Shown here one piece after another: positions 1-43,449 of a DNA stretch of 43,449 bases. Below the pieces are notes generated by a model. That model did no database searches and was not told the DNA's origin. It saw only the letters and a list, made by a program, of their open reading frames with translations. A program made the translations under genes and the position numbers. Source of the DNA: Zoogloea sp. GTDB lineage: Bacteria > Pseudomonadota > Gammaproteobacteria > Burkholderiales > Rhodocyclaceae. Numbering within the stretch: the first letter of the stretch is position 1; every line of letters starts with the position of its first letter. The DNA lies in assembly GCF_030157465.1 (NCBI RefSeq), contig NZ_JAOAUU010000112.1, positions 1 to 43,449 of the forward strand, in the 5' to 3' direction.

Positions 1-640
1 TGTTGAGGTCGCGCTGGGTGTTTTCGATGACCTTGGCGGCTTCGGCCACCTTGATCGAGCTGGCCGGGTAGACGCCGGCGGTGATCACGGAGCCGTAAAC
101 CTCTTCAACCTTCTTGAGGGTTTCCGGGGTGTCGCCGGAGACGACCTTCATGATCTTGGTGACGGTGCGTTCCTTGTCGCCCGGGTTGATGCGCTCGGGG
201 GAGTAGCCGACGTTGAAGTCCTGCTTCCACTTGAGGCCCGAGAATTTCTCGAGGATGGGAATGCAGATTTCTTCGGTGGCACCGGGATACACGGTGGATT
301 CGTACACGACGATGGCGCCGCGCTTGAGGTGCTTGCCGACGCTCTCGGACGATTTGACCAGCGGGGTGAAGTCCGGCTGGTGGGCTTCGTCCACCGGGGT
401 GGGCACGGCAACGATGATGAAGTCGGCTTCGCCGATGATCTTCGGGTCGGTGCTGCAGGTGAGGTGCACGGCGGCCTTGAGGTCTGCGGTGCTCACTTCG
501 CCGGTCGGATCCACGTGACGGGCGTAGGCGTCGACTTTCTCCTGGTGGAGGTCAAAGCCGACGGTCTTCACTTTTTTGCCGAACTCGACGGCGAGGGGCA
601 GGCCAACGTAGCCGAGGCCGATTACTGCGATGGTGGTCAT
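1..640 (-). CDS. tviB: Nucleotide-sugar dehydrogenase, TviB/WbpA-like (3' end beyond window)
   Basis: Partial gene reading leftwards off the window; 213 complete codons are visible. It starts [15 protein letters not shown], a Rossmann NAD-binding motif (GxGYVGxP) typical of UDP-glucose/GDP-mannose dehydrogenases. The later segments [25 protein letters not shown] and [10 protein letters not shown] match the subgroup that oxidises C6 of UDP-N-acetyl-hexosamine (TviB of Vi antigen, WbpA/WbpO). The catalytic cysteine domain lies beyond the left edge and cannot be checked. The ATG at 638-640 follows AGGAACG. It begins 38 bases after the stop of prsT on the same strand with no terminator between, so it is probably co-transcribed with the prs genes and supplies a uronic-acid sugar for the exopolysaccharide. 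A plain UDP-glucose 6-dehydrogenase is less likely but not excluded. Confidence 0.85.
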
Positions 641-678
641 TTACTCGTTCCTGATTTCAGTACTAAAAATTTATCTGG

Positions 679-3462
679 TCAGAGGGTCGCGCGAAGCTTG
701 TCGATCTCGGCACGGAGCGGGGAATTGTCGGTTGCGCCCTTTTGCGCTTCGTCGAGTTCCTTGCGCGCACCGTCCTTGTCACCGCTCTTGACGAGCGCCC
801 GGGCAAGGCTGACACGCAACTGCGGCAACTTCGGTCCGAGGCTGACAGCCTTCCTGAGAAGCTCGGTTGCCTTGGCGGCATCACCGCTTTCAAGGTACAG
901 AATACCCAGCGTATCAAGCACGACCGGGCTGTTCGGCGCCAGGGCAACCGCCTGCTCGGCAATACTGATCGCACTCTTGTCGTTCACCTTGCCCAGCGCC
1001 CAGGCCAGGTTGTTGAGAATCATCGGATTCTTGGGTGCAAGTTCGAGCATCTGGCGATACTGCTGCACAGCAAGATCGTACTTCTGCTCGGCAAGACTGC
1101 GTTCGGCAAGGTAGGTTCGAACGACCAGATCCTTCGGATTGGCCTTGACCCATTCGGTCGCCTGCTTGGCCGCCTCGCTCGCCTGGCCGGCAGCGATCCG
1201 GGCCGAGTGGAGCCGGACGAAGGACTGCGGGCTCTTGTCGCGCTTGTATGCCTCGATATGGGCGTCAACCGCTTCAGCCTTTTTGCCCGTTGCCGCCAGC
1301 AATTCGCCTTCAAGAACGAACCCGACAGCCGCATCCTTCCGCTGTTTCTGGATGTCCTTGGCAATGGCAATCGCGGCATCACCGCGCTTGCTGTTGAGCA
1401 AAAGTGCGATCAGGCGCTGCTGAGCCTCAACCGCATCCGGCTTGATAGCCAGCGCCTTGCGCAGGCTCTGCTCTGCACCCGCCAAATCCTTGGAAGCAGC
1501 CTGAAGGTCGGCCAGTGCAACCAGCGGTGCCGGCGACCCGGGCACGCGCGAACTGAGTTTGGTGTAAGTACTCAATGCTTGCTGCATTTCACCGGCGGCA
1601 ACCTGGGCGCGACCGAGCAGTTCAAGCACGCTCGGATCGTCCGGCGCAGCGACCGATGCTTCCTGGGCCAGCAGCAATGCCCGCTTCGAATCCCCGCTCT
1701 GCACCAGCAGGCGCACCAGCGCCGCGCGGATCGGCAGCGCTGTCGGCACAGCCGCGAGCCCCTTGTCCAGCAGAGCCTGCACATCCTTGACCTGGGAACC
1801 GGTCGTGGCAAGGAATTCTGCGTACTGGAGATAGGCCTGGGACGACTTGGGGTTTTTCGCGATGAAGTCGTCGTAGCGCTTGCGGGCCGCATCGACCTGC
1901 TTGTCAGCGATGTCGAGGCGGGCCAGATTGGCGACGGCGGGGAGGAAATCAGGCTTGAGTTCGAGCGCCCGGGTGAATGCCTTGCGCGCACCTGCCGCAT
2001 CCCGGCTGGCAAGCAACACGCCCCCCTTCATGTTGTGGGTGACAGGATCGTCCGGCTTTTTCTTTTCGAGCACCTGTACCGCAGCCATCGCCTTGGGGAT
2101 CTCATTGCGGCGAAGGTGGGCCATGATCAGCGTGATGTCGGCCTGGATGCTGTCCGAATCCAGTGCAGAGGCGGCCTCGAGATCATGGAAGGCCTGTTCG
2201 GTTTCCCCGCCGGCCAGCCTCGACACACCCAGGCGAGTACGGTACTGGGCATTCTTGGGATCGGCGGCGGTAGCACGGCCGAAATACTCCTCGGAGCGGG
2301 TGAAGTCACCGTTCATCGCGTACACCTGACCCGCCAGGTTCAGCAAGCCCACATCGTCGCTACGATCCTTGAGCAGCGGCTGCAGGGCTTCGAGCGCCCG
2401 GCCCGGCTCGCGCATGCCGACGTAGGTGGAAACAAGCAGCCGCCGCGCCAGCAGAAGATTGGGCTGCCGCGCAATGACCTTGTTGAGATTTTCCTGGGCC
2501 TGGACGAAGTCCTGGCGCTGCAACTGGAGGGTAGCCGCCAGCAGTTGCGCCGGCACGTAGTCGGGGGCACTTCGCAGTACCTGCTGGATGCCCTCGTAAG
2601 CCTCGTTGGTCTTGCCGTTACGAACGTTGACGTAGGACTGCAGGTACACCGCCAGGGGGTGTCCGCCCAGCGCCTTGCGCATATCGGTGACCTTGGCCTG
2701 GGCCGCTTCCAGCTTGTTCTGGCGCAAAAGCACGGAGATCAGATTCTGGTGGGCGGCGACATCCGTCGGCTTCTCGGCGATGACCGCCTCGTAAGCAGAC
2801 ACGGCTTCGTCGAACCGGTTGAGTGCAAGCAGCAGGTCGCCACGCAGCGAGTTGGCCTCGGCGAGCTTCGGCGATTCCTTCAGGACGCCATCCACGTCGG
2901 CAAGCGCACCTTCGAGGTCACGACCGAGAGCGCGCGTGCGTGCGAGTCCGACCCGGGCCAGGGCATAGCCGGGGGATTCCTTCAATGCCGCATTCAAGGC
3001 TGCCGAGCCCTCTTCACGCTTGCCCCGTCCCAACAGGTCGAGACCCTGGGTCGTCAGCAGGGCGGCGCGCGCCTCGGGCTGCTTGAGCTGACGACTGGTC
3101 AGCAGGCTGTCGATCTTGTCGCCCTGGCCGGATGCCAGCAGGGCCTTGGCCAGAATCGGAACAACTTCATCGGCGGAATAGCCGGCGTCCAGCGCGCGGG
3201 TCAGTTCCTTTTCAGCGCCGGGATAATCGGCCTGTTCGAAATAAAGCTTGCCGAGCAGATAGCGGGCCTCGCCGATATCCGGGTTTTTCTGCAGCGCATT
3301 CTTGAGCTGGATCGTGGCCGCATTGCGATCATTCTTGGCGATGTATTCCTTGGCGGAAGTAACCATCGACTCCGGGCTGGCGCCGCATGCGGCGAGAAGC
3401 AAGGCGCACAGCGTGCTTACGGCGACATTCCGGACTTTGCTGCGCTTGGTTTGGGCACGCAT
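679..3462 (-). CDS. prsT: XrtA/PEP-CTERM system TPR-repeat lipoprotein PrsT
   Basis: About 927 residues, almost entirely tetratricopeptide-type helical repeats (for example KNPDIGEARYLLGKLYFEQADYPGAE is one unit, described here by position ~50-75). The N-terminus is basic, then hydrophobic, with lipobox LLAAC, so Cys26 should be lipidated and the protein anchored in the outer membrane or periplasm. Length and architecture match PrsT (TIGR02917), which sits beside prsK/prsR in exosortase A genomes. The frame opens with a GTG at 3483 overlapping the prsR stop, but the ATG at 3462 has AAGGAA 8 bases upstream and gives a cleaner signal peptide, so I chose it. Role is not established; PilF- or BcsC-like scaffolding of a polysaccharide export complex is an inference from the repeats and context. 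Confidence 0.9.
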   Translation of the reverse strand: MRAQTKRSKVRNVAVSTLCALLLAACGASPESMVTSAKEYIAKNDRNAATIQLKNALQKNPDIGEARYLLGKLYFEQADYPGAEKELTRALDAGYSADEVVPILAKALLASGQGDKIDSLLTSRQLKQPEARAALLTTQGLDLLGRGKREEGSAALNAALKESPGYALARVGLARTRALGRDLEGALADVDGVLKESPKLAEANSLRGDLLLALNRFDEAVSAYEAVIAEKPTDVAAHQNLISVLLRQNKLEAAQAKVTDMRKALGGHPLAVYLQSYVNVRNGKTNEAYEGIQQVLRSAPDYVPAQLLAATLQLQRQDFVQAQENLNKVIARQPNLLLARRLLVSTYVGMREPGRALEALQPLLKDRSDDVGLLNLAGQVYAMNGDFTRSEEYFGRATAADPKNAQYRTRLGVSRLAGGETEQAFHDLEAASALDSDSIQADITLIMAHLRRNEIPKAMAAVQVLEKKKPDDPVTHNMKGGVLLASRDAAGARKAFTRALELKPDFLPAVANLARLDIADKQVDAARKRYDDFIAKNPKSSQAYLQYAEFLATTGSQVKDVQALLDKGLAAVPTALPIRAALVRLLVQSGDSKRALLLAQEASVAAPDDPSVLELLGRAQVAAGEMQQALSTYTKLSSRVPGSPAPLVALADLQAASKDLAGAEQSLRKALAIKPDAVEAQQRLIALLLNSKRGDAAIAIAKDIQKQRKDAAVGFVLEGELLAATGKKAEAVDAHIEAYKRDKSPQSFVRLHSARIAAGQASEAAKQATEWVKANPKDLVVRTYLAERSLAEQKYDLAVQQYRQMLELAPKNPMILNNLAWALGKVNDKSAISIAEQAVALAPNSPVVLDTLGILYLESGDAAKATELLRKAVSLGPKLPQLRVSLARALVKSGDKDGARKELDEAQKGATDNSPLRAEIDKLRATL

Positions 3463-3470
3463 CTGCAGGG

Positions 3471-3476
3471 TTCCTT
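3471..3476 (-). promoter_or_regulatory. Ribosome binding site deciding the prsT start
   Basis: AAGGAA on the minus strand, 8 bases before the ATG at 3462. It lies inside the first codons of the longer reading frame (GTG at 3483), which has no comparable site, so it favours the shorter protein. It sits just past the prsR stop codon (3480-3482), a normal arrangement for coupled translation. Confidence 0.6.
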
Positions 3477-3479
3477 GAA

Positions 3480-4847
3480 TCACGTTGAAGTCTCTTTCTT
3501 GATTCCGAAGCGGTTCATCAAATCGTAGAGCGTGGGCCGGCTGATGCCGAGCACCTCGGCCGCGCGGGCCACGTTGCCGTTCACCCTGGCAATCACCCGG
3601 ACGACGGCCCGCCGTTCGGCCTCTTCGCGCACAACACGCAGATTCAGCGCCTCGAGCGCCTCATCGGTATTCACGTCGAGGCCGACATCGTCGGCTGAAA
3701 TGCAGTTTCCATCGGCCATGATGACCGCACGCTTGATTGCGTTTTCCAGCTCGCGGATGTTGCCCGGCCAGCGGTGGGATTCAATGCTTTGCACCGCGTC
3801 ATCGGTCAGGCTCATGGAGCCGCGACCATGATCGCCGGCGAAGCGCTGTACAAAGGCGTGGGCGAGCAGTACTGCATCGCCGTCGCGATCACGCAGGGCG
3901 GGAATGTCGACAATGATCTCGGCAAGGCGGTAGTAGAGGTCTTCCCGGAAACGTCCGGCCTGGATCAGCCCCTTGACGTCCTGGTGCGTGGCACAGACGA
4001 TGCGCACATCCACCGGGATCTCTTCACGGCCGCCGATCCGCTCGATGACCCGCTCCTGCAGAAAACGCAGCAGCTTGGCCTGCAACGGCATCGGGAGATC
4101 GCCGATTTCGTCGAGAAACAGAGTGCCCTTGTTGGCCACCTCGATCTTGCCGAGGGTTTGCTTGACGGCACCGGTGAAAGCGCCTTTTTCGTAACCGAAA
4201 AGTTCGCTTTCAAGGAGGTTTTCGGGAATGGCGGCGCAGTTGATGGCGACGAAACGCTCGTTCCGGCGCGGCGACAATTCATGCAGGCCACGTGCCAGCA
4301 CCTCCTTGCCGGTACCGCTCTCGCCCAGGAGCATGACGGTCACGTTTGCCGAGGAGACCTTTTCGATGAGCCGGCAAACCTTCAGCATTCCTGCATCGCG
4401 GGTGATGACGCCGGACAGCGCACTGCCCTGCTGGACTTTCAGGCGCCGGTTATCCTGCTGCAGATCGTAAAGGCGCAGGGCGCGGTCGAGGGTCAGCGCC
4501 AGAAGTTCGGGCTCGAAAGGCTTGGCAAAGAAATCGTAGGCTCCCATGCCCACGGCACGCACGGCGTTTTCGCGATCGTGCTGGCCGGTCAGGACAACGA
4601 CCTTGGTATCCGGTGCAAGGGCCAGAATCTCGCCCAGCAGCCGAAAGCCTTCGGTTACGTCATCGGGGGCCGGCGGCAGGCCGAGATCCATCGTGACAAT
4701 GGCCGGCTCGTGACGCCGCAATTGCGCGATGGCTTCTTCGCGGTTGCTCGCAACCACCGTTTCGAACTGGTCAAAAGCCCAGCGCATCTGCTTTTGCAGC
4801 GCCGGATCGTCTTCGACGATCAACAAGGTCCTGCGTTTATCAGTCAT
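3480..4847 (-). CDS. prsR: PrsR, sigma-54-dependent PEP-CTERM response regulator
   Basis: 455 residues in three parts. Residues 8-120 are a receiver domain with acidic pocket EDD and phosphoacceptor Asp54 (VTMDLGLPP). Residues ~145-375 are an AAA+ sigma-54 activator domain with Walker A GESGTGKE and the GAFTGA loop that contacts sigma-54. The C-terminus is a Fis-type helix-turn-helix (NVARAAEVLGISRPTLYDLM). This is the arrangement of the PEP-CTERM-box response regulator family (TIGR02915). The ATG at 4847 follows AAGGGA that overlaps the prsK stop; only 5 bases separate the two genes, so kinase and regulator are translated together. All activator residues look intact, so it should drive sigma-54 promoters of exopolysaccharide and PEP-CTERM genes. 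Confidence 0.93.
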   Translation of the reverse strand: MTDKRRTLLIVEDDPALQKQMRWAFDQFETVVASNREEAIAQLRRHEPAIVTMDLGLPPAPDDVTEGFRLLGEILALAPDTKVVVLTGQHDRENAVRAVGMGAYDFFAKPFEPELLALTLDRALRLYDLQQDNRRLKVQQGSALSGVITRDAGMLKVCRLIEKVSSANVTVMLLGESGTGKEVLARGLHELSPRRNERFVAINCAAIPENLLESELFGYEKGAFTGAVKQTLGKIEVANKGTLFLDEIGDLPMPLQAKLLRFLQERVIERIGGREEIPVDVRIVCATHQDVKGLIQAGRFREDLYYRLAEIIVDIPALRDRDGDAVLLAHAFVQRFAGDHGRGSMSLTDDAVQSIESHRWPGNIRELENAIKRAVIMADGNCISADDVGLDVNTDEALEALNLRVVREEAERRAVVRVIARVNGNVARAAEVLGISRPTLYDLMNRFGIKKETST

Positions 4848-4852
4848 ATCCC

Positions 4853-6952
4853 TTAGTTTGCGACCGTTGTGTTACCGGCGTTCTGGACGTTCTCGGCAAG
4901 GGGAAGACAGATGTCGAAGCGGGTTCCGACACCCACTTCGCTATGCACGGCAAGGTTGCCTCCCAGCTCCTGGACATACTGTTGCGCCTCGTAGGCGCCT
5001 ATCCCCATACCGCTCGCCTTTGTTGTCTGAAAAGGCTTGAAAAGCTGCTCCCGAATGAATGCAGCAGACATGCCCGATCCGGTATCACGAACCGTGATGC
5101 ATGCCTGATTACGCTGCTGGGATAGCTCCACTGACACACTACCATGCTCGGAAGTAGCGTCTAGGGCATTTTGCACGATATGCCCAAGGATGCGTTCAAG
5201 TCGTTCGGAATGGGCAATAACGGACAGTTCGGGCGCTCCTTCGACGAATCGCGGACAGGGCTGGAACATTCGTTTTGACTGGACGATATGCGCCAGCAAG
5301 GCGTTGAGCGGCACCGGCTTCCTCTGGTTGATCGGCGTTTTTTCCATCAGCTGGGTCATCAGGCCGCGCATCCGCTCCTCGACGTGCCGGACCGTATCGA
5401 GCATGTCGGCCTGGAACTCCGGATTATCCTTGTGGCGCTCGGCGTTCCTCAGCATCAGCGACATCTGGGCGACGAGATTCTTGAGGTCATGAACCACAAA
5501 GGCCGACATGCGGTTGAAGGCATCGAACTTGCGGGCCTCCAGCAGCGCATCGGTCACCTGCATCCGGGCAAAGTAGCTTGCAGCCTGCCGGCCAGCCATC
5601 TTCAGCAGGTCGAGAACCTCCCAATTCACGTCGATAGGCGTACGCGGCGTAAGAAGCACCACGAAGCCCACCAGCACACCGGACGAAATCAGCGGCACGA
5701 TCAGCCAGATATCCGACAGATCGGACGCCCATTCAGGCAGCTGGGCCTGCTTGATTCCGGCCGAAACGCCGCTGCGCAACTCCTGCAGGTTCACGACCCA
5801 TTCACGTTCAAGCATGAAGGCGGTGAACTCGGAGCCCTCACGTTCCTGGATGCCATAGTGCGGCATGTTCAGTCGCGCCTGCTGACTGTAGCAGCCATTC
5901 GCATCGCGCAGCCAGACACCGCCTCCGGGGCTTTCGACGAGATCAGCCAGAGCCTTGACGACGGACTCGCCGAGGCTGAGTCCGTCGCCGGCAACGGACA
6001 GGGCCTGTGTTACGCCCAGCCATTCCGTCCGGTAGTCATAACGATAGGCGAAGAAATGCTTGGCCAGAAAAACCTTGAGACGGGCCCGGGATGCGCCCGA
6101 AACGAAGATCACGCCTAGAAACAGCACGCCGCCAAACAGCAGCGCCAGCTGCAGCGCCTCGCCCCACTCGCCGCCGAAGTAGCGCATGTAGTAGCCGGCC
6201 GCGGCGATGATGAGCAGGTACAGGCCCGACCCGGCCAGCGCCGTCGAATGAAAGACCACGTGGCGGGACACCGAAACACGGAAGGTCCACTCGGGATTGC
6301 GGGACGCCGACACGGCAACCAAAGGCAGCGCCAGCGCATGCGCAAACCCCCGCACGCCCCAGATCACCGGATGGATACGGCTGAACAGCAACATCTCGGA
6401 ATACAGATAGACGTCGAACGCAAAGAGCCCGCCCAGCGCCAGCACCAGCGGCTTGACCCCCCAGCGGGAGCGCTCCGTCACCGAGCGATAGAACAGTTCG
6501 AGGAGCACAAGCCCGAAAACGGAGGTGAGCAGCGAAGTTGCCGCCCAGGTGCGCAAAGGCGTGCCGTAGGCAGGCAGACCCAGCGTAAAACAGGCCACAC
6601 CCACCGCGCCGAGCGTCACGACGGCCAGCACGCCCGGCCGGGGCCAGCCCGGAAGCGCGCCGTCCGATCCACCGGCAGCAGGCTGGGAAAGCATCGCCAC
6701 CAGAAAACCGAACCACGCGGCCATCCGCAGCACATCGAGCAGATTTCCCAACTGGAACATCCAGACCCAGCCCGATGCGGCAAACGCCCAGTTTGCCGCC
6801 GCCCACAGTCCGCTGGTCACGACTGCGGCGATAAGAAAGATCCCCTGCCGGCCCTTGCGCCAGGCCACACCAAGGTAAAGCCCGAAGAGACCGTGGAGCA
6901 GCGCGGCAAATGCGTAGCTCCACGCCGAAAATTGGGAAAGGATGGAATCCAT
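4853..6952 (-). CDS. prsK: PrsK, XrtA/PEP-CTERM system histidine kinase
   Basis: 699 residues. Roughly the first 290 residues contain about eight to ten hydrophobic membrane segments; a GAF-like region follows (~320-470), then the dimerisation box with phosphoacceptor His488 (AFVVHDLKNLVAQ) and an ATPase domain with N box IVQNALDAT, G1 DTGSGM and G2 MGIGAYEAQQY. This is the layout of PrsK (TIGR02916). The signal is probably membrane-linked or small-molecule, but nothing in the sequence identifies it. A TTG at 6955 could extend it by one codon; the ATG at 6952 is better placed after GAGG. A terminator-like hairpin lies just upstream, so expression may be partly uncoupled from the sugar transferase gene. 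Confidence 0.93.
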   Translation of the reverse strand: MDSILSQFSAWSYAFAALLHGLFGLYLGVAWRKGRQGIFLIAAVVTSGLWAAANWAFAASGWVWMFQLGNLLDVLRMAAWFGFLVAMLSQPAAGGSDGALPGWPRPGVLAVVTLGAVGVACFTLGLPAYGTPLRTWAATSLLTSVFGLVLLELFYRSVTERSRWGVKPLVLALGGLFAFDVYLYSEMLLFSRIHPVIWGVRGFAHALALPLVAVSASRNPEWTFRVSVSRHVVFHSTALAGSGLYLLIIAAAGYYMRYFGGEWGEALQLALLFGGVLFLGVIFVSGASRARLKVFLAKHFFAYRYDYRTEWLGVTQALSVAGDGLSLGESVVKALADLVESPGGGVWLRDANGCYSQQARLNMPHYGIQEREGSEFTAFMLEREWVVNLQELRSGVSAGIKQAQLPEWASDLSDIWLIVPLISSGVLVGFVVLLTPRTPIDVNWEVLDLLKMAGRQAASYFARMQVTDALLEARKFDAFNRMSAFVVHDLKNLVAQMSLMLRNAERHKDNPEFQADMLDTVRHVEERMRGLMTQLMEKTPINQRKPVPLNALLAHIVQSKRMFQPCPRFVEGAPELSVIAHSERLERILGHIVQNALDATSEHGSVSVELSQQRNQACITVRDTGSGMSAAFIREQLFKPFQTTKASGMGIGAYEAQQYVQELGGNLAVHSEVGVGTRFDICLPLAENVQNAGNTTVAN

Positions 6953-6963
6953 CAAGCCTCAGC

Positions 6964-6995
6964 AGAAAAACAAACGCTCCCTGGCAGGGGAGCGT
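6964..6995 (-). terminator. Intrinsic terminator/attenuator between the sugar transferase gene and prsK
   Basis: Perfect 8-bp stem ACGCTCCC/GGGAGCGT (6974-6981 with 6988-6995), 6-base loop, followed on the minus strand by TTGTTTTTCT. It lies downstream of the sugar transferase stop (7034) and only 12 bases before the prsK ATG, so the U-rich tail runs into the prsK ribosome binding region. Stem and U-tract together are good evidence for rho-independent termination on the minus strand. Confidence 0.7.
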
Positions 6996-7033
6996 CTGGA
7001 CAACATTGCGTTGCGGGAGAATACCGGCCGGGC

Positions 7034-8419
7034 TTAATGCGCCCCCTCACCGGTAAGCACAACCCTGACGGTTTCGAACAACACCACCGTATCGAGGAAC
7101 AGCGTGTGGTTCTTGACGTAATAGAGATCGTACTGCAGCTTGTTGATCGCGTCATCCACCGATGATCCGTACTGGTACCGGACCTGGGCCCAGCCCGTGA
7201 CACCCGGCTTGACGCAGTGACGTACTGCATAGAAGGGGATATCGCGGGTCAGCTGATCGACGAAGAAAGGGCGTTCGGGACGCGGCCCGACGAGGCTCAT
7301 GTCGCCCTTGAGAACATTGAACAATTGCGGCAGTTCGTCGATGCGAACCCGGCGGATGAAACGCCCGACCCGCGTCACGCGATCGTCGTTGGCGGTTGCC
7401 CAGCGCGGCTTGCCGTCCCGCTCGGCATCCCGGCGCATGCTGCGAAACTTGGTGACCTTGAACAGCCGTCCGCCCAGACCAACGCGCTCCTGGCGATAGA
7501 ACACCGGTGCGCCATCCTCCAGCACGATCAGCAGTGCGGCAAGCACCATGACAGGCGCGGCAAGCACCAGCAGAAGCAGCGAAACGAAGATGTCGAAAAC
7601 GCGCTTGACCAGCGTCCGGCCCCAGCCCTGACGGAAGCCTTCGCCGTAGATCAGCCAGCTCGCCCGCAGGGAATCGATACGCACCTGACCACGCACCCGC
7701 TCGAAAAAGCTCGACAGGTCGAGCACCTTGATGCCGGCCATCTTGCAGTCGAGCAGTTCGCGCAGCGGAATGGCGCCGCCCCTGCGCTCCTTGAGCGCGA
7801 CGATGATTTCGGTGACGCGAAGATGATTCGCGGCGGCCAGCAGGCTGCCATCGAAATGGATGATCTGCTTGGGATTGACCCGAACCTCGTCTCCGGAAGC
7901 GGCGGGATAGAAGCCCACGACCTGAAGACTGGAACTCGCGGGATGGGTAAGTGCATGCTCGACCGCTGCTGCATCCGAACCCGTCCCGATTACCATGATA
8001 CGTTTCACAAAAACCCCTGCACCCGTGCGCCGGGCCGTAAAACCGCGCACTGCAACCACGAAACCCAGGAGGGCAATCACATTCAGCTCAAGCGCCTCAT
8101 GAGCGAACTCGCCCCATGGCAGAACCTGGAATATACCGTAAGCCACCGGAACACTCAGCGCGATGGACATCCCGATCCGCATCAATGTCTGACGGAAATC
8201 CGCGCCGAAGCCTGGCCGATAGAGGCCGAGCGCACCGTTCAGGATCATCATTGCCACAGCAAAGGCAAAGGCCGAGGGCACGACTGCAGCAACAAGCATT
8301 CCGTCCACCCGCGCCTGCAGCACAAAAACCACGACAACCGCCACGAACAGCAGCATGGCATCGAAAATCAGCTGAAGGATTGTGCTAGACGGTACGTAAT
8401 GATTGAATAATTTGAGCAT
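7034..8419 (-). CDS. XrtA/PEP-CTERM-associated sugar transferase (TIGR03013 type)
   Basis: 461 residues. The N-terminal third has about four to five membrane segments and a CoA-binding-like region (IMVIGTGSDAAAVEHAL). The C-terminal ~190 residues are the bacterial sugar transferase domain: KRVFDIFVSLLLLV membrane hairpin, YRQERVGLGG, KFRSMR, DELPQLFNVLKGDMSLVGPRPE and KPGVTGWAQV. Such enzymes transfer a sugar-1-phosphate from a UDP-sugar to undecaprenyl phosphate at the inner membrane, the first committed step of a polysaccharide. Adjacent prsK/prsR/prsT identify it as the exosortase-A-linked subfamily. The ATG at 8419 is preceded by GAAGG. It is the first gene of the leftward cluster, with a 449-base upstream gap that must hold the promoter. 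Confidence 0.92.
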   Translation of the reverse strand: MLKLFNHYVPSSTILQLIFDAMLLFVAVVVVFVLQARVDGMLVAAVVPSAFAFAVAMMILNGALGLYRPGFGADFRQTLMRIGMSIALSVPVAYGIFQVLPWGEFAHEALELNVIALLGFVVAVRGFTARRTGAGVFVKRIMVIGTGSDAAAVEHALTHPASSSLQVVGFYPAASGDEVRVNPKQIIHFDGSLLAAANHLRVTEIIVALKERRGGAIPLRELLDCKMAGIKVLDLSSFFERVRGQVRIDSLRASWLIYGEGFRQGWGRTLVKRVFDIFVSLLLLVLAAPVMVLAALLIVLEDGAPVFYRQERVGLGGRLFKVTKFRSMRRDAERDGKPRWATANDDRVTRVGRFIRRVRIDELPQLFNVLKGDMSLVGPRPERPFFVDQLTRDIPFYAVRHCVKPGVTGWAQVRYQYGSSVDDAINKLQYDLYYVKNHTLFLDTVVLFETVRVVLTGEGAH

Positions 8420-8621
8420 TCCGACCTTCGGTCACCCTTTAAAGACGACCGCCCATGCAGATGAGATCAGCCAACGAGGCGCGAAACCGACCGCACACCC
8501 CACAAAAAAACGATTTGCCGTTCCCCTTCGAGTCGGGCTGCCGGCAGACGCCGATTACGCCACGCAGATTTGCCAAATGCGTGAAAATGCGTGCAGACGA
8601 ACGATAGCGCCAATGACTCCG

Positions 8622-8637
8622 GGCACCTGTGATGCCC
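8622..8637 (-). promoter_or_regulatory. Candidate sigma-54 promoter for the sugar transferase gene
   Basis: On the minus strand GGGCATCACAGGTGCC has the strict GG-N10-GC spacing; the -24 half (GGCA) fits well and the -12 half (GTGC versus TTGC) less so. A run of eight T's lies just upstream, as at many sigma-54 promoters. It lies about 200 bases before the ATG at 8419. Because PrsR is a sigma-54 activator encoded in the same cluster, self-activation is plausible, but the match is imperfect. Confidence 0.3.
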
Positions 8638-8745
8638 GTCACGAGAAAAAAAATTACATCGCCAATCCATCGGCACGATCCGACGAACGGCAACATGCTG
8701 GACCCCAATTTTTACAGAAAATGTGGGGCCGACAACTCCAGCCGA

Positions 8746-8772
8746 CCGGGCCAGCAGGCTCTTCTGGCCCGG
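8746..8772. repeat. Perfect 9-bp inverted repeat downstream of kup
   Basis: CCGGGCCAG/CTGGCCCGG with a 9-base spacer, 97 bases past the kup stop. There is no T-tract on either side, so it is not a classical intrinsic terminator; it could still stabilise the kup mRNA 3' end or act as a protein site. Confidence 0.5.
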
Positions 8773-8868
8773 CGCAAGCCCTGTTTCAAAGGCCTTGAAG
8801 GCTGACGCAGCCGGATATTATATTGTCGTATCGCTCAAAATGAGCACTTTGGCGGCAGAGACAAAGTT

Positions 8869-10764
8869 TCATAGTTCAACCTGGGTACCGAACTCCACCA
8901 CCCGGTTGGCCGGAATGCAGAAGAAATCGGCTGCGCTGTGGGCATTGCGGAACATCACGATGAAGAGGCGCTCCCGCCACAGCGCCATCGACGATCCTGT
9001 GCGCGGAATCAGGGTCTCGCGACCAAGGAAAAAAGACGATTCCATCAGTTCGAACGGCAGCCCCTGGCTTTCGCAGAGCGCCAGCGCCGCGGGAATGTCC
9101 GGATCATCCTTGAACCCGTAGCGGACAAAAACCCGGTAGAAGCCGAAGTCCAGCTCCTCGACCCTCACCCGATCGACCTCTGCCACATAGGGAATGTCCT
9201 CGGTGATGACGTTCACCAGCACCACGCGGGCGTGCAGCACCTTGTTGTGCAAAAGGTTGTGAAGCAGCGCCCGCGGCACGCCATCCGGCGCGGTGGTCAT
9301 GAAGACGCCAGTGCCCGGCACCCGCAGCGGAGGATCGTGGAACATCGAACAGATGAACATTTCCAGCGGCATCGTGTCCTGGCGCATTCTTTCGGCAAGC
9401 GCTTCGCGGCCCTTCTTCCATGTCATCAGCAGGGTGTACACCGCCAGCCCCATGGCCAGCGGAAACCAGCCGCCGTCGAGAACCTTGACGCTGTTGGCAC
9501 TGAAGAAGGCGAAATCCACGGTGAAGAACAGCGCCACAAAGCCCACGGCCCGCGCCCACCCCCAATGCCACAAGGCACGTACGACGAAAAAGGCCAGGAC
9601 GGTGTCGATCATCATCGTCAGCGTGACGGCGATACCGTAGGCCGACGCCAGCGCACTCGAGGACCGGAAGCCGAGCACCAGCGCAATCACCGCACCGAGC
9701 GACATCCAGTTCACGTTCGGCACGTAAATCTGGCCGACCTCCTTGTCCGAGGTGTGCACCACGTGCATTCGCGGCGAGTAGCCCAGCTGCACCGCCTGCT
9801 TGGTCAACGAGAACGCCCCTGAAATGACGGCCTGCGAGGCGATGATCGTCGCCAGCGTCGACAGACCGACCATCGGAATGAGCAAGGGCTCCGGCACCAG
9901 CAGGTAAAAGGGATTCTTGACGGCAGAAGGATCGTCGATGATCAGCGCGCCCTGCCCCAGGTAGTTGAGGTAGAGCGCCGGGAAAACATAGCCGAACCAG
10001 GCCACCTTGATGGGCCGGCGTCCAAAATGGCCCATGTCCGCATAAAGTGCCTCGCCCCCCGTGATGGCCAGCACCACGGCACCGAGCGCCAGGAAACCCG
10101 GCCAGTGATTGTCGGCGAAAAAGGCAAGGGCGTAAGCCGGATTGATCGCCTGCAGGACATCCGGGTGACGGACCACGTTGATGGCGCCAAGCACACCCAG
10201 CGTGGTGAACCAGAACAGCATGACCGGACCGAAAACCGCCCCGACCCGCGCCGTGCCCTTGCTCTGGATGACGAACAGGCCGGTCAGCACGACCAGCGAA
10301 ATCGGCAGCACGTAAGGGCGAAAGGCGGGCGTCGCGATCTCCAGCCCTTCGACCGCGGAGAGCACCGAAATGGCCGGAGTGATCATGCCGTCCCCGTAGA
10401 ACAGGGCCGCACCGAACAAACCCAGCATCGCCATGAGCGACCCCAGGCGCGGTGACTTGTTGGTTCGCATGGCCAGGGAGGTCAGGGCCATGATCCCCCC
10501 TTCGCCACGGTTGTCGGCCCGCATGATGTACACGACGTATTTCAGCGAAACAACGATGGTCAGCGCCCAGAACACCAGCGACAGGATTCCGAGCACGTTG
10601 TCCGGCGTGACCGGAACAGCATGGGGCCCGTTGAAGACCTCTTTCATCGTGTACAGAGGACTTGTACCGATATCACCGAAAACCACGCCCATCGCTGCAA
10701 GCGAAACCGGCAAGACCTGCAACCGAGATTGTCGGCTCTGCCCTTCTGCAAGCACTTGGGACAT
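8869..10764 (-). CDS. kup: Kup potassium uptake transporter
   Basis: 631 residues with about twelve membrane segments in the first ~430 residues and a hydrophilic C-terminal domain. The N-terminal motif GVVFGDIGTSPLYTMKEVF and the later GDGMITPAISVLSAVEGLE are characteristic of the Kup/HAK/KT family of proton-coupled potassium importers in the inner membrane. Length matches the family (about 620-630). The ATG at 10764 follows AGGAGA with normal spacing. It is monocistronic by position and divergent from the c-di-GMP protein at 11076. No truncation or missing motif was seen. Confidence 0.96.
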   Translation of the reverse strand: MSQVLAEGQSRQSRLQVLPVSLAAMGVVFGDIGTSPLYTMKEVFNGPHAVPVTPDNVLGILSLVFWALTIVVSLKYVVYIMRADNRGEGGIMALTSLAMRTNKSPRLGSLMAMLGLFGAALFYGDGMITPAISVLSAVEGLEIATPAFRPYVLPISLVVLTGLFVIQSKGTARVGAVFGPVMLFWFTTLGVLGAINVVRHPDVLQAINPAYALAFFADNHWPGFLALGAVVLAITGGEALYADMGHFGRRPIKVAWFGYVFPALYLNYLGQGALIIDDPSAVKNPFYLLVPEPLLIPMVGLSTLATIIASQAVISGAFSLTKQAVQLGYSPRMHVVHTSDKEVGQIYVPNVNWMSLGAVIALVLGFRSSSALASAYGIAVTLTMMIDTVLAFFVVRALWHWGWARAVGFVALFFTVDFAFFSANSVKVLDGGWFPLAMGLAVYTLLMTWKKGREALAERMRQDTMPLEMFICSMFHDPPLRVPGTGVFMTTAPDGVPRALLHNLLHNKVLHARVVLVNVITEDIPYVAEVDRVRVEELDFGFYRVFVRYGFKDDPDIPAALALCESQGLPFELMESSFFLGRETLIPRTGSSMALWRERLFIVMFRNAHSAADFFCIPANRVVEFGTQVEL

Positions 10765-11075
10765 TCAGCTCTCCTGATACAACTCGAACCAGGCCGCTCG
10801 GCCCGAATCTGAAATACCGCAAAATCGGCTATGAGCCGTACTCCCCCGCCATGCCCTGGCAGAGGCTGTGCGTCAGCACGAACGTGTCGCGCCCGACATT
10901 GGATCACGGATGTTACCGCATTGCAGCAAAAGCGCATGACCGGATGCCACTGCCCATGGATCATGGATCATGGTCATGCCGGCCGAATCGTCCTGCCCGC
11001 CCGTCAACCACGCCGCGATACAATTATTACAATCCAGACATTGGCGCTCCGCCTGCCCCCTTTTCATCCCATCCG
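10765..11075. other. Divergent intergenic region, kup / MASE1 c-di-GMP gene
   Basis: 311 bases. The reading frame of the downstream gene stays open through this stretch, but its composition is not protein-like, so I treat it as noncoding. It holds a tandem ATGGATC pair (10956-10969) inside an 8-bp inverted repeat GCATGACC/GGTCATGC (10934-10941 and 10972-10979), a possible operator. Two TACAAT hexamers (11019-11024, 11028-11033) could serve as -10 elements for the rightward gene, without a good -35. Confidence 0.4.
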
Positions 11076-14000
11076 ATGTTTCATTCCCATCGCATCAGTC
11101 CGCTTGCCGGAATCGCACTTGCCTACGCCGTTTGCGGCCTGATCGCCCTGCATATCGCGATTCCTCCCGGCTACGTTGCCCCCCTCTTTCCCGCGGCCGG
11201 AATCGCCCTGGCCGGCATGCTGATTTACGGCCCGCGCATCTGGCCGGCCATTCTGCTCGGTTCGCTGGTGACCAACGCCGAAGCGGTCATGCGCAGCGGC
11301 TTTGACAACTGGGGCTGGATCGTTCCCCTGTGCGTGGCCACCGGTGCCGTGCTGCAGGCCTTCGTCGGCGCCGCACTGGCGCGCCGCTGGGTGGGATTTC
11401 CCAACACGCTCGACACCGCGGGCGCGATCCTGCGTCTGCTCTTCATTGCCGCGCCGCTCAGCTGCCTTGTCAGTGCCAGCTTTGGCGTAGGCGCCCTGGT
11501 CATGCTCGACCTCCTGCCGCTCAACGAGGCCGGCTTCAGCTGGTGGAACTGGTGGGCGGGCGACGCCATCGGCATCCTCATCGCCACACCCTTGACGTTT
11601 GTCTTTATCGGCACCCCGCGGCGCGACTGGGCACCACGCCGGATGGCCATCGCCCTGCCCCTCACGGTTGCACTGATCCTCCTGACCGGTCTCGAAATAC
11701 AGGTCGCCAAATGGGAACACCAGCGCCTCCAGTCCCGCTTCGAGCGGGATGCCAGCCACCTGGCCAGCCTGGTGGTAACGCGTTTCTCCGATTACCTGGA
11801 CGTCCTCCAGTCCACCGAAAGAGTCATGGTCGCGGCCCCCGGGCTGGATCAGGAACACTTCGAACACTTTGCCGCCACCTGGCTGTCGCGCATCGGCGGG
11901 TTACAGGGCATCGGCTGGATTCCCCGCACGCCCCATGAAAGGCTTGGCGCACTGGAGCGAAGTGCCCGCGCCGTGCCGGCCACCCACGATTTCCGGGCGG
12001 TCGACCGCAGTGGCAACAACCAGTTGGCACCCCTGGCGCGCCGGGCCGAGTACTACGTCATCCGCCATGTCGCCCCGCTCGAGGGCAATCGCCGGGCTCT
12101 TGGCGTGAATGTGCTGTCAATCCCCCACGCGGCCGAGGCGATCAGCCGAACCCTGCTGGACGGCAAGGCGGCCGCCACCCGCACCTTCGAACTCACCCAG
12201 GAAACCGAGCGCAAGTTAGGCATCGTGATCTACCAGAAAACGCGGCAAGCCGGCACACACGCAGCCTTGCCCGCTGACGGAGTGGTCTTCGTCGCCCTGC
12301 GCATCGAAGATGCCCTCGAAGGCATTCTCGGTCCGAATCACATATCCGGCATCGGCTACTGCCTGGCCGAGATCACGCCGGAATACCCCACCGGCAGGCG
12401 GCTGGCCGGGCAGGCAAACTGCCCGGTGGCAGGCCAGCCCGGCGCGGGCGGTCTCACCCCGTGGCAGGAAATCTTCGATTTCGGCGGGCAGACCTGGAAG
12501 TTGAGTTTCGCCCCCGAACCCGGCTACACCCCCCTCCACCGCGGCTGGGAAACCTGGACACTGATGGCTATCGGACTTGTCTCGACCGGCATGCTCGGCG
12601 CCTTTCTGCTCTCAACAACGGGCCACGCCCGCCGCGTCGAAGAACTTGTCACCCGGCGCACCGCCGAGCTGGCCGAGGCCGGCCAGCGCCTGCATGCCCA
12701 GCAGGCCATCCTCACCCATGCCGAGCGGATCGCCCGGCTTGGCAGCTGGGAAGCCAGGCCGGGCACCGGCGAAGGTCACTGGTCTGCCGAGCTGTACCGA
12801 ATCCTGGGGCTGGAGCAGAACGGGGACGGCAGCCTCGCCGCACTGGTTGCCGCGATCCATCCGGACGACCGCGCCACGCTGCAAAAGGCCCTGCGGGAAG
12901 CCGAAGAGCGGCAGTCCGCCACAAGCTTCGATGTGCGCCTGCCGAAGGCCGGCAACAACAGCCCCATCCTTCACTTCTCCATCGAAGCCGCCCCCGGCCC
13001 CGGCGGCACGGCAATGCTGCGCGGAACCGTCCAGGACGTCACCGCCATCCGCGCCACCGAAGCGCACATCCAGTACCTGGCCCACTACGACACCCTGACC
13101 GGGCTGCCCAACCGCACCCTCTGGGCCCACCGCGCCGAGCAGGCCCTCGCCATTGCACGCCGGCACCAGCTGCGGCTGGGCGTGCTGTTTCTCGACCTGG
13201 ACAACTTCAAGACCATCAACGACACCCTCGGCCACCCGACCGGTGACCGCCTGCTGTCGGGTGTCGCCGGACGCCTGTCGGACTGCCTGCGCGACGAGGA
13301 CGTCCTGGCCCGTCTCGGCGGCGACGAATTCGTCATTCTGCTGCCCCACCTGAACCGGCCCGACGACGCCGCCATCGTGGCCCAGAAGCTCATCGCCAGT
13401 CTGACCGCGCCCTTCCAGATCGAAAACCACGACCTGATCATCACCACCAGCATCGGCATTGCCCTTTACCCCGGCAACGGCGCGGACATGGCTGCGCTGC
13501 TGAAGCACGCCGACACCGCCATGTACGACGCCAAGAACGGGGGTCGCAACGATTTCCGTTTCTTCACACCGGACATGAACAGCCGCGCCTTCGCCCGCCT
13601 CAAGCTCGAAAACGCCCTGCGCCGGGCGATCGAGCGCGACGAATTGCTGCTCGAATACCAGCCCCAATGGGAAATGCCAGCCCGGCGCCTGATCGGCGTC
13701 GAAGCGCTGATACGCTGGGACAATCCCGAAAACGGGCGGATTTCGCCCAACGAATTCATTCCGGTCGCCGAAGATAGCGGCATCATCCACGCCATCGGCG
13801 ACTGGGTGCTGCGCGAAGCGTGCCGCCAGCAAGCGGCCTGGCAGGCCGCCGGGCTGCCGCCAATCACCGTGGCAATCAACATCTCCGCACTGCAGTTTCG
13901 CAAACAGGGGTTTGTCGACAGAGTGCGCGAGATCATCCAGAACAGCGGCGCCGAGCCGCGCTTCCTGGAGCTGGAACTCACCGAAAGCGCGCTGATGCAG

Positions 14001-14381
14001 CCGACCCCCGAAACCGAAACCCAGCTCGCCACGCTGCGCGGCATGGGCCTCGGCCTCGCCCTCGATGATTTCGGCACCGGCTACTCAAGCCTGTCCTACC
14101 TCAAGCGGCTGCCGCTCACGCACCTCAAGATCGACCGCTCCTTCATTCGCGACCTGCCCGGCGACACGGAAGACGCCGCCATTGCCACGGCCACCCTGTC
14201 CATCGCCCGCGACCTCGGGCTCGAAGTGGTGGCTGAAGGCGTCGAAACCGAAGCCCAGCGGGATTTTCTGCTCGAGCGCCAGTGCCGGATCATGCAAGGC
14301 TTCCTGTTCGCCCGGCCACAGCCAGCGGCAGACATCACCCGCCTGCTCGAAGCCGAAGCCTCGGCCAGCACCCGGGCCTGA
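11076..14381 (+). CDS. MASE1-CHASE-PAS-GGDEF-EAL membrane c-di-GMP protein
   Basis: 1101 residues. Residues ~5-205 are a multi-span MASE1 sensor; ~220-490 a periplasmic CHASE-type domain ending in a membrane segment (~495-512); ~540-650 a PAS domain; ~665-835 GGDEF; ~845-1095 EAL. The cyclase motif GGDEF (748-752) is intact, with an RxxD inhibitory site five residues before it (RDED). The phosphodiesterase motif EAL (876-878), DDFGTGYSSL and EGVETE are intact, so both activities are possible. The frame is open further upstream, but the ATG at 11076 begins exactly where MASE1 similarity begins; there is no clear ribosome site. It ends 13 bases before the convergent pilR stop. Confidence 0.88.
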   Translation: MFHSHRISPLAGIALAYAVCGLIALHIAIPPGYVAPLFPAAGIALAGMLIYGPRIWPAILLGSLVTNAEAVMRSGFDNWGWIVPLCVATGAVLQAFVGAALARRWVGFPNTLDTAGAILRLLFIAAPLSCLVSASFGVGALVMLDLLPLNEAGFSWWNWWAGDAIGILIATPLTFVFIGTPRRDWAPRRMAIALPLTVALILLTGLEIQVAKWEHQRLQSRFERDASHLASLVVTRFSDYLDVLQSTERVMVAAPGLDQEHFEHFAATWLSRIGGLQGIGWIPRTPHERLGALERSARAVPATHDFRAVDRSGNNQLAPLARRAEYYVIRHVAPLEGNRRALGVNVLSIPHAAEAISRTLLDGKAAATRTFELTQETERKLGIVIYQKTRQAGTHAALPADGVVFVALRIEDALEGILGPNHISGIGYCLAEITPEYPTGRRLAGQANCPVAGQPGAGGLTPWQEIFDFGGQTWKLSFAPEPGYTPLHRGWETWTLMAIGLVSTGMLGAFLLSTTGHARRVEELVTRRTAELAEAGQRLHAQQAILTHAERIARLGSWEARPGTGEGHWSAELYRILGLEQNGDGSLAALVAAIHPDDRATLQKALREAEERQSATSFDVRLPKAGNNSPILHFSIEAAPGPGGTAMLRGTVQDVTAIRATEAHIQYLAHYDTLTGLPNRTLWAHRAEQALAIARRHQLRLGVLFLDLDNFKTINDTLGHPTGDRLLSGVAGRLSDCLRDEDVLARLGGDEFVILLPHLNRPDDAAIVAQKLIASLTAPFQIENHDLIITTSIGIALYPGNGADMAALLKHADTAMYDAKNGGRNDFRFFTPDMNSRAFARLKLENALRRAIERDELLLEYQPQWEMPARRLIGVEALIRWDNPENGRISPNEFIPVAEDSGIIHAIGDWVLREACRQQAAWQAAGLPPITVAINISALQFRKQGFVDRVREIIQNSGAEPRFLELELTESALMQPTPETETQLATLRGMGLGLALDDFGTGYSSLSYLKRLPLTHLKIDRSFIRDLPGDTEDAAIATATLSIARDLGLEVVAEGVETEAQRDFLLERQCRIMQGFLFARPQPAADITRLLEAEASASTRA

Positions 14382-14394
14382 AACCCGCGCCCCG

Positions 14395-15768
14395 CTACTC
14401 CTTGATGCCCAGGCGCTCCAGGCGGTAGCGCAGCGAGCGGAACGTCACCCCCAGCGCCCGCGCGGCCGCGGTGCGGTTGCCGCCGGATTTGTCGAGGGCC
14501 TCCTCGATCACCTGGCGCTCCACCAGGTCGAGATAGTCCTGAAGGTCGGCCCCGCCGGGCGTTGCCTGTGCTGCCGGGCTCGCCTCGCCCTGGTCGGCCG
14601 GATCAAGCATCAGATCGTCGGCCTTGATCAGCTCGCCGCTCGACAGCGCCAGCGCCCGCTCGAGAATGTTTTCCAGCTCACGTACGTTGCCCGGAAAGGC
14701 GTAGGCCTTCAGCGCCGCAAACGCGTCGGCCGTGAGCCTCGCCGTGGGCAGCCCCGACGATTCCGACAGGCGTGCCAGCAGGGTTTCGGCCAGCTGCGGA
14801 ATGTCCTCGCTGCGCTCCCGCAGGGCCGGCATGCGCAGCTCAATGACATTAAGGCGATAAAACAGATCCTGACGGAAGCGGGCGGCATCGACCATCGCCT
14901 TCAGGTTCTGGTGGGTGGCGCTGAGAATACGCACGTCCACGCTGGTTTCGACGGTGTCACCCAGACGGCGGAACTTCTTCTCCTGGATCGCCCTGAGCAG
15001 CTTGACCTGCATCGGCAGCGGCAGGTCGGCCACCTCGTCGAGGAACAACGTGCCCCCGTGCGCAGCCTGGAAGAAACCTTCGCGGTCACTGTCGGCGCCG
15101 GTGAAAGCGCCCTTCTTAGCCCCGAAGAATTCGCTCTCCATGAGGTTCTCGGGAATCGCGCCACAGTTCACCGCGACAAACGGCGCCGCGGCCCGCGGCC
15201 CGAGATCGTGGATCATCCGCGCCGCGCGCTCCTTGCCGCTGCCCGATTCGCCGGAAATGAAAACCGGCGCCTGGCTGCGGGCAAGCTTGTCGATCAGCGA
15301 GCGAACCTGGACCATCGCCGGCGATTCACCGGTCAGGCTGGAGCTGTCCTTGCGCTCGCCTTCATCGGTCTTCGACGAGAGCGAAAACACCGATTTCACC
15401 AGCGCCCGCAGTTGGTCGATGGAAACCGGCTTGGAGAGGTAGTCGAAGGCACCGGCCTTGAGCGCCGTCACCGCGTTGTCCATGCTGCCAAAAGCGGTGA
15501 TCACCGCCACCGGCAGGTCGCGCAGGTTTTCCGAGATGTAGCGCACCAGCTCGAGGCCATCGCCGTCAGGCAGGCGCATGTCGGTCAGGCACAGGCGGTA
15601 GCGCTTCTCGCCGAGCAGGCGACGGGCCTCGGCGAGGCTTGCCGCACCGTCGCTGGCCAGGCCAAGGCGCAGCATGGTCAGTTCGAGCAGTTCGCGGATG
15701 TCGTCCTCGTCGTCGACGATGAGCACGTCCGGGCCACTGGAGCGTGCTCGTCTTTCAATCTGGGTCAT
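14395..15768 (-). CDS. pilR: PilR-like sigma-54 response regulator
   Basis: 457 residues: receiver domain with phosphoacceptor Asp63 (LTDMRLPDGDG), AAA+ sigma-54 activator with Walker A GESGSGKE and the GAFTGA loop, and a C-terminal Fis-type helix-turn-helix (GNRTAAARALGVTFRSLRY). The C-terminal sequence and the adjoining PilS-type kinase indicate PilR, the activator of type IV pilin transcription. Its ATG overlaps the pilS stop as ATGA (15765-15768), so the pair is translationally coupled. The pilin genes it should control are not in the window. It is a separate regulator from PrsR, so the window encodes two sigma-54 activators. Confidence 0.9.
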   Translation of the reverse strand: MTQIERRARSSGPDVLIVDDEDDIRELLELTMLRLGLASDGAASLAEARRLLGEKRYRLCLTDMRLPDGDGLELVRYISENLRDLPVAVITAFGSMDNAVTALKAGAFDYLSKPVSIDQLRALVKSVFSLSSKTDEGERKDSSSLTGESPAMVQVRSLIDKLARSQAPVFISGESGSGKERAARMIHDLGPRAAAPFVAVNCGAIPENLMESEFFGAKKGAFTGADSDREGFFQAAHGGTLFLDEVADLPLPMQVKLLRAIQEKKFRRLGDTVETSVDVRILSATHQNLKAMVDAARFRQDLFYRLNVIELRMPALRERSEDIPQLAETLLARLSESSGLPTARLTADAFAALKAYAFPGNVRELENILERALALSSGELIKADDLMLDPADQGEASPAAQATPGGADLQDYLDLVERQVIEEALDKSGGNRTAAARALGVTFRSLRYRLERLGIKE

Positions 15769-17375
15769 GGTTTGACGCGTCCGATGATGCGGAAATGGGC
15801 TCCGGACAACGGAGCCGGATCAGGCGGGCTGAAGCGCGCCGGCGGCACGTTCACGCACAGTTCGAGCACCGCACCGTTGGCTTCGGCCAGCTCCCGGGAA
15901 ATGTAAAGCCCAAGACCTGTCCCTTTCGAATGGGTGGTGAAAAACGGTTCAAAAACCTGTGCCCGCAAGGGCTCCGGAATACCCGGCCCGTCGTCGCAGA
16001 CATCCAGCGCTACGCGACCGTCATCTCGCAGCGCAGCATCGATTTTTACCGCAGCGGGCCCGCCACTGCAATGCCGGCGTGCGTTTCCGACCAGATTCCA
16101 GAGGATTTGCCGCAGATGGGTGCGATCCATCGCCATCTCGATGCCGGGCGGCACGGTACTCACAACCACGCCCTGCCCGGCGGCGCCTTCGGTCAGCGCA
16201 AACTCGTCCAGGAATTCGGCCACAAAATCCGCCAGCGGCAGGGCTTCCGGCAGCGCTTCGTCGCGCCGGCCAAGGGCCAGCACATCGGCCACCAGACGGT
16301 CGATGCGCTGGGCGTTGTTGCCGATGATGCGGATCAGCCGGGCCTGCATCTCGCTGCGCTTTTCGTCCAGCAGCAACTCGGCCGCCTGATAGACGGAGGC
16401 CAGCGGATTGCGGATCTCGTGGGCGATACTGGCGGTGAGCCGCCCCAGCGCCGCCAGCTTGACCTGCTGGATCTGGCGGTGGATGCGGTCGAAGTCTTCA
16501 AGATAAACCAGGGTTTCGTTGGCCTCACCCGCGGCCAGAAAACGCGCCAGCAGCATCTTTCCGCTGCCGTCGGCGCGGAAGCTGTGGGCCGAATCACCCT
16601 GCTCCGCGCGACGCTTCAACTCGCGCTCGAGGGCCGGCGCGCACGCGCCAAGAACGAGGCCTTCGCGCAGGCTGGCACCCAGCAGCGCCACCGCCTGGGG
16701 GTTGAACTGGCGCACCACGCCGCCCTCCCCGAGCACCAGCACGCCGTCCTGCATGTCCTGGATGATCTGCTGGTTCAAGCGCAACTGGCTGGCCAGATCG
16801 GCCCCCCGCTGACGCGCCAGGTTTTCGTTGGCAAGGGCCCGCAAGGCCAGCAGGCGTGCCACCTGGGCGATGGCAAAAAAGCCGATGCAGGTGACGCCGA
16901 CGGTAAAAAAATCCACCGTATCCCGCCCGGAGAGCAGGCGGAACATGTTTTCAAGCAGCACCGCCAGCGTTGCATAGGCCGCGTAGAACAGCACCATGCG
17001 CCCCTGCCCCACCAGCCCGGCGCCCGCCAGGGCAATCAGGATGAGGATGGGAATGCCGCTGCGGTAGCCGCCACTGGCCCACATGATGAGCGTCAGCAGG
17101 GTGATGTCGACGAGCACCTGCAGGGTGATCAGCCGGCTTCGGCCCAGCACCCGGGCGGCATCCGGAAAACCGAGGATCAGCACCGCCGCCAGGTAGGCGA
17201 AAGAGGATCCGAAGAAGATCGTCGGTGAATCCCCTCCGAGCTGGAGGGCTCTCCCGGCCACCAGAAACAGGCCGGACAGGATCAGACGGAAAAGATTGAG
17301 GTAGCGCAGCGGCTCCGCGCGGCCGGCTTCATCTGCGAAGTCCGGCGAATCAAGATTGAGCTGCGCGCCTTTCAC
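15765..17375 (-). CDS. pilS: PilS-like membrane histidine kinase
   Basis: 536 residues. The first ~190 contain six hydrophobic membrane segments, the PilS arrangement; a PAS-like region follows (QDMQDGVLVLGEGG), then the phosphoacceptor box SIAHEIRNPLASVYQAAELL and an ATPase domain with N box NLVGNARRH, DDGPGIPE and GTGLGLYI. It starts at a GTG (17375) that overlaps the stop of the upstream small gene as GTGA; no better ATG exists before the first membrane segment. PilS proteins respond to the state of pilin in the inner membrane. Neighbours and order (PP0621 gene, pilS, pilR) support the call. Confidence 0.9.
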   Translation of the reverse strand: MKGAQLNLDSPDFADEAGRAEPLRYLNLFRLILSGLFLVAGRALQLGGDSPTIFFGSSFAYLAAVLILGFPDAARVLGRSRLITLQVLVDITLLTLIMWASGGYRSGIPILILIALAGAGLVGQGRMVLFYAAYATLAVLLENMFRLLSGRDTVDFFTVGVTCIGFFAIAQVARLLALRALANENLARQRGADLASQLRLNQQIIQDMQDGVLVLGEGGVVRQFNPQAVALLGASLREGLVLGACAPALERELKRRAEQGDSAHSFRADGSGKMLLARFLAAGEANETLVYLEDFDRIHRQIQQVKLAALGRLTASIAHEIRNPLASVYQAAELLLDEKRSEMQARLIRIIGNNAQRIDRLVADVLALGRRDEALPEALPLADFVAEFLDEFALTEGAAGQGVVVSTVPPGIEMAMDRTHLRQILWNLVGNARRHCSGGPAAVKIDAALRDDGRVALDVCDDGPGIPEPLRAQVFEPFFTTHSKGTGLGLYISRELAEANGAVLELCVNVPPARFSPPDPAPLSGAHFRIIGRVKP

Positions 17376-17644
17376 CGGCGCACGCCAAGACGGCGATGCT
17401 CGTCCGAGCAGAAGAACTCACCCGCCCCACGGACGCTTTCGCTTTCGGGCACATGCAGGCCGCAATGGGCGCAGGCCACCATCTGCTCGATCTCCGGGTG
17501 TTCAGCCTCACGCTGCCGGCCGCCACCTGCCGCGTCCGGCCCTTCGCCGGCGGCCTTGCCGGCCTTGCCGCCCTTGCCACGCAAGGCGCGCCGCGCATAA
17601 AAAAGACCGATCAGAAAAAGAACAAACAGAAGAAGATTGCGCAC
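17372..17644 (-). CDS. PP0621-family small protein with zinc-ribbon-like tail
   Basis: 90 residues. One N-terminal membrane segment (LLLFVLFLIGLFYARRAL), a basic Gly/Ala-rich linker, and a C-terminal segment with CAHCGLHVPESE and FFCSDEHRRL, giving Cys-x2-Cys and a later Cys/His that may bind zinc. This matches the PP0621 family of small proteins commonly found directly before pilS. The start is a GTG (17644) with GGAG eight bases upstream; its stop overlaps the pilS GTG. Function is unknown; operon position suggests a link to PilS or pilus sensing. Confidence 0.75.
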   Translation of the reverse strand: MRNLLLFVLFLIGLFYARRALRGKGGKAGKAAGEGPDAAGGGRQREAEHPEIEQMVACAHCGLHVPESESVRGAGEFFCSDEHRRLGVRR

Positions 17645-17674
17645 GAGCGAGGCTCCAGAAATATCCGACCCAGT

Positions 17675-18835
17675 TTAGCAGAAGCGTTCCAGCCGCTCGA
17701 AGGCCGCCGCCAGCGTCTCGTCCCGCTTGGCAAAGCAGAAGCGGATGACCTTCTCGTCGTGCCCGTCGCCAAAAAATGCCGACAAGGGAATCGCCGCCAC
17801 ACCCACCTCGCGGGTCAGCCAGTCGACGAATCGGGTATCCGGCGCATCCGAGATTGCGCCGTAGCGGGCCGTCTGGAAGTAGGTGCCGGTGCAGGGCAGC
17901 AGCTCGAAACCGGTGCGGGCCAGCCCGGCCCGGAACGTATCGCGCTTGGCCTGGTAGAAGGCAGCCAGCTCGAGATAACGCGAGGAGTCGGCCATGTAAT
18001 CGGCCAGCGCCAGTTGTACCGGCGTATTCACCGTGAACACATTGAACTGATGCACCTTGCGAAACTCGGCCATCAGTTCGCGCGGGGCCAGCACGTAGCC
18101 GACCTTCCAGCCGGTCACGTGGTAAGTCTTGCCAAAGCTCGATACCACCACGCTGCGCTGGGCCAGATCGGGGTAGCGGGCAACGCTCTCGTGACGCAGG
18201 CCGTCAAAAACGATGTGCTCATAGACCTCGTCCGCCACCACGATGATGCCGGTGCCGGCGGTAATGGCCGCCAGCTCGCGCAGATCGTCGGCCAGCCACA
18301 CCGTGCCGCTCGGGTTGTGGGGCGTGTTGATCATGATCATGCGTGTTCTGGGCGACACCAGTGCGCGCACCGCGGCCCAGTCGGGGCGGTAATCCGGCGC
18401 CGCCAGCCGGGCCCGGCGCACCACACCGCCAGCCAGCTCGATGGCCGGCACGTAGGAATCGTAAACCGGCTCGAAAACGATCACCTCGTCGCCCGGATGC
18501 ACCAGCGCCGCCACTGCGGTGAAGAGCGCCTGGGTTGCCCCGGCCGTTACCGTGATCTCCAGCTCCGGGTCGTAATCGGCACCATACAGCGCCCGCACCT
18601 TGGCGGCGATCGCCCCCCGCAGGGCCGGCACGCCGGCCATTGGCGCGTACTGGTTGTGGCCGGCACGCATCCAGTGGGCCACGCGTTCGAAGAGCACATC
18701 CCCGGCGTTGAAGTCGGGAAACCCCTGGGACAGGTTGATCGCCCCGCACTCCTGGGCCAGGCGGGACATCGTGGTAAAGATGGTCGTGCCAACCGTGGGC
18801 AGGCGGGAAACGACAGCGGCAGGAAAACTGGGCAT
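17675..18835 (-). CDS. PLP-dependent aminotransferase, methionine aminotransferase (YbdL/MtnE-like)
   Basis: 386 residues, fold-type I aminotransferase. The segments NLSQGFPDFN, NQYAPMAGVPALR, NTPHNPSGTVW and the PLP-lysine loop SSFGKTYHVTGWKVGY (Lys236) match YbdL-type methionine/aromatic aminotransferases that convert the 2-oxo acid KMTB to methionine. The frame starts with a GTG at 18844, but GGAG overlaps that codon and stands eight bases before the ATG at 18835, so the ATG is chosen. It is divergent from mtnA, 119 bases away, which supports a role in sulfur salvage. Kynurenine aminotransferase activity is possible in the same family. Confidence 0.85.
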   Translation of the reverse strand: MPSFPAAVVSRLPTVGTTIFTTMSRLAQECGAINLSQGFPDFNAGDVLFERVAHWMRAGHNQYAPMAGVPALRGAIAAKVRALYGADYDPELEITVTAGATQALFTAVAALVHPGDEVIVFEPVYDSYVPAIELAGGVVRRARLAAPDYRPDWAAVRALVSPRTRMIMINTPHNPSGTVWLADDLRELAAITAGTGIIVVADEVYEHIVFDGLRHESVARYPDLAQRSVVVSSFGKTYHVTGWKVGYVLAPRELMAEFRKVHQFNVFTVNTPVQLALADYMADSSRYLELAAFYQAKRDTFRAGLARTGFELLPCTGTYFQTARYGAISDAPDTRFVDWLTREVGVAAIPLSAFFGDGHDEKVIRFCFAKRDETLAAAFERLERFC

Positions 18836-18954
18836 GGCACTCACTCCGGAACAGGCCGGGCGATTCTGGCAGATGCAGCCCGCTGCGGCCAGCCACGCCA
18901 GGCGGTGCGCCGCTACAATCGCCTCCCCGACGACTTTCGAGCTGAAGGAAACCC

Positions 18955-20016
<1,062 letters not shown>

Positions 20017-20028
20017 ACAGGAGCTGCG

Positions 20029-20712
20029 ATGATGAATGAGAACGTCCTGCGCGAAGGCCTGCTCTCCACCGCAAAGGCGATGGCCAGCAGCGGGCTCAAC
20101 ACCGGCACGGCCGGCAACGCCAGCGTGCGCTGCGCGCGGGGGTTCCTGATCACCCCGAGCGGCCGCAGCTACGAAGACTGCAGCGCCGACGACATGGCCC
20201 TCGTCGCCATGGACGGCAGCTGGCAGGGGCCCTTCGCCCCGTCGTCCGAATGGCGCATGCACCGCGACGTACTCCAGGCCCACCCCGAGGCCGGCGCCGT
20301 GCTGCATGCCCATTCGCCCTTCGCCACCGCCCTCGCCTGCCACCGCCGCGCCATTCCCGCCTTTCACTACATGATTGCCCGCTTCGGCGGCGACGACATC
20401 CGCTGCGCGCCCTACGCCACCTTCGGCACCCAGGCCCTTTCCGACAGCGCCCTTGCGGCCCTCGAAAACCGCAGCGCCTGCCTGCTTGCCAACCACGGCA
20501 TGCTGGTGTTCGGCAGCGACCTGCGCCGCACCCTGTCCCTCGCCGTCGAATTCGAAACCCTCTGCGAACACTACTGGCGGGCCTGCCAGCTTGGCGAACC
20601 CAGCATTCTCTCGGCCACTGAAATGGCAGAGGTCATCACCCTCTTCGAAACCTACGGCAAACCCCGGCCGACCCCGGCCAGCGGCAGCGCAAGCACGCCC
20701 GAAGCCGGCTAG
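20029..20712 (+). CDS. Class II (FucA-like) aldolase, probable 5-methylthioribulose-1-phosphate aldolase
   Basis: 227 residues of the class II aldolase/adducin family. The stretch HYMIARFGGDDIRCAPYATF closely resembles L-fuculose-1-phosphate aldolase. The FucA metal and catalytic residues all have counterparts: Glu74 (SSEWRMH), His93 and His95 (HAH) and His156 (LLANHGMLV). In the salvage context after mtnA the expected substrate is 5-methylthioribulose-1-phosphate, cleaved to dihydroxyacetone phosphate and methylthioacetaldehyde (the Ald2 reaction of the DHAP shunt). MtnB dehydratase belongs to the same fold, but the FucA-type core argues against it. Two adjacent ATGs follow AGGAG; either can be the start. 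An eleven-base gap leads to the next gene. Confidence 0.72.
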   Translation: MMNENVLREGLLSTAKAMASSGLNTGTAGNASVRCARGFLITPSGRSYEDCSADDMALVAMDGSWQGPFAPSSEWRMHRDVLQAHPEAGAVLHAHSPFATALACHRRAIPAFHYMIARFGGDDIRCAPYATFGTQALSDSALAALENRSACLLANHGMLVFGSDLRRTLSLAVEFETLCEHYWRACQLGEPSILSATEMAEVITLFETYGKPRPTPASGSASTPEAG

Positions 20713-20723
20713 GAGCCCCCCAT

Positions 20724-23700
20724 ATGCATTGCGGGACAAGTGCCGAACGGCAAGCGCCACGCCTTGTCCGCAGCCTGCTGTGGCGCATCGGCGCGGTTTT
20801 CCTGGCCAGCCTGCTGATTTGTGCTTGCGCCATCCAGTTTCTCATCGTGGCCCCGGCCACCCAGGCCCTCGGCCACCTCCAGCTCGAACTCGCCACCACG
20901 CGCATCCAGAGCGGCGCCGAGCAGCACTTCCGGGACATCGAAACCCGCCTCCACAGCGCCCGCAGCCTCGCCGGGCGCCTCAAGCTGGACGATGCAGACG
21001 GCTTCCGGGCCCTGTTCGCGCCATTCATCGACGGCGACACGCCCATCGCGGCCATCCACCTCGCCGACGCCGACGGCCGGCAGCTCACCCTGCAGCACGG
21101 AAGTGACAAGCCTTCGCAAGACCGGGCCAGCGCCAGCCCGCAACCCGGCAACACCGCCGATGCCGGGCACCCCTGGTTCGACGCCGCGCGGCAAACGCCC
21201 GGTAGCGACGCCATCATCGGCTGGACACCGCCCTACCGCCTGCCCGCCACCGGCGACGACGGCCTCAGCGTGTTCACCCGCTGGACCGGCGCCGATGGCA
21301 AATTGCGCATCCTTGCCTTCGACATCCCCCTCGCCACCCTCTCGCGCCTCAGCCGGAACAACCCGATCGGCCAGGCCGGCAGCGGCATCCTGCTCACGGA
21401 TGGCGGCCAGATCGTCGGCCTGCCAAGCCCGGAAGGGCACGACGCCGCGCGGCTTGAACCGCTGGCACACATCAATGCCGGCTTTATTGGCCACGGCTAC
21501 GCCCGCTGGCTTGAAACCGGCCGCAAAAGTGGCGAAACCCTTCCCTTCGACAACGCCGGCGAAGACTGGCTGACCCGCTTCGTTCCGCTGCAGCTCGGCC
21601 AGCAGCGCTGGTGGGTTGGCGGCTTTGCCCGCGCCGCCGACTTCACCCCGGCCCACCTGCAGAATATTGCCTGGGCACTGGCCCTCATCGCGGCCCTGGC
21701 CGCTGCCGCCGCGGTCGGCCTCACACGGCGCCTCGAAGCAGCCCCGGCCCGCAGCCAGACCGAACTCGAAGAACAGCTCAACCGGCGTACCGACCCGCTG
21801 GCCGAAAAAAGCCGCGCCCTCGCCGACCAGTTGCTGTTCGTTCATCAACTCCTCGACGTGCTGCCCAACCCGGTTTTCTACAAGGGGCCGGATGCCTGCT
21901 TCCTCGGCTGCAACCGCGCCTACGAAGAAGCCTTCGGCACCAAACGGGAAGATCTGATCGGCAAGACGGTGCTCGAACTGCCCCACCTGCCGCCCGCCAT
22001 CCGCAGCGCGTACCAGGATACCGATCAGAAAATCCTTGCCGGCGGGGGCAAGCTGCACCAGGAAATCCGCGTCACCTTCGCGGACGGCAAGGAGCACGAC
22101 GCCCTTTTCTGGATCAACAGCTTTCGCGTTGCCAGCGGCGAGCCGGGCGGCCTGCTCGGCGTCCTGGTGGACATCACCCCCCAGAAGCAAGCCGAACGGG
22201 AAGCCCGGGCCGCCGAGGAATGGATCCATCGCATCCTCGAATCCAGCCCCATCGCCGTCGTCATCAACCGGCCCGGCGGCCCGCCGCTGTTCGTCAACAG
22301 CCGCGCGCCCGAACTGGCCGGCACCGACATCGCCACCTTCATGCAGCAACCCGCCACAAACTGGTTCAGCAAACGCGAGGTGGCCGAGTCCATCGTCGCC
22401 CAGGTGGCCAGCGGCTGTCCGGTGCGCGACCAGGAAATCGAATTCCGGCCGGTGGACGGCAGCAGCCTGTGGACCCTCGTCACCCTCGAGCCCATCGAGT
22501 TTCTCGGCAGCCCGGCGCTGATCGGCTGGATCTACGACATCACCCGCCGCAAGGTGGCCGAGCAGGAGCTGCGCAAGCTCTCGCTGGCCGTCGAGCAAAG
22601 CCCTTCGATGCTCGTCATCACCCTTCCCGACGGCGCAATCCAGTACGCCAACCCGCGCTTCTGCCAGGAAACCGGCCTCAATGCGGCCGAGCTCGCCGGC
22701 ACCCGGCCCGATCTCCTCGATGCCGCCGGCGAGCCCTTCGAATTCCACATCGGCGAATGGCTGGCCGACAACGCAGCCAGCGTATGGCGACGCGAATGCC
22801 AGCTCCGGCGCCGGCACGGCGACCCGCTGTGGATCGGCATCTCGGTCAGCGGCCTGGCCGAAAACCAGGGCGGGCACAGCAACGAGATCACCCACTGCAT
22901 CTGGGTGCTCGAAGACCTCTCCATGCATCGCCAGGCACTCCAGACCCTGCGCGACACCAAGCGCCTCGCCGAGGAAGCCACCGAATCCAAGACCCGTTTC
23001 ATGGCCAACATGAGCCACGAAATCCGCACCCCGCTGAACGCCATCATCGGCCTTGCCGACCTGTGCCTGGCCACCGGCCTCGAAGCCCGGCAGCACGACT
23101 ACGTGGCAAAGATCAAGGCTGCCGGCGCCACCCTGCTGAGCGTCGTGAACGACATCCTCGATTTCTCGAAAATCGAGTCCGGCAAGTTCGAACTCGAGCA
23201 AACCCCCTTCACCCTCGACCGGGTGCTCGGCAACGTCATCACCTTCGTCGCCCAGAAGGCCCACGAAAAAGGCCTCGAACTGCTCGTCGACATCGGGCCG
23301 GACGTTCCCCAGAACCTCATCGGCGATCCGCTGCGTCTCGGCCAGGTGCTCACCAATCTGCTTGGCAACGCCGTCAAATTCACCCCCCGGGGCGACATCC
23401 GGCTAAGGATCACGGCGGCCGGCTCCGGCCCCCGGCGTGTCACCCTGCGCTTCGAGGTCAGCGACACCGGCATCGGCCTCAGCAGCGGCCAGATCGAAGG
23501 TCTTTTCGAAGCCTTTTCCCAGGCCGACAGCTCCATGACGCGCCGCTTCGGCGGCACCGGCCTCGGCCTGTCCATCGCCCGCCACCTGGTCGGGCTGATG
23601 GGCGGCAGTCCCATCAAGGTGGACAGCAGCCCCGGCTCCGGCAGCCGCTTCGGGTTCAGCGCCCCCTTCAAGCTGGCCACCGCCGCCACGCCGCGGGTCT

Positions 23701-25145
23701 TTCCCGACATGCTCAAAGGCCTGCGCGTGCTGGTGGTCGACGACCACCCCGCCGCCCGCGAGGCCCTGCTTGGCCTGCTCGGCAGCTTCCCCTGCCGGAG
23801 CGAAGCGGTCGGCTCGGCCACCGAAGCCTTCAACGCTGTGCAGCAGGCCGACAGCACCGCCCCCTTCCGGCTCGTGCTGATGGACCTGCGCACGCCGGAC
23901 GATGACGACATCGAAGCCACCCGCAAGCTCAAGGAGGCGAGCGGTCTCGCAAACCCGCCGGTGGTCATCCTGCTGACCGCCTACGGCGACGAGCACACCG
24001 CCGGGCAGGCCGGCTACCTCCACAAACCCGCCACCGCCTCCACCCTTCTGGATGCCATCGTCGGAGCCTTCGGCCCGGCCGCGAGCCCGCAGCCGGCCCC
24101 GCCCAGCGCCACCCGCCCGCTACAGGGCCTCCGCATCCTCGTCGTCGAAGACAATGACATCAATCGCCAGATCGCCCGCAGCCTCCTCGAAAAACGCGGC
24201 GCCATCGTCAGCATGGCCGAAAACGGCCGCCTCGGCGTCGAAGCGCTGCAGCGGGCCGGGCCCGAAGCCTTCGACGCCGTGCTGATGGATCTCCAGATGC
24301 CCGAAATGGACGGCCTCGAAGCCACCCTCCAGATCCGCCAGGATCCGCGCTTCGCCGCGCTGCCCATCATCGCCATGACCGCCCACGCCCTCCCCGAGCA
24401 GCGCCGGCAATGCATCGAGTCCGGCATGAACGACCACGTGGCCAAGCCCATCGTCCCCGAAGTCCTTTTCTATGCCATCCTCCGCCACACACGGCGCAAA
24501 CCCGCCGCCAGCCCCGCCGACGCCCTGCCCGATCTGCCCGGACTCGACGTTGCCAGCGCGCTGCGCCGCATGAACGACAAGCCCGACACCTACCTCTCGC
24601 TGCTCCGCCGTTTCGTCGCCTCCCATGCCGACTGCGCCGGGCACATCGACACCGCCCTCGCCGCCGGCCAGCTCAAGGAGGCCGAACGGCTTGCCCACAC
24701 GCTGCGCGGAACGGCCGCCAATCTCGGCGCCGATGCCCTGCGCGACGCGGCGTGCGCGCTCGAAACCACGCTACGCCAGGGCGCTACCCCGACGGCGGCT
24801 CAGCCTCTGGCCACCCGGCTCGGCGCCGAACTGGCCGCGCTCATCACGATGCTCGAAGGCGCACTCCCCCCCGCCCCACCGGCCGTTGACGAAGGCCCGG
24901 CGGTTCTTGGCCAGGCCGAATTCGACGCCGCCGTCACCACCCTCCTCCAGCTCATGCAGATTTCCGACGGCGCTGCACCGGCGCTTTTCCTCCAGCTCCG
25001 CCCCGACCTCGCCGCGCGCATCGGCACCGGAAAAACCGCACGCATCGCCGAATCCCTGCAGCGCTACGATTATGATCACGCGCTAGACTGCCTGCATGCG
25101 GCCCTCGATCCCGGGCACCCAGCGAACACCGGAGACAACGCCTGA
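20724..25145 (+). CDS. Hybrid sensor histidine kinase with two receivers and an HPt domain (BarA-like layout)
   Basis: 1473 residues. Membrane segment ~17-40, extracytoplasmic sensor ~41-310, second membrane segment ~312-335, coiled coil, three PAS domains (~366-490, ~499-615, ~618-745), HisKA with His765 (MSHEIRTPLNAIIG), ATPase ~865-985 with DTGIGLS and GTGLGLSI, receiver 1 (Asp1054), receiver 2 (Asp1189, MDLQMPEMDG) and C-terminal HPt with His1325 (LAHTLRGTAANLG). All phosphorelay residues are present; receiver 1 is unusual around its Asp (LRTPDDDD) and may be regulatory. ATG follows AGGAG. Its stop overlaps the next ATG (TGATG), pointing to the HD-GYP regulator as the phosphorelay output. 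The signal is unknown. Confidence 0.92.
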   Translation: MHCGTSAERQAPRLVRSLLWRIGAVFLASLLICACAIQFLIVAPATQALGHLQLELATTRIQSGAEQHFRDIETRLHSARSLAGRLKLDDADGFRALFAPFIDGDTPIAAIHLADADGRQLTLQHGSDKPSQDRASASPQPGNTADAGHPWFDAARQTPGSDAIIGWTPPYRLPATGDDGLSVFTRWTGADGKLRILAFDIPLATLSRLSRNNPIGQAGSGILLTDGGQIVGLPSPEGHDAARLEPLAHINAGFIGHGYARWLETGRKSGETLPFDNAGEDWLTRFVPLQLGQQRWWVGGFARAADFTPAHLQNIAWALALIAALAAAAAVGLTRRLEAAPARSQTELEEQLNRRTDPLAEKSRALADQLLFVHQLLDVLPNPVFYKGPDACFLGCNRAYEEAFGTKREDLIGKTVLELPHLPPAIRSAYQDTDQKILAGGGKLHQEIRVTFADGKEHDALFWINSFRVASGEPGGLLGVLVDITPQKQAEREARAAEEWIHRILESSPIAVVINRPGGPPLFVNSRAPELAGTDIATFMQQPATNWFSKREVAESIVAQVASGCPVRDQEIEFRPVDGSSLWTLVTLEPIEFLGSPALIGWIYDITRRKVAEQELRKLSLAVEQSPSMLVITLPDGAIQYANPRFCQETGLNAAELAGTRPDLLDAAGEPFEFHIGEWLADNAASVWRRECQLRRRHGDPLWIGISVSGLAENQGGHSNEITHCIWVLEDLSMHRQALQTLRDTKRLAEEATESKTRFMANMSHEIRTPLNAIIGLADLCLATGLEARQHDYVAKIKAAGATLLSVVNDILDFSKIESGKFELEQTPFTLDRVLGNVITFVAQKAHEKGLELLVDIGPDVPQNLIGDPLRLGQVLTNLLGNAVKFTPRGDIRLRITAAGSGPRRVTLRFEVSDTGIGLSSGQIEGLFEAFSQADSSMTRRFGGTGLGLSIARHLVGLMGGSPIKVDSSPGSGSRFGFSAPFKLATAATPRVFPDMLKGLRVLVVDDHPAAREALLGLLGSFPCRSEAVGSATEAFNAVQQADSTAPFRLVLMDLRTPDDDDIEATRKLKEASGLANPPVVILLTAYGDEHTAGQAGYLHKPATASTLLDAIVGAFGPAASPQPAPPSATRPLQGLRILVVEDNDINRQIARSLLEKRGAIVSMAENGRLGVEALQRAGPEAFDAVLMDLQMPEMDGLEATLQIRQDPRFAALPIIAMTAHALPEQRRQCIESGMNDHVAKPIVPEVLFYAILRHTRRKPAASPADALPDLPGLDVASALRRMNDKPDTYLSLLRRFVASHADCAGHIDTALAAGQLKEAERLAHTLRGTAANLGADALRDAACALETTLRQGATPTAAQPLATRLGAELAALITMLEGALPPAPPAVDEGPAVLGQAEFDAAVTTLLQLMQISDGAAPALFLQLRPDLAARIGTGKTARIAESLQRYDYDHALDCLHAALDPGHPANTGDNA

Positions 25146-26296
25146 TGCAATCGATCGACAGCCACCGCCCGCTCATCCTCGTCGTCGATGACGCACCCGA
25201 CTCCATCGAGCCCATCGTCACCTGCCTGCACCAGGCGGACTTCCGCACCCGCATCGCCACCCGCGGCGAACGCGCACTGCGGCTCGCCGCCAGCACGCCC
25301 GTGCCCGACCTCATCCTGCTCGACGTCACCATGCCCGACATGGACGGCTACGAAGTCTGCCGGCAGCTCATGAACAACCCGGTCACCGCCGGCATCCCGG
25401 TGATTTTCCTGACCATCCGCAACGAAGAGCTGGACGAGCAGCTCGGCTTCGACGCCGGCGCCATCGACTACATCACCAAGCCGATCAGTCCGCCCCTTGT
25501 CCTGACCCGCATCCGCAACCACCTCAACCTGAAGGCCGCCAGCGATTTCCTGCGTGACCGCAACAGTTACCTCGAACAGGAAGTCCGGCGCCGCACCCGC
25601 GAACTCTCGCTGATCCAGAACGCCACCATCGTCGCCATGGCGTCCCTCGCCGAAACCCGCGACAACGAAACCGGCAACCACATCCGCCGCACCCAGATGT
25701 ACCTGCGCGCCCTCGCCCGGCACCTGCAGTCGCACCCGCGCTTCGCCGCCGAACTCACCGACGAGAACATCGACCTGATGTACAAGTCGGCCCCGCTCCA
25801 CGACATCGGCAAGGTTGCCATCCCCGACCGCATCCTGCTCAAGCCCGGCGAACTCACGCCCGCCGAGTTCGAGATCATGAAAACCCACACCACCCTCGGA
25901 CGCGAGGCCATCAGCCGGGCCGAAGCCCTGTTCGGCGGCGTCTCCAGCTTCCTGCGCTTCGCCAAGGAAATCGCCTATTCCCACCAGGAAAAATGGGACG
26001 GCACCGGCTACCCTCTCGGCCTGTCGGGCGAGCGCATTCCGGTTGCCGCGCGCCTGATGGCCGTCGCCGACATGTACGACTCACTGATCACCCGGCGAAT
26101 CTACAAAACCGCCCACAGCCACACCCAGGCCGTCGACATCCTGCGTGCCGGTCGGGGCACCGATTTCGACCCGGACATCATCGACGCCTTCCTCGCCCTC
26201 CAGAACGATTTTCAGGCCATCGCCCAGCGCTTCGCCGACGCCGAAATCGACGAGGAGCGCGAAACCGAGCGCATGCGCCAGGTTTTCGGCTACTGA
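25145..26296 (+). CDS. Response regulator with HD-GYP c-di-GMP phosphodiesterase domain
   Basis: 383 residues. Receiver domain (residues ~8-125) with phosphoacceptor Asp60 (LILLDVTMPDMDGYEV) and Lys in YITKPI; then a short helical linker and an HD-GYP domain with the metal pair His219-Asp220 (LHDIGKVAIPD), later HQEKWDGTGYP with GYP at 288-290, and GERIPVAARLMAVADMYD. The motif set is complete, so hydrolysis of c-di-GMP in the cytosol is expected. The ATG shares one base with the stop of the hybrid kinase gene, making the kinase its likely partner. This layout matches RpfG-type regulators. Confidence 0.93.
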   Translation: MQSIDSHRPLILVVDDAPDSIEPIVTCLHQADFRTRIATRGERALRLAASTPVPDLILLDVTMPDMDGYEVCRQLMNNPVTAGIPVIFLTIRNEELDEQLGFDAGAIDYITKPISPPLVLTRIRNHLNLKAASDFLRDRNSYLEQEVRRRTRELSLIQNATIVAMASLAETRDNETGNHIRRTQMYLRALARHLQSHPRFAAELTDENIDLMYKSAPLHDIGKVAIPDRILLKPGELTPAEFEIMKTHTTLGREAISRAEALFGGVSSFLRFAKEIAYSHQEKWDGTGYPLGLSGERIPVAARLMAVADMYDSLITRRIYKTAHSHTQAVDILRAGRGTDFDPDIIDAFLALQNDFQAIAQRFADAEIDEERETERMRQVFGY

Positions 26297-26303
26297 GCCC
26301 CCC

Positions 26304-26330
26304 AGGGCAGGGCTCCGCCCAGCCCGCCCT
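26304..26330 (+). terminator. GC-rich hairpin after the HD-GYP gene
   Basis: A ten-pair stem with one bulged A (26304-26314 with 26321-26330) and a CCGCCC loop, starting 8 bases past the stop codon. No T-tract follows, so it may be an inefficient or factor-dependent terminator, or an mRNA-stabilising structure before the next gene, which has its own ribosome site. Confidence 0.4.
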
Positions 26331-26412
26331 CTCAAGAATAGCCAGCGGCATCCGTTAATGGGCCGTCGGACAGGATCCGGCAACACCCGATTCCAGTTCG
26401 ACAGGAGACCTG

Positions 26413-29193
26413 ATGACCCGCAGCCCGACACCCTCAACGGTTGTCGATTTTTTTCGCCGCTTCGGGGTGCCCCTGACTGTCTTCGTCGTCATCTTTCTGC
26501 TGACACTCGACAACTATCGCAGCACCATCCGCGAAGAAGAAGACGCCGCCCGCAACCGTTTTCAGACGACCGCCCGGGAACAGATTGCCCATCTGCGCGA
26601 CCGCACCGACGGTCTCGTCCGCCAGGCCGACATCCTGCGCCGCCAGATGGCCTTTGCCCCGGCCGAAACCCAGGCTCATTTCGCCGAAATCGTCGCCCCC
26701 GTCCTGCAGCGCCACCCGGAAATCCTGCGCCTTGGCCTGCTCCGGGTCGAAAACGGAAACGCCCGGCCCGTCATCAGCGCCGGCAACCCGCAAGGCAGCC
26801 CGCTGCCGACCCCCGCCGACACCGTCGCCATCCAGGACGGAATCCGCGCGGCAATCGGCGCCAGCACCAGCGTCGCCACCGCGCCCTACCCACTCCCGGC
26901 AGGCAACGGCAGCCACCGCAACGCCGTCCTGACCCTCAGCCCCATCGTCCGCAGCGACACCCCGGCGGCCCCCGTCCGTGACCTGCTCTACATCGAAATC
27001 TCCATCGACGAAGTGCTCCGTGAGACGCTCGGTTCGGACACCTGGCGCGAGCGCACCGACACACGCCAGCGCTTCGAGTTCGAGCTTATCGACACCGTGA
27101 TCCCCGGCCGCCCACTCGCCCGTACGCCAGACTTCCACATTGGCGCAAGCTCTTACGCCGATGGATTTGATTTCGCCGACCGCCACTGGCTCATCATCGC
27201 CGCAAGCAACAGCCTGCACCCGCAGCTGCCCAGCGCGGACGCCGGCGCCCAGCTGTTCTCCGGGTTGTCCCTCGGCGCGCTGGCCGCCTTCATCCTCTAC
27301 GTGCTGCAAACCCGCGCCGACGCCATCCGCCGCCAGGTGCATGAAAAGACCCTCGCCCTCGGCGAGGCCAACACATCCCTCGAACAGTACGTAAAGGCCC
27401 TTGGCGAAACCAACCGGCTCCTCGAAAGCGAAGTCGAAAAACACGCCCACGCCGAAAACCTGCTGCGCGAAACCACCACGCTGCAAAGGGCCATCCTCGA
27501 CTGCGCCGAATACGCCATCATCTACACCGACGCCAGCGGCATCATCCGGGTGATGAACCCCGCCGCCGAGCGCATGTTCGGCTACCGTGCCGACGAACTC
27601 ATCGGCCATCAGACTCCGCTGATCTTCCACACCGCCGAAGACATCGCCGGCTGGACCCTCGCCCACAAGTCCGGCGGCTTTGCCGCCCTCGCCGCAGAAG
27701 CCGGCACCCGGCTCGCCGAACCCCACGAACTCATCATGCGCCGCAACGACGGCAGCAGCTTTCCGGCCACCATCAGCATTTCGGTGGTACGCAACGGAGT
27801 GCGGCAGGTGCGTGGCTACCTGGGCATCGTCGCCGACATCACCCAGCGCCGCGACGCCGAGCACCGCATCCGCCACCTCGCCCACTACGACAGCCTCACC
27901 TCGCTGCCCAACCGCACCCTGCTCAACGAGCATCTGCTCGAAGTCATCCAGGGCGCGCGCGCGCGCCAACGCGGCGTAGCCGTGCTGTTCACCGATCTCG
28001 ACCGTTTCAAGTACGTCAACGACACCCTGGGCCACCAGGCCGGCGACGAACTCCTGCTCGCCGTCGCCCAGCGCCTGCGCGCCTGCGTGCGGGATGGCGA
28101 CCTCGTGGCGCGCACCGGCGGCGACGAGTTCGTCGTGGTGCTTGGCAACCTGGACGAAGGCTCGGTGCCCGAAGATCTGGCCGAGCGCATTCTCGCCAGC
28201 CTCGCCCGCCCCTTCGAACTGTGCGGCCGGCAGCTCACCGTCACCCTCAGCATCGGCATCGCCCTCTACCCCAACGACGGCCACGACGGCGCCGCGCTCA
28301 TCAAGAACGCCGACGCCGCCATGTACCTCGCCAAGGAACGCGGCCGGAACAATTTCCAGTTCTTCGACCACGGCCTCTCCGAGCGCTACAGCGAACGTCT
28401 CGAACTCGAAAACCACCTGCGCCACGCCCTCGACGAGAACCAGCTCGCGCTCTTCTACCAGCCCCAGGTGGACACCCTGTCGGGCGAACTCATCGGCATG
28501 GAAGCCCTGATCCGCTGGCGCCATCCCGACGGCACCATGGTGCCGCCCGACAAGTTCATCCCCATCGCCGAGGAATCCGGCCTCATCGTGCAGATCGGCG
28601 CCTGGGTGCTGCACGAAGCCTGCCGCCAGAACCAGGCCTGGCAACAGGAAGGCATCTGCCGGGTACCCGTGGGGGTGAATCTGTCGGCCCGCCAGTTCGA
28701 CGACGCGGGGCTGCTCGCCACCATCCAGTCGGCCCTTCTCGAGAGCGGCCTTCCGGCGGCCTACCTGGATCTGGAACTCACCGAAAGCCTGGTGATGCGC
28801 AACCCCGAACACACCCGCAGCCTGCTGGCCGAATGCAAGAAACTCGGCCTGCAGCTCTCGGTGGATGACTTTGGCACCGGCTACTCCAGCCTCTCCAACC
28901 TCAAGCGCTTCCCCATCGACCGCCTCAAGATCGACCGCTCCTTCATCAGCGATATCGTCACCGAGCCCGACGACGCCGCCATCGCCCAGACCATCGTCGC
29001 GATGGCTCACACCCTGCGCCTCGAAGTGATCGCCGAAGGCGTCGAAACCGAAGCCCAGCTCGCGCTGCTGCGCCGCTGGCGCTGCGACGCCTACCAGGGC
29101 TACCTGTGCAGCCGTCCGCTCTCGGCGGTGGACATGACCCGCATGCTGCGCACCCTGCGCGCCACGCGGGCCGTTTCACTGGCCACTCTTTGA
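26413..29193 (+). CDS. Membrane PAS-GGDEF-EAL c-di-GMP protein
   Basis: 926 residues. Membrane segment ~20-38, extracytoplasmic CHASE-like sensor ~40-278, second membrane segment ~280-300, coiled coil ~305-350, PAS ~355-475, GGDEF ~485-655, EAL ~665-915. The cyclase motif GGDEF is intact at 569-573 with an RxxD inhibitory site (RDGD) five residues earlier; EAL (697-699), DDFGTGYSSLSNLKRF and EGVETE are intact. Either activity could dominate. The ATG follows AGGAGA. It lies 116 bases after the HD-GYP gene on the same strand, so it may be read with it or from its own promoter. Its C-terminal half resembles that of the protein at 11076-14381. Confidence 0.92.
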   Translation: MTRSPTPSTVVDFFRRFGVPLTVFVVIFLLTLDNYRSTIREEEDAARNRFQTTAREQIAHLRDRTDGLVRQADILRRQMAFAPAETQAHFAEIVAPVLQRHPEILRLGLLRVENGNARPVISAGNPQGSPLPTPADTVAIQDGIRAAIGASTSVATAPYPLPAGNGSHRNAVLTLSPIVRSDTPAAPVRDLLYIEISIDEVLRETLGSDTWRERTDTRQRFEFELIDTVIPGRPLARTPDFHIGASSYADGFDFADRHWLIIAASNSLHPQLPSADAGAQLFSGLSLGALAAFILYVLQTRADAIRRQVHEKTLALGEANTSLEQYVKALGETNRLLESEVEKHAHAENLLRETTTLQRAILDCAEYAIIYTDASGIIRVMNPAAERMFGYRADELIGHQTPLIFHTAEDIAGWTLAHKSGGFAALAAEAGTRLAEPHELIMRRNDGSSFPATISISVVRNGVRQVRGYLGIVADITQRRDAEHRIRHLAHYDSLTSLPNRTLLNEHLLEVIQGARARQRGVAVLFTDLDRFKYVNDTLGHQAGDELLLAVAQRLRACVRDGDLVARTGGDEFVVVLGNLDEGSVPEDLAERILASLARPFELCGRQLTVTLSIGIALYPNDGHDGAALIKNADAAMYLAKERGRNNFQFFDHGLSERYSERLELENHLRHALDENQLALFYQPQVDTLSGELIGMEALIRWRHPDGTMVPPDKFIPIAEESGLIVQIGAWVLHEACRQNQAWQQEGICRVPVGVNLSARQFDDAGLLATIQSALLESGLPAAYLDLELTESLVMRNPEHTRSLLAECKKLGLQLSVDDFGTGYSSLSNLKRFPIDRLKIDRSFISDIVTEPDDAAIAQTIVAMAHTLRLEVIAEGVETEAQLALLRRWRCDAYQGYLCSRPLSAVDMTRMLRTLRATRAVSLATL

Positions 29194-29212
29194 GCCGGCC
29201 ACCCGCGTACGG

Positions 29213-29536
29213 CTAAAACAGCCACTTGAACACGTACAGCGCGGCCATGCCGGCACCAATGGTCGCCAGCACATTGCCCGTGCGCCACGCCACCAGCGCA
29301 GCCACCAGCGCCGCCCAGGGCTTGGGCGCCGCCAGCGCCAGCACCACCTCTCCGCCGTGAATGAACAGCTCGCCAGCCGTCAGCGCCGCAAAGCTGGCCG
29401 GTGCGATGTGACGGCACAGCGCATGCAGCCAGCCCGGCAGGCTGCGATTGGCAAACAGCCCGATCATCGCGTAGCGGTACACAAAGGTGACGAGGCCGAT
29501 GACGACGAGCAGTGCCAGCAATGCTGCCGTGCTCAT
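29213..29536 (-). CDS. azlD: AzlD-family membrane protein (small subunit of branched-chain amino acid exporter)
   Basis: 107 residues with four hydrophobic segments. The sequence pattern (TFVYRYAMIGLF, IAPASFAALTAGELF, ALVAWRTGNVLATIGAGM) fits the AzlD family, which with AzlC forms an inner-membrane exporter of branched-chain amino acids (YgaH/YgaZ in enterics). The ATG overlaps the azlC stop as ATGA, so the subunits are co-translated. It is convergent with the c-di-GMP gene ending at 29193. Confidence 0.82.
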   Translation of the reverse strand: MSTAALLALLVVIGLVTFVYRYAMIGLFANRSLPGWLHALCRHIAPASFAALTAGELFIHGGEVVLALAAPKPWAALVAALVAWRTGNVLATIGAGMAALYVFKWLF

Positions 29537-30240
29537 CGCGCCACCTCCCGGCGCCTTGAGGCCCACACCCCGGCCACCAGCCCCAGCACAATCGCCACCA
29601 CCAGCCCCAGCTTGTAGGGCAGCGCGGCAAAAGCCAGTGCCGCAAGCGCGGCCACCAGCGCCGCCGCCTGGCCGGCACGCTCCTTCATCAGCATGGCCAG
29701 CAGCGCGATAAAGGTGAGCGGCACCGCGAAATCGATATCCCAGCCCGCCGGAACGCTCGCCCCGAACAGCAGCCCCGCCGCCGTCGACAGCTGCCAGGTG
29801 AGCCACAGCGTGAAACCGCAACCCAGAAAATACCAGTGGCGCAGATCCGGGCGGTCGTCCGGCGGGGGCGTTACCTGATAGCGCAGGATCGCCACCGCGT
29901 AGGCCTCGTCGGTCAGCAGGTAGGCCAGCAACAGGCGCCAGCGCCGCGGCAGGTGGCGCACGTGCTCGGCGATCGACATGCTGTAGAGCATGTGTCGCAG
30001 ATTGAGCAGGCCGGATGTCAGGCCGATCGGCAGCGCACCCGCGCCCACCGCCAGCATCTGCACGATGACCAGCTGCGCCGCGCCGGCAAACACCACCGCC
30101 GAGGCCAGCTGGGCGAGCCATGCCGGCATGCCGGCCTGGATCGCCCCGATACCGTAAAGCATGCCGAAAGGCACGACGCCAAGCTGCAGCGGTGCCTCAT
30201 CGCGGCAGCCGGCCAGAAATTCAACAAGTTTGGGATGCAT
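29533..30240 (-). CDS. azlC: AzlC-family branched-chain amino acid exporter, large subunit
   Basis: 235 residues from the chosen ATG, with about five to six membrane segments. The segment GVVPFGMLYGIGAIQAG, AGAAQLVIVQMLA and NLRHMLYSMSIAEH are typical of AzlC/YgaZ. It should work with AzlD in exporting valine/leucine-type amino acids across the inner membrane. The start is uncertain: a GTG at 30276 would add 12 residues and neither start has a good ribosome site; the ATG at 30240 fits the usual family N-terminus. It lies 87 bases downstream of the lipoprotein gene on the same strand. Confidence 0.87.
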   Translation of the reverse strand: MHPKLVEFLAGCRDEAPLQLGVVPFGMLYGIGAIQAGMPAWLAQLASAVVFAGAAQLVIVQMLAVGAGALPIGLTSGLLNLRHMLYSMSIAEHVRHLPRRWRLLLAYLLTDEAYAVAILRYQVTPPPDDRPDLRHWYFLGCGFTLWLTWQLSTAAGLLFGASVPAGWDIDFAVPLTFIALLAMLMKERAGQAAALVAALAALAFAALPYKLGLVVAIVLGLVAGVWASRRREVAR

Positions 30241-30327
30241 GGAAAAATGAGGCGGAATGGCCCGCGAGCCATTCACGCGTTTGAGTGTGGAGCTTGACGG
30301 TGACCGGGCAGACAGGGCCCGGCCCGG

Positions 30328-30852
30328 CTAGAACTTCTCGGTGGGCGGCGTCCGGCTGCCGCCTGCCGGCTCGCCCGGGCCCTTGGGCATCCCGACATCA
30401 CCGGTCTGGTCGAAGTCGATACCCCCGAAGTTGCCGGTCACCAAACGGCCCTTGATGCGGTATTCCAGCTTGTCGCGCCCCTTCATAAGCTCCTTGAACT
30501 GGCGCAGGAAACCGGCAAGGCCGGTGGTCGCGGTCACATCCAGGGTCGCCTCGCCAAGGCGCGGAATCACCACCGGCTGGTTCCCGACGCCCCGGGCAAA
30601 ATGCTGGCCGTTGATGTCCAGCGTAAAGCTGAGCCCCTCGACCGAAATATCGCTGGTGTTGGGGTTGGTCACGCGCAGGGTCAGCAAAAAGCGCTGTTCC
30701 AGCAGGTTGCCGTCCAGGAGGCGGATGCTGACCACCGAGACTTCCGGCTTCTTCATGCCGAACTGCAGGCCGGCGCACCCGCCCACAATGCCGAGCCCCA
30801 GCCCGGCCGCGGCCAGCCAGACAAATCGACGACGACCTTCAAGTTTGATCAC
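30328..30852 (-). CDS. LEA14/WHy-domain lipoprotein
   Basis: 174 residues. Basic start, hydrophobic stretch and lipobox IVGGC give a predicted lipoprotein with Cys26 as the anchor. The rest resembles the LEA type 2 (WHy) beta-sandwich: VSVVSIRLLDGNLLEQRF, LRVTNPNTSDISVEGLSF and DINGQHFARGV. Such domains occur in desiccation-linked plant proteins and many bacterial lipoproteins of unknown role. The GTG start overlaps the stop of the upstream dehydrogenase (GTGA), so the two are translated together despite no obvious functional link. Confidence 0.8.
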   Translation of the reverse strand: MIKLEGRRRFVWLAAAGLGLGIVGGCAGLQFGMKKPEVSVVSIRLLDGNLLEQRFLLTLRVTNPNTSDISVEGLSFTLDINGQHFARGVGNQPVVIPRLGEATLDVTATTGLAGFLRQFKELMKGRDKLEYRIKGRLVTGNFGGIDFDQTGDVGMPKGPGEPAGGSRTPPTEKF

Positions 30853-31727
30853 TGCATTTTCTCCACCGGCGCTTCCAGCACCTTCAGCAGGCTGGCGGTA
30901 TCCAGCCGCCCGCCGCCCAGGGCCATCAGCGCGTTGAGTTGTTGCCAGGTTTGTGCCGCCAGCGGCAGCGGCGCCCCCCGTTGCCGGGCTTCGTCCATCA
31001 GGATCGCAAAATCCTTGTGATGGAGGCGCGCCTGGATGCCCGCCACGAAATCCCGCCGGACCATGCGCCCGCCCATCACGTCGAGCACCCGGGAGGCCGC
31101 CGAGCCGCCTTGCAGCGCTTCCAGCACCTTGGCCAGGTCGAGCCCATGGGCCCCGGCCAGGCGCATCGCCTCGGCCACGGCCTGTATAACGCTGACCATG
31201 ATCATCTGGTTGCAGGCCTTGGCCACCTGACCGGCGCCGGCCTCGCCCATGTGGACCACCGTTTTGCCCAGGCAGGCGAACAGCGGACGCACCCGCTCCA
31301 GCACCTCGGCGCGGCCACCGACCATCAGCGCCAGCGTGACGTCGATGGCGCCCTGCCCGCCGCCCGAGACCGGCGCATCCAGCCAGGCAATGCTGCGCCC
31401 GGCGTAACGCGCCGCCAGCCGGCGGGCCGTGCCAGGCGCAATGGTGCTCATATCCACGTGGATGCTGCCCGGCGCAAAACCCTCGATGAGCCCGCCGGGC
31501 CCGAAGGCCAGCTGCTCCACGTCGGCGCTGGCGGTGACGATCGAAATCACCACTTCGCTGCGCGCCGCCAGTTCGGCCGGACTCCCGCACGCCATCGCCC
31601 CGGCGGCCACGATGGGCGCTGCCGATTCGGGCCGCCGCGCCCACACCGCCACGTCGTGCCCCGCTGCCAGCAGGTGACCCGCCATCGGCAGGCCCATCAC
31701 ACCCAGCCCGACAAAACCGACCCGCAC
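30849..31727 (-). CDS. Beta-hydroxyacid dehydrogenase (3-hydroxyisobutyrate dehydrogenase family), copy 2
   Basis: 292 residues. N-terminal Rossmann motif GFVGLGVMGLPM, substrate loop LDAPVSGGGQGA and catalytic Lys170 in GAGQVAKACNQ are the signature elements of the family (3-hydroxyisobutyrate dehydrogenase, tartronate semialdehyde reductase, GLYR-type reductases). Arg-Arg after the second beta strand (VWARRP) suggests NADPH rather than NADH. It begins only two bases after the stop of its paralogue at 31730-32602, with catalytic residues at identical positions, indicating tandem duplication followed by divergence. Substrate cannot be assigned from sequence alone. Confidence 0.85.
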   Translation of the reverse strand: MRVGFVGLGVMGLPMAGHLLAAGHDVAVWARRPESAAPIVAAGAMACGSPAELAARSEVVISIVTASADVEQLAFGPGGLIEGFAPGSIHVDMSTIAPGTARRLAARYAGRSIAWLDAPVSGGGQGAIDVTLALMVGGRAEVLERVRPLFACLGKTVVHMGEAGAGQVAKACNQMIMVSVIQAVAEAMRLAGAHGLDLAKVLEALQGGSAASRVLDVMGGRMVRRDFVAGIQARLHHKDFAILMDEARQRGAPLPLAAQTWQQLNALMALGGGRLDTASLLKVLEAPVEKMQ

Positions 31728-31729
31728 CG

Positions 31730-32602
31730 TCAGTCTCCCGAGAGCTGTTCGAAGAGCTTGAGCGCGGCGACGGAATCCTCCTCGCCCAGGCCGCTGCCAA
31801 CCATGGCGTTGAAAAGCTGGGCCGTGGCCGCGCTGTTGGGCAGCATCAGCCCGAGGCGATGCGCCTCCTGCATCACGATGTTCATGTCCTTCTGGTGCAT
31901 CCAGGCCTTGAAGCCCGGCTTGAAATTGCGGTCCAGCATGCGCTGACCGTGGTTTTCAAGGATCCGGCTGTAGGCAAAACCGCCCAGCAGCGCCTCGCGC
32001 ACCTTGCCCGCATCCACGCCGCTCTTGCGCGCAAAGTTGAAGGCCTCGGCCACCGCCACCACGGTGACGCCGGTCAGAATCTGGTTACAGGCCTTGGTGA
32101 CCTGCCCGGCCCCGGACCCGCCGATGAGCGTGACGGACTTGCCCATGCTGGCGAACATCGGCTTGACCTTCCCGAAGGCCGCCTCGTCGCCGCCCACCAT
32201 GATGGTCAGCCCGGCGTTGATCGCACCCACCTCGCCACCGGACACCGGCGCGTCGAGCATGGTCACCCCCCGCGCGGCGAGCCTCTCGGCGATGCCCTGG
32301 GCCGCCGCCGGCGCAATCGTGCTCATGTCCACGTAGATCAGCCCCGGCCTGGCGCCGTCGGCCACGCCGCCGGCGCCCAGCGCCACCTGCTCCACGTCGG
32401 CCGCATCGGAAACCATCGAGAACACCACGTCACACCCGGCAGCCACCTCAGCCGGGCCGGTAGCCCCCTTTGCGCCCGCTTCCAGCAGGGGCGCCATCGA
32501 CGCATCGCGCCGCGCCCACACGGTGAGATCGAAACCACCCTTCAGCAGATTGAGCGCCATCGGGCGCCCCATGATGCCCAGACCGATGAAACCGACTTTC
32601 AT
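31730..32602 (-). CDS. Beta-hydroxyacid dehydrogenase, tartronate semialdehyde/succinic semialdehyde reductase-like, copy 1
   Basis: 290 residues with GFIGLGIMGRPM, VWARRD, LDAPVSGGEVGA and catalytic Lys170 in GAGQVTKACNQ. Closest in feel to 2-hydroxy-3-oxopropionate reductase (GlxR/GarR) and bacterial GLYR/succinic semialdehyde reductases. The conserved C-terminal element FKPGFKAWMHQKDMNIVMQ supports full length. First gene of a tight three-gene unit with its paralogue and the LEA14-like lipoprotein. No glyoxylate carboligase or hydroxypyruvate isomerase lies nearby, so the glyoxylate pathway role is unsupported by context. Confidence 0.85.
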   Translation of the reverse strand: MKVGFIGLGIMGRPMALNLLKGGFDLTVWARRDASMAPLLEAGAKGATGPAEVAAGCDVVFSMVSDAADVEQVALGAGGVADGARPGLIYVDMSTIAPAAAQGIAERLAARGVTMLDAPVSGGEVGAINAGLTIMVGGDEAAFGKVKPMFASMGKSVTLIGGSGAGQVTKACNQILTGVTVVAVAEAFNFARKSGVDAGKVREALLGGFAYSRILENHGQRMLDRNFKPGFKAWMHQKDMNIVMQEAHRLGLMLPNSAATAQLFNAMVGSGLGEEDSVAALKLFEQLSGD

Positions 32603-32713
32603 GTGAAGCCCCCCGCGTGCAAAAGCACGGAGGTTAGCGGGGGCCGGCAGAAGTGGGAAGTGGCACGCCGCAAAGGCCGGCGCCCGAGGTGCCCGTAAAA
32701 CGGAACCCGCGGG

Positions 32714-33610
32714 CTATCCCCCCGCCAGCTTCAAAGCCACGGCATCGACGCTGAAGCTCGCCGTGGCGGTCTCCATGGCCGCTTCAATACCCTGAGCGAT
32801 CGGCTCGAAGCGGAACCCGGAAAGGCCCGCGAGCCGGAAATCGAAGCTCGCCAGCACCTTTTTCAGGCTCGTGTCGCGCAATTCGAGGCGCCCTTCCATC
32901 TGTTTGCCGACGGGCCCACGCGCCACCTGCTGGAGCGCAAAATCACGCCACGCTTGATAATCGGCGCCGCCGACGACCAGGCTCAAGGGGCTGCACCGGC
33001 CAAGGCCTCCCGCGATGGACGGCCGGCGCAGTTCGCCCGCCACCTCGCTGCCCGGATTGCGCCGCAAGGTAAACGCGGCAACGCGAACGACCCTGCCGGT
33101 CGGAAGATCACCGACGCTGACGACAAAATTGGACGCCAGCATTTTCTTCTGCTTGCCCGACACACCCGGCTTGACCGACTCGCCCGCAGGGCCTCCCGCG
33201 ATGGATTCCGGCCGGAATATCGCCTCGACCAGGTAGGCATTTTTGCCGGCCGCGTCACACTGCGGAAAACGCAGCTCGACCGGAAAACACCCTTTCAGCT
33301 CGATGCGCTCCCTGGATTTGCCGTTCATGTCGGTCCGGACAACGCTCATGTCGAGCCGCATCACCTTGCCGACCATGATCTCGTCGACCCAGCCTGCCAG
33401 CGCCGGCATCTGGCCGGGCGCAAATCCGATGGCCAGATCCCCGAGCTTCAGCGCCCCCGGCCGGACCAACCCCCCAGCAGCCCCGCTCGGCTGCTCGACG
33501 ATCTCCCAGGCGATATCGGGCAGCGTGCACGTGACAAGCGGAAACAGCTGCCCGCCCAGTTCGAGGTAAATGGCGCCCGCCTGGGCGGTAGCAAGGGCTT
33601 TCTTCGGCAT
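32714..33610 (-). CDS. Two-domain protein resembling phage/contractile tail-tube (gp19-like) proteins
   Basis: 298 residues, no signal peptide or membrane segment. Residues ~13-135 and ~160-296 look like two copies of one beta-rich fold. The second copy has features I associate with gp19-type tail-tube proteins: SPLSLVVGGADYQAWRDF, then RLELRDTSLKKVLASFDFRL, GFRFEPIAQGIE and a closing strand ASFSVDAVALKL. The first copy shows the same order more weakly (LAIGFAPGQMPALAGWVDEI, RIELKGCFPVELRFP). No sheath, baseplate or other tail gene is present. ATG at 33610 follows AAGGAGAA. The assignment is by pattern only; an unrelated intracellular beta-protein family is possible. Confidence 0.5.
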   Translation of the reverse strand: MPKKALATAQAGAIYLELGGQLFPLVTCTLPDIAWEIVEQPSGAAGGLVRPGALKLGDLAIGFAPGQMPALAGWVDEIMVGKVMRLDMSVVRTDMNGKSRERIELKGCFPVELRFPQCDAAGKNAYLVEAIFRPESIAGGPAGESVKPGVSGKQKKMLASNFVVSVGDLPTGRVVRVAAFTLRRNPGSEVAGELRRPSIAGGLGRCSPLSLVVGGADYQAWRDFALQQVARGPVGKQMEGRLELRDTSLKKVLASFDFRLAGLSGFRFEPIAQGIEAAMETATASFSVDAVALKLAGG

Positions 33611-33666
33611 TGTCGTTCTCCTTGTCGATGATCAATGGCCATCCGCGAACGCAAGGCCCCTGACCC

Positions 33667-33695
33667 AACATAGTTCGCGCAGCAGCGAAAGACAA
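33667..33695 (-). promoter_or_regulatory. Candidate sigma-70 promoter for the tail-tube-like gene
   Basis: On the minus strand TTGTCT and TATGTT, each 4 of 6 to consensus, are separated by exactly 17 bases, about 57 bases upstream of the ATG at 33610. Spacing and position fit, but hexamer matches are modest. Confidence 0.3.
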
Positions 33696-33800
33696 AGGGA
33701 CGCGTCAGGCGCCCAGGGCCAAAGCCCCGAGGCAAGGCCCGCGCCCCGTCGCCGCATCCGCTACACTCGGCGGGTTTCCAATCCTGCATCGATCCCCGCC

Positions 33801-34727
33801 ATGTCCTACGCTCCCTTCATCAAGGAAATCGGCCGCGGGCCGAAAGGCTCCAAGCCCCTCACGGTCGAACAGGCCGAATCCCTTTTCGGCGACATGATGG
33901 ATGGCCGCGTGCCCGACCTGGAGCTTGGCGCCGTCATCCTGTCGATGCGCATCAAGGCCGAATCCCGCGAGGAGCTGCTTGGCTTTCAGCGCGCCCTCGA
34001 CACCCGCACCGCGCGCATCGCGGTTCCGCCGGGCCCGCGCCTCGTGGTGCTGCCCACCTACAACGGAGCCCGCCGCCAGGCCAACCTGATGCCGCTCCTC
34101 GCCCTGCTGCTGGCGCGGGAGGGCGTGCCGGTGCTGATCCAGGGTCGCCATGATTTTGAAAGCCGGGTGAGCCCCTTCGAACTCCTCGAAGCCCTCGGCA
34201 TCACGCCCGCCACCAGCATTGCCGACGCAGAAGCCCGGCTCGCCGAACACCACCTGGCCTGCCTGCCCCTCGACGCCCTCGCCCCCGGCCTCGATCCCCT
34301 TCTGGCCCTGCGCCCGCGGCTCGGCGTGCGCAACAGCGCCCACACCCTCGCCAAGCTCCTTGATCCGGCCCCCGGCCACAGCGTGCGGGTCGTTTCGGTA
34401 ACCCACCCCGAATACCTCGAACGCCTGCATACCCACCTCGTCGCCCAGGGCGGCGTGGCCCTGCTGTTGCGCGGCACCGAGGGCGAAGCCTTTGCCAACC
34501 CGCGCCGCCGCCCCCAGCTGCAGGCCTTCGCCAATGGCGAGGCACGCGTGGCCTACCCGGCCGAAGAAGGCGGCGCACCGCCTGTCGAGGGCCTGCCCGA
34601 CAATCCGGAAGTGTCCAGCAATGCCGAGCTCATCCGCAGCATGCTGGCCGGCAACACCGCCATTCCGCAGCCCATCCTCGACCAGGTCCAGGCCCTGCGC
34701 GAACTCAGCCTCACCCCGCGCGCCTGA
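33801..34727 (+). CDS. ybiB: YbiB/TrpD2-type DNA-binding protein
   Basis: 308 residues. Related to anthranilate phosphoribosyltransferase: GSKPLTVEQAESLFGDMMDGRVPDLELGAVILSMRIKAES is the helical N-terminal domain pattern (residues ~15-55), followed by PTYNGARRQANLMPLLALLLA and RLGVRNSAHTLAKLLDP. Members of the YbiB (TrpD2) group bind nucleic acid rather than make tryptophan and are damage-inducible in E. coli. The ATG at 33801 begins the conserved region; an upstream open frame to 33570 has no ribosome site and is rejected. No trp genes are nearby. It lies between the tail-tube-like gene and the caspase gene. Confidence 0.86.
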   Translation: MSYAPFIKEIGRGPKGSKPLTVEQAESLFGDMMDGRVPDLELGAVILSMRIKAESREELLGFQRALDTRTARIAVPPGPRLVVLPTYNGARRQANLMPLLALLLAREGVPVLIQGRHDFESRVSPFELLEALGITPATSIADAEARLAEHHLACLPLDALAPGLDPLLALRPRLGVRNSAHTLAKLLDPAPGHSVRVVSVTHPEYLERLHTHLVAQGGVALLLRGTEGEAFANPRRRPQLQAFANGEARVAYPAEEGGAPPVEGLPDNPEVSSNAELIRSMLAGNTAIPQPILDQVQALRELSLTPRA

Positions 34728-34802
34728 AAACCCTTCAGCGGGCGGCGCGCGGCATCGCCCGTCACGTACCCGGTGCTCCTCAAGCCTTGCTCAGGTAGCC
34801 GT

Positions 34803-34844
34803 TGACCTTTCAATGCGCTCTGCTTAACTGTCATTGAAAGGTCA
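34803..34844. repeat. Perfect 13-bp inverted repeat upstream of the caspase gene
   Basis: TGACCTTTCAATG (34803-34815) and CATTGAAAGGTCA (34832-34844) are exact inverted copies separated by 16 bases. The repeat ends 60 bases before the caspase ATG and starts 75 bases after the ybiB stop. No T-tract follows, and the long spacer and AT-richer arms look more like an operator or recombination site than a terminator, though it could fold as a hairpin in RNA. Confidence 0.65.
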
Positions 34845-34904
34845 TTTCGCAGCGGGTCATCCGTTATGCCCGGCCCGCCCCTAACACAACGAGGGAGATG
34901 GATC

Positions 34905-35702
34905 ATGAGCAAGAAGGCACTGTGCATCGGCATCAACGACTACCCCGGCACCCAGAACGATCTCTCCGGCTGCGTCAATGACGCCAACGACTGGGCGGCA
35001 GCCCTCGCCGCGCGCGGCTTCGCCGTCACCAAGCTGATCGACGCCCAGGCCACCAAGGCTGCGATGGTCGCCGCCATGAGCGGCCTCATCTCGGGCGCAG
35101 CCAAGGGCGATACGGTGATCATCACGTATTCCGGCCACGGCACCTGGGCGCCCGACAAGAACGGCGACGAACCCGACGGCCGCGACGAAGCCCTGTGCCC
35201 GTGGGATATCGGCTCCGGCAAGGTGCTGCTCGACGACGAGATCGCCGTGATCTTCGCCAACCACGTCACCGGCGTGCGGGTGCTGCTGATCTCCGACAGC
35301 TGCCACTCCGGCAGCGTCACCCGGGGCGACGACAGCGATCTCGACCCCGGCATGCCGCGCGCCCGCTTCCTGCCCCCCAGCGTCTGGATGAAAGCCGAGG
35401 ACGTGCCCGCCCCCAAGACAGCCCGGCTGCCGCTGATCAGCGGCCTGACGCGCAGCGGTGGTGACCTCCTGATGGCCGGCTGCACCGACACCCAGTACAG
35501 CTGGGACACCAGCTTCAAGGGCCGGCCGAACGGCGCCTTCACCTACTACGCGCTCAAGGCCCTCGCCACCCTGCCGGCCACCGCCAGCTACGCCGACTGG
35601 TTCAAGAAGATCAGCCCGACCTTCCTGCCCACCAACCAGCTGCCGCAAAACCCGCAAATCTTCGGCAGCCGCACGGCCCGCGCCTGGAAAGTCTTCGCCT
35701 GA
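34905..35702 (+). CDS. Caspase-like (metacaspase) cysteine protease
   Basis: 265 residues, a single peptidase C14 (p20-like) domain with no signal peptide, no membrane segment and no fused sensor or pore domain. It starts KKALCIGINDYPG, has the catalytic His78 in TYSGHGTWAPD and the catalytic Cys133 in ISDSCHSGSV, the canonical caspase dyad; the acidic residues after the Cys (GDDSD) fit basic-P1 specificity of metacaspases. A later LLMAGCTDTQYSWD and NGAFTYYALKAL are also typical. ATG at 34905 follows GAGGGAG. Followed by a very strong terminator, so it is a monocistronic unit. Target and trigger are not evident. Confidence 0.88.
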   Translation: MSKKALCIGINDYPGTQNDLSGCVNDANDWAAALAARGFAVTKLIDAQATKAAMVAAMSGLISGAAKGDTVIITYSGHGTWAPDKNGDEPDGRDEALCPWDIGSGKVLLDDEIAVIFANHVTGVRVLLISDSCHSGSVTRGDDSDLDPGMPRARFLPPSVWMKAEDVPAPKTARLPLISGLTRSGGDLLMAGCTDTQYSWDTSFKGRPNGAFTYYALKALATLPATASYADWFKKISPTFLPTNQLPQNPQIFGSRTARAWKVFA

Positions 35703-35720
35703 TCACCCCCGCCCGAGCAC

Positions 35721-35771
35721 CGCTTCACCCGGCCTGCTGAAACAACAGCAGGCCGGGTGAAGCGCTTCTTG
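35721..35771 (+). terminator. Strong intrinsic terminator after the caspase gene
   Basis: Perfect 19-bp stem (35721-35739 with 35746-35764) closing an AAACAA loop, followed by CTTCTTG. It starts 18 bases after the caspase stop and separates that gene from the nasA control region. Confidence 0.85.
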
Positions 35772-35784
35772 CTTGCGCCCGCCA

Positions 35785-35801
35785 TGCCCAAAACTGGTGC
35801 G
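35785..35801 (+). promoter_or_regulatory. NtrC-like binding site 1 for nasA
   Basis: TGCCCAAAACTGGTGCG agrees at 13 of 17 positions with the well-known glnA NtrC site TGCACTAAAATGGTGCA. It is centred about 128 bases before the predicted transcription start of nasA, a usual enhancer distance for sigma-54 promoters. Confidence 0.55.
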
Positions 35802-35846
35802 GAGCAATAATCAAAAAGGCAATAACGCACCGCGCTGGATCAGTCA

Positions 35847-35863
35847 TGCCCCAGCGTGGTGAC
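35847..35863 (+). promoter_or_regulatory. NtrC-like binding site 2 for nasA
   Basis: TGCCCCAGCGTGGTGAC shares TGCCC and TGGTG with site 1 and lies exactly 62 bases from it, close to six helical turns, so both would face the same side of the DNA. Weaker than site 1 (10 of 17 to the glnA site). Confidence 0.45.
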
Positions 35864-35894
35864 ACCAAAGACAATATTGCCACCCATTCCAACA

Positions 35895-35910
35895 TGGCAC
35901 GCCCTTTGCT
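35895..35910 (+). promoter_or_regulatory. Consensus sigma-54 promoter of nasA
   Basis: TGGCACGCCCTTTGCT is a perfect match to the consensus TGGCACG-N4-TTGCT, with GG and GC exactly ten bases apart. The predicted start near 35921 leaves a very short leader before the ribosome site AAAGGAG and the ATG at 35936. Confidence 0.88.
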
Positions 35911-35935
35911 TGAATCTGGCATCAAAGGAGCAGAC

Positions 35936-38668
35936 ATGGCCGAAACAAAATCCACCTGTTGTTACTGCGGCGTTGGCTGCGGTGTTGTGATCGAACACGA
36001 AGCAGGCCGCATCACCAGCGTGAAGGGCGATCCCGATCACCCTGCCAACTTCGGCCGCCTCTGCACCAAGGGCGCCACCCTGCACCTTTCTGCCGCCCCC
36101 GAAACCCTGGCCACCCGCGCTCTTTACCCCGAGCAGCGCGCCAGCCGCGACGAGCCCCTCCAGCGCGTGAGCTGGGACACGGCGCTCGATACCGCCGCCG
36201 AAAAATTCGCCGCAATCATCAAGGAACACGGCCCGGACGCCGTCGCGATCTACGGCGCCGGCCAGCTCCTCACCGAGGATTACTACGTCTTCAACAAGCT
36301 GATGAAAGGCCTCATCGGCAGCAACAACCTCGACACCAACTCGCGTCTGTGCATGTCCAGCGCGGTGGCCGGCTACAAACTCAGCCTGGGCGCCGACGCC
36401 CCGCCGTGCAGCTACGAGGACATCGCCCACACCAAAGCCCTTTTCATCACCGGCAGCAACACTGCCTTCGCGCACCCGATCGCCTTCCGCCGCGTCGAGG
36501 ACGCCAGGAAGGCCAACCCGGACATGAAGCTGGTGGTCATCGACCCCCGCCGCACCGACACCGCCGAAGCCGCCGATCTCCACCTCGCCCTCCTGCCCGG
36601 CACCGACATCGCCCTCTACAACGCGATGCTCCACGTGATGCTGTGGGAAGGCTGGATCAACCGTGATTACGTCGAAGCTCACACCGAAGGCTTCGATGCG
36701 CTCAAGAAAATCGTCCGCGAATACTCGCCGGCCATGGCCGCCACGATCTGCGGGCTCGACAAAAAAGCCATCGAACAGGCGGCACAGCTCTTCGCCACCT
36801 CACCGGCAACGATGTCGATGTACTGCCAGGGGCTCAACCAGTTCTCCTTCGGCACCCACAACAACTCGGCACTCATAAACCTGCACCTGGCCACCGGCCA
36901 AATCGGCAAGCCTGGTGCCGGCCCCTTCTCCCTTACCGGCCAGCCCAACGCCATGGGCGGCCGCGAAGTGGGTGGCCTCGCAAACCTGCTCTCCGCCCAC
37001 CGGGACATGGCCAACCCGGCCCATCGCGCCGAAGTCGCCGCCCTGTGGGGCATCGACAGCGTGCCTGAAGCCCCCGGCAAGAGCGCCGTCGAACTTTTTC
37101 AGGCGCTCAAGTCCGGCGAGGTCAAGGCGGTGTGGATCGCCTGCACCAACCCGGCCCAGTCGATGCCGGACCAGACCCTGATCGACGAAGCCCTCAAAAC
37201 CGCTGAATTCGTCATCGTGCAGGAAGCCTTCGGTCACACCGAAACCTGCCGCTACGCCGACCTCCTCCTGCCCGCCAGCACCTGGGGCGAAAAGGACGGC
37301 ACCGTCACCAATTCGGAGCGCGCCATCAGCCGCGTGCGTTCAGCCGTGCCCGCGCCGGGCGAAGCCCGCCACGATTGGGCGATCGTGGTGGACTTCGCCC
37401 GGCGTCTGGGCGCCCACCTCGGCAAACGCGAGCTTGCCGCGCGGATGTTTCCCTACGCCAGCCCCGAGGAAATCTGGAACGAACACCGGGAATCCACACG
37501 CGGCCGCGACCTGGACATCACCGGCCTCAGCTACGCCCTGCTCGAAAACACCGGCCCGCAACAATGGCCCTTCCCGGAAGGAGCCGGCCACGGCAAGGTC
37601 AGGCTCTACGAAGACGGCCTCTTTCCGACGCCATCGGGCCGCGCCCGCTTCGTCGTTACCGAACACCGGATCACCGCAGAATCCCCCAGCGCCCGTTACC
37701 CCCTCCACCTCAACACCGGCCGCCTGCGCGACCAGTGGCACGGCATGAGCCGCACCGGTCTCGTGGCCCGCCTTTACAGCCACGAAGCCGAGCCCCTGCT
37801 TCACATGCACAAGGACGACATGGAGCGGCGCAAGCTTGGCGACGGCGACCTGGTCAAGGTGAAGAGCAAGCGTGGCAGCGTGGTTGTGAAAGCCCAGCAA
37901 TCCACCAGCCTGCGCCCGGGCCAATGCTTTCTGCCGATGCACTGGGGCGGCAACGCGATGGGTGGGCTGGGTATCAACGTGCTGCTGCCGGGCGACTTCG
38001 ACCCCTACTCAAAACAGCCGGAGCTCAAGCACGCAGCGGTGCAGGTTGAAAAATACAGCGCCGGGAAATCGCTGGTGGCCATGCGCCGTAGCGAGGCCGA
38101 CGCCGATGGAAAACTCCAGCCCAATCCGCATGAAGTCATGGCTCGCCTACGCCAATGGCTGCCCCGCTTCCCCTACGCCAGCCTGACCCTGGCCGGACGC
38201 AGCGCACCCGTGGTCGTGCTGAAAGCCCGCGGTGACGATCTCGCCCCGGAGCTGATCGAAGCCCTCGACCGCGACCTCTCCCTCGACGACCCGACCCAGG
38301 TACTTTCCTACCAGGACAGCCGACGGGACATCGCCAAACGGGCGCGCGTGGACGGCGATTCGCTCTCGGCCGTGCGCCTGGCAGGCGAAACAAAGGCCGC
38401 CGAATGGCTGGCCGACCTGATGGTGCAGGGTCACTCTGCCACCGCGGTGCGGCCGTGGCTGCTGGCACCGCTCACGCAGCCGCCAGCCGGCCAGTCGGCA
38501 CGCGGCAAGGTCATCTGCAACTGCTTCGACGTGGCCGAGGACGAGATTGTCGAGGCATTCCGGGCAGGAGAATCCCTTGACGGCCTGCAGGCCCGCACCC
38601 GGTGCGGCACCAACTGCGGCTCCTGCGTCCCCGAGCTGAAGCGGCTTCGGCAAAGTGTGAACCACTGA
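35936..38668 (+). CDS. nasA: Assimilatory nitrate reductase catalytic subunit
   Basis: 910 residues, cytosolic molybdopterin oxidoreductase. The N-terminal [4Fe-4S] motif uses Cys8, Cys11, Cys15 and Cys43 (CCYCGVGCG, RLCTKG). The middle carries the bis-MGD region (NTGRLRDQWHGMSRTG near residue 590), and the last ~55 residues form a BFD-like [2Fe-2S] domain (Cys861, Cys863, Cys890, Cys894). This set, without a twin-arginine signal, is NasA rather than respiratory NarG/NapA or formate dehydrogenase. It reduces nitrate to nitrite for assimilation. The ATG at 35936 follows AAAGGAG; an in-frame extension to 35846 would cross the promoter and is rejected. NtrC/sigma-54 control is strongly suggested upstream. 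Nitrite reductase genes are not adjacent. Confidence 0.93.
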   Translation: MAETKSTCCYCGVGCGVVIEHEAGRITSVKGDPDHPANFGRLCTKGATLHLSAAPETLATRALYPEQRASRDEPLQRVSWDTALDTAAEKFAAIIKEHGPDAVAIYGAGQLLTEDYYVFNKLMKGLIGSNNLDTNSRLCMSSAVAGYKLSLGADAPPCSYEDIAHTKALFITGSNTAFAHPIAFRRVEDARKANPDMKLVVIDPRRTDTAEAADLHLALLPGTDIALYNAMLHVMLWEGWINRDYVEAHTEGFDALKKIVREYSPAMAATICGLDKKAIEQAAQLFATSPATMSMYCQGLNQFSFGTHNNSALINLHLATGQIGKPGAGPFSLTGQPNAMGGREVGGLANLLSAHRDMANPAHRAEVAALWGIDSVPEAPGKSAVELFQALKSGEVKAVWIACTNPAQSMPDQTLIDEALKTAEFVIVQEAFGHTETCRYADLLLPASTWGEKDGTVTNSERAISRVRSAVPAPGEARHDWAIVVDFARRLGAHLGKRELAARMFPYASPEEIWNEHRESTRGRDLDITGLSYALLENTGPQQWPFPEGAGHGKVRLYEDGLFPTPSGRARFVVTEHRITAESPSARYPLHLNTGRLRDQWHGMSRTGLVARLYSHEAEPLLHMHKDDMERRKLGDGDLVKVKSKRGSVVVKAQQSTSLRPGQCFLPMHWGGNAMGGLGINVLLPGDFDPYSKQPELKHAAVQVEKYSAGKSLVAMRRSEADADGKLQPNPHEVMARLRQWLPRFPYASLTLAGRSAPVVVLKARGDDLAPELIEALDRDLSLDDPTQVLSYQDSRRDIAKRARVDGDSLSAVRLAGETKAAEWLADLMVQGHSATAVRPWLLAPLTQPPAGQSARGKVICNCFDVAEDEIVEAFRAGESLDGLQARTRCGTNCGSCVPELKRLRQSVNH

Positions 38669-38728
38669 AGCTCTGGCGGCGGAAACATCCGCCGGCCTGC
38701 CGCTACGCCGGTCAGGTTGACAAGGTAG

Positions 38729-38759
38729 AAGACGCCCGATAAGCCCTATCGGGCGTCTT
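38729..38759 (+). terminator. Intrinsic terminator after nasA
   Basis: Perfect 13-bp stem AAGACGCCCGATA/TATCGGGCGTCTT with a five-base loop, 60 bases after the nasA stop; the stem ends in CTT and is followed by GCATT, a weak U-tract. The A/T ends make it partly bidirectional. Confidence 0.75.
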
Positions 38760-38786
38760 GCATTCGTGCCCCCAAGCCAGGCGCAC

Positions 38787-38820
38787 AAATAGAAAAGCCG
38801 GGCCTAAAAGACCCGGCTTT
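38787..38820 (-). terminator. Intrinsic terminator after the ACP gene
   Basis: Perfect 9-bp stem AAAGCCGGG/CCCGGCTTT (38794-38802 with 38812-38820); on the minus strand it is followed by TCTATTTG, continuing the TTT of the stem. It is 82 bases past the ACP stop and closes a monocistronic leftward transcript. Confidence 0.75.
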
Positions 38821-38901
38821 CAAAACGAGACGGCAGGCACTGCCAGTCTCCAGAACCCCGCAGGAACAAACCTGCCCCCCCGAGGTTTTCAAACGGGCCT
38901 T

Positions 38902-39150
38902 TCAGCCCAGTTTTGCATTCACGAATTCAACCAGCGAGCCCACGGACGCGAAGGTAGAACCATCGATCTCGTCATCTTCGATGACAAAACCGAAGCGCTC
39001 TTCGAAAATGTTGATCAAACCAACGACTGCCATCGAATCCAGATCTGGCAGGGCGCCCAACAGGGGCGTGTCGAGATCGAACTGGGCCGCAGCACCATCC
39101 AGATTCAAAACCTCGTCGAGAATCGACAGCACTTCCTTCTTCGTATCCAA
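38902..39150 (-). CDS. Acyl carrier protein, exosortase A system-associated
   Basis: 82 residues, acidic and helical, with the phosphopantetheine attachment serine at Ser39 in PDLDSMAVV. The start is a rare TTG (39150), chosen because GGAG stands seven bases upstream and no ATG/GTG lies near the N-terminus. It diverges from the AMP-forming ligase gene 400 bases away and is not near fatty-acid synthesis genes, so it is a dedicated carrier, most likely loaded by that ligase. Carrier proteins of this type are found in exosortase A clusters. Confidence 0.88.
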   Translation of the reverse strand: MDTKKEVLSILDEVLNLDGAAAQFDLDTPLLGALPDLDSMAVVGLINIFEERFGFVIEDDEIDGSTFASVGSLVEFVNAKLG

Positions 39151-39550
39151 AACTCACTCCAATCGGAAAAACCAAACACAAAAACCTGGAAGCAACAGCA
39201 TTCCCTGCCGCATTCCCTGCCCTGTGAAGCCTCGAAACGGCACGCCTCCATCATTATAAGCGACAAGGCCGCGTTCGGCACCGTGATCTAAGTTGCAGGC
39301 CCAGAAGCAAGCCGGATCGAGCGGAAAGAACATTTTTCATTGTTTTGCATCTTGGCCCGGCTTTCTTCAAAAAACCCCGGCAACCCTGCAGTCTGCCCCG
39401 GCCTCCAGCCTACTCCAGGGCTGCAGGCGTGAGCTTTTTTGCGTGGCACGTCACGGACCTGCGATAGACTCATGCATAGCCAAAACGCGTTAAACATCCA
39501 CGCATCAACCCTCTGCGTCCCAACAGGATCAACGAACAGTTTCAAGATCG
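39151..39550. other. Divergent control region between ACP and ligase genes
   Basis: 400 bases without a credible gene. Leftwards, a perfect TATAAT (39253-39258, listed separately). Rightwards, no clear -35/-10 or correctly spaced sigma-54 site; TGGCACG occurs at 39444-39450 but without TTGC at the right distance. Two PstI-type palindromes give a widely spaced CCTGCAG/CTGCAGG pair (39386-39426). The ligase ATG has no strong ribosome site. Confidence 0.45.
39253..39258 (-). promoter_or_regulatory. Candidate -10 element for the ACP gene
   Basis: TATAAT on the minus strand, 103 bases before the TTG start. No good -35 hexamer is found at 16-18 bases, so an activator would be needed. Confidence 0.3.
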
Positions 39551-41155
39551 ATGCCCAAGACCTCTCTCCTCCACGAACTCATCAGCGCATCGGCCGAACG
39601 GGCGCCGAGTTCGCCGGCACTCACCTCTGGCCGGGACACCCTGAGCTACCACGAACTCGACAACCAAGTGGCGGGCCTTGCAAGCGGGCTCATCGAACTC
39701 GGCATCGAGCGCGGAGAGCGCGTCGGCATCTTCCTCGACAAACGGATCGAAACCGTTGTGGCCTCGTTCGCCGCGGCGCGGGCAGGCGCCGCTTTCGTAC
39801 CGGTCAACCCCATCCTGAAATCAGAGCAGATCGGCCACATCCTGCGTGACTGCAATGCGCGAGTGCTCATCACCTCGCCGGAACGACTGCCCCTCATTAC
39901 AGGCGCCCTTGAGCACTGTCACGACCTTCGCCACGTGATTCTTACCGCGCCGTCCGCCAAGCCGGTCAATCTGCCCGGTGTCAGCATCGCGCTCTGGTCA
40001 GACCTGCTGGCCACCCCGCGCCGTGCCGGCAACCGGATCATCGACACCGACCTGCTGTCCATTCTCTACACTTCTGGCAGCACCGGTCGTCCAAAAGGCG
40101 TCGTACTGTCTCACCGCAACATGGTGGCGGGCGCAAAGAGCGTCGCAAGTTATCTGGGCAACAACCCGGATGATTCGCTACTGGCCGCGCTGCCCCTGTC
40201 CTTCGATGCGGGCTTCTCCCAGCTCACCACCGCATTTCACAGCGGCGCACGGGTCGTCCTGCTCAACTACCTTCTCCCGCAAGACGTGCTGAAGGCCGTG
40301 GTCCGTGAAAAGATCACCGGCCTGACCGCCGTGCCACCGCTCTACATTCAGCTTGCCCAGCTCAACTGGCCTGAAACCGCCACCAGCCACCTGCGCTATT
40401 TCGCGAACACCGGCGGGCGCATGCCGCTCGAAACACTCAAGACCCTGCGCGCCCAGTTGCCGCAGACCAAGCCGTTCCTGATGTACGGACTCACCGAAGC
40501 TTTCCGCGCCACCTACCTGCCCCCCGAGCAGGCCGACATTCGCCCGGACTCGATCGGCAAGGCCATTCCGGACGCCGAAGTGCTTGTCTTGCGTGACGAC
40601 GGCAGCGAGTGCGCCCCCAACGAACCTGGCGAACTCGTCCAGCGCGGCGCACACGTCGCGATGGGCTACTGGAACGATCCGGAAAAAACGGCTGAGCGCT
40701 TCAAGCCGCTTCCCGCCTCGGCCCCGGGCCGCCAGGCGGGCCTGGTACTGCCCGAAATCGCCGTCTTCTCCGGCGATACGGTCCGCCGCGATGAAGAGGG
40801 CTACCTTTATTTCATCGGACGTCGCGATGAAATGATGAAAACATCCGGCTACCGGGTGAGTCCGACCGAAGTGGAAGAGATCCTTTACGCCACCGGAAAA
40901 GTCGGCGAATGCGTGGCCTTTGGCATTCCTCATGCAACCCTCGGACAGGCAATCTGCGTGATCGCAACAGGCAAGGATGGAACACAGCTCGACCCTGCCA
41001 TCCTCCTGACAGAATGCCGCCAACGCATGCCCGCATACATGATCCCGGCAGCGATCGAAGTCCGTGAAGGCCCCCTGCCCCGCAATCCAAACGGCAAAAT
41101 CGACCGCAAGACCCTGTCCACCGAATTCGACACCGCAAACAAGGCACAGCAATGA
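39551..41155 (+). CDS. AMP-forming acyl/aminoacyl ligase, exosortase A-associated (TIGR03098 type)
   Basis: 534 residues of the adenylate-forming superfamily. Core motifs: LYTSGSTGRPKG (172-183) for ATP binding, FANTGGRMP and MYGLTEAFRATYLPP in the active site, YWNDPEKTAERF, YFIGRRDEMMKTSGYRVSPTEVE hinge region, and the catalytic C-terminal Lys516 in PNGKIDRKT. The enzyme should activate a carboxylic or amino acid as the adenylate and pass it to a thiol, here probably the divergently encoded carrier protein. Its stop overlaps the next ATG (ATGA), coupling it to the PLP decarboxylase. Substrate unknown. Confidence 0.88.
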   Translation: MPKTSLLHELISASAERAPSSPALTSGRDTLSYHELDNQVAGLASGLIELGIERGERVGIFLDKRIETVVASFAAARAGAAFVPVNPILKSEQIGHILRDCNARVLITSPERLPLITGALEHCHDLRHVILTAPSAKPVNLPGVSIALWSDLLATPRRAGNRIIDTDLLSILYTSGSTGRPKGVVLSHRNMVAGAKSVASYLGNNPDDSLLAALPLSFDAGFSQLTTAFHSGARVVLLNYLLPQDVLKAVVREKITGLTAVPPLYIQLAQLNWPETATSHLRYFANTGGRMPLETLKTLRAQLPQTKPFLMYGLTEAFRATYLPPEQADIRPDSIGKAIPDAEVLVLRDDGSECAPNEPGELVQRGAHVAMGYWNDPEKTAERFKPLPASAPGRQAGLVLPEIAVFSGDTVRRDEEGYLYFIGRRDEMMKTSGYRVSPTEVEEILYATGKVGECVAFGIPHATLGQAICVIATGKDGTQLDPAILLTECRQRMPAYMIPAAIEVREGPLPRNPNGKIDRKTLSTEFDTANKAQQ

Positions 41156-42396
41156 GCGAAGTCACGCGCCAAAAACCGGCCCATGCACCGATGGATCAGT
41201 TCCGATCCGAAGCCGGTGAATTGCTCGTCGGCGGAATACCCCTGCGACGCCTTGCAGCCCGGGTCGGCCAGACACCCTTTTACGCCTACGACCGCGCCCT
41301 GCTGACGCGCCGCGTAGCCGAACTGAGAGCCAGCCTTCCGGCAGGAATCAAAATCCACTACGCGATGAAGGCAAACCCGATGCCCGCGGTTGTCGACCAC
41401 ATGGCAAAGCTGGTCGACGGGATCGACGTGGCATCGGCAAACGAATTGAAGGTCGCGCTGGACAGCGGCGCAAACCCTCAGGAAATCAGCTTCGCCGGCC
41501 CCGGAAAACGGGTGGAAGAACTGCGTCAGGCCGTCGCCTCCGGCATCCTGATCAATATCGAATCATTCCGCGAAGTCTCCGAACTCGCCACCATCCGCCG
41601 CACGACGGGATCGACAGTCCGCGTAGCGGTGCGGGTCAATCCGGACTTCGAACTCAAGAGCTCCGGAATGAAGATGGGCGGCGGCCCAAAGCAGTTCGGC
41701 GTTGACGCAGAACAGGTGCCGGCTCTGCTCGGAAAAATAGGCGAAGCGGGCCTGTCCTTTGAAGGTTTCCACCTCTTCGCAGGCTCCCAGAACCTCCGTC
41801 CCGAAGCCATCGTCGAAGCACAACGGAAATGTTTCGATCTCGCCGTGCGCCTTGCCGAATTTGCACCATCGCCAGTCAAATTCCTTAACCTCGGAGGCGG
41901 ATTCGGCATCCCCTATTTTCCGGGCGAATCCAGGCTTGATTTAAGCAGCATCGCTACCAATCTGGAAATACTCGCCGGGGAAGCACGTGATCGACTACCC
42001 GAAGCGGAAATCGTCATTGAACTCGGTCGCTACCTTGTTGGTGAAGCTGGCGTTTACGTATGCAGTATTCTCGACAAAAAGGAATCCCGTGGGCACACGT
42101 TCCTTGTCGCCGATGGCGGACTCCATCACCACCTGTCAGCGTCGGGAAACTTCGGTCAGGTGATTCGCAAGAATTACCCTGTCGCAATCGGGGATCGCAT
42201 GGGCGAACCAATGGGCGAACCTGTATCGGTAGTCGGGCCGCTGTGCACGCCCCTCGACATACTGGCTGACAAAATGCAGCTACCGAATGCAGAGCCCGGC
42301 AACCTCGTTGTGATTTTCCAGTCAGGCGCATATGGCGCAACAGCAAGCCCAAGAGGCTTCCTGAGCCAACCGGATCTGTTGGAAGTACTCGTCTGA
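41152..42396 (+). CDS. PLP-dependent decarboxylase, exosortase A system-associated (TIGR03099 type)
   Basis: 414 residues, fold-type III (ornithine/diaminopimelate/arginine decarboxylase) family. PLP Schiff-base Lys73 is in IHYAMKANP; the glycine loop is LNLGGGFGIPY; the family Cys (Cys365) is in VVGPLCTPLD. Both barrel domains are complete. The close link to an adenylating ligase and a carrier protein suggests it decarboxylates an aminoacyl group while bound to the carrier, as BtrK does in butirosin synthesis, rather than a free amino acid. Diaminopimelate decarboxylase (lysA) is considered and thought unlikely because of the neighbours. Confidence 0.88.
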   Translation: MSEVTRQKPAHAPMDQFRSEAGELLVGGIPLRRLAARVGQTPFYAYDRALLTRRVAELRASLPAGIKIHYAMKANPMPAVVDHMAKLVDGIDVASANELKVALDSGANPQEISFAGPGKRVEELRQAVASGILINIESFREVSELATIRRTTGSTVRVAVRVNPDFELKSSGMKMGGGPKQFGVDAEQVPALLGKIGEAGLSFEGFHLFAGSQNLRPEAIVEAQRKCFDLAVRLAEFAPSPVKFLNLGGGFGIPYFPGESRLDLSSIATNLEILAGEARDRLPEAEIVIELGRYLVGEAGVYVCSILDKKESRGHTFLVADGGLHHHLSASGNFGQVIRKNYPVAIGDRMGEPMGEPVSVVGPLCTPLDILADKMQLPNAEPGNLVVIFQSGAYGATASPRGFLSQPDLLEVLV

Positions 42397-42405
42397 CGAG
42401 CAGCT

Positions 42406-42424
42406 CGCAGGAAGCTTTCCTGCG
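42406..42424. terminator. Hairpin between convergent decarboxylase and DUF3579 genes
   Basis: CGCAGGAA/TTCCTGCG, an exact 8-bp stem with a three-base loop, 10 bases past the decarboxylase stop. No T-tract on the plus strand; a weak or factor-dependent terminator. Confidence 0.4.
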
Positions 42425-42499
42425 GGCATTCAAGCGTCAAAGGCCTGGATGCCTAATCGGCGCTTGGAAAAGCACTCATAAAAGCCAATACAATTATTT

Positions 42500-42793
42500 T
42501 CAGAAAAAATAGTCGTCCGGCAACAACTCAATTTGCAAGTCATTGTCTTTGGCGAAATTCTTTAGAAAATTGTAGGCCAGAGGCTCGATGTCGTGAATCC
42601 GTGCGTCCACCAAAACCGTCTTATCGCCCTTCAGGTTACATGCGGGTCGCACATGCGGTGAATAAGTCATTCTGTTGTCAGCGCCAAAGGCCGACATTAC
42701 TCCACATAACCGATCAGCCCAGTCACTTGGCCGAAAAGTCCGGCCATCACTGGTACGCCCAACAATCACGAAGTTTTGAACTTTTTGAATCAT
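42500..42793 (-). CDS. DUF3579 family protein
   Basis: 97 residues. The pattern GRTFRPSDWADRLCGVMSAF, then YSPHVRP, and IEPLAYNFLKNFAKDNDLQIE matches the DUF3579 family, small cytosolic proteins widespread in Betaproteobacteria, without known function. The ATG at 42793 has no clear ribosome site. It is convergent with the decarboxylase gene. Base composition is more AT-rich than the genes to its left, and a transposase remnant lies upstream, so this is near an insertion boundary. Confidence 0.8.
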   Translation of the reverse strand: MIQKVQNFVIVGRTSDGRTFRPSDWADRLCGVMSAFGADNRMTYSPHVRPACNLKGDKTVLVDARIHDIEPLAYNFLKNFAKDNDLQIELLPDDYFF

Positions 42794-42964
42794 GTGCGAT
42801 GACGGGAAATAAGAAACAGATCAACCAACTTGAACCTGAAGCACCTGAAAACTTTACTTATGGCGCCAGCAGTTCAATTCTATCAGGAAACCAAGTAAGA
42901 ACCCCCAAAGCTTGCACCGCCACGAGGCAACTACGGCCAGCGCAAAGCAAGCGGTAGCTGAGCG

Positions 42965-43016
42965 GGGTTCGCCTATCCCGGGTGGGCGACTCTGGAAACT
43001 CCGTTCTGGCGAACCC
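42965..43016. repeat. 9-bp inverted repeat GGGTTCGCC/GGCGAACCC
   Basis: Exact arms at 42965-42973 and 43008-43016 with 34 bases between, at the point where similarity to a transposase (to the right) ends. It may be the footprint of a small insertion or the terminal repeat of a miniature element. Confidence 0.4.
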
Positions 43017-43299
43017 GAAGCGGACTGGCACAGGCCTCCTCCAAGGGCGCCAATGCCTGGGTTGCAGCCTGACGCCATTGGACCAGATCCGGCGGCTAAA
43101 CGCCTTGCTTCCAGCACCCGGCATTTATGCCCGCTTCATCCAGTGCCTTCGTGGTGAGAACCGCCTCAAACCGGGCTCCGCTGTCCAGCGCTCCAGCGTC
43201 GCCACGCCCCCCCCCATCTCACACGCAACAGTTCCCACTGCCGCACTCCAAAGCGGCAGCAATCTCCCAATCCTTGAAGTCCTGTCCGTATCGCAGCAC
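43008..43299 (-). pseudogene. Decayed transposase OrfA-like remnant
   Basis: Read on the minus strand from GTG at 43299 the frames carry, in order, VLRYGQDFKD, then (another frame) AAVGTVACEM and VATLERWTAE, then ARFEAVLTTKALDEAG, a stop, and VQWRQAATQALAPLEEACASP. Together these resemble the helix-turn-helix OrfA protein of a common proteobacterial insertion sequence (probably IS3-like). At least two frameshifts and an in-frame stop interrupt it, one shift near a run of nine G's, and the C-terminal part and any OrfB are missing. It is a non-functional fossil. Confidence 0.6.
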
Positions 43300-43449
43300 G
43301 TCTTTCTCTCATCATCGCCTTAAAGTTTGCAACGCCATCGAGGCGACAACTATCTAGTCGGTCCTGAAATATTCAATTCGCCGCCTTCCGCCGTCTGCCC
43401 GGTGGCCATGACCTCTCGTCGCTGACCAGTCGCCCGCGCATCCCGACCA
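43300..43449. other. Right-edge sequence, nothing assigned
   Basis: 150 bases beyond the transposase start with stops in all frames and no recognised gene; may be insertion-sequence end or further scar. The stretch 42794-42964 between DUF3579 and the repeat is likewise empty apart from the presumed DUF3579 promoter region. Confidence 0.4.

Follow-up and report, generated by a model that had tools for sequence, protein, structure and literature searches.

Which reaction is catalysed by a small carrier protein, an adenylating ligase and a PLP-dependent decarboxylase that are encoded side by side, in the same window as exosortase A-associated genes? The question is raised by a locus of Zoogloea sp., which we analysed in a stretch of 43,449 nucleotides (the window, Table 1). 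The ligase and the decarboxylase belong to the families TIGR03098 and TIGR03099, two exosortase A system-associated models that bear generic names and are classed as 'hypoth_equivalog'. Searches of the literature, mostly of titles, and including searches by family names and accessions, yielded no assigned function for either family, in agreement with the original prediction, which knew of no established biochemical function for these exosortase-associated enzymes. We propose, with a probability of about 0.68, that the trio makes an omega-amino acyl thioester on its dedicated carrier and that this thioester is destined for an exopolysaccharide.

Table 1. Features of the carrier, ligase and decarboxylase locus and of the exosortase A-associated genes in the window
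Feature	Position	Strand	Family or remark
PrsT	679-3483	-	XrtA/PEP-CTERM gene, over family cut-off
PrsR	3480-4847	-	XrtA/PEP-CTERM gene, over family cut-off
PrsK	4853-6955	-	XrtA/PEP-CTERM gene, over family cut-off
TIGR03013 sugar transferase	7034-8419	-	XrtA/PEP-CTERM gene, over family cut-off
Dedicated carrier protein, 82 aa	39150-38902	-	Pfam PP-binding
Carrier-ligase intergenic region, divergent	39151..39550	.	
ANL adenylating ligase, 534 aa	39551-41155	+	TIGR03098 (ligase_PEP_1)
ATGA overlap, ligase stop / decarboxylase start	41152..41155	+	observed in sequence
Fold-III PLP decarboxylase, BtrK-like, 414 aa	41152-42396	+	TIGR03099 (dCO2ase_PEP1)

The three genes and all the residues named in the original prediction are present in the window: the phosphopantetheine site of the carrier, Ser39, lies within LDSM, Lys516 of the ligase sits in NPNGK, and the catalytic residues of the decarboxylase are Lys73 and Cys365, the latter followed by Thr366. 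The ligase scores 785.3 bits against TIGR03098 (cut-off 592.35) and 281.5 bits against the AMP-binding family PF00501, and the decarboxylase 620.7 bits against TIGR03099 (cut-off 478.45); chance matches are excluded because the two TIGR scores are well over the cut-offs. The carrier matches Pfam PP-binding with 27.8 bits (cut-off 20.8). Its gene, which starts with TTG and has GGAGTGAG upstream, is divergent from the ligase and decarboxylase genes, a point that the original prediction does not mention. The ATGA overlap suggests that the latter two are translationally coupled. The same window contains a block of XrtA/PEP-CTERM genes (679..8419, minus strand), and the XrtA of this genome is encoded on a separate contig (C17:64493-65269, 281.5 bits, cut-off 208).

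The name "acyl-CoA ligase" that the database gives to TIGR03098 is probably a misnomer. The pocket of the ligase is predicted to be of the amino-acid type, with the residues proposed to bind the amino and carboxylate groups in VinN: Asp219, Thr287 and Arg319 are the equivalents of VinN Asp230, Ser299 and Arg331, the replacement of Ser by Thr being conservative (the residues were mapped from a PDB search queried with a Streptomyces VinN-like protein). This pocket is a family trait, since the Asp is found in all 78 ligases of the family, Thr or Ser in all 78 as well (75 Thr, 3 Ser), and the Arg in 77. On the contrary, neither the Asp nor the Arg occurs in any of the 11 other ANL enzymes of the same genome, collected at E up to 1e-20. 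In a tree, the ligase groups with a VinN-type enzyme, against four other enzymes of the genome. Two VinN residues, Phe231 and Lys330, are not kept and correspond to Ala220 and Phe318. Phe231 is described as important in the binding of Asp in PMC11253843; because it is Ala in this pocket, both aspartate and glutamate are plausible substrates. A Foldseek search with the ligase model (mean pLDDT 79.6) returned aryl-, acyl- and prolyl-activating enzymes on top and CoA ligases in the first ten; VinN was absent among the 50 matches listed, and the comparison does not discriminate between specificities.

The original prediction had likened the decarboxylase to BtrK, and both scores and phylogeny bear this out, with BtrK closer and LysA apart. 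The best solved relatives are two BtrK entries (266 bits), followed by a match at 162 bits, the best LysA reaching 149. The enzyme is 38.5% identical to BtrK over 374 aligned positions and shares its KMGGxPxQFG, DGGxHHH and GPLCTPxD motifs. It has the fold and the catalytic Lys and Cys of the diaminopimelate decarboxylase LysA, with 30-32% identity to two LysA rows, but its score against TIGR01048 is under the lysA cut-off (250.2 vs 297.9 bits), and LysA forms a separate clade in the tree. Thr follows the catalytic Cys in all 74 relatives, counted without a cluster of antisense ORFs, whereas both LysA rows have Glu at this position; the Arg of the LysA motif NDLIRP is replaced by Ser329. The roles of these LysA residues, an acidic one following the catalytic Cys and an Arg on the specificity helix, are those given in PMC7857480. 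We rejected the assignment to a LysA/ODC-type decarboxylase of free amino acids, based on the score below the lysA cut-off, the lost LysA residues and the separate clade. As a point against our proposal, one relative of the decarboxylase (47.5% identical) lies in a formaldehyde-oxidation cluster, and ligase and carrier are absent among the genes listed there.

Judging from these sequence features, the trio probably attaches an acidic amino acid to the carrier and removes one of its carboxyls there. In a first step, the ligase would bind an acidic L-amino acid, either aspartate or glutamate, through Asp219 (alpha-amino group) and through Arg319 and Thr287 (alpha-carboxylate) and would adenylate its side-chain carboxyl; the activated amino acid would then go to the phosphopantetheine on Ser39 of the carrier. 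In a second step, for which we rely on the closest relatives of the decarboxylase and on the lost LysA residues, the PLP enzyme would act on the amino acid while it is bound to the carrier and strip its alpha-carboxyl, leaving a beta-alanyl- or a 4-aminobutyryl-carrier. In a third step, to which only the gene context points, a transferase, perhaps differing between lineages, would attach this group to a sugar in the exopolysaccharide of the exosortase A system, at an amino or a hydroxyl position, and thereby add positive charges.

The closest precedents are VinN/VinL/VinO and BolO/BolC/BolN, with BtrK for the decarboxylation. In the vicenistatin pathway, an ANL enzyme (VinN) loads 3-methylaspartate on a standalone carrier, where it is then decarboxylated. 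The trio resembles this set in its ANL ligase, its Asp/Thr/Arg pocket, its standalone carrier and its fold-III PLP decarboxylase, and its ligase-decarboxylase order and 4-base overlap are also seen in a Streptomyces VinN/VinO-like pair (L158) that neighbors a PKS and a methylaspartate mutase. It differs from it by the two pocket replacements described above, by the exopolysaccharide/exosortase setting and by the lack of a VinM-like second adenylating enzyme on the contig, where a single ANL gene was found at E up to 1e-20. In butirosin synthesis (BtrI/BtrJ/BtrK), a gamma-glutamyl-carrier is decarboxylated to a GABA-carrier. BtrJ is an ATP-grasp ligase, while the loading enzyme of the window is an ANL enzyme, so that BtrJ was rejected as the precedent for loading; the analogy with butirosin put forward in the original prediction thus stands for the decarboxylase (266 vs 149 bits) and fails for the ligase. 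Butirosin is moreover an aminoglycoside, unlike the polysaccharide context of the trio. For bolagladin, made by a betaproteobacterium, PMC7756342 proposes the conversion of an isoaspartyl-carrier to a beta-alanyl-carrier, which is the logic that we propose here, and describes BolO as keeping VinN Asp230 and Ser299/Arg331. The Bol set, however, feeds an NRPS, and the ligase of the window has Thr for Ser and Ala for Phe231.

Could the genes share nothing more than a locus, the ligase being an ordinary acyl-CoA or acyl-ACP ligase and the decarboxylase acting on free diaminopimelate, lysine or ornithine? The name of TIGR03098 and the CoA ligases in the first ten Foldseek matches would be in favor of this explanation. 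We consider it improbable: the family-wide Asp and Arg and their absence from the 11 other ANL enzymes led us to reject an ordinary acyl-CoA ligase, the decarboxylase has neither the distal-amine nor the distal-carboxylate residues, the genome already holds a LysA-like gene elsewhere (L002), and the ligase and decarboxylase trees show a broadly similar branching. The pathway foreseen in the original prediction, in which a decarboxylated amino acid is carrier-bound, is a better fit than the alternatives considered to a BtrK-type decarboxylase, this ligase pocket and a dedicated carrier. If the omega-amino acyl carrier is formed, its product may be put on PEP-CTERM proteins, or be used in sorting them, rather than go to a polysaccharide. 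This is consistent with the presence of PrsT, PrsR and PrsK in the window and with the survey of 299 genomes: 19 of them have the decarboxylase above cut-off, and in 17 of these XrtA passes its own as well. Conversely, 3 of the 20 XrtA genomes lack the decarboxylase, and one genome (G107) has ligase, decarboxylase and carrier but no exosortase according to two models; in the tree, its decarboxylase clusters with the ones encoded on plasmids of Sinorhizobium and Aureimonas, which are surrounded by glycosyltransferase and polysaccharide deacetylase genes. With a looser threshold, 10 further genomes have no exosortase match (two models), and we rejected a strict dependence on exosortase on the basis of G107 and these genomes. 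The predicted link to exosortase A is therefore strong as a co-occurrence but not obligatory, as the rhizobial polysaccharide loci and G107 illustrate; these same relatives disfavor the decoration of PEP-CTERM proteins, which we regard as unlikely, if slightly less so than the ordinary-ligase explanation.

A polysaccharide target is favored because relatives of the trio are carried by rhizobial polysaccharide loci and by the exosortase-free G107. In Sinorhizobium, Aureimonas and Shinella plasmids, the trio is surrounded by polysaccharide genes; the loci of relatives also include those of Zoogloea, Thauera and Accumulibacter. Against such a target, some relatives are located outside polysaccharide loci. 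It could also be imagined that the trio feeds a small-molecule pathway, for example by providing the starter unit of a signal or siderophore, its proximity to exopolysaccharide genes being regulatory. Among the relatives of such logic that we examined, those whose function is published indeed belong to natural-product pathways (vicenistatin, bolagladin). Related cassettes on Rahnella and Tritonibacter plasmids include KAS III genes and additional adenylating enzymes, and additional adenylating enzymes also accompany the cassettes of genomes G130, G197 and G115. But no second adenylating enzyme adjoins the single ANL gene found on the window contig at E up to 1e-20, and Wzx, glycosyltransferase and amidotransferase genes are often near the trio in relatives, so that we give this explanation little credit. 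The product of the trio is most likely a positively charged group for a surface polysaccharide. A broader version of this proposal, for which we judge the odds slightly unfavorable, is that the trio serves a general tailoring of surface polysaccharides, beta-alanyl or 4-aminobutyryl groups on exopolysaccharide sugars converting a neutral or anionic matrix into a zwitterionic one that helps floc formation.

A concrete sequence of reactions makes the TIGR03098 and TIGR03099 families testable. If it is correct, a charge-giving modification is added to the exopolysaccharides of sludge bacteria (Zoogloea, Thauera, Accumulibacter) and of rhizobia, a tailoring pathway is common to activated-sludge betaproteobacteria and rhizobia, and the carrier trick of vicenistatin and butirosin, known from antibiotics, extends outside natural products, to the cell matrix.

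Regarding the transfer step, and as a further point against our proposal, no conserved transferase was found to accompany the trio. Two alpha/beta hydrolases are common in relatives: in this genome, TIGR03100 has no match above 19.8 bits and TIGR03101 none at 1e-12. A GNAT-like candidate had no match in this genome either, with one query and no positive control. The structure predicted for this candidate (L005:6166-7014) from a single-sequence alignment has a mean pLDDT of 38.8, and profile comparison of its family with another GNAT group gave a probability of 0.1%. The family profile has 21 matches in the PDB, none significant (best E 0.008), which include 18 N-myristoyltransferases, as near-identical entries, and 2 N-acetyltransferases; this is only a hint of a GNAT fold.

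Last, it also counts against our proposal that the carrier was not found within the fetched stretch at 10 of the 49 loci with full flanks. In its favor, in an independent search of plasmids, 31 records matched the carrier; among the 15 matches listed, 14 are Sinorhizobium plasmids, from closely related strains, and in all 14 the carrier and decarboxylase matches are spaced by 75 bases.

The three genes on which the original prediction rested are all found in the window, which spans 43,449 bases on contig C111 (draft genome, 4.70 Mb), and each product scores above the cut-off of its family model. The predicted residues, Ser39 of the carrier, Lys516 of the ligase, and Lys73 and Cys365 of the decarboxylase, are all in place, and the end of the ligase gene does overlap the start of the decarboxylase gene by ATGA, at 41152-41155. 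The carrier gene diverges from this pair, on the opposite strand; its start codon is TTG, preceded by GGAGTGAG. The carrier protein matches 11 NCBIfam models, none of them at cut-off, and its closest solved structure is 2LKI (57 bits). Decarboxylases at least 80% identical to that of the window occur in 8 loci, 7 of which carry the name Zoogloea, which suggests a Zoogloea-like genome.

Genes of the trio and two further features of the window
Feature	Position	Strand	Family match
Ligase	39551-41155	+	NCBIfam TIGR03098, 785 bits (cut-off 592)
Decarboxylase	41152-42396	+	NCBIfam TIGR03099, 621 bits (cut-off 478)
Carrier protein	39150-38902	-	Pfam PP-binding, 27.8 bits (cut-off 20.8)
DUF3579 gene	42500-42793	-	DUF3579
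Caspase-like protein	34866-35702		EACC1-associated caspase model, 28 bits (weak; below cut-off 140)

The DUF3579 gene lies directly 3' of the decarboxylase gene, and its cluster has 7 members including that of the window.

The carrier is a dedicated one. Of the 49 loci, among 80, with more than 9 kb on either side of the decarboxylase gene (full-flank loci), 48 have the ligase and 39 the carrier, on opposite strands in 35 of the 38 loci that have both; no carrier was found within the fetched stretch in 10 of the 49. The ligase gene directly precedes the decarboxylase gene on the same strand in 62 of the 80 loci. Of 72,556 plasmid records searched for the carrier, 31 matched. Among the 15 listed, 14 are from Sinorhizobium, each with 75 bases between the end of the carrier match and the decarboxylase match, but these 14 cases are not independent, because the strains are closely related.

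By score, active-site residues and tree, the decarboxylase is predicted to be of the carrier/conjugate type, like BtrK of butirosin synthesis, rather than a LysA-type diaminopimelate decarboxylase. Among solved proteins, the best matches are the two entries for BtrK, with 266 bits; the one after them reaches 162 and the top LysA 149, and the motifs KMGGxPxQFG, DGGxHHH and GPLCTPxD are common to BtrK and the window's enzyme. In this fold, according to passages of PMC7857480, the side-chain amine is contacted by an acidic residue beside the catalytic Cys, and the carboxylate, in DAPDC, by an Arg of the specificity helix. The position after the catalytic Cys (Cys365 in the window's enzyme) is Glu in both LysA rows but Thr in all 74 relatives, and likewise Thr in BtrK and in the VinO-like row; Ser329 takes the place of the Arg in LysA's NDLIRP. 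The lysA model gives 250 bits with the window's decarboxylase, below its cut-off of 298. The genome's other decarboxylase matched by TIGR03099 (L002) carries the LysA motifs CESGD and MNDLARP. A tree of 50 rows unites the 16 rows sampled from the window's family (the window counted) in a single clade (100/99), with BtrK in a sister group (96/89) and the two LysA rows separate (100/100); the placement of the L158 (VinO-like), 6KNH and BtrK rows is unsure, because their branches are long.

Plasmid pAZKH of Azoarcus sp. KH32C encodes a decarboxylase with 47.5% identity to that of the window (L161:9872-11185, annotated as alanine racemase), which adjoins fae and formylmethanofuran dehydrogenase/transferase genes, with ligase and carrier absent from the genes listed; it possibly serves a methanofuran-type cofactor step.

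The pocket residues argue for a ligase of the amino acid type. In VinN, from the vicenistatin pathway, Asp230 and Ser299/Arg331 are proposed to recognize 3-methylaspartate by its amino and carboxyl groups (parts of PMC7756342; also PMC11253843). These residues were mapped through a VinN-like Streptomyces protein (L158, which adjoins methylaspartate mutase and PKS genes) aligned with 3WVN; they are at its chain positions 246, 315 and 347, with an offset of 16 for all three, and are equivalent to Asp219, Thr287 and Arg319 of the window's ligase. Among the 78 family ligases, including the window's, the first position is Asp in 78, the second Thr in 75 and Ser in 3, and the third Arg in 77 and Ser in 1; the VinN-like protein also has Thr at the Ser299 position. 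Asp and Arg are found in 15 of 15 aligned cassette ligases, Thr/Ser being missing in one, L154. As a control, the genome's enzymes of the ANL (adenylating) superfamily were compared: 12 were found at E up to 1e-20, the ligase among them, and neither Asp nor Arg occurs in any of the remaining 11. The cassette ligases form a single clade (100/99) whose branching broadly matches the decarboxylase tree, in a tree of 25 cassette rows and 4 of these 11 enzymes, with few outgroups and long branches. A Foldseek search with the ligase model did not return VinN in the best 50 of 658 matches.

VinN Phe231, reported in the sections cited of PMC11253843 to be important for Asp binding, is Ala220 in the window's ligase, and VinN Lys330 is Phe318. 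The other 77 family ligases have 74 Ala, 2 Tyr and 1 Pro at the former position; distant rows, the sphingomonad, Shinella and VinN-like ones included, have Tyr there. With this smaller residue, glutamate may fit the pocket.

The chemistry predicted for the trio is already known and its setting is new. Carrier-bound decarboxylation is described in excerpts on vicenistatin and fluvirucin (PMC11284099) and on butirosin (PMC7857480), and is proposed, with a gene deletion, in those on bolagladin (PMC7756342). The literature within reach, which excludes most subscription papers, gave no assigned function for TIGR03098 or TIGR03099, and ligase, decarboxylase and acyl carrier have 0 occurrences in the text of Haft 2006 (PMC1569441). 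Probably, the side chain of Asp or Glu would be loaded onto the carrier, alpha-decarboxylation would then occur while the amino acid is carrier-bound, and the beta-alanyl or 4-aminobutyryl group would be passed to a sugar. Judged by gene context alone, the polysaccharide is the probable target. Flocculation of a Thauera MZ1T mutant was restored by a polysaccharide deacetylase gene, according to the part of PMC4784049 seen, and the XrtA deacetylase of the window's genome (TIGR03006) could expose sugar amines as acceptors.

In the full-flank loci, the exosortase A-associated alpha/beta hydrolases TIGR03101 (30 of 49) and TIGR03100 (29 of 49), which in relatives frequently adjoin the carrier gene, recur near the trio, as does a GNAT group (PF13480, 20 of 49). 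By cluster size, an asparagine-synthase-like amidotransferase (27 loci), a Wzx flippase (25), a DegT aminotransferase (24) and a GT4 glycosyltransferase (19) are also frequent. The hydrolases are not obligatory, since the window's genome (assembly rated 100% complete) has neither (TIGR03100, top match only 19.8 bits; TIGR03101, none at 1e-12) and its Zoogloea relatives L007 and L011 share this bare layout in the gene-order table. A protein of 280-295 residues is encoded immediately before the ligase (L084, L085, L136) or the carrier (L087), and in Zoogloea LCSB751 (L005) a relative lies two genes upstream of the ligase. The three scanned of these four proteins have no Pfam match; PDB matches of the family, none of them significant, hint at a GNAT fold, and one query, run without a positive control, gave no match in the window's genome. 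The aminoglycoside 3-N-acetyltransferase-like protein L176:2738-3589 (PF02522, 142 bits) is a candidate for N-acylating an amino sugar in the polysaccharide. It is encoded on contig C17 about 3 kb behind XrtA, after a GT4 glycosyltransferase within the XrtA locus, and was not found in the flanks fetched for other trio loci.

XrtA itself is on C17 (281.5 bits, cut-off 208), with a chain-length protein, a tyrosine autokinase, an outer-membrane protein, an ATPase, a polysaccharide deacetylase, FemAB, three glycosyltransferases, an amidotransferase and an O-glycosylation ligase, all above cut-offs. The window encodes PrsT, PrsR, PrsK and a TIGR03013 sugar transferase; Aquincola floc formation needs prsT and epsB2, as stated in the portion consulted of PMC9850573. 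The proposed link to exosortase A holds as an association: in 299 Pseudomonadota genomes, at curated cut-offs, TIGR03099 is found in 19, XrtA in 20 and both in 17, versus about 1.3 by chance (Fisher p 9e-23, ignoring the relatedness of the genomes). XrtA occurs without the TIGR03099 decarboxylase in G267, G015 and G007, and TIGR03099 without XrtA above cut-off in G107 and G155, the latter with a sub-cut-off exosortase.

The link is not strict, however: the trio is separable from exosortase, and G107 is the case that counts. Its decarboxylase (596 bits) and ligase (731 bits) are above cut-offs, the carrier adjoins, and two models find no exosortase. Its decarboxylase groups (100/97) with the Sinorhizobium pSymA and Aureimonas enzymes, whose gene neighbourhoods encode glycosyltransferases, polysaccharide deacetylases and O-antigen ligases. 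This group is within a 25-row clade (96/92) that also holds the window's family and rows from XrtA genomes (G126, G127, G250, G294, G102), the order of its three subgroups not being fixed by the tree; in the ligase tree, the Sinorhizobium–Aureimonas pair is closer to the window's family than is the sphingomonad row, which comes from the XrtA genome G127 (99/97 for this order). At E up to 1e-90, the decarboxylase is found in 35 of the 299 genomes in which exosortase was scored, 23 with an exosortase match at 1e-10 and 12 without, one of which (G149) is 74% complete; with the broader Pfam exosortase model, 11 of the 12 still have no match and G115 matches at 58 bits. Not every one of these 12 is a polysaccharide locus: among the 9 examined closely, polysaccharide-type genes adjoin the decarboxylase in G107, G022, G265 and G175 (some of these genes are assigned from their cluster labels alone), multi-adenylase clusters surround it in G130, G197 and G115, and other genes in G028 and G149.

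Several loci combine a fold-III decarboxylase with several adenylating enzymes (L159, Rahnella plasmid; L160, Tritonibacter plasmid; L143, L145 and L146) and look like bolagladin-type beta-aminoacyl pathways; carrier, KAS III and acyl-CoA dehydrogenase genes are annotated in both plasmid loci. On a plasmid of Streptomyces sp. NBC_01208 (L157:7992-12902), a decarboxylase, an AMP-binding enzyme and a carrier are encoded together; their neighbours are a holo-ACP synthase, a hotdog protein, an ectoine synthase and a diaminobutyrate acetyltransferase.
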